NCBI GenBank assembly: GCA_017433125.1
Contig: JAFRHT010000099.1
Location: forward strand, 1-50,320
Length of the DNA stretch: 50,320 nucleotides
Direction of reading: 5' to 3'
From: Solobacterium sp.
GTDB lineage: Bacteria; Bacillota_I; Bacilli_A; Erysipelotrichales; Erysipelotrichaceae
Shown: piece by piece, positions 1 to 50,320 of the stretch
Layout: each line of letters opens with the position of its first letter
Position numbering within the stretch: the stretch's first letter is position 1
Position numbers and translations under genes: made by a program
The notes under the pieces: model-generated
What the model was told of the DNA's origin: nothing
The model's database searches: none
The model's input: the letters and a program-made list of their open reading frames with translations, nothing else

Positions 1-1
1 A

Positions 2-895
2 AAAGGAATTCGTTACTACCTTCGATGCGAATATGAAATCATAGACAAGCTGAAAGAGAATCACACAATTTCTTATCTGTGTGAACTGATGAGTGTAAAC
101 AGATCCGGATATTACAAATGGAAACACCGGCAAAAGAATCCGGGTAATAGAGCTCTGCAGAGAGAATCCGATCTGAATCTCGTCAAGGAAGTTCATGATA
201 AACATCCATCGCATGGTTACAGATGGATAAATGCCTTCATATTCAACAAATATGGTGTCAAGTACACAGATAGTTATGTACACAGATTATGCAAGTATGA
301 GGGCATAAGATCTCAGGGGAAACATTACCAGTGGAAGCGACCGCAGGCAGAAAATTACAAGTTCAACAATCTGGTATGGAATGGCTGGAGTTACTTATCC
401 AGGCCGTATGAAGTCATCGTTTCCGATATGACAAGTTTCTATGTCAAAAGGCAAATATACGAATTGACGTTGTATTTCGACGCCTGGAGTAAAGAGATCG
501 TCGGATACGGCCTGGGGATGCATAAAGGCGATAAGCAGTCCTATTATGACGGCCTGAAACAGGTGCTGGAGAAAATAAAAGAACAGCCTGACAATTTGAT
601 TACGCTGCACACGGATCAAGGATCAGTCTATTCTTCCAAGGCCTATAATGACCTCTTAACTGATTTTAACATTCAACGCTCCATGAGTCGAGCCGGAACT
701 CCTACAGACAATCCGGTAAATGAATCTCTTAACGGCTGGATCAAGGAAGAACTCTTCATTGATTTCCATCTTGGCGATTCTCTTAATGTAAGAGAAGACA
801 TTGAAAAGTATATCTTCTACTTCAATAACCTCCGGCCTGCTTACTCTCTGAATTACAAAACCCCACTTCAGTTCAAAACTGAAATGGGGTTCTAG
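2..895 (+). CDS. IS3-family transposase OrfB (5' partial)
   Basis: This is the catalytic DDE integrase of an IS3-family element, which cuts and joins the IS ends. The frame is open from the first bases of the window, so the true start lies upstream or is supplied by -1 frameshifting from OrfA; the first internal ATG is at 89. The HTH_21-type N-terminal segment (SVNRSGYYKW) is followed by the rve core. Catalytic residues are visible as D in IVSDMTSFY, D in HTDQGSVY and E in NPVNESLNGW. The usual C-terminal YNxxRP motif appears as FYFNNLRPAYSLNYKTP, so the 3' end is intact. The stop codon lies inside a hairpin that probably terminates transcription. Family assignment is secure; the subgroup (IS150) is inferred from the end sequence. 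Confidence 0.93.
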   Translation, partial: KGIRYYLRCEYEIIDKLKENHTISYLCELMSVNRSGYYKWKHRQKNPGNRALQRESDLNLVKEVHDKHPSHGYRWINAFIFNKYGVKYTDSYVHRLCKYEGIRSQGKHYQWKRPQAENYKFNNLVWNGWSYLSRPYEVIVSDMTSFYVKRQIYELTLYFDAWSKEIVGYGLGMHKGDKQSYYDGLKQVLEKIKEQPDNLITLHTDQGSVYSSKAYNDLLTDFNIQRSMSRAGTPTDNPVNESLNGWIKEELFIDFHLGDSLNVREDIEKYIFYFNNLRPAYSLNYKTPLQFKTEMGF

Positions 896-905
896 GGCTT
901 TTTTT
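859..905 (+). terminator. Rho-independent terminator at the end of the IS transposase
   Basis: Arms 859-873 and 877-891 form a 15-base stem with one C-A mismatch and a 3-nt loop, followed by a T tract at 899-905. The hairpin overlaps the last codons and the TAG stop (893-895). Confidence 0.8.
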
Positions 906-910
906 GATCT

Positions 911-934
911 GTCTACTTTTCGTTGACTAGTTCA
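911..934. repeat. Probable right inverted repeat of the IS
   Basis: The 24 bases end in TTCA. Their complement starts TGAACTAGTCAACG and continues with AAAAGTAGAC, the form expected of an IS3/IS150-type left end. The matching left repeat lies outside the window, so the boundary is inferred. Confidence 0.55.
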
Positions 935-951
935 CGCAGGCTGTTTTTTTT
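935..951 (+). terminator. Half of a terminator hairpin split by the IS
   Basis: CGCAGGCTG followed by eight T (944-951) has the form of the 3' arm and U tract of an intrinsic terminator, but no complementary arm lies nearby because the IS abuts it at 934. The missing arm (A-run plus CAGCCTGCG) should be on the far side of the IS. It probably belonged to a bidirectional terminator of the M20 peptidase gene. This is inference. Confidence 0.4.
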
Positions 952-953
952 GG

Positions 954-2078
954 TTACATCCGGTGATCGAGGATATTCAGCACCACGGCCATGGCGGTGG
1001 GCAGGCTGTCAAGGTCGATCCATTCTTCGCGGGTGTGCGCACCCTGGCCGACAATGGTGCCGACCGTATTGCCGATGATGTCCATGGACAGGGGAATATT
1101 CGCGTCCGTGGAGGCGGCCCGGCATTTGACCTCACCTTCATAACACTCCCTGATCCAGCTGACATTCTGTTCGGTAAAGGCCCGCAAAGCATCCATATCC
1201 ACGGCTCCCATGCCCGGCCTGACCCCAAGCAGCTCACACTGCACGTCATAGCCCTTCTCCTGCCAGGTCTTCAGGATTTCATCCAGATAACCCTTCATGG
1301 TCTGCAGGCAGCCGTCATTGTCAGAACGGTATTCATAAAGAATGGTGCAGCGCTGGGCAATGGAATTGACTGTGGAACCGCCCTCAATTGTACCGACATT
1401 GAAGGTGGTGTAGCTTTCGGCCGGCGGCACGATGGCGTAGAGTTCGCCGATGATCCGGGCCATGATTTCAATGGCGTTGTCCCGGCCGAAGTCACCGTAT
1501 GAGTGTCCGCCCTGCGTCTTTACCGTTATCCGGTAGCGGTGTGAGCCGACCGGCGTGTCCGTAACGCCGCCGATATATCCGTCAAAAGAGTAGAACCGGG
1601 CAATTTCATGACCATGATCCCGGAAGATCTGTTTTGCCCCGTCCAGATTGCCCAGGCCTTCTTCACAAGTATTGGCCACGATCATGAAGTTATGCCGCAG
1701 CGCTTCCCGGTGCTGCAGGACATACCGCAGACCGAACATCAGGGAAACCAGACTGGCAGTGTCATCCCCGATGCCGGGGGCTGCCAGAATACTGCCGGTG
1801 CGTGTCATGGGCAGCGGTTCCGTGTCCGGGAACACAACATCCATGTGGGCCATGAATACCGTAAACGGCTCCCCCGGTTCGGTTTCCAGCCGGCAGACGA
1901 CGTTTTTTGCCGCGTCAATATAAGCATCAGGGCAGCCACTGTTACGGAACCATTTCAGGCAGTACTCTGCCCGTAAGTCTTCCTGATGGCTGGGGGCCGG
2001 GATCTTTCCCAGCTCCTGCAGTACGGCGATCGCTTCTGTCTGATTCTGTTCAATAAATTCCAGTATTTCTTTTTTCAT
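954..2078 (-). CDS. M20-family metallopeptidase (peptidase T-like)
   Basis: 374 aa; a di-zinc cytosolic exopeptidase that probably releases N-terminal residues from small peptides. M20 landmarks in order are HMD at 78-80 (first zinc ligand), GIGDD at 102-106 (bridging Asp) and NTCEEG at 136-141 (Glu-Glu catalytic pair and ligand). A dimerisation lid with GGHSYG follows, and a late GQGAHTREEW supplies the last His. Its ATG lies one base beyond the tex stop, so it is the distal gene of a tex operon and is probably translationally coupled; its own ribosome binding site is weak. The downstream terminator appears to be broken by the IS. The exact substrate (tripeptide or other) cannot be read from the sequence. 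Confidence 0.85.
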   Translation of the reverse strand: MKKEILEFIEQNQTEAIAVLQELGKIPAPSHQEDLRAEYCLKWFRNSGCPDAYIDAAKNVVCRLETEPGEPFTVFMAHMDVVFPDTEPLPMTRTGSILAAPGIGDDTASLVSLMFGLRYVLQHREALRHNFMIVANTCEEGLGNLDGAKQIFRDHGHEIARFYSFDGYIGGVTDTPVGSHRYRITVKTQGGHSYGDFGRDNAIEIMARIIGELYAIVPPAESYTTFNVGTIEGGSTVNSIAQRCTILYEYRSDNDGCLQTMKGYLDEILKTWQEKGYDVQCELLGVRPGMGAVDMDALRAFTEQNVSWIRECYEGEVKCRAASTDANIPLSMDIIGNTVGTIVGQGAHTREEWIDLDSLPTAMAVVLNILDHRM

Positions 2079-2079
2079 C

Positions 2080-4386
2080 TCAGTGCTTCTTTCCGAACCG
2101 TTCCAGAAGCCGCGCCGTGGCGTCTTCCATGGTAACCGGTTCTTTCTTTGCCGGCCGCGGTTCTGCCGGTCTGTTATTGTTCGGTTTCCGGCCGCGGTTC
2201 TGCCGGCGGCTGCGGTTCTGCTGGATCATCGCTTCCCGTTTTTCGAGATCGGCCGGCGGCAGCAGGCTCAGCTGCACCTTTTCCTTGACCTCATCCACGC
2301 CGATGACATAGACCTGGACGATGTCCCCGACCGCGACGACCTCGCTCGGATGGCTGATCCGGTTCATGCTCATGCGGGTGATATGCACCAGCCCGTCCGC
2401 GTGCAGGCCGATATCGACGAAAGCCCCGAAGTCCACAACATTGCGGACCGTACCGGAGAGCTGGTCCCCGATATGCAGATCCTTGATTTCCAGGACATCG
2501 CTCTTGAGCAGGGCCCCTTCAAACTGGTCACGGTAATCCCGCAGCGGCTGCCGGATGGCATCCTTAATGTCCTGCAGGGTATAGGCATCAATGCCCAGGG
2601 CCGCGATTTTTTCATCATTGAAGACCGCGTCAGCCGTGCCGAGCTGTGTGATGCCGCTGGCCTGCATGACCTGCCGGGCTGCGTCATAGCTTTCCGGGTG
2701 GATCGCGGTCGCGTCCAGCGGCTCCGTACCGCCGACAATGCGCAGGAAACCCGCGCACTGGGTAAAGGCCTTCGGGCCGAGTTTCTTTACCTTAAGCAGC
2801 TGCTTCCGGTCCGTAAACCGGCCGTTTTCGTTCCGGTAGTTGACAATCTCCCGGGCAATACCGGCATTCAGACCGGATATATGCGTAAGCAGTTCCGGTG
2901 AAGCGGTGTTCAGGTCAGCCCCGACCCGGTTGACCACCTTCATGATGGCTTCATCCAGGCGCTCATTCAGGGCCTTTTCCGGCAGATCGTGCTGGTACTG
3001 GCCGACCCCGATGGACTTCGGATCGATTTTGATCAGTTCCGGCAGAGGATCGAGCAGTCTTCTGCCGATCGAGACCGCCGAACGCTCTTCCACAGCCAGG
3101 TCCGGAAATTCCTTACGGGCATCTTCCTGGGCGGACCACACGGAAGCCCCGGCTTCAGAGACGATGGCATAACTGATATTCAGACCGTTGTCATGAATCA
3201 GTTCCGCCACGAGTTTTTCGCTTTCCCGGCTGGCTGTACCGTTGCCGATGGCAATGATCTGGACACTGTACTTTGTGATCAGGCGCAGCAGTTTGCGCTT
3301 GGCCTCAGACACGGCTGCCTGTTCATCACCGCGGCCGCGGAACGGGAAGACCTTCTCCACGGCCAGCATCTTGCCGGTTTCATCCAGCACCGCCAGCTTG
3401 CAGCCATTGTAGAAACCCGGGTCAAACCCAAGGACGATGCGGCCCTTCAGAGGCGGCTGGGACAGCAGCTTCTCCAGATTCATCGAGAAGACCTCAATGG
3501 AACTCTGGTGAGCCCGGTCGGAGAGATCCGAACGGATCTCGTTTTCAATGCTTGGGAACAGCAGCCGCTCGCAGCCATCGATGACTGCGGTTTCCAGCTG
3601 TTCTGCCGCAATTGTCCGGCTGCCCTTCTCGTATGCCGCAAAGGCCTGTTTCTGCAGGTATTCGTGATCGTATTCAAACGATACGGTTATGACCTTTTCC
3701 TTTTCCGCCCGGTCAATGGCCATGATGCGGTGGTTGGCAATCGTACTGACTTTTTCCGAACGGTCATAATACATCTCATAGACATGCTTTTCGTCTTCCG
3801 CATCCTTCTTTTTCTTTGTTACCAGGACCCCGGTCTTCATGACCGTATCCTTGAAGTCCCACCGCAGTCTGGCATTGTCGCTGACGTTTTCAGCGATGAT
3901 GTCACGGGCTCCCTGCAGTGCTTCTTCCGGTGTTGTTACGGTCTCATTGACATATCTGCCTGCTTCCGCCAGCACGTCCCCGCCTTCCGGCAGCGCCAGC
4001 AGCCAGTCCGCCAGCGGCTGCAGTCCGTTCTTGATGGCGACGCCGGCCCGTGTCTTTTTCTTCTGCTTGTACGGCCGGTACAGGTCTTCCACCTCGGACA
4101 GTTTGGTACAGGCCATGATGGCACTGCGGATCTCATCCGTCAGCTTGCCCTGCTGTTCGATCAGGCCCAGCACGGATTCCTTTCGTTCGGCCAGATTCAT
4201 TTCATACTTGTACTGCTTCTCTATAAACAGGATCTGTTCTTCATCGAGACCCCTGGTTGTGTCCTTGCGGTAACGGGCAATAAACGGGACTGTATTTCCT
4301 TCTTCCAGCAGTTTCAGCGTGTTCGTGACGGACTCGTCACTGACATTCAGCCTGACTGCGATTTCCTTCATAATCGATTCATTCAT
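2080..4386 (-). CDS. tex: Tex-family RNA-binding transcription accessory protein
   Basis: 768 aa from the ATG at 4386, chosen because AGAAGGAG lies 8 bases upstream; an upstream in-frame extension has no such site. Tex proteins bind nucleic acid and associate with transcription and translation. Domains in order are: helical Tex N-terminal region about 5-190, YqgF/RNase H-like fold about 315-440 (LGFDPGFYNG), helix-hairpin-helix repeats about 485-560 (DLNTASPELL, KKLGPKAFTQ), and an S1 OB fold about 637-709 (GTVRNVVDFGAFVDIGLHAD). The tail after 715 is rich in Arg, Pro and Asn and is probably disordered. An extended -10 (TGG-TATGAT) lies upstream. It leads a two-gene operon with the M20 peptidase. 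Confidence 0.96.
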   Translation of the reverse strand: MNESIMKEIAVRLNVSDESVTNTLKLLEEGNTVPFIARYRKDTTRGLDEEQILFIEKQYKYEMNLAERKESVLGLIEQQGKLTDEIRSAIMACTKLSEVEDLYRPYKQKKKTRAGVAIKNGLQPLADWLLALPEGGDVLAEAGRYVNETVTTPEEALQGARDIIAENVSDNARLRWDFKDTVMKTGVLVTKKKKDAEDEKHVYEMYYDRSEKVSTIANHRIMAIDRAEKEKVITVSFEYDHEYLQKQAFAAYEKGSRTIAAEQLETAVIDGCERLLFPSIENEIRSDLSDRAHQSSIEVFSMNLEKLLSQPPLKGRIVLGFDPGFYNGCKLAVLDETGKMLAVEKVFPFRGRGDEQAAVSEAKRKLLRLITKYSVQIIAIGNGTASRESEKLVAELIHDNGLNISYAIVSEAGASVWSAQEDARKEFPDLAVEERSAVSIGRRLLDPLPELIKIDPKSIGVGQYQHDLPEKALNERLDEAIMKVVNRVGADLNTASPELLTHISGLNAGIAREIVNYRNENGRFTDRKQLLKVKKLGPKAFTQCAGFLRIVGGTEPLDATAIHPESYDAARQVMQASGITQLGTADAVFNDEKIAALGIDAYTLQDIKDAIRQPLRDYRDQFEGALLKSDVLEIKDLHIGDQLSGTVRNVVDFGAFVDIGLHADGLVHITRMSMNRISHPSEVVAVGDIVQVYVIGVDEVKEKVQLSLLPPADLEKREAMIQQNRSRRQNRGRKPNNNRPAEPRPAKKEPVTMEDATARLLERFGKKH

Positions 4387-4481
4387 GTCGGTACTCCTTC
4401 TGTGTTTTCCTATCATACCATACCGGCCTGTGAAAAATGATGAAAAGACCACCGTACAGGGCTCCGCGGGCAAGTCTCTGA

Positions 4482-4510
4482 TTGATGTTTGGGGTGACAG
4501 GAATTACAAT
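4482..4510 (+). promoter_or_regulatory. Promoter of the small gene at 4537
   Basis: TTGATG (4482-4487), 17 bases, then TACAAT (4505-4510). A second TATAAT at 4514-4519 lacks a well-spaced -35. The gene starts 27 bases downstream. Confidence 0.5.
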
Positions 4511-4536
4511 AAATATAATTGAATAGGAGATCTTGT

Positions 4537-4944
4537 ATGTTCAGAACAGAGAAAGAAGAATTGAATTCCGTTACGTATACTTATCATGTCTACGGACTTA
4601 ACCAGAAGCGGATGCTCGATCACATCTATACCATCCTGGAGGATAATGACATCACCAGCCATGGCATCATTCTGACCGAGTCTTCGCCGGATGCCGAATG
4701 GTCCGGTTTCCCGATCGAGCTGCCGGAGCTCCCGCCGCGTGAAATCTTCACCGAGAAGTACGGTGACCATGTCTTTGCCGGCATTACCAGCATTATGGAA
4801 TATCATGGCATGACAATCATGCTGTCATACAGGCCGAAGGATGAAACCATTTCCATCATTATCCCGAAGGAAACAGCCGCTTCGATTGATGAAATCGAAA
4901 AGAATGTCATCCCGGATGAAATCGATGACAATCCGAACGCTTGA
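4537..4944 (+). CDS. Conserved-looking hypothetical protein, 135 aa
   Basis: I do not recognise this family. The ATG at 4537 has AGGAG 7 bases upstream, which is better than the in-frame TTG at 4519. The product is soluble and acidic (many Asp and Glu, C-terminal DEIDDNPNA), with no signal peptide, no transmembrane segment and no cysteine cluster. Alternating hydrophobic stretches such as GMTIMLSYRP and TISIIIP suggest a mixed alpha/beta fold. It stands alone between divergent tex and a convergent membrane-protein gene, with its own promoter and terminator, so it is monocistronic. Codon use matches its neighbours, arguing for a real gene. Confidence 0.75.
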   Translation: MFRTEKEELNSVTYTYHVYGLNQKRMLDHIYTILEDNDITSHGIILTESSPDAEWSGFPIELPELPPREIFTEKYGDHVFAGITSIMEYHGMTIMLSYRPKDETISIIIPKETAASIDEIEKNVIPDEIDDNPNA

Positions 4945-4967
4945 CGTATTGCAGACAAGCATATAAC

Positions 4968-4998
4968 AATGCCCGCAGGTGAATTGCCTGCGGGCATT
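4968..4998. terminator. Bidirectional terminator between convergent genes
   Basis: A perfect 12-bp stem (4968-4979 with 4987-4998, core TGCCCGCAGG) and 7-nt loop sits between the ends of the 4537 gene and the minus-strand 5001 gene. The T tract on the plus side is interrupted. Confidence 0.75.
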
Positions 4999-5000
4999 TG

Positions 5001-5456
5001 TCATTTCTTCTTTTTTGGACTGATCAGTTTTCTTTTCCGCAGAAACTGCAGAACATCATCATCCTGGCCGACCGCAAAGAACAGGGCGTGACTCTTTTTG
5101 CCGGACCGGAACGTCAGGGCGCCGTTATCATCATCGTATGACAGATTCTCGGCATGATCATACCGGGTCAGCTGGCCCATGACGACAATACCGTCTTCCG
5201 CAAGCCCGCTGCCGACAAACCAGTACATGCAGCCCATGATCATGAGCAGGACCGGCTGTACCGTATGGAACATCCCGGGCAGATTCCGGATATATGTGAT
5301 CACTGCGACTACAAAAAACAGCAGCGGCACCAGCCAGCGGAACCCGGTTTTTGTCTTCAGGATAATCGTGCGGGTATTCACGATCATCCGGGCAATCCAG
5401 ACCAGGATAACCGCATCCAGCACCAGGTAGACCAGCGAGTAGAAATCAGCAGTCAT
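5001..5456 (-). CDS. Small integral membrane protein, 151 aa, unknown function
   Basis: Three hydrophobic segments are visible: about residues 6-26 (LVYLVLDAVILVWIARMIV), 41-60 (WLVPLLFFVVAVITYI) and 66-86 (VQPVLLMIMGCMYWFVG). They are followed by a soluble C-terminal half of about 65 residues ending in a Lys-rich PKKKK. No enzyme motif is recognised. Its start overlaps the end of the NifX-like gene by 11 bases, so the two are translationally coupled, and both lie downstream of the secreted protein at 5810-6673. The ATG at 5456 is the only reasonable start. Confidence 0.75.
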   Translation of the reverse strand: MTADFYSLVYLVLDAVILVWIARMIVNTRTIILKTKTGFRWLVPLLFFVVAVITYIRNLPGMFHTVQPVLLMIMGCMYWFVGSGLAEDGIVVMGQLTRYDHAENLSYDDDNGALTFRSGKKSHALFFAVGQDDDVLQFLRKRKLISPKKKK

Positions 5457-5787
5457 GTTTCCCGCAGTTTGATCCGGTCACGGTTTCCAGACCACCCCTC
5501 AGAAATTCATGGACAGCCTCTTCCGTTGATCCGGAAGCACCGGCAAAGATGGCAATGCCGCAGGCCTGCAGGGCCTGGATCATGCCAGTGCCGATACCGC
5601 CGCAGACAACCGCCTCTACGCCGCGCTCCGCCAGCCATGGCGCCAGGTCATGGTGGCCGACCCCGTTGGTGCCCACAACTTCCGAACCGGTAATCTTACC
5701 GTCTTCGACCGTGTAGAACTCGAACTTCTGTGTTTTGCCAAAATGCTGGAAAACCTGGTCATTTTCATACGTTACAGCAACAATCAT
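5446..5787 (-). CDS. NifX/NifB-type iron-molybdenum cofactor-binding domain protein
   Basis: 113 aa, matching the length of single-domain proteins of the dinitrogenase iron-molybdenum cofactor-binding family. The family fold is visible from MIVAVTYENDQVFQHFGKTQ, where the HFG motif is typical, through VVCGGIGTGMIQAL to a C-terminal Cys/His tail (NCGKHDC). Members outside nitrogen fixers are thought to bind or carry metal-sulfur clusters; here no nif genes are nearby, so the role is unknown. AGGGAGG precedes the ATG. It lies 22 bases after the secreted-protein gene and overlaps the membrane-protein gene, forming a three-gene unit. Confidence 0.88.
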   Translation of the reverse strand: MIVAVTYENDQVFQHFGKTQKFEFYTVEDGKITGSEVVGTNGVGHHDLAPWLAERGVEAVVCGGIGTGMIQALQACGIAIFAGASGSTEEAVHEFLRGGLETVTGSNCGKHDC

Positions 5788-5809
5788 CTTATGTTATCCT
5801 CCCTGTACA

Positions 5810-6673
5810 TTATTTCTTTCTTTTCCGGCTGAAGGCAACCCCGGCAGCCCCCAGCAGTATGGCAGCCCCGCCGGCCAGCCACCCGGCCGCGCTGTTTTTT
5901 CCTGCGTGATCATACAGCCAGGCCATCAGGGCCTGCTTCTGCTCACCCGGCCGGAAGACATAGAATCTTTCCTGCGTGTCACTCATGCCGTCCCAGCGCA
6001 GGGTCATCCTCTCCTCGCCGCCGTCCAATACGATCATCTCCGGGTCGGCAATATACTTCCGGGCAATTGTCCCCTGCCGCAGCAGTTCCAGCAGTTCGTT
6101 CCATTCGCTTTCACTGATCTTCTTCTCGGTCCTGTGATGCTTCGAACTGCTGTCATGATAATCCGCAGACAGGATGATATCCCCGCCAGACCTGTATACG
6201 GAAATATGATTATTGGCTTCAGCGGTATCACCGCTGGTATCCCAGCTGAACCTCGTGACCAGGGCCGGATCCACATCTTCATCCCAAGCCAGCTGCTCCT
6301 GTTCCGGGAAGAAATCCCGCGGATTCACTGCATCCGTGCGGCCTTCCGCCAGGACCTTTTCTTCCCGCATCGCCTGCACGCGGAAGCTGACGGCTGTTGG
6401 GAAGCCGATCTCCTGGCAGTAATAGGCTAGATGCGGCAGCGCGTCACTGCCCCCGTAGAACTCCCGGTAAGATGTCAGTTCATTATCATCCCCATCCAGC
6501 ATGGTGACAAGATAGCTGTCTGCCCCGGCCGTTTCATCCCATCCCAGGCGCAGATTGCCATAGTCGGTATTCACTCTGATTTCCATATTCTGTCCTTCCG
6601 CCCGCACGGGCTGCGCAGCTCCGCAGAAAAAAAGCAGGAGCCCGGCTGTTATGCACGCAGTCATCTTTTTCAT
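5810..6673 (-). CDS. Secreted, C-terminally membrane-anchored protein, unknown
   Basis: 287 aa. A signal peptide is clear at 1-25 (MKKMTACITAGLLLFFCGAA, cleavage near VRAEG). A C-terminal hydrophobic helix at about 261-281 ends in RKRKK, so the mature protein should be tethered outside the cell. The tail resembles a sortase signal but no LPxTG-like motif precedes it. Residues 30-110 read like a fibronectin type III-like strand pattern (LRLGWDETAGADSYLVTM). No catalytic motif is recognised. It has no Shine-Dalgarno sequence; a TGATATGAT element sits 6 nt before the ATG, suggesting a leaderless transcript. It is followed within 22 bases by the NifX-like gene. Confidence 0.78.
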   Translation of the reverse strand: MKKMTACITAGLLLFFCGAAQPVRAEGQNMEIRVNTDYGNLRLGWDETAGADSYLVTMLDGDDNELTSYREFYGGSDALPHLAYYCQEIGFPTAVSFRVQAMREEKVLAEGRTDAVNPRDFFPEQEQLAWDEDVDPALVTRFSWDTSGDTAEANNHISVYRSGGDIILSADYHDSSSKHHRTEKKISESEWNELLELLRQGTIARKYIADPEMIVLDGGEERMTLRWDGMSDTQERFYVFRPGEQKQALMAWLYDHAGKNSAAGWLAGGAAILLGAAGVAFSRKRKK

Positions 6674-6679
6674 GAGTTC

Positions 6680-6709
6680 ATCATATCAGCACTGGTCCGT
6701 CATGCTCAA
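6680..6709 (-). promoter_or_regulatory. Promoter of the secreted-protein operon, 6 nt from the ATG
   Basis: On the minus strand, TTGAGC (6704-6709), 18 bases, then an extended TGA-TATGAT (-10 at 6680-6685). Only six bases separate the -10 from the ATG, so transcription should start at or next to the start codon. Confidence 0.55.
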
Positions 6710-6746
6710 CCGGAAAACACTGAACGGCCTGTCCGGCGCTTCTGCT

Positions 6747-8618
6747 TTACTCCCAGAAATCGCCGAACCGGTCAGCGAGAAAAGCCAGATCCGTCCGGTC
6801 ATCCAGCTGCTGCCGGACATTGTTTGCCAACGGGATCTCATCTGTGATAATACCGTCTATGTCACTGTCCAGGAACTTGTATAAACCCGTTTCGGTATTG
6901 ACCGTCCAGACGATCGCTTCCTTCCCGGCCTCATGAATCTGACTGATCCGGTTCTCCGTGGCGATCTCTTCTTCCATAATCAGATAATCACAGTTCAGGG
7001 AAGCGATATTGCCCAGGCCGGCAAAAAACAGCGTCCCGGTTCTGAACTCCGGATACTTAGTTTCAATATAATCAATCACATCATAATCCAGGGAAATGAA
7101 CGCGATGTCATCCTGACAGTCCTTTTCCCGGACAATCTTCACCAGGTCATCCGCCATCTGCCGGTCAGCCGTAGGCCCTTTCAGTTCGATGAACAGGATC
7201 TCCCGGTCTTTGATGAAATCAAGCATCTCCTCGATGGTCACAACCGGAAGCTCTGCCCCGCTGCCGGTGGTATCCGCGATCCGCAGCCGGCCTATTTCCT
7301 CCATGGTCATATCCTGCGGTTTCCGGTCCACGCCGGTCAGACGTTTGAAGCTTGTGTCGTGGTTGATGATATAGTGGTTGTCCGCAGTCCGCTGCACATC
7401 GATCTCACTGCCGTAACAGCCATGGTCAATCGCTGCCTGCAGTCCTTCCAGGGAGTTCTCTGAAGCCATGGTGCCGCCAGCCCGGTGCGCTATGATCTTA
7501 ACCGGTTCCCGGTCGGTGAAGATATGGCTGAAGCCGGCCCCCATGACCACCGCTATGCAGGTGAGTATGAGGAAGACACCGATGACCCGGAGAACCTTGT
7601 AGCGGTACAGAAAGCGTTTCGGCCGTTCCGGATAGAGTTCTTCATCATGTCCGGTATACTTCCGGTACAGCCGGGTCATCGTCAGCATGATATAAGAAGA
7701 ATTCAGCAGGCTGATCACCGAGCAGAAATATCCGCCCATTAACAGCGCCAGCACGCACAGGATCCGGTAACCCATCACAAGCGCCGCTTCTTCACCCAGT
7801 TGACTGGCCCCCCTCAGATCCACATAATACCGCGACGGCAGATGCATGCCGAGCGCTTCCAGCCCCGCTGTCGGAAGATACTTGAACAGCAGGAATCCGG
7901 CCATGGAAATAATCCCCATGCGCAGGAAAACCCTGATCATCCTGGCGGTGAACTGCCGCCAGTGCTTCTTCATGATGCCGGCCGAAATCCGCATCCCCTG
8001 CCGCGGTGCCGCCCCATCCAGCAGAACCGCGTGCATGGTAAAGATATATCGGTAACCGATTATGAGCAGGACAATGATGACCGCCAGATAGGCTGCCAGT
8101 GTCAGCGGTTTTGAGAAGATGAAATCCAGGATGAAATTCGGAATATACAGGGCTTCGGTCAGGCTGATGGAAAAGCCGATCCCGCCCAGCGGCACGGCAA
8201 TGATCACATACAGCATCATCAGTATCCCGGCCGGGGTCAGAAACCGTTTCAGGGCCTTGATCCCGCGGCCGACTTCGGAGCGCAGCGTTGCCCGTTTGCC
8301 GGTCATGATGTCATCCGCCAGATAAATCTGGGCCAGCACTTCCGCCGTCACATACATCAGGGCCAGAAACGCCCCGAGCAGGACCGCTGCCGGCATCCGC
8401 CAGCCCAGCAGGGACTGCCATAAATTGGCCGTCGTAAAAGCTGTGCCGGAAGAATTGATGACCAGATCAAGCAGTATCCCTGTTCCCTGCAGGACAAGGA
8501 GCATGAACAGCGTCGTGCGCCACTGAAAGCTCCACATCTCCGGCAGAGCTTCAAATACGAGTTTGCGGAAAGAGATCTGTTTCGGCTCTTCCGCCGGTTT
8601 CTGATAATTGTTGTCCAC
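6747..8618 (-). CDS. Membrane-anchored glycerophosphodiester phosphodiesterase
   Basis: 623 aa. The N-terminal about 365 residues contain roughly eight hydrophobic segments of the GPDPase membrane-domain type (for example 80-100, 130-152, 175-198, 285-312, 344-363). The C-terminal 375-620 is a GDPD TIM barrel with IIAHRAGG (catalytic His379), a downstream SEIDVQRT (metal-binding Glu and Asp) and INHD (second His). The family hydrolyses glycerophosphodiesters to glycerol-3-phosphate and an alcohol, or trims polyglycerolphosphate polymers; the active site should face outward. The start is a GTG at 8616-8618 with no Shine-Dalgarno sequence but a TGG-TAGAAT element 6 nt upstream. It diverges from the racemase gene. 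Confidence 0.92.
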   Translation of the reverse strand: MDNNYQKPAEEPKQISFRKLVFEALPEMWSFQWRTTLFMLLVLQGTGILLDLVINSSGTAFTTANLWQSLLGWRMPAAVLLGAFLALMYVTAEVLAQIYLADDIMTGKRATLRSEVGRGIKALKRFLTPAGILMMLYVIIAVPLGGIGFSISLTEALYIPNFILDFIFSKPLTLAAYLAVIIVLLIIGYRYIFTMHAVLLDGAAPRQGMRISAGIMKKHWRQFTARMIRVFLRMGIISMAGFLLFKYLPTAGLEALGMHLPSRYYVDLRGASQLGEEAALVMGYRILCVLALLMGGYFCSVISLLNSSYIMLTMTRLYRKYTGHDEELYPERPKRFLYRYKVLRVIGVFLILTCIAVVMGAGFSHIFTDREPVKIIAHRAGGTMASENSLEGLQAAIDHGCYGSEIDVQRTADNHYIINHDTSFKRLTGVDRKPQDMTMEEIGRLRIADTTGSGAELPVVTIEEMLDFIKDREILFIELKGPTADRQMADDLVKIVREKDCQDDIAFISLDYDVIDYIETKYPEFRTGTLFFAGLGNIASLNCDYLIMEEEIATENRISQIHEAGKEAIVWTVNTETGLYKFLDSDIDGIITDEIPLANNVRQQLDDRTDLAFLADRFGDFWE

Positions 8619-8624
8619 GCCAGT

Positions 8625-8633
8625 ATTCTACCA
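8625..8633 (-). promoter_or_regulatory. Extended -10 of the GDPD gene, 6 nt from its GTG
   Basis: TGG-TAGAAT on the minus strand (-10 hexamer at 8625-8630), then six bases and the GTG start. No convincing -35 hexamer is present. Suggests a leaderless mRNA. Confidence 0.45.
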
Positions 8634-8663
8634 TTGTTCCGGCATATTACGGCTTGTTATAAT
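8634..8663 (+). promoter_or_regulatory. Promoter of the racemase gene
   Basis: TTGTTC (8634-8639), 18 bases, then an extended TGT-TATAAT (-10 at 8658-8663). It overlaps the divergent GDPD promoter region, so the two genes may compete for polymerase. Confidence 0.7.
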
Positions 8664-8688
8664 GCGATTGACAGGAGGAATGATCCGT

Positions 8689-9384
8689 ATGAAAACAATC
8701 GGCCTGATCGGGGGCATGAGTTGGGAAAGCACGGTCCCCTACTACCAGATCATCAACGAAACAGTCAGGGAACATCTCGGCGGACTGCACAGCGCGAAGA
8801 TCATCCTGTATTCCGTGGAGTTTGACGAAATCGAAAAATACCAGTCCTCCAATCAGTGGGACAAGGCTGCCGAAGTCCTCGGCAGTGCCGCCCATGGCCT
8901 GGAGCTGGCCGGTTCCGACTTCATCCTGATCTGCACCAATACCATGCACAAGATCTACAGCGAGATCCAGGCAGCCGTCAGCGTGCCGGTATATCACATC
9001 GCCGAACTGACAGCCGATGAACTGGCGGCCAAAGGCATCACAAAGATCGGCCTGCTCGGGACAAAGTACACCATGACCGAAGACTTCTACAAAAAAGTGC
9101 TGATCGACCGCGGCATTGAAGTCCTGATTCCCGAAAAGGACGAAGACATCCGGATGATCAATACAGTCATCTTCGATGAACTGTGCCAGGGCATCATCCG
9201 GGAAGAAGCGAAACAGGAATACCTGCGGGTGATTGATGAACTGACGGCCCGCGGGGCTGGGGGAATCATCCTCGGATGCACGGAGATCGGCCTGCTGGTG
9301 CAGCAGAAAGACACGGACGCCCCGCTGTTTGACACCACTTATATCCATGCCAAGGCAGCAGCTGAAAAAGCATTGAGCGAATAA
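8689..9384 (+). CDS. Aspartate/glutamate racemase family protein
   Basis: 231 aa from the ATG at 8689, which has AGGAGG (8673-8678) upstream; the ATG at 8680 is too close to it. The family interconverts L- and D-amino acids without cofactor using two cysteines. Both are visible: Cys82 in ICTNTMHK and a second in IILGCTEIGLL. The N-terminal MKTIGLIGGMSWEST is typical of the aspartate racemase (YgeA/RacX-like) group. Likely roles are D-aspartate or another D-amino acid for the wall or for amino acid salvage; substrate is not decidable. It is a single-gene unit with its own promoter and a terminator overlapping the stop codon. Confidence 0.93.
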   Translation: MKTIGLIGGMSWESTVPYYQIINETVREHLGGLHSAKIILYSVEFDEIEKYQSSNQWDKAAEVLGSAAHGLELAGSDFILICTNTMHKIYSEIQAAVSVPVYHIAELTADELAAKGITKIGLLGTKYTMTEDFYKKVLIDRGIEVLIPEKDEDIRMINTVIFDELCQGIIREEAKQEYLRVIDELTARGAGGIILGCTEIGLLVQQKDTDAPLFDTTYIHAKAAAEKALSE

Positions 9385-9398
9385 CTCAATGCTTTTTT
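9365..9398 (+). terminator. Terminator of the racemase gene
   Basis: AAAAAGCATTGAG (9365-9377) pairs with CTCAATGC plus the T run (9385-9398). The loop contains the TAA stop codon. Confidence 0.85.
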
Positions 9399-9412
9399 CC
9401 ATAACAGCACAG

Positions 9413-9447
9413 AAATACCCGGCGTCACGGTGATGCCGGGTTTATTT
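9413..9447 (-). terminator. Probable terminator of the FAD dehydrogenase gene
   Basis: ACCCGGC (9417-9423) pairs with GCCGGGT (9435-9441), with AAAT/ATTT flanks extending the stem. On the minus strand it directly follows the stop codon. The U tract is short and interrupted. Confidence 0.55.
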
Positions 9448-10992
9448 CCGATATACGGTGATGACCTGTTCGGCCTGCCTGATGCCGTCCACAGCACTGG
9501 AAATGATTCCGCCGGCATAGCCTGCCCCTTCCCCGCATGGGTATACCCCGGCACACGCAATACTCTCTCCATGTTCGTCCCGCGGCATGCGGACCGGAGA
9601 GCTGGACCGTGATTCCATCCCCACCATGATGCCCCGTTCAATAAATCCGGGGACTTTTCTGTCAAACGCACGGAAGCCTTCGTCCAGTGACCGGTTGACT
9701 TCGGCGCTGAACAGTTCATGCATATCCGCGCTTTCTGTCCCGCGCGGGAAGGATGTCCTGACTGCCCACTGCTCCGTTTCTGTATCCTGCAGGTAATCAC
9801 GGATATTCTGGGCCGGGGCCCGGAAACCGTCCCGGTAAGCCTTTTTTTCCAGTTCTTCCTGGAACCGGAACCCGTCCAGCGGGTCCCCGTGATAGAAATC
9901 CGTCTGGGGGATCTGTACCAGGATGGCGCTGTTGGCGTTCTTTCCGTCCCTGGACGCGTAGCTCATGCCGTTGACCGCAAGCTGGCCCTCTGCCGTTGAA
10001 GCAGGTACAACCACCCCGCCCGGGCACATGCAGAAACTGTAAACCCCGCGCCCGGTGGATGCGGTATATGACAGCCGGTAACTGGCCGCCCCGAGGGCCG
10101 GGTGGCCGGCATATCTGCCGTACTGGTTCTGATTGATCAGTTCCTGCGGATGCTCGACCCGCACCCCGGCCGCGAAATCCTTCGGTACAATCTGCAGCCC
10201 GTCAGCCAGCAGCTGCGCATAGGTTTCCGCGGCACTGTGGCCCAGGCACAGCAGAATTTCATGGCAGGGAATCACTCCCTGATTTGTCACAGCCCCGGTC
10301 ACATGGCCATCCCGGACCTGCAGGGACAGCAGTTTTGTTTCAAACCGGACCTCCCCGCCCAGCCGGATGATCTTGTTGCGGATATTGCGGACAATGACCT
10401 GCAGCTGGTCCGTGCCGAGGTGCGGCATAGCCTGGTACAGGATGGCCGGATCAGCCCCGGCTTCCACGAACTCCTCCAGCACTTTGTGAATCCGCGGATT
10501 CTTGATCCGGGTGGTCAGCTTGCCGTCTGAAAAGGTACCGGCACCCCCTTCCCCGTACTGCACATTGCTTTCCGGATCCAGGATGCCTTCCGCAAAGAAG
10601 CGCTGCACATCCGCGGAACGTTCCTCCACGCAACGGCCCCGCTCGATAATCAGCGGCTTCATGCCGGCTTCTGCCAGGATCAGCCCGGCAAACATGCCGG
10701 CCGGCCCAAAGCCGGCAATGACCGGACGCGCCGCCGGCCTGTCCGGTTTCAGGGGAATATAGACATCCTTCTGCCCGGCCGTGACATCCCTGCGGCGCAG
10801 GTACTTTTCTTCATTCTTCAGATCCGCCAGCACCGTGTAACTGTAATGCAGGTCATCGTGCCGGGCATCGAGCGATTCCCTCTCAATGGAAAAAGACAGA
10901 ATATCAGACGGCCGGCAGTGAAGCTTCCGGGCAATCTGTTCTTCTGTCAATGTTTCATCCAGCTGACAAATAATCTGTGTGATCTTCAGCAT
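9442..10992 (-). CDS. NAD(P)/FAD-dependent oxidoreductase (COG2509 type)
   Basis: 516 aa, the usual length of this uncharacterised FAD-dependent dehydrogenase group. A short N-terminal domain (1-80) precedes the FAD-binding Rossmann segment PVIAGFGPAGMFAGLILAEA (about 92-111) and the ERG motif that closes it. The family-typical segment NVQYGEGGAGTFSDGKL (about 143-159) and a C-terminal GEGAGYAGGIISSAVDG complete the FAD site. The physiological electron donor and substrate are unknown for the family. The ATG at 10992 lacks a Shine-Dalgarno sequence; it lies 12 bases after the permease stop, so translation may be coupled, or a GATAAT 8 nt upstream could give a nearly leaderless mRNA. Confidence 0.9.
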   Translation of the reverse strand: MLKITQIICQLDETLTEEQIARKLHCRPSDILSFSIERESLDARHDDLHYSYTVLADLKNEEKYLRRRDVTAGQKDVYIPLKPDRPAARPVIAGFGPAGMFAGLILAEAGMKPLIIERGRCVEERSADVQRFFAEGILDPESNVQYGEGGAGTFSDGKLTTRIKNPRIHKVLEEFVEAGADPAILYQAMPHLGTDQLQVIVRNIRNKIIRLGGEVRFETKLLSLQVRDGHVTGAVTNQGVIPCHEILLCLGHSAAETYAQLLADGLQIVPKDFAAGVRVEHPQELINQNQYGRYAGHPALGAASYRLSYTASTGRGVYSFCMCPGGVVVPASTAEGQLAVNGMSYASRDGKNANSAILVQIPQTDFYHGDPLDGFRFQEELEKKAYRDGFRAPAQNIRDYLQDTETEQWAVRTSFPRGTESADMHELFSAEVNRSLDEGFRAFDRKVPGFIERGIMVGMESRSSSPVRMPRDEHGESIACAGVYPCGEGAGYAGGIISSAVDGIRQAEQVITVYRK

Positions 10993-11004
10993 ATATCAGT
11001 ATTA

Positions 11005-12279
11005 TCAGGCATAGAATACCCAGATGACAAGCGCTCCGACCGTCGCCGCGATCAGTGTAAACGGCACACCGATCCGGATGAAGTCTTTCGTGGAGACCTT
11101 GTATCCGTTATTCTGCAGAATCCCGATGCCGGCAATGTTGGCCGACGCGCCGACCGGGGTGATATTGCCGCCGAGGGTGGCGCCGATCAGCAGGCCGAAG
11201 TCAAACAGATACGGGGAAATACCCATCAGGGCAGCGATCCCGGTGACAACCGGCAGCATCGTCGCAACATATGGGATATTGTCAATAAACGCGCTCAGCA
11301 GCACTGATACACCGACAATCATGATATACATCAGCAGCACGGAACTGCCGCCGAAGGATACAAAGGCTGCCGCGACCGCGTCAATGACACCGGCCTGGGT
11401 GATGCCTTCAATGACCATGAACAGGCCGCACAGCAGCAGCAATGTCTTATAGTCAACCGATGTGAGGACATTGCGCACCACGATCATGGAATGCGCCTTA
11501 ATGCCTTCATAGACAGTGCCGAAAACGCCCAGGGCCATGCAGATGATGCCGTTGGTCAGTTCCGGCTTTTCCGGGAACTGGGAAGCCACAATCAGCAGCA
11601 CGATGGTCAGCAGCAGCAATACCGTCGGCACCCGGTCTTCCACTTCCGTCACATCTTCGCTTTCGACCCTGGTGTTTTCCTTGCGGAACAGGTACAGCAG
11701 CACCGGCACGGTAGCCAGGGCCCCGGCTTCGACCGCAAAGCAGATGCCCGGCCGGCCGAGGAACCAGAAGAAATCATTGAAGCTCATATTGGCATAGCTG
11801 CCCAGCAGGATGCTGGTGGTGTCACCGACCAGGGTGGCCGCCCCCTGCAGGTTGGACGATACGGCGATCGAGATGATGACCGGAATCGGATTGGTATCCA
11901 GTTTTTCCGCCACTGCCAGCCCGACCGGCGCCACCATGAGCACCGTTGCGACATTGTCCACAAAGGCCGAGATCAGGCCGGAGAACAGGCTCAGGGCCAC
12001 AATAGCCCACTTGACATTCGGGGTGATTTTCAGCAGCTTTTCCGACATGCGCACCGGCATGCGGCTTTCAATGAACAGCTCAACCGTCATCATCGTCCCG
12101 GCCAGCATCAGCAGGACATTCCAGTTCACTGCCGGCAGGGCTGAAGAAACTGGCAGAAGCCCTGTGATCATGAATACGGCAGCTGCGCAGAGAGCCGTAA
12201 TCCAGCGCTTTTCCGAAAAGACCAGCAGCAGGATGTACATTGCCGCGAACAGCATGATTGCCAGTGTCATCTGATTCAT
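11005..12279 (-). CDS. ArsB/NhaD-type ion permease under a candidate Mn2+ riboswitch
   Basis: 424 aa from the ATG at 12279, preceded by GGAGGGAGAGAG; the longer frame to 12339 would run into the leader terminator. About eleven hydrophobic segments and two pseudo-repeated signature loops, FVDN (106-109) followed by VATVLMVAP and a late FIDN followed by IPYVATMLP, are typical of the ion transporter superfamily (ArsB, NhaD, P protein, CitMHS). A cytosolic hinge near 210-225 is charged (KENTRVESEDVTEVEDRVP). Sequence alone does not give the substrate. The leader matches the yybP-ykoY Mn2+-sensing class, which usually controls metal exporters, so export of Mn2+ or a related ion is a reasonable inference. 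The FAD dehydrogenase follows in the same direction. Confidence 0.88.
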   Translation of the reverse strand: MNQMTLAIMLFAAMYILLLVFSEKRWITALCAAAVFMITGLLPVSSALPAVNWNVLLMLAGTMMTVELFIESRMPVRMSEKLLKITPNVKWAIVALSLFSGLISAFVDNVATVLMVAPVGLAVAEKLDTNPIPVIISIAVSSNLQGAATLVGDTTSILLGSYANMSFNDFFWFLGRPGICFAVEAGALATVPVLLYLFRKENTRVESEDVTEVEDRVPTVLLLLTIVLLIVASQFPEKPELTNGIICMALGVFGTVYEGIKAHSMIVVRNVLTSVDYKTLLLLCGLFMVIEGITQAGVIDAVAAAFVSFGGSSVLLMYIMIVGVSVLLSAFIDNIPYVATMLPVVTGIAALMGISPYLFDFGLLIGATLGGNITPVGASANIAGIGILQNNGYKVSTKDFIRIGVPFTLIAATVGALVIWVFYA

Positions 12280-12309
12280 ATACTCTCTCCCTCCGGGCTG
12301 TCTTCTCAG

Positions 12310-12347
12310 AAAAAAACTCATGTACAGCCCAAAAACCATACATGAGT
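12310..12347 (-). terminator. Riboswitch-controlled terminator in the permease leader
   Basis: On the minus strand ACTCATGTA pairs with TACATGAGT (plus-strand arms 12316-12324 and 12339-12347, 14-nt loop) and runs into seven T (12310-12316). It ends about 30 bases before the permease ATG. Its 5' arm shares CTCATG with the 3' strand of aptamer helix P1, so the two structures exclude each other. Confidence 0.8.
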
Positions 12348-12426
12348 CTCACAATTTCACTATAAGCCGGGTATGGAACCGTGATGACGGCTTATAAACG
12401 CACTGCGTCTGTTACTCCCTCAAGCA
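12341..12426 (-). promoter_or_regulatory. Candidate yybP-ykoY (Mn2+) riboswitch aptamer
   Basis: Read on the minus strand, the leader shows the landmarks I know for this class in order. P1 5' strand CTTGAG is followed by loop L1 GGAGTAAC, a small hairpin P2 (ACGC-AGT-GCGT), and P3 ATAAG with its partner CTTAT enclosing CGTCATCACG and CCGG. GTGAGA and the P1 3' strand CTCATG close it. The conserved GGAGTA and CGTCA loops form the metal site in this class. Helix P4, optional in the class, is not evident. The P1 3' strand is also the 5' arm of the following terminator, so ligand binding should prevent termination (ON switch). Assigned by eye against remembered consensus; a covariance search would settle it. 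Confidence 0.72.
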
Positions 12427-12431
12427 GATGC

Positions 12432-12459
12432 ATTTTACCACAGTTTCCCGTACCGTCCA
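12432..12459 (-). promoter_or_regulatory. Promoter of the riboswitch-permease transcript
   Basis: TGGACG (12454-12459), 16 bases, then an extended TGG-TAAAAT (-10 at 12432-12437). The predicted start of transcription falls at the 5' strand of aptamer helix P1, as expected if this drives the riboswitch RNA. It lies just after the murD stop. Confidence 0.6.
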
Positions 12460-12467
12460 CAAAAATG

Positions 12468-13805
12468 TTAGAGAGAATTGACAATTTTCTTGAAATGGCG
12501 GCCTCTTTCCTCATATCCGGAATACTGATCGAAGGAAGATGTCGTCGGGGAAAGCAGCACGATGTCGCCCGGAACCGCCGCATCCTTTGCAGCATGCACA
12601 GCCTGTACCAGGTCATCAACGATAATCGCCGCGTCACCGACCAGGTCATGCGCGATCCGCGGGCCGGCCAGGCCATAGCCGATCACCTGTTTCACACAGC
12701 CCATGTGCTTCTTCATTTCATCCATGGACAGGCCTTTTTCATAGCCGCCCACCAGCAGGATCACACCCTTGTCGAACGCCTTGAGGGCGGTGATCGTCGC
12801 ATCGGTATTGGTGCCCTTGGAATCGTTGTAATACTTCACGCCATCCAGTTCCCGGGTGAATTCGATCCGGTGTTCCACACCCTTGAAGGCATAGACCGCC
12901 CGGCGGATTTCCTCTGCTGTAACGCCCGCACTCATGCATGCGCTGGCCGCGACAATGATGTTCTGCAGGTTATGCATGCCCGGAATCGGCACCTTGTCCA
13001 GTTCTACGACCTTCTCACCGTTGATGATCATCCAGCCGTCTTTCAGATAGCCGTCCGTATCATCCCGGTACAGGGAGATGGTCTTCTCAATGCAGTGCAC
13101 CGGATACTTTTCCATATACTCATGCAGGACCGGGTCATCCGCGTTGACCACGAAGACATCGCTGTCCTTCATGTTCTTATAAATCAGGGTCTTGGACCAG
13201 TAATACGTTTCCAGACTGCCCATGACATCCACGTGATCCGGAGTCAGGTTCATGATCGCTGCCGCATCCGGCCGGAACTGATCGATATCCACCAGCTGGG
13301 CCTGGCTCAGTTCCACCGAGATGTAGTAACCCTCTTCTTCAAGCAGGTTGTAATCCAGCACCAGGTCACACAGCGGCGTGCCGATATTCCCGCCCACCAG
13401 GGCCTTGTCCCCGTAGTGCTCCTTCAGGAACTCATAGACCAGCGTGGTTGTGGTTGTCTTGCCGTTCGTGCCGGTAATGGCGATATAGTGCTGCGGCTTC
13501 GCAACCTGGTAGGCCAGTTCGACTTCCGTAATGACCGGGATGTTTCTGTCCGTAAGCTTTTTCACCAGCGGGCTGACATACGGCACGCCCGGGTTCTTGA
13601 TGACCAGGTCATAGTCTTCGTCAAACAGTTCATCTGCCTGTTTCAGGACAGTCACGCCCCAGCTCTCCAGAAGTTCCCGGTCGGCGATATCCTTCCGGTC
13701 GGTAACGATGATATGGTCGGCCCCAAGATGCCGCAGCAGTTTGACGGCGGCCATGCCGGATTTGGCAAAGCCCATGATCAGGATTTTCTTTCCCTTGAAC
13801 TCCAT
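12468..13805 (-). CDS. murD: UDP-N-acetylmuramoyl-L-alanine--D-glutamate ligase
   Basis: 445 aa. MurD adds D-glutamate to UDP-MurNAc-L-Ala in the cytoplasm during peptidoglycan precursor synthesis. The start at 13805 is chosen because AAAGGGGAG lies 6 bases upstream; an in-frame ATG at 13823 would overlap the preceding gene's end. The N-terminal UDP-binding domain (KKILIMGFAKSGMAAVKLL) is followed by the ATP-binding TGTNGKTTTT at 111-120, the central HVDVMGSLE segment, and the C-terminal ligase domain with YNDSKGTN and LLVGGYEKG. It is outside any dcw cluster, 14 bases after a rhodanese-thioredoxin lipoprotein gene and in the same transcript. Confidence 0.97.
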   Translation of the reverse strand: MEFKGKKILIMGFAKSGMAAVKLLRHLGADHIIVTDRKDIADRELLESWGVTVLKQADELFDEDYDLVIKNPGVPYVSPLVKKLTDRNIPVITEVELAYQVAKPQHYIAITGTNGKTTTTTLVYEFLKEHYGDKALVGGNIGTPLCDLVLDYNLLEEEGYYISVELSQAQLVDIDQFRPDAAAIMNLTPDHVDVMGSLETYYWSKTLIYKNMKDSDVFVVNADDPVLHEYMEKYPVHCIEKTISLYRDDTDGYLKDGWMIINGEKVVELDKVPIPGMHNLQNIIVAASACMSAGVTAEEIRRAVYAFKGVEHRIEFTRELDGVKYYNDSKGTNTDATITALKAFDKGVILLVGGYEKGLSMDEMKKHMGCVKQVIGYGLAGPRIAHDLVGDAAIIVDDLVQAVHAAKDAAVPGDIVLLSPTTSSFDQYSGYEERGRHFKKIVNSL

Positions 13806-13819
13806 GCTTTTCTCCCCTT

Positions 13820-14959
13820 TCATCCAAGCACCGAACAGGCGTCTTCACAGTCTTCGATCTGACTGTCCGCTTCACCCGTAACCGGATCGATTTCGATATA
13901 CTGACCCATCCATTCGGACAGGCTCTGTGCGTTTTTGTAATGCGGCAGGTCCGCGTCGGAGGAGGCATCCAGCCAGCCCGCCAGCTGCCCGTCTTTAAAC
14001 ACAGCCACCGACGGCGTATAGGAGATTGCCTCACCGATCACCGTGCCGTTTTCCTTCGCGTCATCCAGCGACATGATATAGACCGGGATCTGCCCGGAAT
14101 CCGCTACTTCCTTCATAACCGGCGCAAAGGCCGCGCAGGAGGAGCAGCCCGGCAGATAGACGGAAACCGCGAATGTTTCCTTCCGGTCAATCATCTGCGC
14201 AAGCTGTTCCGCATTGATCAGTTCCAGATCATTTACCAGGGTCTCGGAAGAAATCTCCGGTTCGCCGCCTGTTGCCGGGGCCAGCGGGGTCAGCCGGTGC
14301 AGGCTGGCGAAATCAATGTAGTGATAATTCACCTTGTGGAAATCATAATAGGCCTTCCCGTTCTCTTCCCGCTTCAGTGTCACGGCATGTTCGCCCTCAT
14401 AGAACCAGAAACCGCCGGTATTGTAGATCTTCGTTTCATCCCAGCCCAGTTCAATGAGCATGTTCCGGGTCATGCCGGCATAGCCTCCGCCGCCGCACAT
14501 CAGGAAGATCACCTTGTCCTTCGGGAACAGGTATTCCAGGATATCCGTTGATTCCTCATAGTTGGCCGTATAGCCGTTTTCATCGTGGGTAAACAGCGTT
14601 TCGCCGTGGTAGCCCTGACCTACCGCTTCCGGCAGACCTTCCACGTTGCAGAGATACGGATACGGCACAACCTCAAAGCCTTCCACAATCCCGCTCAGCC
14701 AGGAATCGCCGCCGATCGCTTCGTATTCGGCCTCATCCCTGAGCATACGCATATCCCGGTAGACTGCGTCATCCCGGAACAGGTACTGGTCAATCGTCGC
14801 TTCATTGATGTTTTTATCAATGCCGAACTGTTCCCCCCGCAGCCCTTCTTCGAACTCCGGGGCCGGCAGTTCCGGCAGGGCACTGCCGGTTCCCTGCGCG
14901 CAGCCGCCCAGTACCAGCAGCGCCGCAAGAACGGCAGAAATCGTTTTCACATGTTTCAT
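13820..14959 (-). CDS. Rhodanese- and thioredoxin-domain lipoprotein
   Basis: 379 aa from the ATG at 14959 with AGAGGTGA upstream. A lipoprotein signal ends in LVLGGC (lipidated Cys20). Residues about 55-225 resemble a rhodanese domain, with FLMCGGGGYAGMTRNML (candidate active Cys155) followed by the usual GW..TKIYNTGGFWFY segment. Residues about 245-345 resemble thioredoxin, with CSSC at 272-275 in YLPGCSSCAAFAPVM. The combination suggests extracytoplasmic thiol, persulfide or disulfide chemistry; the reaction is not known. Its own promoter lies upstream and murD follows 14 bases downstream, so wall precursor synthesis and this lipoprotein are co-transcribed. Confidence 0.82.
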   Translation of the reverse strand: MKHVKTISAVLAALLVLGGCAQGTGSALPELPAPEFEEGLRGEQFGIDKNINEATIDQYLFRDDAVYRDMRMLRDEAEYEAIGGDSWLSGIVEGFEVVPYPYLCNVEGLPEAVGQGYHGETLFTHDENGYTANYEESTDILEYLFPKDKVIFLMCGGGGYAGMTRNMLIELGWDETKIYNTGGFWFYEGEHAVTLKREENGKAYYDFHKVNYHYIDFASLHRLTPLAPATGGEPEISSETLVNDLELINAEQLAQMIDRKETFAVSVYLPGCSSCAAFAPVMKEVADSGQIPVYIMSLDDAKENGTVIGEAISYTPSVAVFKDGQLAGWLDASSDADLPHYKNAQSLSEWMGQYIEIDPVTGEADSQIEDCEDACSVLG

Positions 14960-14979
14960 GGAAATCACCTCTTGCGCCT

Positions 14980-15008
14980 ATTATATGCCTTCGGGGCCGG
15001 TTCGTCAC
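14980..15008 (-). promoter_or_regulatory. Promoter of the lipoprotein-murD operon
   Basis: GTGACG (15003-15008), 17 bases, then TATAAT (14980-14985) on the minus strand, 21 bases before the ATG. Confidence 0.7.
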
Positions 15009-15027
15009 GATATCCGGCTTACCCTTA

Positions 15028-15053
15028 ATAAAAGAGGACCGGTTTCCCGGTCC
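15028..15053 (-). terminator. Terminator of the ROK-GH1 operon
   Basis: GGACCGG (15036-15042) pairs with CCGGTCC (15047-15053) around TTTC. On the minus strand it is followed by TCTTTTATT. Confidence 0.75.
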
Positions 15054-15063
15054 CCGTCATCAT

Positions 15064-16533
15064 TCAGCTGAGATCGCTGCCGTTGGAGGCAATGACCTTC
15101 TTGTACCAGAAGAAAGAATCCTTGCGGCTTCTGGCCATGGTGCCCTTGCCCTCGTCGTCCATGTCGACATAGATGAAGCCATAGCGCTTGCGCATCTCGC
15201 CCGTACCGGCCGAGACAACGTCAATGCAGCCCCAGGTCGTGTAGCCGATCAGGTCAACCCCGTTCTGCAGGGCCCTGTCCATCGCTTCGATGTGGCAGCG
15301 GTAGTAGTCAATCCGGAACGGGTCGTGAATCGAACCGTCCGCTTCGACCGTATCATAGGCCCCCAGGCCGTTCTCCACGACCATCAGCGGCAGGTGGTAC
15401 CGGTCATAGATGACTTCCAGATAATACTGCAGGCCGTCCGGGTCCGTGGCCCAGCCCCAGTCACTGTACTGCAGGTATTCATTGCGCACCCCGGCCGAGA
15501 AGTTCCCGCCGACGATATCGGTGGCCTTGTGGGTCGTGACCAGGTTGGACATGTAGTAGGAGAACGTATAGAAATCCACCGTTCCCTCAACGAGATCCTT
15601 CAGATCCTCCGGGGTGATATCCAGCTTCACATTGTGTTCCTGCCACAGGCGGCCGGCATAGGTGCCGTAGGAACCCTTGCACTGCACATCGCCGCAATAG
15701 AAGATATTCTTCTCCCAGGCATGCCGGTTGGCCAGAATATCCTTCGGGTCACAGGTGGCCGGATACCAGGTAATGCCGCAGATCATGCAGCCGATCCTGT
15801 TTTCCGGATCGATTTCATGCCCGATTTTGACAGCCCGGGCACTGGCGACGAACTGGTGATGCAGGTGCTGGTAAGCTTCCGCGTAAGCCTCATCCGGCAG
15901 ATTCCTGCCCATATCCAGGAACATGATCGTATTGTTGATTTCATTGAAGGTCAGCCAGTGCTTCACCAGGCCCTTGTATTCCCGGAAACAGGTCTCCGCA
16001 AAGCGGACATAGTGAGCGATGGTCTCCCGGTTCAGCCAGCCGCCGCAGTGCTCTTCCAGGTACAGCGGGGTATCGAAGTGCCAGATCGTCACCAGCGGTT
16101 CGATATTGTATTTCTTCATCTCCAGGAACATGTTCCGGTAGAATTCAACGCCTTCCTTCAGCGGTTCCTTCTCCAGCCCGGTCGGGAACAGCCGGCTCCA
16201 GGAAATGGACATGCGGAACTGTTTAAAGCCCATTTCGGCAAACAGGGCAATGTCTTCCTTATAGTGGTGATAGCCGTCCACCGCTTCATGGTTGGGATAA
16301 TGGTATTCCTCAAGCACCGCGTACTTGGCCCCTTCCGGCAGCTTCTCACCGCGGGTCAGGGTGCCGTGCCTGCCGTCCTTGTCAATGTATGTGATGAGTC
16401 TGGGCAGGTCCCTTGTGCCGCCGGTCGTGACATCGGTCATCGCCGGCCCGCGCCCGTCCAGGTTCCAGCCGCCTTCCCACTGGTTGGCCGCGACCGCGCC
16501 GCCCCAGAGAAAATCCTTCGGAAAATGAGTCAT
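15064..16533 (-). CDS. GH1 family (6-phospho-)beta-glucosidase
   Basis: 489 aa, normal for bacterial GH1 6-phospho-beta-glucosidases. It retains the acid/base Glu198 in TFNEINN and the nucleophile Glu387 in VVENGLG. In the loop that binds the sugar phosphate, Lys449 and Tyr451 are present (EMRKRYGFIYVD), but the serine that I recall in the SAST form is a glycine here (SAGTGE, residue 443). It probably cleaves phosphorylated aryl or alkyl beta-glucosides or cellobiose-phosphate, with unphosphorylated substrates not excluded. CAGGAGG precedes the ATG. The ROK kinase ends 15 bases upstream; no PTS gene is in the window, so that kinase may supply the phosphate. Confidence 0.93.
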   Translation of the reverse strand: MTHFPKDFLWGGAVAANQWEGGWNLDGRGPAMTDVTTGGTRDLPRLITYIDKDGRHGTLTRGEKLPEGAKYAVLEEYHYPNHEAVDGYHHYKEDIALFAEMGFKQFRMSISWSRLFPTGLEKEPLKEGVEFYRNMFLEMKKYNIEPLVTIWHFDTPLYLEEHCGGWLNRETIAHYVRFAETCFREYKGLVKHWLTFNEINNTIMFLDMGRNLPDEAYAEAYQHLHHQFVASARAVKIGHEIDPENRIGCMICGITWYPATCDPKDILANRHAWEKNIFYCGDVQCKGSYGTYAGRLWQEHNVKLDITPEDLKDLVEGTVDFYTFSYYMSNLVTTHKATDIVGGNFSAGVRNEYLQYSDWGWATDPDGLQYYLEVIYDRYHLPLMVVENGLGAYDTVEADGSIHDPFRIDYYRCHIEAMDRALQNGVDLIGYTTWGCIDVVSAGTGEMRKRYGFIYVDMDDEGKGTMARSRKDSFFWYKKVIASNGSDLS

Positions 16534-16548
16534 GGTATATTCCTCCTG

Positions 16549-17508
16549 TTATTCATAATGCAGTTTCCAGTTGTATAATGCGCCGACCAGGTTGGCGTCG
16601 GATGTGTAATGGCATAACGCCAGTTCCGCATGCGGCATGCCGAAGGGCTCAACCATCGCCGCTGCCTTGTCATATTCTTCCTGCAGGTCCCGCAGCAGCC
16701 GCGGGTTGCGGGATATGCCGCCGCCGATCACGATCTTCTCCGGATCAACGATCATCTTGAGATTGAAGATGACCATCACGATATTCCGCAGCCACTGCCG
16801 GTAGGCCTGCAGGGTCTGCGGATCCCCTTCATCAATCCAGCGGAATACATCAATGCCGGTATATATCGGCAGGGCCGGGTCCGGTTTTTCATCATTCATG
16901 AAGCCGCTGATCTCAAACTGTGCCGGCCGCATGCCCCGGGCTTCCGCCACCATCCGCAGCAGGCTGCTGGTGGAAGAAGTGAAGCCGGACATGACATGCC
17001 GGTCATAACCGCCTGCCTGCATGAGCAGGCCGCTCAGTTCCCCGGCCGCGAAATGACCGCCCTTCTGCAGCCTGCCGTCCATGATGATGCCGCCGCCGAC
17101 CCCGCTGCCCAGGATCACGGCCGCGCCGCATTTCACGTCCTGCAGCGCCCCTTTCCATGCCTCAGCCAGAACTGCCGCCTTGGCATCGTTTTCCAGGGCC
17201 ATCGGCACCGTAATCACCGGCGCCAGCAGTTCAAAGATATTCATTTCCTTCAAAACCTTGTTGTACGCCCCGGCCGAATAGGCATAGCCGCTGTCACTGT
17301 CCAGAACCCCCGGCATGGAGATGGCCACCCCGGTCACCCGGTCCCGGTAACGGGCAAACAGATCCCCGGCCGTCCGGACAACTGCCTCGGTGCTTTCCAG
17401 CGGTGCCTTGACCTGGTCCCGATAAAGAATGGCGGCCTCATCGTCCATCAGGGCATATTTAACAAACGTGCCGCCGAAATCCATGGCAAGATACTGTGTC
17501 ATAATCAT
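16549..17508 (-). CDS. ROK family sugar kinase
   Basis: 319 aa from the ATG at 17508 (AAAGGA 4 bases upstream); the next in-frame ATG at 17502 is almost equally good. The ATP-binding phosphate loop LAMDFGGTFVKYALMD and the ROK segment GSGVGGGIIMDGRLQKGGH are clear. GELSG follows, but the CxCGxxGC zinc motif of classical ROK glucokinases is absent. Its tight linkage to a GH1 gene suggests a beta-glucoside kinase (BglK-like) or a glucokinase acting on the released sugar; I cannot separate these. The promoter TTGAGC-18-TATAAT is embedded in the terminator of the citC transcript. Confidence 0.9.
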   Translation of the reverse strand: MIMTQYLAMDFGGTFVKYALMDDEAAILYRDQVKAPLESTEAVVRTAGDLFARYRDRVTGVAISMPGVLDSDSGYAYSAGAYNKVLKEMNIFELLAPVITVPMALENDAKAAVLAEAWKGALQDVKCGAAVILGSGVGGGIIMDGRLQKGGHFAAGELSGLLMQAGGYDRHVMSGFTSSTSSLLRMVAEARGMRPAQFEISGFMNDEKPDPALPIYTGIDVFRWIDEGDPQTLQAYRQWLRNIVMVIFNLKMIVDPEKIVIGGGISRNPRLLRDLQEEYDKAAAMVEPFGMPHAELALCHYTSDANLVGALYNWKLHYE

Positions 17509-17526
17509 CGGTTCCTTTACGCAATC

Positions 17527-17556
17527 ATTATAAAGCATGAAAAAAATCCGGCTCAA
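17527..17556 (-). promoter_or_regulatory. Promoter of the ROK-GH1 operon, nested in the citC terminator
   Basis: TTGAGC (17551-17556), 18 bases, then TATAAT (17527-17532). The -35 lies in the stem of the preceding terminator. Confidence 0.65.
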
Positions 17557-17567
17557 GATGAACCGGA
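17540..17567 (-). terminator. Terminator of the citR-citC transcript
   Basis: A 9-bp stem with one wobble (17547-17555 with 17559-17567, 3-nt loop) runs into seven T on the minus strand. It lies 10 bases after the citC stop. Confidence 0.85.
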
Positions 17568-17577
17568 CCGCTGATGC

Positions 17578-18615
17578 TCAATGGTGCACGACGTCTGCCA
17601 TTGCCCGGATGGCCGTGATGACCGGCGCTGCCTCCGGGCTCAGGAAATAGTCAAGGCTGCTGGCCGGCAGGTAATCCCGCAGCTGGTCCATATCACCGTC
17701 ATGAATCAGCTGGCGGACCATGGACGCGCTGATGATGCCCGCAGGGCCTTCCCGGCGCGGGACAACCACCAGTTCCACCCCGGCCGGCGGCAGCTTGGCC
17801 TGCATGACCTCGTTGTATATGGCGGTTACCCGGCTGAACGGTTCCTCGCCGGCATAGCGCTTCGTGATGTTCATGGCCCGGGCGATGCGGACAAAGATGC
17901 CGGCGTCCACCAGGGCATGGCTGCGGCTGACCTCATCCTCGTTTTTCTGGAAATAAGACGGGAAGGTTGCCGAACTGATGATATAGGAGCCGCTGTCATG
18001 GATGATCACGTTGGCCAGATGCGCGGTTCCGGCCGTGATCAGCTGTTTTCTCACCGCATAGGGAATCGGGCTTTTCTCTTCACTGACCGCAAACAGATGC
18101 ACAGTATCATTTTCCGCCGCGGCCTTTTCCACCAGGTACTGATGACCCAGGGTAAACGGATTGGCGTTCATGACAATGGCCGCGCACCGGCCCGGCTGAG
18201 CGCTCTGCTGCAGTTGCGCCAGATAACTGCTGAAGCCGTTCCGGCGGTTTTCCATAAAGACGATATTGTCTCCCCGGATGATTTCGTAGAAACCCAGATC
18301 CCCGAAGAATCTGGCCGTATCCGGTTTGGTATACAGGAAGATATGGGTGTTGCCGCGGGCATACTGCACTTCCACCAGATGGGAAATCAGCGTGTTGGTC
18401 AGGGCTTCGCCGGCATGGTCGGGCGACACCGCCAGGCACCGCAGTGTATTGCCGCTGCAGCTGCCGGTCGCTGCCGCCTGGTAATCATCATCCAGAATGA
18501 CACAGGAATAATCCGCGCTGCTGTCATACCGGATGTTCTGCTGATGCAGAAGATCCGTCATCTTCCTGAACATCCGCGTGTCGGCCGGGGTAACTTCCGC
18601 AATGGTATAACTCAT
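17578..18615 (-). CDS. citC: [Citrate (pro-3S)-lyase] ligase
   Basis: 345 aa. CitC acetylates the thiol of the citrate lyase prosthetic group using ATP and acetate, switching the lyase on. The start at 18615 has GAGGAG upstream, inside the last codons of the LysR gene, so the two are coupled. Residues 1-130 form a GNAT-like domain and 155-345 a nucleotidyltransferase domain with NANPFTLGHQYLVEKAA (HxGH-like TLGH site). SEEKSPIPYAVRKQLI and the SGSYIISSATFPSYF segment are typical of CitC. It ends just before a strong terminator. It diverges from the lyase structural genes on the plus strand. Confidence 0.96.
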   Translation of the reverse strand: MSYTIAEVTPADTRMFRKMTDLLHQQNIRYDSSADYSCVILDDDYQAAATGSCSGNTLRCLAVSPDHAGEALTNTLISHLVEVQYARGNTHIFLYTKPDTARFFGDLGFYEIIRGDNIVFMENRRNGFSSYLAQLQQSAQPGRCAAIVMNANPFTLGHQYLVEKAAAENDTVHLFAVSEEKSPIPYAVRKQLITAGTAHLANVIIHDSGSYIISSATFPSYFQKNEDEVSRSHALVDAGIFVRIARAMNITKRYAGEEPFSRVTAIYNEVMQAKLPPAGVELVVVPRREGPAGIISASMVRQLIHDGDMDQLRDYLPASSLDYFLSPEAAPVITAIRAMADVVHH

Positions 18616-18617
18616 GA

Positions 18618-19523
18618 TCAATACTCCTCAGGAACCTTCTGCAGCTCGGCGCGGGTGATGTCCACCAGGTCCCGGCTGTAACGGGGCAGTTCCTGTTCCT
18701 GTCTTGAACAGGCATAGAAATCCCGTTTGTTTTCATAGCCCTTCAGCGGGAAGAACACACCCTTCCGCAGGGCATACGCATCGACAAAGATATCCGAACA
18801 GAACATGCAGAGGTCTGCTTCCAGGGCAGCCCGGCGGGCCATTTCAAACGAATCTGTCTCTATGACGATCCGCGGCTGTATCCCGTTGTCGTGGAACATC
18901 CTGTCCTGCACCAGGCGCACACTGTGCCCGGGCCGCAGGGCAACAAATCGTTCCTCTGCCAGATCGGCAATGTCCACTTCTGTCCCCTGCATCTGTGCCA
19001 GCCGGGTATTCTTTCCGGCCAGGATACCGATCGTTTCTTTTTCAATCAGCTCATAGCGGATCAGCGGGCTGGCCGGTTCCACCGCCGCCAGGGCCAGATC
19101 CAGCCGGTTCATAATCAGCATCTCCTCCAGCCGCGCGCTGCCTGCTTCGGTCAGTTCAATCCGGACATGCGGATAACGGCTCAGAAACTCCGGCAGGATA
19201 TGCGGCAGGATCTGCATGCTGCGCTGCACACTGATGCCAAGCCGCAGGACACCCTCCTGCTCGTTCTTCATCCGCCGGATGCGGTTCTTCAGTTCCAGGT
19301 CCTGCCGCAGCATGGTTTCAGCTGCTTCGAGAACTACCTGGCCCGCATACGTTATATGATGCGGACTAACGGAACGGTCAAAAATCACCACCCCCATCTC
19401 ATCTTCGATCTGTTTCAGCGTCTGACTCAGTGAGGGCTGGGAAATGTACAGTTTTCTGGCGGCTGCCGTAATCGATCCTTCTTCTGCGATCGTCTTCAGA
19501 TATTCTGCCTGTTTGATATTCAT
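18618..19523 (-). CDS. LysR-family regulator of the citrate locus
   Basis: 301 aa. The N-terminal winged helix-turn-helix shows GSITAAARKLYISQPSLSQ (about 16-34), followed by the linker helix and a LysR co-inducer domain from about residue 90. It lies divergently from citD and directly upstream of citC, so it probably senses citrate or a related acid and controls both directions. The ATG has no Shine-Dalgarno sequence; a TACTCT -10 lies 6 nt upstream and a perfect palindrome sits between that -10 and its -35, the position expected for autorepression. The name citR would be by context only, so no symbol is given. Confidence 0.93.
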   Translation of the reverse strand: MNIKQAEYLKTIAEEGSITAAARKLYISQPSLSQTLKQIEDEMGVVIFDRSVSPHHITYAGQVVLEAAETMLRQDLELKNRIRRMKNEQEGVLRLGISVQRSMQILPHILPEFLSRYPHVRIELTEAGSARLEEMLIMNRLDLALAAVEPASPLIRYELIEKETIGILAGKNTRLAQMQGTEVDIADLAEERFVALRPGHSVRLVQDRMFHDNGIQPRIVIETDSFEMARRAALEADLCMFCSDIFVDAYALRKGVFFPLKGYENKRDFYACSRQEQELPRYSRDLVDITRAELQKVPEEY

Positions 19524-19529
19524 AAAAAC

Positions 19530-19558
19530 AGAGTACCATTAGAGTTTTCTAATGTAAA
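19530..19558 (-). promoter_or_regulatory. Promoter of the LysR gene with an internal palindrome
   Basis: On the minus strand TTTACA (19553-19558), 17 bases, then TGG-TACTCT (-10 at 19530-19535), six bases from the ATG. Confidence 0.5.
19538..19553. promoter_or_regulatory. Candidate LysR operator (perfect 6-4-6 palindrome)
   Basis: ATTAGA-GTTT-TCTAAT is a perfect inverted repeat in the only divergent intergenic region of the citrate locus, inside the spacer of the LysR promoter. No equally convincing core promoter was found for citD, which fits an activator-dependent promoter. Binding is inferred. Confidence 0.55.
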
Positions 19559-19666
19559 TAGTTATTGCATATAGGATTGAATTTATGTTGTATTAATGTT
19601 TTTTGTATTTGTTTAAATGTTTCTTAAATAAGATGATTAAATCACCAGAAAAGGAGGATCTTCTAT

Positions 19667-19969
19667 ATGAAAATCCAGAAACCGGCAGTAGCCGGCACGC
19701 TGGAGTCCAGTGATGTCCAGGTAACCGTAGAACCGGGAACCGGATCCGTGGAACTGGAACTTTCCAGCAATGTCATGAATCAGTACGGCCGTCAGATCAA
19801 GGAAACCGTGCTGGCGACTCTGGAGCGGCTGGATGTCAATGATGCCCGGGTTACCGTTGTCGACAAAGGGGCCCTGGACTGCACCATTGCCGCCCGGGTG
19901 GAATGTGCTGTTTTCCGCAGCTGCGGCGCTTCTGACAAGGACCTGCCTTGGGGAGGAATCATCAGATGA
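19667..19969 (+). CDS. citD: Citrate lyase acyl carrier protein (gamma subunit)
   Basis: 100 aa, the family length. CitD carries the 2'-(5''-phosphoribosyl)-3'-dephospho-CoA prosthetic group on a serine; the attachment region is the AGTLESSDVQV segment near residues 9-19. AAGGAGG precedes the ATG. It is the first gene of the citD-E-F-transporter operon, and its TGA stop overlaps the citE ATG. Confidence 0.96.
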   Translation: MKIQKPAVAGTLESSDVQVTVEPGTGSVELELSSNVMNQYGRQIKETVLATLERLDVNDARVTVVDKGALDCTIAARVECAVFRSCGASDKDLPWGGIIR

Positions 19970-20880
19970 TCCCGAGACCAAGACCGGAACGGTTCCGCCT
20001 CAGAAGAACCATGATGTTCATGAACGCCCAGAAACCGGGCCTGTTCAAGGACGCATACATCTATGGCTGTGACAGCATCATGCTCGACCTTGAGGACGCG
20101 GTTGCTGAAAACCAGAAGGACGCAGCCCGCTTCTCCCTCTATCATGCGCTGAAGACCATCGATTACGGCGAGACTGAAGTCATCGTCCGGATCAACGGTC
20201 TGGACACCCCGCACTGGCAGGAAGACATCCGCGTATGTGTCGCCGCCGGCGCTGACGGGATCCGGATTGCCAAGTGCGAAAGCGCCCAGGACGTCAAAAC
20301 TGTTGAAGCGGCAGTGGAAGCGGCAGAAAAGGAATTCGGTGTAGAAGTCGGCAGAACCCTGCTGATGGCAGCGCTGGAAAGCCCGAAGGGCATCCTGAAC
20401 GCCTATGAAATCTGCTCTGCTTCCGACCGTATGTTCGGGGTTGCAATCAGCGGCGGCGACTTCCGCAAGAGCATGCAGACAGTTCCGCAGCCGGACGGCG
20501 TAGATATGCTGTTCGCCCGCGGCCAGATGCTGCTGGCGGCCAGAGCTGCCGGTATCCAGTGCTTCGATACTGTCTTTACGGATCTGGATGATGAGGAAGG
20601 CTTCCGGCGTGAAGTGCTCCAGAACAAGGCCATGGGCTTTGACGGCAAGAGCCTGATCAACCCGAAGCAGATCCGCTTCGTCCACGAAGTTTACGCCCCG
20701 TCTGAAAAAGAAGTCATCCAGGCTGAAAAGATTGTCCGGACTGTCCGGGAAAATGCAGCCAAGGGCCTGGGTGTGTTTACGGTAGACGGCAAGATGATTG
20801 ACATCGCTTTCCTGCCGGGGGCCGAACGGACCCTGCGCCTGGCAAAGGCATACGGAATGTATGAAGGAGATCTGGTATGA
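19966..20880 (+). CDS. citE: Citrate lyase beta subunit (citryl-ACP lyase)
   Basis: 304 aa from the ATG at 19966, which overlaps the citD stop as ATGA and has GGGGAGG upstream. CitE cleaves citryl-ACP to oxaloacetate and acetyl-ACP. It is an HpcH/HpaI-type TIM barrel: RRTMMFMNAQKPGLFKDA, SIMLDLEDAV (catalytic acidic residues), VIVRINGLDT and GKSLINPKQI are the family landmarks. It overlaps citF by four bases. Confidence 0.97.
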   Translation: MIPRPRPERFRLRRTMMFMNAQKPGLFKDAYIYGCDSIMLDLEDAVAENQKDAARFSLYHALKTIDYGETEVIVRINGLDTPHWQEDIRVCVAAGADGIRIAKCESAQDVKTVEAAVEAAEKEFGVEVGRTLLMAALESPKGILNAYEICSASDRMFGVAISGGDFRKSMQTVPQPDGVDMLFARGQMLLAARAAGIQCFDTVFTDLDDEEGFRREVLQNKAMGFDGKSLINPKQIRFVHEVYAPSEKEVIQAEKIVRTVRENAAKGLGVFTVDGKMIDIAFLPGAERTLRLAKAYGMYEGDLV

Positions 20881-22433
20881 AGAATGCAGTAGGCAGAGAC
20901 ATCCCTGAAGAACTGCTGGTAAACGGCAAGGAAGTCTATCAGGGCAAGAATTACATGGACGGCAAGTACGTCCAGAAAGCCGGACCGAAGACCAGAAGAT
21001 ACGAGGCTCCGCAGGAATCCAAGATTGTCGCTTCCCTGGCTGATGCCCTGCGTCAGTGCGGTGCGAAGAGCGGCATGACCTTCAGCTTCCATCATCATCT
21101 GCGGGACGGCGACTATGTCGTCAACATGGTCATGAAGGCCGCGATCGAAGAACTGGGCCTGGAAGATCTGACCATCGCCGCAACCAGCCTCGGCAACGCC
21201 CACGATCCGATTGCCGACTACATCGAACAGGGCAAGGTCATCGGTATCCAGACCAGCGGCATCCGCGGCCGGATCGGTGAAGTTGTTTCCGCCGGCAAGC
21301 TGAAGACCCCGGCCATTGTCCGTTCCCACGGCGGCCGTCCGCGGGCCATCGAAGCCGGTGAAGTGCACATCGACATCGCCTTTGTGGCAGCCCCGACCAG
21401 TGACTGTGTCGGCAACTGCCGCGGCATCGGCGGCAAGTCCAACTGCGGCAGCATGGGTTATGCCATGACTGACGCCAAGTATGCGGACCATGTCGTGGTC
21501 GTCACCGACTGCCTGGTTGACTTCCCGAACATGCCGGCCAGCGTGGAAGCCATTGACGTTGACGCTGTCGTCGTCGTGGATTCCATCGGCAACCCGAAGA
21601 AGATTGCTTCGGCTGCCGCCCGCATCTCCCAGAACCCGCGTGACCTGATGATGGCTGAAAACGTTGCCAAGGTCATTGCCAGCACCCCGTACTTCAAGGA
21701 CGGCTTCTCGTTCCAGACCGGTGTCGGCGGACCTTCCCTGGCAGCCAACCTGTTCATCGAACAGATGATGGACGAAAGAAACATCAAGATGGGCTGGGCC
21801 ATCGGCGGTATCTGCGGACCGATGGTTGAACTGCTGAAGAAAGGCAAGGTCGGCAAGGTCATCGATGTTCAGGACTTCGACCTTGACGCTGTCAACAGCA
21901 TCAACCAGACTCCGAACCACTTCGAGATGAGTGCATCCCAGTATGCCAACCCGGCCAACAAGGGTGCCTTCGTCAACAAACTCGACTTCGTCGTTCTGGC
22001 AGCTCTGGAAATCGACACCGGCTTCAACGTCAACGTTCTGACCGGTTCTGACGGTGTCCTGCGCGGCGCTCCGGGCGGACATCCGGATACCGCAGCCGGC
22101 AGCAAGTGCTGCATCATCGTCACCCCGCTGGTCCGCGGCCGCATGGCTACCGTGTGTGAACACGTTGTCACGGTTACCACACCAGGTGACTGCGTCGATG
22201 TCCTGGTTACCGACTACGGCATTGCCGTCAACCCGCTGCGGCAGGATCTGATCAAATGCCTGGACGAAGCCGGCATCCCGCATGTTACGATCGAAAGCCT
22301 CAAGGAAAAGGCCTACAGCCTGGTCGGCCGGCCGGATGATCTGCAGTGGGAAAACAAGGTCGTTGCAGTTCTCGAAGCCAGAGACGGTACCATTCTCGAC
22401 GTCGTAAAGAAAATCAAGCCTTATCACATCTGA
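20877..22433 (+). CDS. citF: Citrate lyase alpha subunit (citrate:acetyl-ACP transferase)
   Basis: 518 aa. CitF exchanges acetyl-ACP for citrate to give citryl-ACP plus acetate. The sequence runs from MKNAVGRDIPEELLVNG through GMTFSFHHHLRDGDYVVN, ATSLGNAHDPIADYIEQG, HGGRPRAIEAGEVHIDIAF and the C-terminal GAPGGHPDTAAGSKC, all CitF landmarks. The start overlaps the citE stop (ATGA). Codon use is strongly biased to C-ending codons, more than in citXG, suggesting high expression. Confidence 0.97.
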   Translation: MKNAVGRDIPEELLVNGKEVYQGKNYMDGKYVQKAGPKTRRYEAPQESKIVASLADALRQCGAKSGMTFSFHHHLRDGDYVVNMVMKAAIEELGLEDLTIAATSLGNAHDPIADYIEQGKVIGIQTSGIRGRIGEVVSAGKLKTPAIVRSHGGRPRAIEAGEVHIDIAFVAAPTSDCVGNCRGIGGKSNCGSMGYAMTDAKYADHVVVVTDCLVDFPNMPASVEAIDVDAVVVVDSIGNPKKIASAAARISQNPRDLMMAENVAKVIASTPYFKDGFSFQTGVGGPSLAANLFIEQMMDERNIKMGWAIGGICGPMVELLKKGKVGKVIDVQDFDLDAVNSINQTPNHFEMSASQYANPANKGAFVNKLDFVVLAALEIDTGFNVNVLTGSDGVLRGAPGGHPDTAAGSKCCIIVTPLVRGRMATVCEHVVTVTTPGDCVDVLVTDYGIAVNPLRQDLIKCLDEAGIPHVTIESLKEKAYSLVGRPDDLQWENKVVAVLEARDGTILDVVKKIKPYHI

Positions 22434-22470
22434 TTCATTAAAAATAAACACTTAAGTTAAAGGGGACAAA

Positions 22471-23841
22471 ATGTCAGAAATTCTAGTTGGAATCCTCGGG
22501 TTCCTTTGCATCATCGCCATTGTTGTAACACTCTTCCGGAGTATCACTCTCCCTTCCATCGCCTTCATTCTCTTCCCGTCCATTCTGGGCCTGATTCTCG
22601 TTATCGGCGGTTACTATACGTTTGACAACCTGGCTGCCCTGATCAAGGCCGGCTTCTCCTCCACAGGTCCGACTGCTGCCCTGTTCGTCTTCTCCGTCCT
22701 GTACTTCGGTATCATGACGGACGCCGGCATGTTCGATGTCATCATCGGCAAGCTCATGAGCCTGGTCGGTGACAATGTCATCGGTGTCGCTGTCATGACA
22801 GCTGTCATCGCGCTGATCGGTCATCTCGACGGCGGCGGCGCTTCCACCTTCTGCATTGTCGTTCCGTCGATGCTGCCGGTCTATAAGAAGATGCACATGC
22901 GGCCGACAACCCTGCTGCGGATCGCTGTCCTGGCAATGGGTGTTCTGAACCTGATGCCGTGGGCCGGTCCGACCATGCGGGCTGCCTCCGTGCTGGGCAT
23001 GGAAGCCGGCAAGCTGTGGAATACCCTGCTGCCGATCCAGGTTTTCGGTATCATTCTCGCTCTGGCCCATGCTGTTCTTGCCGGTGTGCAGGAAAAGGCA
23101 AGAGGCGCAGGCCTGAACGGCAAGCTGGCCCAGGAAGAGGGCGAAGTTGATGCTGAAGAAACAGAAACACAGACTGCCGAAGTCAATGACCTGGCCCGGC
23201 CGAAGCTGTTTGCCTTCAACCTGATTCTGACCATTGCCGTCATTGCCATGCTGATCTGGGATGTCTTCCCGAGCTATGTGCCGTTCATGTGCGGTGTTGT
23301 CATTGCCCTGCTGGTTAACTATCCGGGGGCCAAGATCCAGAAGAAGATCATCAACCTGCATGCCGGTCCGGCGCTGACCATGTGCTCCACCCTGATGGCT
23401 GCTGCTGTCCTGATGGGTATCCTCGTCAAGACTGTCACGGTCAACGATGTTGCCATTCCGTCGGTTGTTTCCTGCATGTCCGCCATCATCAAGATGATCC
23501 TGCCGGCTGCGCTGGGCAAGCACCTGCCGCTGGTCATCGGTATTCTCTCTGTACCGCTGGCTCTGGCCTTTGATACAGACTCCTACTTCTACGGCATGCT
23601 GCCGGTCATGATCGGTATCGGCGAAGGCTTCGGCGTTGCCGCCCTGCCGATTGCGATTGCCATGGTTGTCTGCCGCAACTGCGCTACTTTCATCAGCCCG
23701 ATGGTTCCGGCTACCCTGCTGGGTGTCGGCCTGGCTGATGTCGACATCAAGGACCACATCAAGGCAAGCTTCTTCTACGTATGGGGATTCTCCATCCTCT
23801 GCCTGATCTTTGCCGTCATGATCGGTCTGATGCCGCTCTGA
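22471..23841 (+). CDS. citM: CitMHS-family citrate transporter
   Basis: 456 aa with about twelve hydrophobic segments and a charged cytosolic loop around residues 206-240 (QEEGEVDAEETETQTAEV). CitMHS proteins take up citrate with protons, usually as a complex with a divalent metal. LIGHLDGGGASTFCI and FDTDSYFYGMLPV are family landmarks. AAAGGGGAC precedes the ATG, 37 bases after citF. It is followed by a strong terminator, so citXG depends on read-through or its own promoter. The metal preference (Mg2+, Ca2+ or other) cannot be read. Confidence 0.9.
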   Translation: MSEILVGILGFLCIIAIVVTLFRSITLPSIAFILFPSILGLILVIGGYYTFDNLAALIKAGFSSTGPTAALFVFSVLYFGIMTDAGMFDVIIGKLMSLVGDNVIGVAVMTAVIALIGHLDGGGASTFCIVVPSMLPVYKKMHMRPTTLLRIAVLAMGVLNLMPWAGPTMRAASVLGMEAGKLWNTLLPIQVFGIILALAHAVLAGVQEKARGAGLNGKLAQEEGEVDAEETETQTAEVNDLARPKLFAFNLILTIAVIAMLIWDVFPSYVPFMCGVVIALLVNYPGAKIQKKIINLHAGPALTMCSTLMAAAVLMGILVKTVTVNDVAIPSVVSCMSAIIKMILPAALGKHLPLVIGILSVPLALAFDTDSYFYGMLPVMIGIGEGFGVAALPIAIAMVVCRNCATFISPMVPATLLGVGLADVDIKDHIKASFFYVWGFSILCLIFAVMIGLMPL

Positions 23842-23850
23842 TGCATTACA

Positions 23851-23883
23851 GGCAGGTACTGTCAGGCAGTACCTGCCTTTTTT
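23851..23883 (+). terminator. Strong terminator after the citrate transporter
   Basis: A perfect 11-bp stem (GGCAGGTACTG at 23851-23861 with 23867-23877), 5-nt loop and six T. Confidence 0.92.
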
Positions 23884-23920
23884 CCTGAATTATGAGATCA
23901 TGTTAGTGGAGCTGAAAAAT

Positions 23921-25264
23921 ATGACAGACGCAAACAATACTGTAAGCCTTGAAGAAATGCTGGAGGCCCGGGAACAGCGGGTGTACCGCCAGGAGACCCT
24001 CCGGCAGAAATACGGTGTGCCGCTGGTTTCCTTTTCGATGAATATCGCAGGACCAATCAAGAATACACCGGCGATTGAGCGGACATTTGATGAAGGCCTG
24101 CGGCTTCTGCGGGCTGCCGTCAGCGGTCATTTCACCATCTGCGAACAGATCGTCACCCGGGCTAAAACCGGCTGTGAAGCCGTCATGGCCGTGGCTGGGG
24201 ATGCGGCTGAGATCAAGCAGCTCTGCGTGCGGATTGAAGAAGGCGCCCCGGTCGGCAGGCTCTTTGACATGGATGTCATTGATTCTGACGGCAGGAAGCT
24301 GGACCGGGCCCGTGAGCGCAGCTGCATTGTCTGCGGCCGTCCCGGACGCACCTGTGCCTCCCGCCGGCTGCACAGTGTCAGGGAGCTGCAGGAAGCATCC
24401 TGCTCCCTGATTGCCGGCTACTGGCTCGACATTGATGCCGAAAAAGCAGCCCAGATGATCGTCTCGGCCCTGAGCGAAGAAATCTGCACCACCCCGAAAC
24501 CGGGACTGGTGGATCTGAACAACAACGGCAGCCATAAGGATATGGATGCCCCGCTCATGCTCAAGAGTGCCCAGTCGCTTCTGCCCTGTTTCAAGACCGC
24601 TTTCCGGATCGGTTATGAGAACCGGTCATACCCGGCAGAGGATTCTTTCCCGAAGCTGCGTCAGGCCGGCCTGGAAGCCGAAAAAACGATGCTTGAGGCC
24701 ACTTCCGGGGTGAATACCCATAAAGGCGCAATCTTCCATTTCAGCCTGATTTCCGGCGCTCTGGGGCGTCTGTATGACGGCACGCTGTCTGCTTCGGCTG
24801 CGGCCGTGGCAGAGACCGTCAAAGCCATCTGCCATGATGCCCTGGCAAAGGAACTCGAGCAGCTCGCCCGGGGCAGCGGCACGACCTTCGGCGCAAAGAT
24901 GTACCGGCAGTACGGCATCCGCGGGGCCCGCGGGGAAGCCATGGACGGCTATCAGACCATTATCGAAGAAATCCTGCCGGCTTTCCGCAATGACCTTGAA
25001 AAGACCGGTGATTACGGCAAGGCAGGCAGTATTGCCCTGCTGCGGATCCTGGCAGCCACCGAAGATACCAACATGATCCACCGCGGCGGCTACGAAGTGG
25101 CAAAGCAGACAAAAGAAAAAATCACTGCCCTGCTGCAGGATGAGATCACCGAAAAGATCCTGCTGGATCTGGACAGATCCTTCATTGAACAGAATCTCTC
25201 GCCGGGCGGCTCGGCCGATCTGCTCGGTATTCTCTACTTCTTCCACGAACTTGAAACACACTGA
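23921..25264 (+). CDS. citXG: CitX-CitG fusion: prosthetic-group synthesis and transfer
   Basis: 447 aa from the ATG at 23921 (GTGGAG upstream); an in-frame ATG at 23900 lacks a ribosome binding site. Residues about 1-180 are CitX, which transfers the triphosphoribosyl-dephospho-CoA group to CitD; the CIVCGRPGRTCASRR segment is its Cys-containing signature. Residues about 185-447 are CitG, which makes that precursor from ATP and dephospho-CoA; TPKPGLVDLNNNGSHKDMD, SGVNTHKGAIF and GARGEAMDGY are its signatures. Both halves look intact. In many bacteria these are two genes, but fusions are known. It sits 37 bases after the terminator that follows the transporter. Confidence 0.94.
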   Translation: MTDANNTVSLEEMLEAREQRVYRQETLRQKYGVPLVSFSMNIAGPIKNTPAIERTFDEGLRLLRAAVSGHFTICEQIVTRAKTGCEAVMAVAGDAAEIKQLCVRIEEGAPVGRLFDMDVIDSDGRKLDRARERSCIVCGRPGRTCASRRLHSVRELQEASCSLIAGYWLDIDAEKAAQMIVSALSEEICTTPKPGLVDLNNNGSHKDMDAPLMLKSAQSLLPCFKTAFRIGYENRSYPAEDSFPKLRQAGLEAEKTMLEATSGVNTHKGAIFHFSLISGALGRLYDGTLSASAAAVAETVKAICHDALAKELEQLARGSGTTFGAKMYRQYGIRGARGEAMDGYQTIIEEILPAFRNDLEKTGDYGKAGSIALLRILAATEDTNMIHRGGYEVAKQTKEKITALLQDEITEKILLDLDRSFIEQNLSPGGSADLLGILYFFHELETH

Positions 25265-25265
25265 T

Positions 25266-25303
25266 AAAACGGACCTGCAGTGAAGATATGCCGGTCCGTT
25301 TTT
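25266..25303. terminator. Bidirectional terminator after citXG
   Basis: AAAACGGACC (25266-25275) pairs with GGTCCGTTTT (25293-25302), followed by T. It lies between convergent genes. Confidence 0.8.
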
Positions 25304-25309
25304 CGTTAT

Positions 25310-25822
25310 TCAGTGTTTTTTCTCTGCCAGTTTCCTGCAGTATTCCTCAAATGTCTTCAGGTCCGCATAGGACGCAAAGTCAAATACCTGGTCCTTGTCC
25401 CTGTCACCTTTCCAGTAGATATACAGCCAGGGTCCCGAATCACCGCTCTCAGCCGAATCTTTCCGCCGGCTGACCGTACCGTCCTTCAGCAGTTCCATGG
25501 CCTCGGCCCAGCCGGCCTCACCGATTTCAATCGTGCCCACAGCAGTCCTGTCTTCCTCCGTTGTCCAGCCGTAATCGTTCGGCCTTTCCCTGGTTTCGTG
25601 GAAGAACATGTACTTGCCGTCCTCGGTATAAAAGCGGTACCTCTGATAGAAGGCATTGTAGTTGATATTCTCGTAGGTGTAGTAAAAATCCCTGACATCA
25701 GTGATCGGTATATTTCTGTTTGTGATTCTGGCAGACAGGTCCGCATTCTCCTTTTTCGTGCAGCCGCCAGGTATGACTGCGGCACACAGTCCGACCAGGA
25801 ATGCCTTCAGGTATCCCTTCAT
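25310..25822 (-). CDS. Small lipoprotein of unknown function
   Basis: 170 aa from the ATG at 25822 (GGTGGA upstream); a longer frame to 25891 has no signal at its end. The signal peptide MKGYLKAFLVGLCAAVIPGGC ends in a lipobox Cys21. The mature part is hydrophilic and Tyr-rich (VRDFYYTYENINYNAF), with the pattern EDRTAVGTIEIGEAGWAEAM followed by a C-terminal DLKTFEEYCRKLAEKK. No family recognised. It resembles a substrate-independent accessory lipoprotein rather than a transport binding protein, because it is short. It is a single-gene unit. Confidence 0.75.
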   Translation of the reverse strand: MKGYLKAFLVGLCAAVIPGGCTKKENADLSARITNRNIPITDVRDFYYTYENINYNAFYQRYRFYTEDGKYMFFHETRERPNDYGWTTEEDRTAVGTIEIGEAGWAEAMELLKDGTVSRRKDSAESGDSGPWLYIYWKGDRDKDQVFDFASYADLKTFEEYCRKLAEKKH

Positions 25823-25983
25823 ATTACTTCCACCCCGCTTCCGTATCTTGATCTTCAATATCATTCTATAATGAACATCATTTATTATCAAAACGACAGG
25901 ATGTCATCTCCGGTTTGTGAAATGTAACAGAGTCCTGTTTTTCTGATGTATCGACTAAAACGAGGCCCATATGTTCTAAGAGA

Positions 25984-26015
25984 AAAAAGCAGAATATCAA
26001 TTAATTCTGCTTTTT
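25984..26015. terminator. Terminator of the TlpA-like gene
   Basis: AAAAAGCAGAAT (25984-25995) pairs with ATTCTGCTTTTT (26004-26015). On the minus strand it runs into U's after the gene. The rest of 25823-25983 shows only a weak TATAGA for the lipoprotein gene. Confidence 0.8.
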
Positions 26016-26023
26016 GCTGTGTC

Positions 26024-27259
26024 TTAAGCTTTTTTCAGGGTGATCTTTACATCTGCCAGATCATCCGGTACGGCAAATTCTTCCGTACATGGTTCATACC
26101 CTTCCGGTACCTTCTGAACATGAACCGTATACGGTCCCTGCTCCGCCGCAAATGACGCAATTCCCTGCGCATCTGTCTTTCCTGCCATGCAGGTGATTTC
26201 GGAACAGAACTGGACCGTTGCACCGGCCACCGGATTTCCGGCCTCGTCACTGACAATGATCCGGCAGGTATTTCCCTTTTCGGCGGCAGGCTCTTCCACA
26301 GCCGGTGCCGCTGCGGCAGCTTCCCCGGCAAGCAGGCTGTCGATCATCTTTTCATAATCCGAAATGTCTGCCGGTACCCCGATCACCGGGTATGTCAGGA
26401 TCTTTCCTTCCCGGTTGACAAAGATCGTGGTCGGGAACGCTTCCACCGCCAGTTCATCCATGCCTTCATACGGCAGAAGATTGATATACGTCAGATTCTT
26501 TTCGGCAATCAGTTTCCGGCACTCATCCGCCTTTTCCGCCGCATCGTCACAGAAGCCGACAATACCGGCATTCTTTTTTTCCAGACGCCGGTGCATATTG
26601 CCGAGCTCTTCCAGTTCTTTCTTGCACGGCCCGCACCAGGTTGCCCAGATATTGATCATCGTCACATCATGGGCAGCGAAAAGATCTTCACTCTTCACCG
26701 GGTTGCCGTCGATGTCCTTTGTTTCAAACCGGATTGTCTTGCCGACCAGGTCGGCCCCGGGGATCTGCGGCCCCATATATTCAGCCTTTTTCAGAGCTTC
26801 AATCAATTCTGTCTGAAAGATACGGAACTCTTCCGCAAAAGCAGGTTCAATTGCCTTCATGAATTTTTCATCGTTATCCCGGTCGGTGATGGCATAGTAC
26901 GTGATATCCCCGTAATGGCCGGTTTCCGTGAAATCGTCTTCGGATACATCACCCATTTCTAGTATCTCAGCGATCTCTTTCGGTTTCTTCCCGCCGCCGA
27001 TGCCGATCACCACCAGCAGGCTGCCCATGGCCTCAGACAGTTTCAAGGCGTCTTCCTGGCTCAGTTCACCGGTCGGTGATTTGGCGGCCATGGCTTTCAT
27101 CTCTTCCTGCAGAACAGCGATATAGGTGTACAGCATGAAATAGATCCCGTCTCCCCGGTTACCGATGGCCATCGGTGATACCAGTCCTTTGGGATGATCA
27201 AACAGATCAGGATAAGTCAGACGGAAGCCCATGTTATGAAATGTTTCTGTATGTGCCAT
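26024..27259 (-). CDS. Three-domain protein with a TlpA/thioredoxin core, no signal peptide
   Basis: 411 aa. Residues 1-160 are an unrecognised acidic domain beginning MAHTETFHNMGFRL. Residues 165-320 are a TlpA/ResA-like thioredoxin with NIWATWCGPCKKE (CGPC at 209-212) and the cis-Pro AFPTTIFVN. An Ala/Glu-rich linker (about 322-340) leads to a 70-residue C-terminal domain that reads like a carboxypeptidase regulatory or SpaA-type Ig-like fold (VSDEAGNPVAGATVQF). There is no signal peptide or transmembrane helix, unusual for TlpA and for SpaA-like folds, which normally act outside the cell. AAAGGAG precedes the ATG. It is possibly a cytosolic redox protein; substrate unknown. Confidence 0.82.
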   Translation of the reverse strand: MAHTETFHNMGFRLTYPDLFDHPKGLVSPMAIGNRGDGIYFMLYTYIAVLQEEMKAMAAKSPTGELSQEDALKLSEAMGSLLVVIGIGGGKKPKEIAEILEMGDVSEDDFTETGHYGDITYYAITDRDNDEKFMKAIEPAFAEEFRIFQTELIEALKKAEYMGPQIPGADLVGKTIRFETKDIDGNPVKSEDLFAAHDVTMINIWATWCGPCKKELEELGNMHRRLEKKNAGIVGFCDDAAEKADECRKLIAEKNLTYINLLPYEGMDELAVEAFPTTIFVNREGKILTYPVIGVPADISDYEKMIDSLLAGEAAAAAPAVEEPAAEKGNTCRIIVSDEAGNPVAGATVQFCSEITCMAGKTDAQGIASFAAEQGPYTVHVQKVPEGYEPCTEEFAVPDDLADVKITLKKA

Positions 27260-27288
27260 ATGATTTCTCCTTTTATTGAGCCATAAAT

Positions 27289-27294
27289 ATTATA
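27289..27294 (-). promoter_or_regulatory. -10 element of the TlpA-like gene
   Basis: TATAAT on the minus strand, 29 bases before the ATG. No good -35. It lies downstream of the tRNA-Asn terminator. Confidence 0.4.
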
Positions 27295-27364
27295 TTGAAT
27301 TTTACCCGTTCATTTCCACATCAGTCATCCGCAGCGGCCGATAAACAACCCTGCCGGAAACACC

Positions 27365-27398
27365 AAAAAAGCCCGATTTTCTGCGGAAAACCGGACTT
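27365..27398 (-). terminator. Terminator of tRNA-Asn
   Basis: On the minus strand a 13-bp stem with two wobbles and a CGCA loop runs into six T, 16 bases after the tRNA CCA. Confidence 0.9.
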
Positions 27399-27413
27399 CC
27401 TTAGAATAAAAAA

Positions 27414-27489
27414 TGGCGCCTCAAACAGGGCTCGAACCTGTGACCTAGCGGTTAACAGCCGCTCGCTCTGCCGACTGAGCTATTGAGGC
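27414..27489 (-). tRNA. tRNA-Asn (anticodon GTT)
   Basis: 76 nt including an encoded CCA. The acceptor stem GCCTCAA pairs with TTGAGGC. The D stem GCTC/GAGC, an anticodon stem AGCGG/CCGCT around CTGTTAA (anticodon GTT) and the T arm with GGTTCGAGCC complete the cloverleaf. It has its own promoter and terminator and reads alone. Confidence 0.97.
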
Positions 27490-27499
27490 GTGCATAGGT

Positions 27500-27528
27500 A
27501 ATATACCACTGGGCAACCTCAAATGCAA
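27500..27528 (-). promoter_or_regulatory. Promoter of tRNA-Asn
   Basis: TTGCAT (27523-27528), 17 bases, then an extended TGG-TATATT (-10 at 27500-27505), 10 bases before the mature 5' end. Confidence 0.8.
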
Positions 27529-27610
27529 GCATTTTCTTTGTCCGAATCATAATAATTTCTCGGTGTACTTCCGGCATATATGATAGGATATTCGGGTGAG
27601 GTATAAAACA

Positions 27611-28909
27611 ATGAATACTGTACAGATCAGAACCGCACAGGGCATCCTGGAAGGTGAACAGCGGGAGAACCTGATGATCTTCCGCGGCGTGCCGTATGCC
27701 AAGCCGCCGGTCAATGAACTGCGCTGGCATGCCCCGCAGCCGGCAGAAGCGTGGGACGGTGTCCGTTCCGCCCTTTCCTTCGGCCCGGCCGCCCCGCAGC
27801 CGGATATGGCCGCAAATCCGTTCTACGGCAAGGAATTCTATACGGATCCCCGTTATCCTCTGCCGGAACAGAGTGAAGACTGTCTGTATCTGAATATCTG
27901 GGCTCCCCCGGTCAGTGAAGAGAAGAAGTACCCGGTAGCGGTATGGATTCACGGCGGCGCCTTTGATCATGGCTTCGGTCATGAAATGGAATTCGACGGG
28001 GAAGCGTATGCCCGGGAAGGTGTCATTCTTGTCACCATCAACTACCGGGTCGGCATCCTCGGTTTCCTCGCCCTGCCGGAACTGGCGGAACAGGATGAAC
28101 ATCACAGCACCGGCAACTACGGCATTCTGGATCAGATCCAGGCCCTGAAGTGGGTGCAGGAGAATATCGGCGCCTTCGGCGGTGATCCGGACCAGGTCAC
28201 GGTCTTCGGACAGAGTGTCGGGGCAATCAGCGCCCAGACCCTGCTGAGCTCCCCGTTATGCAAAGGCCTGTTCCACCGGGCCATCATGCAGAGCGGTGCC
28301 GGTTATCACAACAACCTGACATCCGCCCGCACCATGGATCATGCCGGCCATGTCAGCCTGCTGGCCATGAAGCTGCTCGGGGCTGAGACCCTGGAAGACA
28401 TGTACCGCATGCCGGCAGAGAAGTTCGTGGAGATCCTGCCGGAGCTCTACAGTCATATCGGCGGTCTGGCTTTCCGGCCGACCATTGACGGTTATGTCCT
28501 CGATGAAGATCTGAATGAGGTCATCCGCCATGACCGACAGATGCCGGTTCCGGTCATGATCGGCACCACTGCCGATGACATCACCGTCGATCCGAAGCGC
28601 GATGCCCAGGACGGCCCGCTGTACCTCGGCTGCATCAACTTTGCCTTCGTCCATCCCTCGCAGACCTATGTGTATTACTTCACCCACCGGCTGCCGGGTG
28701 ATGAGGCCGGGGCCTTCCATTCGTCCGAACTGTGGTATACGTTCGGTACGCTGAACCGCTGCTGGCGGCCGATGACACCGCATGATTCCCTGCTCAGCCG
28801 GCGGATCATCGGTTACTGGACTTCCTTCATGAAGACCGGCATCCCGGATTACTACTGGCCGGCCTGCAATCACGAACAGAAAATCCCTTACATTAAAACT
28901 CTCGAGTAA
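27611..28909 (+). CDS. Type B carboxylesterase
   Basis: 432 aa from the ATG at 27611 (GAGG 9 bases upstream), shorter than the usual about 490. This alpha/beta hydrolase cleaves carboxylic esters. VRTAQG-like start, FRGVPYAKPP, EDCLYLNIWAP and the oxyanion segment HGGAF (114-118) are clear. The nucleophile elbow is GQSVG with Ser202 rather than the common GESAG. The His of the triad is probably in GAFHSSELWYTFG. No signal peptide, so cytosolic. The region between the acidic residue and that His is compressed, which explains the short length. It is a monocistronic unit convergent with the MBL gene. Confidence 0.93.
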   Translation: MNTVQIRTAQGILEGEQRENLMIFRGVPYAKPPVNELRWHAPQPAEAWDGVRSALSFGPAAPQPDMAANPFYGKEFYTDPRYPLPEQSEDCLYLNIWAPPVSEEKKYPVAVWIHGGAFDHGFGHEMEFDGEAYAREGVILVTINYRVGILGFLALPELAEQDEHHSTGNYGILDQIQALKWVQENIGAFGGDPDQVTVFGQSVGAISAQTLLSSPLCKGLFHRAIMQSGAGYHNNLTSARTMDHAGHVSLLAMKLLGAETLEDMYRMPAEKFVEILPELYSHIGGLAFRPTIDGYVLDEDLNEVIRHDRQMPVPVMIGTTADDITVDPKRDAQDGPLYLGCINFAFVHPSQTYVYYFTHRLPGDEAGAFHSSELWYTFGTLNRCWRPMTPHDSLLSRRIIGYWTSFMKTGIPDYYWPACNHEQKIPYIKTLE

Positions 28910-28921
28910 AACATTCGAATG

Positions 28922-28949
28922 AAAAGGATTCCGCGCGGAATCCTTTTTT
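28922..28949. terminator. Bidirectional terminator between convergent genes
   Basis: AAAAGGATTCC (28922-28932), GCGC loop, GGAATCC plus six T (28937-28949). The near-perfect palindrome works on both strands. Confidence 0.9.
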
Positions 28950-29629
28950 CAGCTTTCTTCAATGAACCGGATCAGTTCTTCCTTGGTCTGGGGCTGCCAG
29001 TGGCCGCTGACGGCTGTTTCAAACGGCAGGCTTTCCAGCAGTTCGATCATCTGGTGCGCCTTGCGCGGATCCACGTGCCAGTCGGGATAGACCCCGCAGG
29101 CCGCATCACCGAGCAAAAGCACCTTCTCTTCCGGGATCAGCACATACGTCGAATCCTCCGTATGCGGTGAGGGACCGCGGAACAAGACTGCCTTGATCCC
29201 GCCAAGGTCAATCATCATCTGCCCGTCAAAGACCAGATCAGCCGTACCGACCCGCATTTCCTGCCCCGGGGCATACTCCAGGGCAATGGACGGCTCCATG
29301 GCCATCAGCTGCCGGGCATAGTCCGGTGTCATGTTTTTCTGCACCTCACGCAGGCACTGATCAGTTTCCGTGTTGGCGATCGAGATGCCGTGAATCCACG
29401 GCAGGGCGAAGCTGTGATCCCAGTGCCAGTGGGTCAGCACGGTAAAGTCAGGCAGCGGTTTTTGGGCCTTCTGCAGGGCCTCATAGAACTCCTGCAGGTG
29501 CAGGGAGGAATGGCCCGCATCCACGGCCATGGTGTATTTATCACCCTGGATATAGCCCAGGATCGGCCGGTCACGCTCGTCCTCAAACGGGGCCAGCAGG
29601 ATGTGCTCACTCCACTGTGTCAGTTCCAT
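28949..29629 (-). CDS. Metallo-beta-lactamase fold hydrolase
   Basis: 226 aa from the ATG at 29629, which has GGGAGAGG upstream. The zinc motif HWHWDH (67-72) is complete, with later ligands in LLLGDAACG and SGHWQPQ. The fold hydrolyses thioesters, lactones, phosphodiesters or similar; substrate undefined. Its start lies 23 bases inside the UPF0158-GNAT gene, so the two are translationally coupled. Confidence 0.9.
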   Translation of the reverse strand: MELTQWSEHILLAPFEDERDRPILGYIQGDKYTMAVDAGHSSLHLQEFYEALQKAQKPLPDFTVLTHWHWDHSFALPWIHGISIANTETDQCLREVQKNMTPDYARQLMAMEPSIALEYAPGQEMRVGTADLVFDGQMMIDLGGIKAVLFRGPSPHTEDSTYVLIPEEKVLLLGDAACGVYPDWHVDPRKAHQMIELLESLPFETAVSGHWQPQTKEELIRFIEES

Positions 29630-30503
29630 CTGCCTCTCCCTTTGTGAATCTGATATGTTCAATGCGGCCATAGCCGTTTTTATTCAGGAACTGCCGGGCA
29701 ATCCGGTTGTCCGGACCGATATCCGCAAAGACCTGCGCATCACTTTCTTCTGCCAGTTCGGCGGCCCGCTGCAGCAGCAGGGAACCGATGCCGCGCCGGC
29801 GGAAGTCCTTTTTCATATACAGATGGCTGATCAGGCAGTCAATGCCGATGGCGGCTGTGACAAAGCCGACCGGCTGGCCGCTCTGTACGGCCGAAAGAAC
29901 GGTATCCCCTCTTTCCAGGGCTTCTTCCAGCAGGTCCCTGGCCAGTTCCAGATCCGCATCATCAGTGACTTTCATTTCCTTCAGATACGCCGCGGCCAGG
30001 AGTACGGTGCCGACCAGGTTCTTCCGGTTGATCTCGACAATGCGGATATTCTGTTCCGTGGTGCGGACCATGACCGGTTCTTCATCTTCTTCCGCTTCGT
30101 CCTCGTCTTCTGCCGGTGCCAGCGGCTTTTCATCGTAGTATTCCAGCCCGTTTTCCAGGCACCAGTCAATCGCCTTCCAGCGGTAGGCCTGTTCCTTGTA
30201 GCGGTACCAGTCGGCGGTCAGATCAAACCGCTCGCAGGTCGCCCGGAACATGCGGAACGCCCCGCGGCCGCGGATCGCGTTGCCCAGCCACTCCCTGGCC
30301 TCGTCATCCTTCACCTGTTCGATGAAGTCCTCCATGATGCCGTAATCGTTGATTTCATAGTGATCCGGCAGGGCAATCAGGTCATGATTCTCATTGCGCT
30401 CATGACTGCCGACGAACCGGTCTGTATCGACATCATACCAGTACCTGTCTTCTGTCGATGTCATATCCAGAGCATCCATGACATCCTGCAGATTTACTTT
30501 CAT
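29607..30503 (-). CDS. UPF0158 domain fused to a GNAT acetyltransferase
   Basis: 298 aa. Residues 1-125 resemble UPF0158 proteins (VMDALDMTSTEDRYWYDVDT, then ALPDHYEINDYGIMEDFI and the late YRYKEQAYRWKAIDWC). An acidic linker at about 131-143 (AEDEDEAEEDEEP) leads to a GNAT domain, about 152-290, with the acetyl-CoA loop RRRGIG at 235-240 and DIGPDNRIARQFLNKNGY. Acetyl transfer to an unknown amine is expected. UPF0158 has no known role to me; the fusion suggests that it selects or presents the substrate. AAGAAGG lies upstream of the ATG. It is followed by the overlapping MBL gene. Confidence 0.85.
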   Translation of the reverse strand: MKVNLQDVMDALDMTSTEDRYWYDVDTDRFVGSHERNENHDLIALPDHYEINDYGIMEDFIEQVKDDEAREWLGNAIRGRGAFRMFRATCERFDLTADWYRYKEQAYRWKAIDWCLENGLEYYDEKPLAPAEDEDEAEEDEEPVMVRTTEQNIRIVEINRKNLVGTVLLAAAYLKEMKVTDDADLELARDLLEEALERGDTVLSAVQSGQPVGFVTAAIGIDCLISHLYMKKDFRRRGIGSLLLQRAAELAEESDAQVFADIGPDNRIARQFLNKNGYGRIEHIRFTKGEADGTDTVE

Positions 30504-30540
30504 AATTCGTACCTTCTTTCCTATTCAGCGTATCACATCA

Positions 30541-30569
30541 AAAAGAGCCGGATCAACTACCGGACTCTT
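30541..30569 (-). terminator. Terminator of the trmR operon
   Basis: On the minus strand AAGAG-T-CCGG pairs with CCGGCTCTT (one bulge) and runs into T's. The stem overlaps the TAG stop of trmR. Confidence 0.75.
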
Positions 30570-31150
30570 CTCGCAAACGCAATGCCGTCACCGATCTCCG
30601 CATGGTATTCCACCGCAAACCGCGGCTCCACCATGAGCCAGTTGCGGAAACTGCGGATTTTGGCCGTCATCTGTCTGGTGCTGCGGTTGTGGGTTAATTC
30701 GGGATGGTCCACAATCCCGTGAAAGCAGAGATTGTCAAACACGAAGACCGTGCCCTTGCGGGAATTGCCGTAGAAATGTTCCAGATAGCGGCGGTACTGC
30801 GACTTGGCTGCATCCACGAAGATCAGGTCATAGATCTCATCTGTCTGATAATCCATGGCATCGGTCAGATGAACCCGGATCCGGTCAGCCAGGCCGGCTG
30901 CGGCGATATTCGCTTCAGCCTGCGCTGCCATCTTCGGATCGATTTCCAGCGTATCCACGGTGATATCCGGACGTACGGAGGCCATGTTCATGGCCGAATA
31001 GCCGACTGCCGTCCCGAGTTCCAGGATCTTACGGATCTTTTCATGATGACGGATATAGTCCAAAAGGCTGCTGAGACCGTCTTCCATCATGACCGGCACA
31101 TGGTTCTGGCGCGCTTCTGCGCCGAGTTTTTCCAGTTCTTCCTCAGTCAT
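30557..31150 (-). CDS. trmR: O-methyltransferase, probable tRNA 5-hydroxyuridine methyltransferase
   Basis: 197 aa from the ATG at 31150, eight bases inside the end of the HAD gene. It is a COG4122-type SAM-dependent methyltransferase: ILELGTAVGYSAMNMA (SAM glycine loop), TLEIDPKMAAQAEANI, and LIFVDAAKSQYRRYLEHF (metal and substrate site) are clear. In Bacillus the orthologue TrmR methylates 5-hydroxyuridine in wobble positions of tRNA; assignment to that function is by family resemblance. Last gene of the lipoprotein-ACT-UPF0210-HAD-trmR operon, with a terminator at its stop. Confidence 0.85.
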   Translation of the reverse strand: MTEEELEKLGAEARQNHVPVMMEDGLSSLLDYIRHHEKIRKILELGTAVGYSAMNMASVRPDITVDTLEIDPKMAAQAEANIAAAGLADRIRVHLTDAMDYQTDEIYDLIFVDAAKSQYRRYLEHFYGNSRKGTVFVFDNLCFHGIVDHPELTHNRSTRQMTAKIRSFRNWLMVEPRFAVEYHAEIGDGIAFARRVR

Positions 31151-31880
31151 TATCCACCAGGTCCAGATGATTGATATCAAGGCTGTAGATGACGTTTTTC
31201 CGTTCGACAATGACCCGCATCCGTTCACACAGCTCTTCATCCTTCCGGATGTTTTCGAGCAATTCCCGGGTCGGGTTGATTGCGCACGGATGGCCGGTAT
31301 GCCGGAACATGGTCAGGTCGCCGTTGGTATCCCCGTAGGAATACGAAGCGGACAGGTCCAGATCATACTGCTCAGCCAGTTCAAACAGGGCCTTCTCCTT
31401 CGAGCGGCTGTCCCACATCGGGGTGATTTCCCCGGTATAGATGCCGGCCTCATCACTATGGTAAATCGTGCCGCGCCAGTCATCAAAGCCGTATTTGGCC
31501 GCCATCTCGCGGACCAGCGCATCCGGTGAGCCGCTGATCGCAATCAGCCGGTGGCCGGCCGCCCGGTGCTTCTCGATTTCCCGGCGGGTGAACAGATAGA
31601 CCCTCTCGCCCTTCTGACGGATCACCAGCCGGGCGATATGATCGATATGTTCCCGGGAAATACCGATGGTGGCTTCCTTGAAAATGTCCACCATGCGGGA
31701 AAGATAATCATCATATTCTCCCTGCCGGCGGTCCCACGCCTGGTAGGCAGGCCGGACATCATCGTACCAGCGCTGGCTGTCGATGATTTCATGGGTGACC
31801 AGCTTCTTGAAGACCTCGGTGATGAGTCCTTCCCGGTAGATGGTTCCGTCTATATCAAAAAATGCTGCTGTCTGTTTCAT
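31143..31880 (-). CDS. HAD-IB family phosphatase (SerB-like)
   Basis: 245 aa. HAD motif I is FFDIDGT (nucleophile Asp9, acid Asp11), motif II AISGSPDALV, and motif III/IV YSYGDTNGDLTMF. The group includes phosphoserine phosphatase and lipid or sugar phosphatases; substrate undefined. Its ATG overlaps the UPF0210 stop by one base (TAATG). Confidence 0.9.
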   Translation of the reverse strand: MKQTAAFFDIDGTIYREGLITEVFKKLVTHEIIDSQRWYDDVRPAYQAWDRRQGEYDDYLSRMVDIFKEATIGISREHIDHIARLVIRQKGERVYLFTRREIEKHRAAGHRLIAISGSPDALVREMAAKYGFDDWRGTIYHSDEAGIYTGEITPMWDSRSKEKALFELAEQYDLDLSASYSYGDTNGDLTMFRHTGHPCAINPTRELLENIRKDEELCERMRVIVERKNVIYSLDINHLDLVDND

Positions 31881-33251
31881 TAATTCTTCAGGCTGTGAAT
31901 CGGGGAGGGAATCCGTCCGCCGCGGCTGATCATGACAGCTGCGCTCGTCTTCTTGACCGGCATGACCGGTCCGTATCCCATCAGTCCGCCGAATTCCAGT
32001 GTTTCTCCTTCTTTCCTGCCGATTGCGGGAATCACCCGCACGGCTGTTGTTTTGTTGTTGATCATGCCGATGGCAGCCTCGTCTGCAATCAGGGCCGCGA
32101 TTGTCTCCGCCGGGGTATCACCCGGCAGGATAATCATATCCAGGCCGACCGAGCATACTGCTGTCATCGCCTCGAGTTTCTCAATGGTCAAAGTCCCCGC
32201 CGTGGCCGCTTCAATCATGCCGGCATCTTCCGAGACGGGAATAAAGGCCCCGCTCAGCCCGCCGACGGCAGAACTGGCCATGACGCCGCCCTTCTTGACC
32301 GCGTCGTTCAGCATTGCCAGGCATGCTGTCGTACCGGGACCGCCGCACTGTTCCAGGCCGATCTCTTCCAGAATCCGGGCCACCGAATCACCGACCGCCG
32401 GAGTCGGGGCCAGGGAAAGGTCTACAATCCCGAACGGCAGTCCCAGCCGCCGGGCCGTTTCCGTACCGACCAGCTGTCCCATCCGGGTAATCTTGAAGGA
32501 AGTCTTCTTGATGACTTCCGCAATCGCATCCATGCTGGCCTGCGGGCCTGCTTCGCGCACGGCTTCCCGCACAACACCCGGACCGGATACACCGACATTG
32601 ATGACACAGTCCGGTTCGGTAATGCCGTGGAAGGCGCCGGCCATGAACGGGTTGTCTTCCACCGCATTGCAGAAAACAACCAGTTTGGACGCTCCGGCAC
32701 AGTTGTTGTCCTTTGTCTTCTCAGCGGTTTCCCGGACAACCTGCCCCATCAGCTTCACCGCGTCCATGTTGATGCCGGCCTTGGTTGAACCGACGTTTAC
32801 ACTGGCACAGACAAACTCCGTCGCCGCCAGGGCATCGGGAATGGCCCGGATCAAAGCCTCGTCACCGGCCGTCATGCCCTTCTGCACCAGGGCCGAAAAA
32901 GCCGCCGATAAAGTTGATGCCGAGATCATGCGCTGCCCGGTCCATGGCCATGGCGTATTTGACCGGATCCCCGCCGCTTACCGACAGCAGCAGGGATATC
33001 GGGGTTACCGCAATCCGCGTATTGACAATCGGAATCCCGTATTCCCGGGAAATGTTCCTGGCTGTAGCCACCAGGTCTCTTGCCTTGTCAGTCAGCTTGG
33101 CATGGATTTTCTCACAGGCCCTGTCAATATCACTGTCCGCGCAGTCCAGCAGGGAAATACCCATCGTAACCGTACGGATATCCAGGTACTCTTCATCTAT
33201 CATGCGGATGGTTTCAAGAATCGAATCCGCACTCTGTCTCAGAATTGCCAT
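31880..33251 (-). pseudogene. UPF0210 (PFL) family protein, disrupted by a frameshift
   Basis: UPF0210 proteins are single chains of about 450 aa. Here the N-terminal 120 residues (MAILRQSADSILETIRMIDE to INFIGGF) and the rest ([15 protein letters not shown] to the canonical [16 protein letters not shown]) are in different frames. The shift falls at a run of five A at 32896-32900 (TTTTT on the coding strand) where four would keep the frame. The first fragment ends at 32862 after a short nonsense tail. All other conserved blocks are intact, so the event is recent, a homopolymer sequencing error, or, less likely, +1 frameshifting. The gene sits 12 bases after the ACT-domain gene, the standard partner of this family. 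Confidence 0.85.
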
Positions 33252-33262
33252 GGTATCTGCCC

Positions 33263-33532
33263 CTAAATTGTATGCATCGCATTGAAGATGTCTTCATGCA
33301 TGACATGGATGCTCAGGCCGACTTTCTTCCCTTCTTCTTCCATTTCCTGCACAAAGGAATGAAAGTTGTCCAGATCATCCGGAATGGTAACGATCATGAT
33401 CATGGCGAAAAGGTCATCGAGTACTTTCTGGGTCACGTCTTCGATATTGACCCCGCGCTCGGCGCAGCGTGTGGATACGAACGCGAGGATGCCTGTACGG
33501 TCCTTGCCAAGGACGGAAATAACAGCTCTCAT
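33263..33532 (-). CDS. ACT domain protein (UPF0237)
   Basis: 89 aa, a single ACT domain: MRAVISVLGKDRTGILAFVS, then GVNIEDVTQKVLDDLFAMIM. ACT domains bind amino acids or small ligands and regulate partners. UPF0237 is almost always next to UPF0210, as here, and the two probably form a sensor-effector pair. AAAGGAG precedes the ATG, and the lipoprotein stop lies one base away, so it is coupled to that gene. Confidence 0.93.
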   Translation of the reverse strand: MRAVISVLGKDRTGILAFVSTRCAERGVNIEDVTQKVLDDLFAMIMIVTIPDDLDNFHSFVQEMEEEGKKVGLSIHVMHEDIFNAMHTI

Positions 33533-33533
33533 A

Positions 33534-34667
33534 CTATTCTCCTTTCAGATCGGAAAGCGACATTTCACAGTAATAGAGTTCCATTTCGAAGTATGTTTTG
33601 ACATCTTCCAGGGTTTTAATAACGCTGTCCTTGCACTCTGAACTGCCTGTTCTGGTCACATAGTCATAGTTGCAGGAAGTGCCGAACCCGCCGGTATCGC
33701 CGTTCCAGTTATAGACATACCGGGATGTGCGGTTGCTGTAGATGAACTGCTTTGTATTGAAATCGATCACATAGACTTCATTGGTGTTGAATTCCGTCCG
33801 GTATACACCCGGGCTTTCCTCTGCATAGCCAAGCCGGCTGACCAGCCGGTGCTGCAGGATCTCCTCCGGTGTATCCCCTTCACTGTCCGCCGGGCCCGGG
33901 TCCAGTTCTTCATAGGGCACATAGCCGGCGGTCATTTCGGCAAAATCCTCCGGCAGTTCAAGCGGTTCCGGCAGCGGTTCATACCGCACTTCCAGATGAT
34001 ACAAGGCCTGTACCGGTTCCCCCGACACCGTTACTGCCGCGGTGAAATCCGTTTCCTCGGCAGCCAGGATGCCGTTGCGGAAGGTCTGCCGGATGGTGCC
34101 TGACGAGACTTCATAGTCTTTTCCCGTTCCCAGCTGGTAGAGGTCGTAGCGGGCGGTGAAGAGCCTTGTCCGGCCGGCCGGCGTCAGGATGAATTCATAG
34201 GTGATTGCGTCAGCGTCTTCCGTCCGGTTCAGGGTTTCTGTTTCCGTTTCATCCACCGGCATCAGGTCCACCGGCACCAGCATGGACTGCTTCAGCTGGG
34301 CAAAGCTCATGTCTTCGTAATACTGCAGCGTTTCGTATGTATTGTACAGCCGGTCGCCGGTATACCAGCCATCCGTGTGGACCACCGCCCCGTTGGAATT
34401 GATTTCCTGGGTCAGATGGGCTGTGCTGCCTTCATTGTCCGCCGCCGCAAGATCTTCATCCAGGATAAAGACCTGCCGGCTGTCATCGCTGAACTGCAGG
34501 GTATACGTACAGGCCGCATGCACGGTCCATGCAGGCAGTGTTTCCGCCGTCCGGATCATTTCCGCATAGTCTGTATATTCTGCCGGCCGGGCAGATGGTG
34601 CATCACTGTTTCCGGCACAGCCGCAGAGCAGTACCGCAGCTGCTGTGAGGATCATTGTTTTTTTCAT
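33534..34667 (-). CDS. Lipoprotein of unknown function
   Basis: 377 aa from the ATG at 34667. A signal with lipobox VLLCGC (Cys17) gives a surface lipoprotein. The mature sequence is acidic and beta-rich, without recognised motif; the pattern (TYTLQFSDDSRQVFIL, TARYDLYQLGTGKDYEV) recalls lipoproteins of the LppX/LolA-like or DUF6612 type, but I cannot assign it. No Shine-Dalgarno sequence is properly spaced: AGGAGG lies 18 bases upstream, whereas an extended -10 TGATATAAT lies 7 nt before the ATG, so the mRNA is probably leaderless. First gene of the ACT-UPF0210-HAD-trmR operon, following the rplQ terminator. Confidence 0.8.
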   Translation of the reverse strand: MKKTMILTAAAVLLCGCAGNSDAPSARPAEYTDYAEMIRTAETLPAWTVHAACTYTLQFSDDSRQVFILDEDLAAADNEGSTAHLTQEINSNGAVVHTDGWYTGDRLYNTYETLQYYEDMSFAQLKQSMLVPVDLMPVDETETETLNRTEDADAITYEFILTPAGRTRLFTARYDLYQLGTGKDYEVSSGTIRQTFRNGILAAEETDFTAAVTVSGEPVQALYHLEVRYEPLPEPLELPEDFAEMTAGYVPYEELDPGPADSEGDTPEEILQHRLVSRLGYAEESPGVYRTEFNTNEVYVIDFNTKQFIYSNRTSRYVYNWNGDTGGFGTSCNYDYVTRTGSSECKDSVIKTLEDVKTYFEMELYYCEMSLSDLKGE

Positions 34668-34674
34668 AATGCGT

Positions 34675-34703
34675 ATTATATCAGTCCTCCTGCAGATACG
34701 CAA
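34675..34703 (-). promoter_or_regulatory. Promoter of the lipoprotein operon, 7 nt from the ATG
   Basis: TTGCGT (34698-34703), 17 bases, then TGA-TATAAT (-10 at 34675-34680). The TT of the -35 is the end of the U tract of the ribosomal operon terminator. Confidence 0.6.
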
Positions 34704-34732
34704 AAAACCCGCCGGGACAGGCCCGGCAGGTT
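34702..34732 (-). terminator. Terminator of the ribosomal protein supercluster
   Basis: CCTGCCGGG pairs with CCCGGCGGG (one mismatch; plus-strand arms 34708-34716 and 34722-34730) and runs into six T on the minus strand, 14 bases after the rplQ stop. Confidence 0.9.
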
Positions 34733-34745
34733 CCTTACTGTATGC

Positions 34746-35108
34746 TTATACCAGTTCGATGTAAGCCATCGGCGCGGCATCACCGCGGCGGATACCGGTC
34801 TTGACAACCCGTGTATAGCCACCGTTGCGGTCTGCGTACTTCGGCGCAATCTCATCAAACAGCTTCTGCAGAACAGTCTGCTGTGTCTTTTCATCAGCGA
34901 CACCATCGCGGATGAAGGCAGCAGCCTGACGGCGGGCTGCCAGATCACCCTTCTTGCCCAGGGTAATCAGTTCGTCAACGACTGTACGCATATCCTTGGC
35001 CTTGGCTTCTGTTGTCTCTACCTTGCCGTAGAGGATGACAGAAGTAGCCATGTTGCGGAGCATCGCCTTGCGATGATCAGCTGTTCTTCCGAATTTACGG
35101 TTCCACAT
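34746..35108 (-). CDS. rplQ: 50S ribosomal protein L17
   Basis: 120 aa, standard length. It begins [20 protein letters not shown] and ends with the conserved [14 protein letters not shown]. Last gene of the supercluster, after rpoA; AAGGAGG precedes the ATG. Confidence 0.98.
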
Positions 35109-35122
35109 AATGGTTTCCTCCT

Positions 35123-36082
35123 TTAATCGAAGGACTTGAAGCCCATACCAAGTTCAATGAGCTTGTCCTTAACCTCTTTCAGTGATTTCTTTCCGAGGTT
35201 GCGGACTCTCATCATCTCATCCTCGGTCTTCTGTGTGAGTTCTTCTACCGTCTGGATTCCGGCCCGCTTCAGGCAGTTGTAGGAACGGACAGACAGATCC
35301 AGGTCTTCGATCATCATCTGCTGACCCTTGTTCTGTACTTCCGAACCGCTCTCCCTGAGCACCCCGTCCATGGACAGTACATCCTCATTGATTCCGGCAA
35401 CGATGTCCAGATGATCAATCAGGATCTTGGCAGCCATGGAAAGTGCCTTCTGCGGATTGATGGAACCGTCAGTCCAGACTTCCATCGTCAGTTCATCATA
35501 CTTGGTGTCCTGACCGACACGGGTCGGTTCAACCGCGTAGGATACCCGGTTGACCGGTGTGTAGATGGAGTCTGTAAAGACTGTACCGATGCCCTGGGAA
35601 CTGCCCTGGTTCTGCTGCTTGTTGATGTCGCTGCCGACATAACCGCGGCCGTTCTTGGCCCGCAGTTCCATTTCCAGGCTGGCCCCCTGTTCCAGATGGG
35701 CAATTTCGAGATCCTTGTTGAGGACTTCGACCTGCGCCGGGCAGATAATGTCACCGGCTGTAACTGTGCATGGTCCCTTGGCAGAGATCTGCAGGCTGTA
35801 TACTTCATCATCTTCAATCTTCATGACCAGCTGCTTGAGCTGCAGGATGATCATGGAGACATCCTCCCGGACACCCGGGATCGTTGTGAATTCGTGGTAA
35901 ACACCATCAACCTTGATAGAGAATACAGCGGCTCCCGGCAGGGAGGACAGCAGGACTCTGCGCAGTGCATTCCCGATCGTTGTGCCAAATCCTCTCTCCA
36001 GCGGGGACAGGATAAACTTTCCGTAGTTTTCCGATTCAACGTATTCTTCTACTTCAAAATCGGCGCGTTCAAACTTTTGCAT
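35123..36082 (-). CDS. rpoA: DNA-directed RNA polymerase subunit alpha
   Basis: 319 aa. The N-terminal assembly domain ([20 protein letters not shown]) and the C-terminal DNA- and activator-contacting domain from about residue 255 ([35 protein letters not shown]) are both complete. Context rpsK-rpoA-rplQ is canonical. Confidence 0.99.
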
Positions 36083-36109
36083 GCAACAATCCTCCTCCTG
36101 TTCTACTGA

Positions 36110-36517
36110 TTAACCGCGTGGTCTCTTCGGCGGACGGCATCCGTTATGCGGAATCGGTGTCACATCATTGATGGCACTGATTTCAAGACCTGCAGTCTGC
36201 AGAGAACGGACAGCTGCTTCACGTCCCGGACCCGGGCCCTTGACGTTGACTTCGACTGTCTTCATTCCCTGGGTGACAGCTGCTTTACCGGCTGCTTCAG
36301 CGCAGAGCTGGGCAACGTACGGTGTGGACTTACGGGAACCCTTGTATCCCAGTGCTCCGGCAGAGCTCCAGGCAATGACGTTTCCTGCTTCGTCAGCGAT
36401 GGTTACGATTGTGTTATTGAAGGTGGAGTGGATATGAGCCACACCCCGCGCTATATTGCGTCTTACCTTCTTTTTGCGGCCGGCATTCTTAGCGGACGCT
36501 CTTCTGTTATTTGCCAT
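36110..36517 (-). CDS. rpsK: 30S ribosomal protein S11
   Basis: 135 aa. [20 protein letters not shown] and the C-terminal [11 protein letters not shown] are S11 signatures. It lies between rpsM and rpoA. Confidence 0.98.
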
Positions 36518-36532
36518 GTTCCGACCCTCCTA

Positions 36533-36898
36533 TTACTTCTTCTTGTTCGCAACTGTACGCCGCGGTCCCTTACGTGTCCGGGCATTTGTGCGGGTGCGCT
36601 GTCCGCGGACAGGCAGAGAACGTCTGTGACGCAGGCCGCGGTAGCAGCCGATTTCCATCAGACGCTTGATGTTCAGCGCTCTCTCACGGCGCAGGTCACC
36701 TTCGGTCTTGATTGCATCGACGTGCTGACGGATCGCAGTCTCCTGCTCAACAGTCAGGTCCTTTGTGCGGATATCTTCGCTGATCCCGCAGTCGGCAAGA
36801 ATCTTCTTGGCAGTTGTCGGGCCAATACCGTAAATATAGGTCAGAGATACTACAACTCTTTTATTAGAGGGAATATCTACACCAGCTATACGAGCCAT
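36533..36898 (-). CDS. rpsM: 30S ribosomal protein S13
   Basis: 121 aa. It begins [20 protein letters not shown]; a basic tail [15 protein letters not shown] follows. Sits between rpmJ and rpsK. Confidence 0.98.
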
Positions 36899-36919
36899 AT
36901 TCTAGTTTTTTCCTCCTGA

Positions 36920-37033
36920 TTAACCCTGTCTCTGTTTGTGCTTCGGGTTTTCGCAGATGACCATGACAACGCCTCTGCGCTTGATAACCCGGCACTTGTC
37001 GCAAATCGGTTTTACTGATGGTCTTACTTTCAT
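36920..37033 (-). CDS. rpmJ: 50S ribosomal protein L36
   Basis: 37 aa: starts [20 protein letters not shown] and ends PKHKQRQG. It retains the zinc-binding set (Cys11, Cys14, Cys27, His32), so it is the zinc form. AGGAGTACTGAAC precedes the ATG. Placed between infA and rpsM as usual. Confidence 0.97.
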
Positions 37034-37072
37034 GTTCAGTACTCCTTTCGGGCTTTCCGCCCACCGGTTTCA

Positions 37073-37291
37073 TTACTTGTAGCGATAAGTGATACGCCCA
37101 CGTGTTAAGTCATACGGTGAAATTTCCACGGTAACCCGATCGCCTGGTAAAATGCGGATGTAATTCATTCGGATTTTACCAGCAACGTGAGCACGGATTT
37201 CGTGTCCGTTCTGAAGTTTCACCTTGAAGTTGGCATTAGGAAGTGTTTCCTCTACAATCCCATCGATTTCAATGACGTCTTGTTTTCCCAT
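37073..37291 (-). CDS. infA: Translation initiation factor IF-1
   Basis: 72 aa OB-fold protein: [20 protein letters not shown], then [16 protein letters not shown] and the terminal RGRITYRYK. The map gene that commonly precedes infA is absent; a strong hairpin fills that gap. Confidence 0.98.
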
Positions 37292-37317
37292 TCAATCCTC
37301 TTTCTGCAGTATCTCTG

Positions 37318-37348
37318 CGCGGTGCGGGAGATGCGCTCCCGCACCGCG
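37318..37348. other. Perfect 13-bp GC-rich hairpin between adk and infA
   Basis: CGCGGTGCGGGAG (37318-37330) pairs perfectly with 37336-37348 around a 5-nt loop. On the minus strand it is not followed by a U tract (CAGAGATACTGCAG), so it is not a standard terminator. It lies 7 bases after the adk stop and 27 bases before the infA ATG, where map is found in relatives. Confidence 0.8.
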
Positions 37349-37354
37349 TTAAGA

Positions 37355-38005
37355 TTACGCAAGCTTTCCTAAAGCCTCCTGAATCTCTGCGAAGACCTGT
37401 TCCCGCGGCTGTGCCCCGTCAATACGGGAGACAACCCCCAGCTTGTCATAGAAGGCAATGACAGGTGCTGTGCTGGAATCATATTCATCCATTCTGACTT
37501 TCAGCTGCTCGATGGTATCATCCTTGCGCTGTGTCAGTTCGCCGCCGCAGACATCGCAGATGCCCTCGACGACCGGCGGATGACTCTTGATGTGGTAGAT
37601 GGCTCCGCACTTCGGGCAGATTCTTCTGCCTGTGATGCGTTCGGCCAGGGTGTCGAATTCGACTTCCAGGGCAATGACGCTCTCAACCGGCTTGCCGATC
37701 TTTTCGGCAATCTTCGTGAAGGCTTCCGCCTGCACCAGGGTGCGCGGGAAGCCGTCCAGGAGATAGCCCTTCTGGCAGTCCGGCTGCTGAAGTCTGTCTT
37801 CCACCATGGCATTGATCACATCATCCGGTACCAGCTTGCCGGCTTCCATGTAGGTCTTGGCAAGCTTTCCCAGTTCTGTGTTGTTCCGGACATTTTCACG
37901 CAGCATGTCGCCGGTGGAAATGTGCGGGATGTCGTAAGCCTTGAGAATCAATTCGGACATTGTGCCCTTGCCTGCCCCCGCAGGCCCCATGATCAGAATA
38001 TTCAT
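37355..38005 (-). CDS. adk: Adenylate kinase (zinc LID type)
   Basis: 216 aa. P-loop GPAGAGKGTMSE at residues 7-18 (Ala in place of the common Pro), GFPRTLVQAEAF, and a LID domain with four cysteines (CPKC near 130 and CDVC near 150) that bind zinc, as in Gram-positive enzymes. It interconverts ATP plus AMP and two ADP. Follows secY. Confidence 0.98.
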   Translation of the reverse strand: MNILIMGPAGAGKGTMSELILKAYDIPHISTGDMLRENVRNNTELGKLAKTYMEAGKLVPDDVINAMVEDRLQQPDCQKGYLLDGFPRTLVQAEAFTKIAEKIGKPVESVIALEVEFDTLAERITGRRICPKCGAIYHIKSHPPVVEGICDVCGGELTQRKDDTIEQLKVRMDEYDSSTAPVIAFYDKLGVVSRIDGAQPREQVFAEIQEALGKLA

Positions 38006-38021
38006 ATCGTGTCCTCCATTC

Positions 38022-39302
38022 TTATTTCAGGAAACCGTGGTACTGCTTCTGGGTCAGCTGGCCCTTCAGCTGAGACATCGTCTCCATGGCCACGCCGACG
38101 ACAATGATGATACCTGTCCCGCCGATCGCCGAGGATGTCGGGATCGCGGTGAACATCGGCAGCAGATACGGCAGCACGGCAATCACCGTCAGGGCTGTCG
38201 CGCCGAGGACTGTAATGCGGTTGAGAACCTTGTGCAGATACGTTCTGGTCTCACTGCCCGGCCGGATGCCCGGGATATATGCACCGGACTTGCCGAGGTT
38301 TTCCGCCACCTTGTCAGGATCAACCTGCAGATCAGTGTAGAAGAATGTAAACATGAATGTCAGCAGTGCGTAGATGCACAGTCCCAGCGGCCTGTTCAGG
38401 CTCAGGAACGCGTTGACTTTCTGATAAAGATCATAATTGACGAAACTCAGGACAATCTGCGGGGCCGTAATGATCGCGTTGGTGAAGATCACCGGAATGA
38501 CCGATGCCGAGTTGATCTTGAACGGCAGATATGTAATATCCTTTGCCCGCGGTCCGGCACTGTTCGTATACTGGATCGGAATCTTTCTGACTGCCAGCTG
38601 CATGATGACCACGCCGATGACGATGGCCAGATACAGGATACAGTACAGCACAAACTGCAGGACGCCGTTGAATACGGCACCCTGGCTGGAGCCGCCGACC
38701 AGAATGTTGAACACCTGGGTAAAGTTGGCCGGAATGTTCGAAACGATACCGGCAAAGATGATAACGGAGATGCCGTTGCCGATTCCCTTCAGGCTGATCC
38801 GGTCACCGATCCACAGCAGGAACATCGTACCGGCTGTCAGGATCGTGGCGGTATACAGATAGGCGGAGATGCCGGAACCTTCCAGAATCCCATACTGACG
38901 GTCGAAACCGTACACCATGGAGAAGGACTGGACCAGTGCCAGGACAACCCCCAGATACCGTGTGACCTTATCAAGCTGCTGCCGTCCGGTCTGACCGGAC
39001 TTTGTCATCTCGGTCAGTGCCGGGATGACATCCATGCTCAGCAGCTGGATGATGATGCTGGCTGTGATGTAAGGCGATACACCCAGAGCGAATACGGACA
39101 TGCGCTCGAAGGCGCCGCCGCCCAGCAGGTTCATCATGCTGAGAATCGAGTTGTCGGCAATTCCGGCTGCCAATGCGCTGGCATCAACACCCGGAACCGG
39201 AATGGCAGAACCGATGCGATAGATCAACAGCATTGCCAGAGTGAAGAAAATCTTGTTGCGGATTTCCTTGTTTCTGAACAGGCTGGCGAACGTATGCATC
39301 AT
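38022..39302 (-). CDS. secY: Preprotein translocase subunit SecY
   Basis: 426 aa with ten hydrophobic segments. Family motifs are seen at the start (LFRNKEIRNKIFFTLAMLL), GVSPYITASIIIQLL and NPDKVAEN-like DPDKVAENLGKSGAYIPG. It forms the Sec channel in the membrane. Located between rplO and adk as usual; its start is 2 bases from the rplO stop. Confidence 0.98.
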   Translation of the reverse strand: MMHTFASLFRNKEIRNKIFFTLAMLLIYRIGSAIPVPGVDASALAAGIADNSILSMMNLLGGGAFERMSVFALGVSPYITASIIIQLLSMDVIPALTEMTKSGQTGRQQLDKVTRYLGVVLALVQSFSMVYGFDRQYGILEGSGISAYLYTATILTAGTMFLLWIGDRISLKGIGNGISVIIFAGIVSNIPANFTQVFNILVGGSSQGAVFNGVLQFVLYCILYLAIVIGVVIMQLAVRKIPIQYTNSAGPRAKDITYLPFKINSASVIPVIFTNAIITAPQIVLSFVNYDLYQKVNAFLSLNRPLGLCIYALLTFMFTFFYTDLQVDPDKVAENLGKSGAYIPGIRPGSETRTYLHKVLNRITVLGATALTVIAVLPYLLPMFTAIPTSSAIGGTGIIIVVGVAMETMSQLKGQLTQKQYHGFLK

Positions 39303-39304
39303 GG

Positions 39305-39745
39305 TTACATTACCTCAGCTTTGCCGCCCGCTTCTTCGATTGCTTTCTCTGCAGACTTGGAGAACTTCTGAGCCTTGACGGTCAGTTTCTTCTCCAGCTT
39401 GCCGCCGCCAAGTACCTTGACGCCGTCAAGCTGCTTCTTCAGAAGGCCGGCTGCCTTCAGGGCTTCAAAATCTACGGTTACACCATCTTCAAAGCAGTTC
39501 AGATCTTCCACATTGACAATGGCATACTCTTTCCGAGTGTAGTTTGTGAAGCCGCGCATCGGCATTCTCTTGAAGAACGGTGTCTGGCCGCCTTCGAAAC
39601 CGATGGCGACACCGCCGCCGCTTCTGGAGTTCTGACCCTTGTGGCCCTTGCCGGCAGTCTTGCCCTGGCCGGAGCCCTGGCCTCTGCCGATGCGCTTCGA
39701 TCCGAAGCGAGCGCCTTCTGTTGCTTTCAGTTCATTCAGTTTCAT
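39305..39745 (-). CDS. rplO: 50S ribosomal protein L15
   Basis: 146 aa: [20 protein letters not shown] followed by the glycine/lysine-rich [19 protein letters not shown]. It follows rpsE directly (12-base gap), so rpmD (L30), usually between them, is missing here. Confidence 0.98.
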
Positions 39746-39757
39746 GCGCTTCCCTCC

Positions 39758-40282
39758 TTAACGAATCTCTGCGACTTTCTTTTCGCGTGCCTTGGCGACA
39801 TCGTTGACTGTCTGCATGCTCTTGAGCGCATCCAGGGTAGCATAGACAACGTTGACCGCTGTTCTGGAACCGATAACCTTGGACAGGACATCGTTGATGC
39901 CGGCCAGTTCCAGGATGGAACGGACAGCACCGCCGGCGATAACGCCGGTACCGGGTGCAGCCGGCTTCAGGAACACACTGCTTGCGCCGTGCTTGCCTGT
40001 AGCTGCATGCGGAACTGTACGGTTGTTGTCAACCAGCTGTACACGGAACACATTCTTGTTGGCGGCTTCGGTTGCCTTCTTGATTGCATCCGGTACTTCA
40101 GCTGCCTTGCCCATTCCGAAACCGACACGGCCCTTGTGGTCACCCACAACAACCAGAGCAGAGAAACGCATTCTGCGTCCGCCCTTAACAGTTTTGGAAA
40201 CCCGGTTAATGGAGACTACGACATCATCGAACTCTTTCGGTTCACGTGGTTTTCTGAACGGTTTTCTTCCTTCGTTAGCCAT
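39758..40282 (-). CDS. rpsE: 30S ribosomal protein S5
   Basis: 174 aa. [19 protein letters not shown] (double-stranded RNA-binding domain) and [19 protein letters not shown] are S5 signatures. Confidence 0.98.
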
Positions 40283-40300
40283 TTGTATTCTCCTTTCCCC

Positions 40301-40657
40301 TTAGAACTTCAGTCCGGCTTCTCTGGCTGCATCGGCCAGGGCCTGGACTCTTCCGTGATAGACATATCCGCCGCGGTCAAACCGTACGGATTCGATATTG
40401 ATTTCCTTGCACCGGTTGGCAATGTCTTCACCGACCTTGCGGGCCGCTTCGATATTGCCGCCGTTTTCCAGCTTCAGCACGAGGCTGCTGGAAGCGCAGA
40501 GGGTTCTGCCTGTGGTGTCATCGATCACCTGGGCATAGATCTGTTTGTTGGAACGGAACACGTTCAGCCGCGGGCAGTCGGGAGTTCCGCTGACAATGCG
40601 GCGCACACGGGCATGCCGGCGCTGACGTTCTGCATTCTTATCAATTTTCTTCAGCAT
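40301..40657 (-). CDS. rplR: 50S ribosomal protein L18
   Basis: 118 aa: [18 protein letters not shown] and [20 protein letters not shown] are the 5S rRNA-binding L18 landmarks. Confidence 0.98.
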
Positions 40658-40675
40658 GTTACTCTCTCCTTCCCA

Positions 40676-41224
40676 TTACTTCTTGGATGCGGCAGTCTTG
40701 CCTTCCTTACGGCGGACATGTTCATCCGAATAACGGATACCCTTTCCACCGTACGGCTCCGGCTTCTTGGCTGCTCTGACAACAGCTGCGAACTGGCCGA
40801 CTCTCTGCTTGTCAATGCCGGTCACAGTGATTGTGTTGGCATCCGGGCAGACAACTTCCAGATCAGACGGAATCTCGAATTCAACCGGATGGGAGAAGCC
40901 GAGGTTCATGGTCAGCTTGTTGCCGGTGATGGCGGCACGATAGCCGATACCGACAATCTGCATTTTCTTGGTGTAAGATGTGTGGCAGCCTTCGATCATA
41001 GTAGCCAGAAGAGCTCTGGTTGTGCCGTGCAGCTGCTTGGTGTGCTTCTCCTCGTTCGGACGGGAGACTGTGACAGTACCGTCCTCGGCTTTGATACCAA
41101 TGAGCGGGGAGAACTTCCTCGTCAGGGTGCCTTTCGGACCTTTAACCGTCACCTCATTGCCGTCGGCGATGGTGATTTCAACGCCTTCCGGAATGGTAAT
41201 CGCTTTGTTACCGATACGTGACAT
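40676..41224 (-). CDS. rplF: 50S ribosomal protein L6
   Basis: 182 aa. Two L6 repeats; the C-terminal KPEPYGGKGIRYSDEHVRRK is diagnostic. Confidence 0.98.
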   Translation of the reverse strand: MSRIGNKAITIPEGVEITIADGNEVTVKGPKGTLTRKFSPLIGIKAEDGTVTVSRPNEEKHTKQLHGTTRALLATMIEGCHTSYTKKMQIVGIGYRAAITGNKLTMNLGFSHPVEFEIPSDLEVVCPDANTITVTGIDKQRVGQFAAVVRAAKKPEPYGGKGIRYSDEHVRRKEGKTAASKK

Positions 41225-41241
41225 TCTGTATATCCTTTCTT

Positions 41242-41643
41242 TTACCAGACGTAGGCGACAACTTCGCCGCCGGCGTGCTTCTTGCGGGCATCCTTGTCGG
41301 TCATCATGCCTTCACTTGTGGAAATGATGGCGATACCCAGACCGTTCAGGACCCGCGGAACGGCATCCTGCTTCGCATATACACGCAGCCCCGGCTTGGA
41401 GATGCGCTTGATGCCTGTGATAACCTTTTCTTTGTTCGGGCCATACTTCAGTGTGACCGTCATCTTCTTTTCAACGCCTTCACCGCTGATGGCATAGTTG
41501 GCGATGTAGCCTTCCGCCTTCAGAATGCAGGCAATTTCTGTCTTGACCTTGGATACCGGAGCAACATCGACGGTCTCCATGTTGGCCTGAACTCCGTTGC
41601 GGATTCTAGTCAGCATGTCGGCAATAGGATCTGTCATATTCAT
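41242..41643 (-). CDS. rpsH: 30S ribosomal protein S8
   Basis: 133 aa: [17 protein letters not shown] at the start and [20 protein letters not shown] near the end (rRNA contacts). Confidence 0.98.
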
Positions 41644-41658
41644 CTTGTCTGTTCCTCC

Positions 41659-41844
41659 TTACCAGCTTGCCTTCTTGACGCCCGGGATCTGGCCCTGGTA
41701 AGCCAGTTCACGGAAGCAGATACGGCAGAGCTTATACTTTCTCAAAACGGAATGCGGCCGGCCGCAGCGTTCGCAGCGTGTGTATTCACGGGTGGAATAC
41801 TTTGCAGGACGGCTCTGCTTTACTTTCATTGATGTCTTAGCCAT
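41659..41844 (-). CDS. rpsN: 30S ribosomal protein S14, zinc (type Z) form
   Basis: 61 aa with two CxxC pairs, CERC (24-27) and CRIC (40-43), binding zinc. The short length and the four cysteines distinguish it from the zinc-free C- form. Confidence 0.98.
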
Positions 41845-41847
41845 GAT

Positions 41848-42396
41848 TTAGCCCTCCTTCTTTGCAAACGGCATGCCCAGCTGAGCGAGAAGTTCATACG
41901 CTTCCTGGTTTGTCCTGGCCGTTGTGACGATGACGATATCCATACCGCGGACCTTGGAAACCTTGTCGAAGTTGATTTCCGGGAAGATCAGCTGTTCACG
42001 GACACCGAGTGTGTAGTTGCCGCGGCCGTCAAACGCTGTAGTGCTGACGCCGTGGAAGTCACGGACACGCGGCAGGGAGATGCTGACCAGCTTGTCGAGG
42101 AAGTCATACATCTTTTCACCGCGGAGGGTGACCTTGCAGCCGATGGCCATGCCTTCTCTCAGTTTGAAGTTGGCGATGGACTTCTTGGCCTTTGTGATGA
42201 CCGGCTTCTGACCGGCGATCTGGGTCAGTTCAGCGACTGCGTCTTCCAGAGCCTTCGGGTTGGCGATGGCATCACCGACACCGAGGTTGATAACGATCTT
42301 TTCGACTTTCGGAGCCTGCATCGGCGTTGTATAACCGAACTTTTCGATCAGAGCAGGCTTGACTGTTTCTCTGTATTTCTGTTCGAGACGGTTCAT
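41848..42396 (-). CDS. rplE: 50S ribosomal protein L5
   Basis: 182 aa: [35 protein letters not shown], and [20 protein letters not shown]. Its ATG overlaps the rplX stop by one base (TAATG). Confidence 0.98.
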
Positions 42397-42719
42397 TACT
42401 TCTTGCCTCCTCCGACTTCCTTGCCGGTTGCCTTGTTGATGCGGACCTTATTGCCCTTGGCATCGGTCTTGTAGCCGACGCGTCCGGCCTTCTTTGCCTT
42501 GTCATCATAGACCATGACGTTGCTGGCATTGATCGGCGCTTCTCTTTCAATAATGCCGCCGTCCGGATTCTCCTGGGAAGGCTTGAGTGTCTTCTTAGCC
42601 AGGTTCACACCTTCGACGATAACCCGGTTGGTCCGCGGGGAAACCGCCTTGACCTCACCGATGCTGCCCTTGTAGCGGCCGCTGATAACGATTACTTTAT
42701 CACCTGTTTTGATTTTCAT
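42396..42719 (-). CDS. rplX: 50S ribosomal protein L24
   Basis: 107 aa from the ATG at 42719, which has GTAGGAGG upstream; the frame continues upstream without a better start. [20 protein letters not shown] is the KOW motif. Confidence 0.97.
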
Positions 42720-42732
42720 ATCCGACTGCCTC

Positions 42733-43101
42733 CTACAGTACTTCCGGGGCAAGAGAGACAATCTTCATATACCCCTTGTCACGAAGCTCTCTGGCGACCG
42801 GGCCAAAGATACGTGTGCCTGTCGGCGTGTTGTCATCCTTGATGATGACGGCGGCGTTTTCATCAAACTTGATGTAGCTGCCGTTCTCACGGCGCAGACC
42901 GTAGACGCTGCGCACGATGACGCACTTGACAACCTGTCCCTGCTTGACGGAGCCATTCGGGATGGCTTTCTTGACAGCGCAGACCACAACGTCGCCGATG
43001 TTGGCCGACTTGCGCTTGCTGCCGCCAAGGCAGCGGATGACCAGCAGTTCCTTGGCACCAGTGTTGTCAGCGACTTTCAATCTTGTTTCGTTCTGAATCA
43101 T
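42733..43101 (-). CDS. rplN: 50S ribosomal protein L14
   Basis: 122 aa from the ATG at 43101, the exact family length: [20 protein letters not shown] and [20 protein letters not shown]. Confidence 0.98.
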
Positions 43102-43120
43102 TGCTTTCTCCTCCCAGTGC

Positions 43121-43387
43121 TTACAGAATAACTGCCTTTTCAACGACACGGATGAGGCGGAAGTGCTTGTCCTTGCTCAGCGGTCTTGTCTCCATGATTT
43201 CGACGACATCGCCGACATGCGCTTCGTTCTGTTCATCGTGTGCCTTGAACTTGGTTGTGTACTTGACGTGCCTTCCATATAAAGGATGGCTTCTGGTGGT
43301 CTCGATCTCAACGACGATTGTCTTATCCATCTTGTCGGATACGACTGTACCGCGGAGCACCTTACGACTGTTTCTTTCCATGTTCAT
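43121..43387 (-). CDS. rpsQ: 30S ribosomal protein S17
   Basis: 88 aa: [20 protein letters not shown] and [20 protein letters not shown] are S17 signatures. Confidence 0.98.
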
Positions 43388-43395
43388 GCCCTCCT

Positions 43396-43596
43396 TTATT
43401 CACCTTTCGCATTCTCACGCTCAGTCATGACGGTCATGATTCTGGCAATGGTCTTGCGGACATCTTTGACGCGGGCGGAATTTTCCAGCATTCCGGTTGC
43501 CTGCTGGAAGCGCAGTCCGTAGAGTTCCTCTTTCAGGCTTGCGACTTCCTTGACGAGCTCTTCATTGCTCAGGTCTCTGATTTCCTTAATATTCAT
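43396..43596 (-). CDS. rpmC: 50S ribosomal protein L29
   Basis: 66 aa: [20 protein letters not shown] with [18 protein letters not shown]; two long helices expected. Confidence 0.97.
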
Positions 43597-43598
43597 GC

Positions 43599-44015
43599 TT
43601 ACTTAACCTCGTCTTTCTTAACGAAGCGGGTCTTGATGCAGAGCTTGTTCGCACCAAGTCTCAGAGCCTCACGGGCAACTTCCTCGCTTACACCATCCAG
43701 CTCGAAGAGGATGCGGCCGGCCTGGACAACTGCCACCCAGTGGTCAGGAGCACCTTTACCGGAACCCATACGTACTTCGAGAGGTTTCTTTGTTCTGGCC
43801 AGCTGCGGGAAGACCTTGATCCAGACCTTGCCGCCGCGGTCCATGTAACGTGTCATGGCAACACGGGCTGCTTCCAGCTGGTTGCTGCTGATATATGCGC
43901 CCTCGTCAGCGACGATGCCGTACTTGCCGAATGTCAGTTCCCTGCCACCCTTGGAACGGCCCTCATAGCTGATACGATGAGGACGTCTGTATTTTGTTCT
44001 GTTAGGCATTAACAT
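43599..44015 (-). CDS. rplP: 50S ribosomal protein L16
   Basis: 138 aa: [20 protein letters not shown] and the [20 protein letters not shown] segment. The ATG at 44015 is kept as in relatives beginning MLxP; it lies two bases after the rpsC stop. Confidence 0.98.
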
Positions 44016-44017
44016 GA

Positions 44018-44833
44018 TCAGTCATTACCTCCCTCGGTTCCTGCCGGAGCGGCTGCCCTCTCAGTGTTTGCCTGAGCCGGAGCGGCGCCCTGACGACGGT
44101 CCTGACGCGGTCCGCGGCGGTCGTTTCTGCGTCCGCGGCGGTCGCCTCTTGCCGGATGTGACGGTGCTTCCGGTTCCTTGACCATCTGACCCGGCAGAAC
44201 TTCACCGCGGCAGATCCAGACCTTGACACCCAGCTTGCCATATGTTGTGTGTGCTTCTTCGCACGCATAGTCAATGTCGCTTCTCAGTGTATGCAGCGGA
44301 ACGACACCCTGCGAATAACCTTCGGAACGGGCAATTTCCGCACCGCCCAGACGGCCGGAAGCCAGCGTCTTGATACCCTTGGCGCCGGAACGCATGGTCT
44401 GCTGAATAGCCTTCTTCTGGGCAATCCGGAAGGACTGACGAGCTTCGAGCTGTTCGCAGATCTTGCGGGCAACCAGGTGGGCGTCGAGGTCCGGGTTGGC
44501 AACCTGGACAACTTCGATCTTCACTGTCTTGCCGCCTGTGAGCTTGGCCAGTTCGGCCTTCAGGGCTTCCATCTTATCCTTGCCGCTGCTGTCCTTGCCG
44601 ACCATGTCGCCCGGCCGCGCGCAGCGGATGATAACCTTGCAGTCCTGCTTGGAAGTGCGCTCGATTTCCACTCTGGAAATGTATGCGCCGCGCAGATTTT
44701 TCTCCAGATACTTGCGGATCTTGACGTCTTCATTCAGAAGATCTCCGTAATCAGCTTTGTCTGCATACCATCTGGATTCCCAGTCACGAATGACACCGAC
44801 ACGCATGCCGATCGGGCTAACTTTCTGTCCCAT
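44018..44833 (-). CDS. rpsC: 30S ribosomal protein S3 with a long basic C-terminal tail
   Basis: 271 aa, about 50 longer than common S3 proteins. [20 protein letters not shown], the KH domain ([20 protein letters not shown]) and the C-terminal domain ([20 protein letters not shown]) are standard. Residues about 225-271 form an extra tail rich in Arg, Asp, Gly, Ala and Gln ([18 protein letters not shown]), probably disordered and RNA-binding. Confidence 0.98.
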
Positions 44834-44850
44834 ATCTTCGATCTCCTTCC

Positions 44851-45183
44851 TTATCGTTCGTCAACCACAACTGTAATGTGGCTTGTTCTCTTAAGAATCT
44901 GTGATGCACTGCCCTTGGCCCGCGGCATCCATCTCTTCAGCGTGACGCCTTCGTCAGCGTAGCAGGCCTTGATGTAGAGACGGTCACCGTCCAGGTTGTG
45001 ATTGTTGGTGGCATTTGCCGCCGCGGACTTGACGACCTTGGCGACGGCACCGGCGGCCTGGTTCGGCATGAACTTCAGGATTGCCAGAGCCTCAGCAACA
45101 TCCTTGCCTCTGACAACATCCAGTACCAGACGGACCTTGCGGGGAGTGAAACGAACAGTTTTTGCAGTTGCTTTTACATCCAT
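44851..45183 (-). CDS. rplV: 50S ribosomal protein L22
   Basis: 110 aa: [20 protein letters not shown] and the beta hairpin region [20 protein letters not shown] that reaches the exit tunnel. Confidence 0.98.
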
Positions 45184-45197
45184 TGTCTTTCTCCTCC

Positions 45198-45467
45198 TTA
45201 CTTGTCCTTGTTGTCGCCATGACCGCCATACCGGCGGGTCGGGACAAATTCACCCAGCTTGTGGCCGACCATATCTTCAGTCACATATACCGGGACGTGC
45301 TCCTTGCCGTTGTATACCGCGAAGGTATGTTCTACGAAACTTGGGAAAATTGTAGAACGGCGGGACCATGTCTTGATGACTTCTTTTCTGTTTGCCGCAT
45401 TCTGTGCTTCAACCTTCTTCATCAGATGTTCATCGCAGAATGGACCTTTTTTAATGCTTCTTGACAT
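45198..45467 (-). CDS. rpsS: 30S ribosomal protein S19
   Basis: 89 aa: [20 protein letters not shown] and [15 protein letters not shown] are diagnostic. Confidence 0.98.
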
Positions 45468-45489
45468 CTTCGGTTTCTCCTTTCAGTCC

Positions 45490-46323
45490 TTATTTCCCGT
45501 TCCGTCTGCTCATGATCAGAGCATTGGAAGCCTTCTTGTGCCTGCGGGTCTTGACGCCCATGGCCTTCTTGCCCCACGGGGTCATCGGGCTCTTGCGGCC
45601 GACCGGTGTGCGGCCTTCGCCACCGCCGTGCGGGTGGTCTACCGGGTTCATGGCTGAACCGCGGACGGTCGGGCGGATGCCTTTCCAGCGATTGCGGCCG
45701 GCCTTGCCCCAGCTGATCAGGTTGTAGTCTTCGTTGCCGACGACGCCGATTGTGGCGCGGCAGTTGGACAGGACCTTGCGGACTTCACCGCTGCTCAGAC
45801 GCAGGGTTGCGTACGGACCGTCGAAGCCGAGGATCTGGGCGGAGCAGCCTGCTGCTCTTGCCATCTGGCCGCCGCGGCCCGGGAACAGTTCGACACAGTG
45901 TACATATGTACCTTCCGGGATGCTCTTCAGTTCCATGGCGTTGCCGACCTTGATGTCGACGGCTTCGCCGGAAATGATCCTTGTACCGACTGTCAGGTTC
46001 TGCGGGGCGATGATGTAGCGCTTCTCACCGTCCATGTAGTTGATCAGAGCGATATTTGCGTTGCGGTTCGGATCGTATTCGATCGCCGCAACTCTGCCTT
46101 CAACGCCATCCTTATTTCTCTTGAAATCGATGACTCTGTACTTCTGCTTTACACCGCCGCCGTGATGACGGGTTGTAACCCGGCCGGTATTGCCTCTGCC
46201 GCCGGTGCTGTTCTTCGGCTCGACCAGACTCTTTTCCGGCACTGACTTGGTGATCTTGTCATTTGCCAGGGTGCTCATGTTGCGGCGCCCGTTCGTGGTC
46301 GGCTTATACTTTTTAATAGCCAT
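45490..46323 (-). CDS. rplB: 50S ribosomal protein L2
   Basis: 277 aa: [40 protein letters not shown] and the conserved peptidyl-transferase proximal [19 protein letters not shown]. Confidence 0.99.
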
Positions 46324-46348
46324 TTTTCTTTACTTTCCTTTCGCTTGT

Positions 46349-46377
46349 TATCCGGAGATAGCGATGTTCCTCCGATA
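46349..46377. other. Hairpin in the leader between rplW and rplB
   Basis: TATCCGGAG (46349-46357) pairs with CTCCGATA (46370-46377) with one bulged C. The 64-base gap is larger than most in the cluster. No U tract, so a processing or regulatory element is possible. Confidence 0.4.
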
Positions 46378-46387
46378 TTTGAACCTC

Positions 46388-46675
46388 TTAGTTCTCACTG
46401 TTGAAGAGATCGATGCTCTGACCTTCAGGCAGCTTGACGATGGCCTTGCGGACCGCATTGGTCTTGCCGACGTACTTGCCGAGTCTCTTCGTTTTCGGGT
46501 GAACGTTGACAATGTTCACCTTTTCCGGCTTGATGCCGTAGATTTCCTTGATTGCCAGGGCAACTGCAGTCTTGTTTGTGCCCTTGGCAACTTCGAAGCT
46601 GACCTTGTTCTCTTCGCCCTGCTTCATGGATTTTTCCGTAACGATCGGGCGGATGATGATATCGCGTGCACTCAT
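46388..46675 (-). CDS. rplW: 50S ribosomal protein L23
   Basis: 95 aa: ARDIIIRPIVTEKSMKQGEE and VNIVNVHPKTKRLGKYVGKT. Its ATG overlaps the rplD stop. Confidence 0.98.
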   Translation of the reverse strand: MSARDIIIRPIVTEKSMKQGEENKVSFEVAKGTNKTAVALAIKEIYGIKPEKVNIVNVHPKTKRLGKYVGKTNAVRKAIVKLPEGQSIDLFNSEN

Positions 46676-47304
46676 CAGGCGATTACCTCCTCTGCTTTGG
46701 CGGCGGCAGCTTCCGTGAAGACCAGCATGTCAGCGTTGACGATGTCATACACATTCAGCTGGTTGACGGAAACGACCAGGGCATTCGGGATGTTGCGCAT
46801 GGACATGAACGCGTTGTCATAATCCTCGGCGATGTCCGCAACGAACAGTGTCTTGCGGTCGAAGCCGAAGGCGTCCATCAGCGCGACAGCCTTCTTTGTC
46901 TTGATTTCATCGAAGCTGAGGTTTTCGATCAGCTTCATCGCACCGCTCTGGGCCTTTTCGCTCAGTGCGGAGCGCAGAGCCAGACGGCGGATCTTGCGGT
47001 TAAGCTTGATGCCGTACTTGCGCGGATGCGGGCCGAAGGCGATGGCGCCGCCTCTCCACTGTGTGGCTCTGGTCGAACCCTGACGGGCCCGGCCGGTTCC
47101 CTTCTGGCGGAACGGCTTCTTGCCGGTGCCGGAAACAAACGATCTGGTCAGTGTGGAGTGGGTGCCCTGCCGCAGGCCGGCCTGGTATGCGAGAACCGCA
47201 TCATAGATCGCCTGCTGATTCGGCTCAATTCCGAACACGGCGTCGGACAGCTCGACTGTCTTGACAACAGCGGCTTCCTGGTTATATACATCCATCTTCG
47301 TCAT
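46675..47304 (-). CDS. rplD: 50S ribosomal protein L4
   Basis: 209 aa: RSFVSGTGKKPFRQKGTGRA with WRGGAIAFGPHPRKYG is the tunnel loop. L4 can be an autorepressor of S10 operons in some bacteria. Confidence 0.98.
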   Translation of the reverse strand: MTKMDVYNQEAAVVKTVELSDAVFGIEPNQQAIYDAVLAYQAGLRQGTHSTLTRSFVSGTGKKPFRQKGTGRARQGSTRATQWRGGAIAFGPHPRKYGIKLNRKIRRLALRSALSEKAQSGAMKLIENLSFDEIKTKKAVALMDAFGFDRKTLFVADIAEDYDNAFMSMRNIPNALVVSVNQLNVYDIVNADMLVFTEAAAAKAEEVIA

Positions 47305-47317
47305 GTATTAAGCCTCC

Positions 47318-48121
47318 TTAGTTTCCCTTGCGGGCTGCGCTGGCAGCCTTCTTCTTGGCCGCTTCGAGTTCAGCCTTTTCAGCTGCTTCCTTGGCCAGTT
47401 CCTCGTTGATTGCCTCAGAGACCTTTTCCAGTTCTTCCTTGACATCAACGCCTTCGTAAGAAATCAGTTCATCAACGGCTGTCTTCTTAATCGGCTTGAC
47501 TGTGGTCTTGACCATGACCAGGCCCTTGCGCGGACCCGGGACATTGCCCTTGACCAGAATGTAGCCTTCTTCGGCGTCAACCTTGACAACTGTCAGGTTC
47601 TGATTGGTGACGGTGAAGCCGCCATCCTGTCCCGGCATCGGTGTGTTCTTTTCGATCCGGCCGTTGTTGCGGCCTGTGGTCGCCAGCGAACCGATGTGCC
47701 GTACGTTCTTGGAACCACCGTGGGTTTCCGGTCCGCGGTGCGCGTTGTAGCGGGCGATTGTGCCGGTGTAGCCACGGCCCTTGGAGGTGCCTGTCACATC
47801 GACGATGTCACCGGCAGCGAAGATGTCAGCCTTGATTTCCGCGCCGACTTCGCAGTCCATCAGTTCATCAGCCTTGATTTCGCGGATGTACTTCTTCGGT
47901 GCTGTATTCGCCTTCTTGGCGTGGCCGATGGCCGGTTTGTTGCTTCTCTGTTCCTTGACGTCTTCGTAACCCAGCTGCAGGGCTGCGTAGCCGTCCTTCT
48001 CTATGGTTTTCTTCTGCAGCACAACATTCGGCTGAACTTCAATGACTGTGACCGGAACGAGGGTCCCTTCAATCGTGAAGACCTGTGTCATGCCGAGCTT
48101 ACGTCCTAAGATACCTTTCAT
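47318..48121 (-). CDS. rplC: 50S ribosomal protein L3 with a C-terminal helical extension
   Basis: 267 aa against about 210 in Bacillus. MKGILGRKLGMTQVFTIEG, GTSKGRGYTGTIARYNAHRG and MPGQDGGFTVTNQN are standard. The core ends near residue 211; the remaining 56 residues are charged and Ala/Lys/Glu-rich (EELEKVSEAINEELAKEAAE) and should form a helix at the ribosome surface. Confidence 0.98.
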   Translation of the reverse strand: MKGILGRKLGMTQVFTIEGTLVPVTVIEVQPNVVLQKKTIEKDGYAALQLGYEDVKEQRSNKPAIGHAKKANTAPKKYIREIKADELMDCEVGAEIKADIFAAGDIVDVTGTSKGRGYTGTIARYNAHRGPETHGGSKNVRHIGSLATTGRNNGRIEKNTPMPGQDGGFTVTNQNLTVVKVDAEEGYILVKGNVPGPRKGLVMVKTTVKPIKKTAVDELISYEGVDVKEELEKVSEAINEELAKEAAEKAELEAAKKKAASAARKGN

Positions 48122-48143
48122 CTGTTTTTACCCGGTCCTTTCC

Positions 48144-48455
48144 TTAAAGCTTGATTTCGATGTCGACTCCGCTGGGCAGGTCCAGTCTGCTCAGAGCATC
48201 GATCGTCTCAGCGCTCGGGCCGATGATTTCGATGAGTCTCTTGTGTGTGCGGATCTCGAACTGTTCACGGGAATCCTTGTACTTGTGCACGGCCCGCAGG
48301 ATAGTGACGACTTCTCTTTCTGTCGGCAGCGGTACCGGGCCGGTGATCTTCTTAGCCCCGTGGTTGGCTGCGGTTTCTACGATTTTCTTCGCAGCCGCAT
48401 CCAGACTTCTGTTCTCGTAAGCCTTCAAGCGAATTCTTACAGAATTTTTTGCCAT
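48144..48455 (-). CDS. rpsJ: 30S ribosomal protein S10
   Basis: 103 aa from the ATG at 48455, with AAGGAGG upstream. [20 protein letters not shown] and [20 protein letters not shown] are S10 signatures. First gene of the cluster; a leader of about 120 nt with hairpins precedes it. Confidence 0.98.
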
Positions 48456-48580
48456 GAAATTTTCCTCCTTGTTTTCATTCCGTCTTTTGACGGATCGCTC
48501 GATGGAAATTCCCCGGTTATCACGCTTTCGTGACAACGCCTTCCAGCGTGCCGGCAACCTCCCATGTCTACGCGAGTGCT
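48456..48580 (-). promoter_or_regulatory. Structured 5' leader of the S10 cluster
   Basis: About 120 nt between the promoter and rpsJ. Two clean hairpins are visible: CCGTC-TTTT-GACGG (48480-48493) and TCACG-CTTT-CGTGA (48520-48533), with a further imperfect GGC-rich stem near 48540-48565. This is the right place for an autoregulatory r-protein leader, but no specific class is recognised. Confidence 0.45.
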
Positions 48581-48585
48581 CCAAT

Positions 48586-48614
48586 ATACTACCACCTAAA
48601 AAAGGCCTGTGCAA
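48586..48614 (-). promoter_or_regulatory. Promoter of the S10 cluster, nested in a terminator
   Basis: TTGCAC (48609-48614), 17 bases, then an extended TGG-TAGTAT (-10 at 48586-48591). The -35 lies in the loop of the preceding terminator hairpin. Confidence 0.55.
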
Positions 48615-48624
48615 GCCTTTTTTT
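48598..48624. terminator. Terminator between the M20D gene and the S10 cluster
   Basis: AAAAAAGGC (48598-48606) pairs with GCCTTTTTT (48615-48623), U tract on both strands. Bases 48625-48739 are AT-rich with nothing else recognisable. Confidence 0.75.
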
Positions 48625-48739
48625 CTATATTTATATAAATAGTTCAGAGATCTGTTTTCTGCCCTGTTTCCCGGTGTTTTTCCGCTTGATTTGTATCAAA
48701 TGACACGAATTTTCACGAGTTTTCACGGTTTTTTGACCA

Positions 48740-49810
48740 TCAGAAGGTCAGCAGGTTCCAGAAAGCCTGTACGGATGCCGGCAGGATCTCGTCCGGGTAT
48801 TCATATGCCGCATCGTGCAGATTCGGATGATCTTCACCGCTGCCGACCCAGAACAGCGCCCCGGGGCAGCGCATCAGGAAATGGCCGAAATCCTCGCTGG
48901 CCCGCATCGGTTCTTCCGCCTCTGCTGCCCCGCAGGCCTGCATGACCATGTCGACTGCCGCCGCATGGTTTTCGGTTGCCGGGAAGACGTCCTGCAGTTC
49001 ATCACAGTAAGCCAGGTGATACCGGTCTGCCAGTTCTTCCGCCTTATGCCTGATATCTTCTGTCAGCTGCTCGAAATCACGCTCGTATTCCCCGCGCAGG
49101 GTCAGCCATACTTCCGCATCGGAAGCCGCCTTGCCGAAGGCCTTCTCCCCCATCCGGCAGCCGATGACCGTAGCCATGGCCATGCCTTCGTAACGCTGCG
49201 GATCCGTCAGTTCCGGCAGGGCACTGAGCAGTTCGCCTACAGCCGCGGCCGGTGAGATTCCGCCTTCCGGATAGGCCGCATGAGCCGGCCTGCCGGTATA
49301 GCGGATAATCAGGCCCAGGGAAGCGCAGGCAGCGGATCCGTAATTAACCAGCACGTGCCCCGCCGGCATGCCCGGCCTGTTGTGCAGCCCGAAAATCAGG
49401 TCAACATGTTCCTGGTCAAAAAGCCCCAGGCACTGGAGCGCCCCCGCCCCGGTTTCCTCCGCCGGCTGGAACAGCAGGAAAACGTCCCGGTTCAGGGTTT
49501 TCCCTTCCAGCATCATGCCGACTGCGCAGAGCCCCGCGCTGTGGCCGTCATGCCCGCAGAGATGGGCAGCCCCGCCGCCCGGCGCCGGCAGCGCGTCATA
49601 ATCCGCCCGCAGGGCAATTGACGGTTTCTTTGCCCCCGGTTCCCGGTGGACCGCATAGAAACCCGGACCGCAGTCATGGATCTCCAATGATGTATGTTCC
49701 TTCAGAAAGGCGATCAGCGTGGCCCGGGTAATTACTTCCTGCCCGGACAATTCGGCGCAGTTATGCAGTTTCTGACGCAGCTGCAAAGCTGTTTCAAGTA
49801 TTCTTTCCAT
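48740..49810 (-). CDS. M20D-family amidohydrolase (aminoacylase/N-acyl amino acid hydrolase)
   Basis: 356 aa, slightly shorter than the usual 380-400. Motifs in order: LRADYDALP (67-75), HLCGHDGH (83-90, metal Cys85 and His87), PAEETGAGA (116-124, Glu-Glu), HNRPGMPAGHV (His143), and a late MRASEDFGHFL plus LHDAAYEY with the final ligand. Family members remove acyl groups from amino acids or peptides; substrate undefined. AAGGAA precedes the ATG. Its TATAAT lies at 49835-49840, just beyond the terminator of the VanY-like gene. Confidence 0.93.
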   Translation of the reverse strand: MERILETALQLRQKLHNCAELSGQEVITRATLIAFLKEHTSLEIHDCGPGFYAVHREPGAKKPSIALRADYDALPAPGGGAAHLCGHDGHSAGLCAVGMMLEGKTLNRDVFLLFQPAEETGAGALQCLGLFDQEHVDLIFGLHNRPGMPAGHVLVNYGSAACASLGLIIRYTGRPAHAAYPEGGISPAAAVGELLSALPELTDPQRYEGMAMATVIGCRMGEKAFGKAASDAEVWLTLRGEYERDFEQLTEDIRHKAEELADRYHLAYCDELQDVFPATENHAAAVDMVMQACGAAEAEEPMRASEDFGHFLMRCPGALFWVGSGEDHPNLHDAAYEYPDEILPASVQAFWNLLTF

Positions 49811-49834
49811 AATCTTGTTTCCTTATTTGCTTTA

Positions 49835-49840
49835 TTATAT
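49835..49840 (-). promoter_or_regulatory. -10 element of the M20D gene
   Basis: TATAAT on the minus strand, 24 bases before the ATG. The -35 position falls in the stem of the preceding terminator and matches poorly. Confidence 0.5.
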
Positions 49841-49853
49841 CCAAGAAAAGATA

Positions 49854-49888
49854 AAAATCCACCAGACAAACCCGTCCGGTGGATTTTC
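49854..49888 (-). terminator. Terminator of the VanY-like gene
   Basis: AAAATCCACC (49855-49864) pairs with GGTGGATTTT (49879-49888) around a 14-nt loop, U's on the minus strand. It lies 11 bases after the original stop codon. Confidence 0.8.
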
Positions 49889-49899
49889 TCAGAATGACT

Positions 49900-50320
49900 T
49901 TATTTTGCCAGACCGTAGAACTGTTCCACGGTCAGGCCGGAATTCCTGATTGCCGTAGCTTCCTCCACGCCGACATACCGCCAGTGCCATGGGGACTAGG
50001 TGATTCCGGTAATCCCTTCCTTCTGATAAGGATACCGCATAATCCAGCCATACTCATGGGCGTGCTTATTCAGCCAAGTAAAGGACGAGTACTGCTCGAA
50101 GCAGGCCTGCAGCTCACATTTGCCGTTCCAGTTGCCCAGATCCGCGCCCAGGCCGAGCTGGTGCTCGCTGCCGCCCGGATGGCAGTCCATCATATCGGCC
50201 CGTGACCGGCCATAGCGTTCCTCGTAGGTATACCACAGGGATTTCTGCTCGCTATAGGAACGGTAGCCGCTGACCAGCTTGAGATAGACATTTTCCTGCT
50301 GGGCCGCCGCAAACATGGCC
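49900..50320 (-). pseudogene. VanY-type D,D-carboxypeptidase with an in-frame amber codon (5' partial)
   Basis: The frame enters from the right edge and reads a peptidase M15B/VanY domain: LKLVSGYRSYSEQ, then SEHQLGLGADL, which carries the first zinc His and Asp. A TAG at 49996-49998 interrupts the chain just after KEGITGIT. Reading on in the same frame gives SPWHWRYVGVEEATAIRNSG and ends at a normal TAA at 49900-49902. PWHWR carries the third zinc ligand and catalytic surroundings, so the truncated product should be inactive. The codon probably was a Tyr codon (TAT/TAC). The N-terminus, with any signal peptide, is outside the window. Confidence 0.85.

Follow-up and report, generated by a model that had tools for sequence, protein, structure and literature searches.

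Introduction

Riboswitches of the yybP-ykoY class (Rfam RF00080) are the closest described relatives of the RNA reported here. Their aptamers follow the layout P1.1-L1-P1.2, P2, P3.1-L3-P3.2, with GGAGUA and NAGA as the two strands of L1, (U/A)CA in L3, and P1.1 in common with a terminator, all of which recur in the present leader. In crystal structures, Mn2+ is contacted by N7 of an adenosine in L3, A41 in L. lactis and A48 in X. oryzae, with L3 taking the form UCA in the former and ACAUACU in the latter (PMC6754395). In the L. lactis riboswitch, P1.1 is stabilised by Mn2+ and the overlapping terminator is prevented (PMC11087558). The L. lactis and X. oryzae aptamers possess a fourth helix, which is not obligatory for the class and is absent from our leader; a yybP-ykoY aptamer built around a three-way junction, like the one presented below, has been described for the mgtA leader of S. 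pneumoniae (PMC9495176). The class regulates MntP, UPF0016/GDT1, TerC and PMR1-like P-type ATPases. The permease discussed here has this class of regulator in common with them, but belongs to an unrelated protein family.

A second described RNA, SSRC10 (RF02617), agrees with our leader in sequence order and length. It differs in being listed as an sRNA that no clan connects with RF00080, and in its target: in S. pyogenes it was mapped to the interval separating SPyM3_0439 from SPyM3_0440, the gene of a putative calcium transporter, and finishes with a terminator (PMC3675131).

The leader between murD and the permease gene

The window analyzed is a stretch of 50,320 nucleotides (contig JAFRHT010000099.1) from a Solobacterium sp. 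genome. In it, 188 bases separate the end of murD (12468) from the start codon of a permease gene (12279). On inspection, the minus strand of this gap contained every element that a first-pass annotation had quoted from it, each in its place (Table 1). These include the P1 strands CTTGAG and CTCATG, here assigned to P1.1, which pair with one U-U mismatch, and the P3 strands ATAAG (12395-12391) and CTTAT (12366-12362). The promoter postulated for the gap corresponds to a sigma-70-like candidate with 9 of 12 consensus matches, the 1 site found in a scan for which 0.3 were expected. The leader strand folded more stably than shuffled sequences (z -2.6). The gene downstream of the permease, for an FAD-dependent protein, is probably co-transcribed with it and may share its regulation; in relatives, this gene does not recur beside the permease.

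Table 1. Features of the leader and the genes it precedes, in window coordinates
Feature	Position	Strand	Basis or remark
Sigma-70-like promoter (TGGACG, 16 nt, TAAAAT, TG extension), candidate	12432..12459	-	Consensus match only
Aptamer, yybP-ykoY class (Mn2+), three-way-junction form (very probable)	12339..12425	-	Model R1, 69 bits, E 1.2e-17
P1.1 5' strand CTTGAG	12419..12424	-	Sequence; helix covaries in relatives
L1 5' strand GGAGTA	12413..12418	-	Identical in 98/98 copies
GGAGTAAC	12418-12411	-	Sequence
P1.2 5' strand ACAG, partner TTGT 12354-12351	12409..12412	-	4/4 P1.2 pairs with double changes
P2 hairpin ACGC-AGT-GCGT	12398..12408	-	R1 alignment; 4/4 pairs with double changes
P3.1 5' strand TATAAGCCG, partner 12369-12361	12388..12396	-	R1; 8/8 model pairs with double changes
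CGTCATCACG	12389-12380	-	Sequence
L3 UCAUCAC	12381..12387	-	(U/A/C)-C-A start in 98/98; A at 12385 corresponds to the Mn2+-contacting residue
P3.2 hairpin and P3.1 3' strand	12361..12380	-	Sequence, R1, covariation; includes CCGG 12370-12367
L1 3' strand GAGA	12347..12350	-	NAGA in 98/98; GTGAGA spans 12352-12347
P1.1 3' strand CTCATG	12341..12346	-	Common to the terminator 5' arm
Intrinsic terminator ACTCATGTA...TACATGAGT, then T-run	12310..12347	-	Minimum-energy fold
Putative ribosome-binding site GGAGGGAG	12287..12294	-	Sequence, inferred
Permease, ion transporter superfamily (CitMHS/ArsB/DASS fold), 424 aa	11005..12279	-	
FAD-dependent protein (PF21688)	9442..10992	-	Starts 12 bases past the permease stop

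Identity of the leader RNA

At gathering thresholds, Rfam matched a tRNA alone in the window. RF00080, which the first-pass annotation had proposed as a check on its assignment of the leader to the yybP-ykoY class, gave no match in the window, and none on 271 bases of the leader region at permissive thresholds. The sole permissive match on these bases was to SSRC10 (12308-12424, 35.8 bits, E 2.4e-5); it covered all 113 model positions and stayed below the gathering score of that family.

A covariance model, R1, was trained on nine leaders that precede homologous permeases in other species; the window and a relative 97% identical to it were kept out of the training set. R1 matched the window leader with the score given in Table 1. 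It was also applied to two regions of E. coli K-12, neither of which had been used in training. In 7 kb around mntP, the known mntP leader, 115 nt ahead of the gene, ranked first (18.8 bits, E 0.006), and in the alx region there was a partial match to the alx leader (10.9 bits, E 1.2). Within the genus, R1 found the subtype in 53 of 60 genomes, whereas the RF00080 cut-off was passed in none. The only RF00080 matches in these genomes, three in number and all sub-threshold, coincided with R1 hits, two of them being mntP leaders. The Rfam model for Mn2+ riboswitches thus misses the entire three-way-junction subtype throughout the genus; its threshold is a rule of detection and describes no structural feature. 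The missing fourth helix, of which the sequence and the R1 alignment reveal no trace in the window leader, does not exclude membership in the class, because the three-way form has been described as canonical for S. pneumoniae mgtA.

The first-pass annotation had also named findings that would speak against its own proposal, namely a low covariance score together with further failures. The RF00080 score did fall below threshold, but this model fails on the subtype across the genus. The class assignment itself is upheld by the independently trained R1 model, by covariation, by invariant metal-site residues, by the leaders of mntP and P-type ATPase genes, and by the recurrence with the permease. 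From these comparisons of sequence, we consider with very little doubt that the leader represents a yybP-ykoY-class riboswitch in its three-way-junction form.

Covariation and metal-site residues

In an alignment of 98 aptamer copies, 26 of 27 base pairs had changes on both sides, 90% of the cells were paired as against 28-42% with the partners slid, and 0 of 500 shuffles reached the observed values; since the alignment was fitted to the R1 structure, these pair counts favor the model. A separate alignment of 38 copies gave the same picture of covariation. Support extended to all five helices (P1.1, P1.2, P2, P3.1 and P3.2).

Both strands of L1 and the start of L3 fit a single pattern in all 98 copies, window included (Table 1), and the L3 adenosine is invariant. 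The two L3 forms known from crystal structures are both represented among these copies: the UCA of the window matches L. lactis, and a rarer form, ACAUAYC, matches X. oryzae. The idea that two copies (L014 and L016) might be aptamers without the L3 motif was rejected, as their ACAUAYC loop is the X. oryzae form and they are ordinary members.

Overlap of P1.1 with the terminator

A terminator reusing the 3' strand of P1 had been described for this leader, and the minimum-energy fold reproduces it. The P1.1 3' strand lies wholly within the terminator 5' arm (12347-12339), and its 6 nucleotides are all paired downstream, followed by TTTTTTT. A simple terminator scanner listed nothing in the window leader, though the fold shows both hairpin and T-run. 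Comparison with relatives points to the same arrangement: a downstream hairpin takes up four or more of the six nucleotides of the P1.1 3' strand in 32 of 36 permease leaders, and a T-run is present in all 36. The platform varies, with the hairpin that captures P1.1 being followed by a second, T-tailed hairpin in L003 and L014. Because the P1.1 3' strand is positioned to pair either within the aptamer or within the terminator, the leader would be expected to act in the cell as an ON switch for Mn2+.

Recurrence before homologous permeases

Of 100 relatives searched, 27 had permease homologues, every one of them a member of the genus of the window, and a matching leader stood just upstream at 14 of 28 permease loci in this genus set. 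A scan of genome contigs yielded 70 permease loci, mostly from metagenome-assembled ruminant-gut Bacillota; the one named isolate species among them was Lactimicrobium massiliense. The first-pass annotation had suggested a survey for the aptamer before homologous permeases, and R1 located it at 36 of the 70 loci. In 34 cases it directly preceded the permease, and in two (L065 and L084) it preceded an operon in which a Na/Pi-cotransporter gene (Na/Pi-cotransporter-PhoU) is followed by the permease gene. At about half of the 70 loci, R1 detected no leader.

The pairing recurs in differing gene neighborhoods. In the permease tree, the leader-bearing rows (40 of 78) are scattered, so that 16 changes are needed, at least 12 of them forced by well-supported branches. 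Such recurrent gain or loss of a leader beside one gene argues that the two are functionally connected. In the limited part of the literature that was covered, we found no earlier report that pairs a yybP-ykoY riboswitch with an ArsB-, CitMHS- or NhaD-like permease.

Seven of the homologues without a detected aptamer (L079, L080, L082, L083, L086, L087 and L090) have a conserved gene order, in which the permease sits behind cation/proton-antiporter-like and glycosyltransferase-like genes, named by eye.

Other genes preceded by the aptamer

The aptamer is not confined to permease genes. Fourteen R1 hits in the genus are placed 169-203 nt upstream of an mntP domain on the same strand, and a further hit precedes a P-type cation ATPase gene (L135). 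At L084, one aptamer stands before the Na/Pi-permease pair and a second before the next gene, which encodes a P-type ATPase. Other targets comprise Na/Ca-exchanger, Na/Pi-cotransporter-PhoU, flotillin/band-7 and ABC-exporter genes. Of these, the Na/Pi-cotransporter, flotillin and ABC-exporter families are not straightforward exporters of Mn2+. Since all share the aptamer class, the substrate of the permease cannot be deduced from its regulation alone.

The window genome also encodes MntP (L134), and hence the permease need not be the sole or main Mn2+ exporter of its genome. No aptamer was found before this mntP gene, even with filters off, and no Nramp importer was found in the genome. A tendency for the aptamer to stand before mntP or before the permease, never before both (3 of 15 versus 7 of 12 genomes; p 0.057, uncorrected for kinship), was too weak to be retained.

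Several of the other targets merit a brief description. In about a dozen genomes (L136, L140, L144-L146, L150, L155, L161, L165, L171 and L173), the aptamer leads a gene of the Na/Ca-exchanger family, and the products are candidates for Mn2+ or Ca2+ exporters. Na/Pi-cotransporter-PhoU genes are likewise frequent (L139, L149, L151, L160, L163, L166, L170 and L174, in addition to L065 and L084), a hint that phosphate export may be connected with Mn2+ load. Band-7/flotillin-like genes follow the aptamer in L137, L154, L158, L167, L169 and others. In three genomes (L138:158-1873, L148 and L157), a protein of 558-572 aa without a Pfam match is encoded directly after it.

The permease as a candidate Mn2+ exporter

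Among Pfam families, the permease matched CitMHS best (189 bits), followed by DctM and ArsB; the ArsB score of 27.6 lies above the cut-off of 22.2, but CitMHS fits far better. NCBIfam models for MamN, DASS, ArsB and NhaD all scored far below their cut-offs, as exemplified by the curated ArsB models, for which the permease reached 27.6-45.2 bits against cut-offs of 415-760. These remote matches, to ArsB, NhaD, MamN and DASS/SLC13 (VcINDY), run over nearly the full length of the protein. The predicted structural model (pLDDT 88.7) has the fold of VcINDY, NaS1 and ArsB (10tp), with TM-scores of about 0.82, while identity to solved relatives is 14-19%. The two SNT motifs, which hold Na+ and carboxylate in DASS dicarboxylate carriers, were not found in the permease. 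In the alignment with VcINDY they are replaced by D108-N109-V110 and D333-N334-I335, and both Asp-Asn pairs are invariant in 44 homologues.

Two acids in place of the carboxylate-binding serines would suit a cation better than a dicarboxylate. In view of this exchange and of the regulation by the riboswitch, Mn2+ efflux appears to be the likeliest function, a reading which the fold also accommodates and which we consider reasonably probable. The permease is therefore a good candidate for a new kind of Mn2+ exporter, and the riboswitch supplies a substrate hypothesis for a group of ArsB/CitMHS-like permeases to which curated family models assign no name. By a slight balance of probability, we would go further and regard it as the founder of a new Mn2+ exporter family within the ion transporter superfamily. 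The two Asp-Asn motifs would form the cation site, and the family would belong to a broad Mn2+-responsive regulon of gut Bacillota that also comprises Na/Ca-exchanger, Na/Pi-transporter and flotillin genes.

Taken as a whole, the observations are best explained by a Mn2+-sensing three-way-junction riboswitch controlling a permease that most likely exports Mn2+, and we regard this explanation as likely. Without Mn2+, the P1.1 3' strand would pair into the terminator hairpin, and transcription would stop before the permease gene. When Mn2+ rises, L1 would be docked against L3 via the invariant adenosine 12385, presumably with Mn2+ bound. Docking would stabilize P1.1 and block the terminator, and the permease would be made. 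It would then lower cytoplasmic Mn2+, most likely by export. H+ or Na+ would probably be exchanged for the metal through an elevator movement, in which the two Asp-Asn pairs substitute for the Ser-Asn-Thr motifs seen in dicarboxylate carriers.

The cargo might be a different one. The aptamer would then still be a yybP-ykoY relative, and the permease would carry, for example, a metal-citrate or phosphate complex, Na+/H+ or an oxyanion within a broader response to Mn2+ load. We consider this possible, but clearly less probable than Mn2+ efflux. It draws on the best Pfam match, as the studied members of CitMHS carry citrate, some of them with a metal, and on the Na/Pi-cotransporter-PhoU family, which shares an aptamer-led operon with the permease at two loci and often follows the aptamer by itself. 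The replacement of the Na+- and carboxylate-binding SNT motifs of VcINDY by invariant Asp-Asn pairs argues against such a cargo, as do the established targets of the class, which are Mn2+ efflux systems, and the mntP and P-type ATPase genes found with R1.

Metal specificity and the relation to SSRC10

Some yybP variants are expected to sense other divalent ions, probably, according to a review (PMC7266159), and the target list in the genus is broad. A leader of altered specificity, sensing a divalent metal other than Mn2+, nevertheless seems improbable to us, as the L1 and L3 residues match the Mn2+-binding forms and R1 covers mntP leaders.

Since SSRC10, which the window leader matches, was first reported as an sRNA with a terminator (PMC3675131), the present RNA could in principle act mainly in trans. 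We give this reading very little credence: SSRC10 lies directly before the gene of a putative calcium transporter, the present leaders precede transporter genes on the same strand, and a terminated leader would itself resemble an sRNA. The yybP-ykoY order of its sequence elements, its position before a putative transporter gene and its terminator end suggest that SSRC10 is likewise the leader of a Mn2+ riboswitch, classed among the sRNAs. That an ordinary terminator and an unrelated structure after murD should match the motifs by chance, as the negative RF00080 result might suggest, is refuted for practical purposes by the R1 E-value of 1e-17, the strong covariation and the recurrence before homologous permeases.

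The aptamer is also found repeatedly within single genomes of the genus, with up to eight copies per genome (G025).
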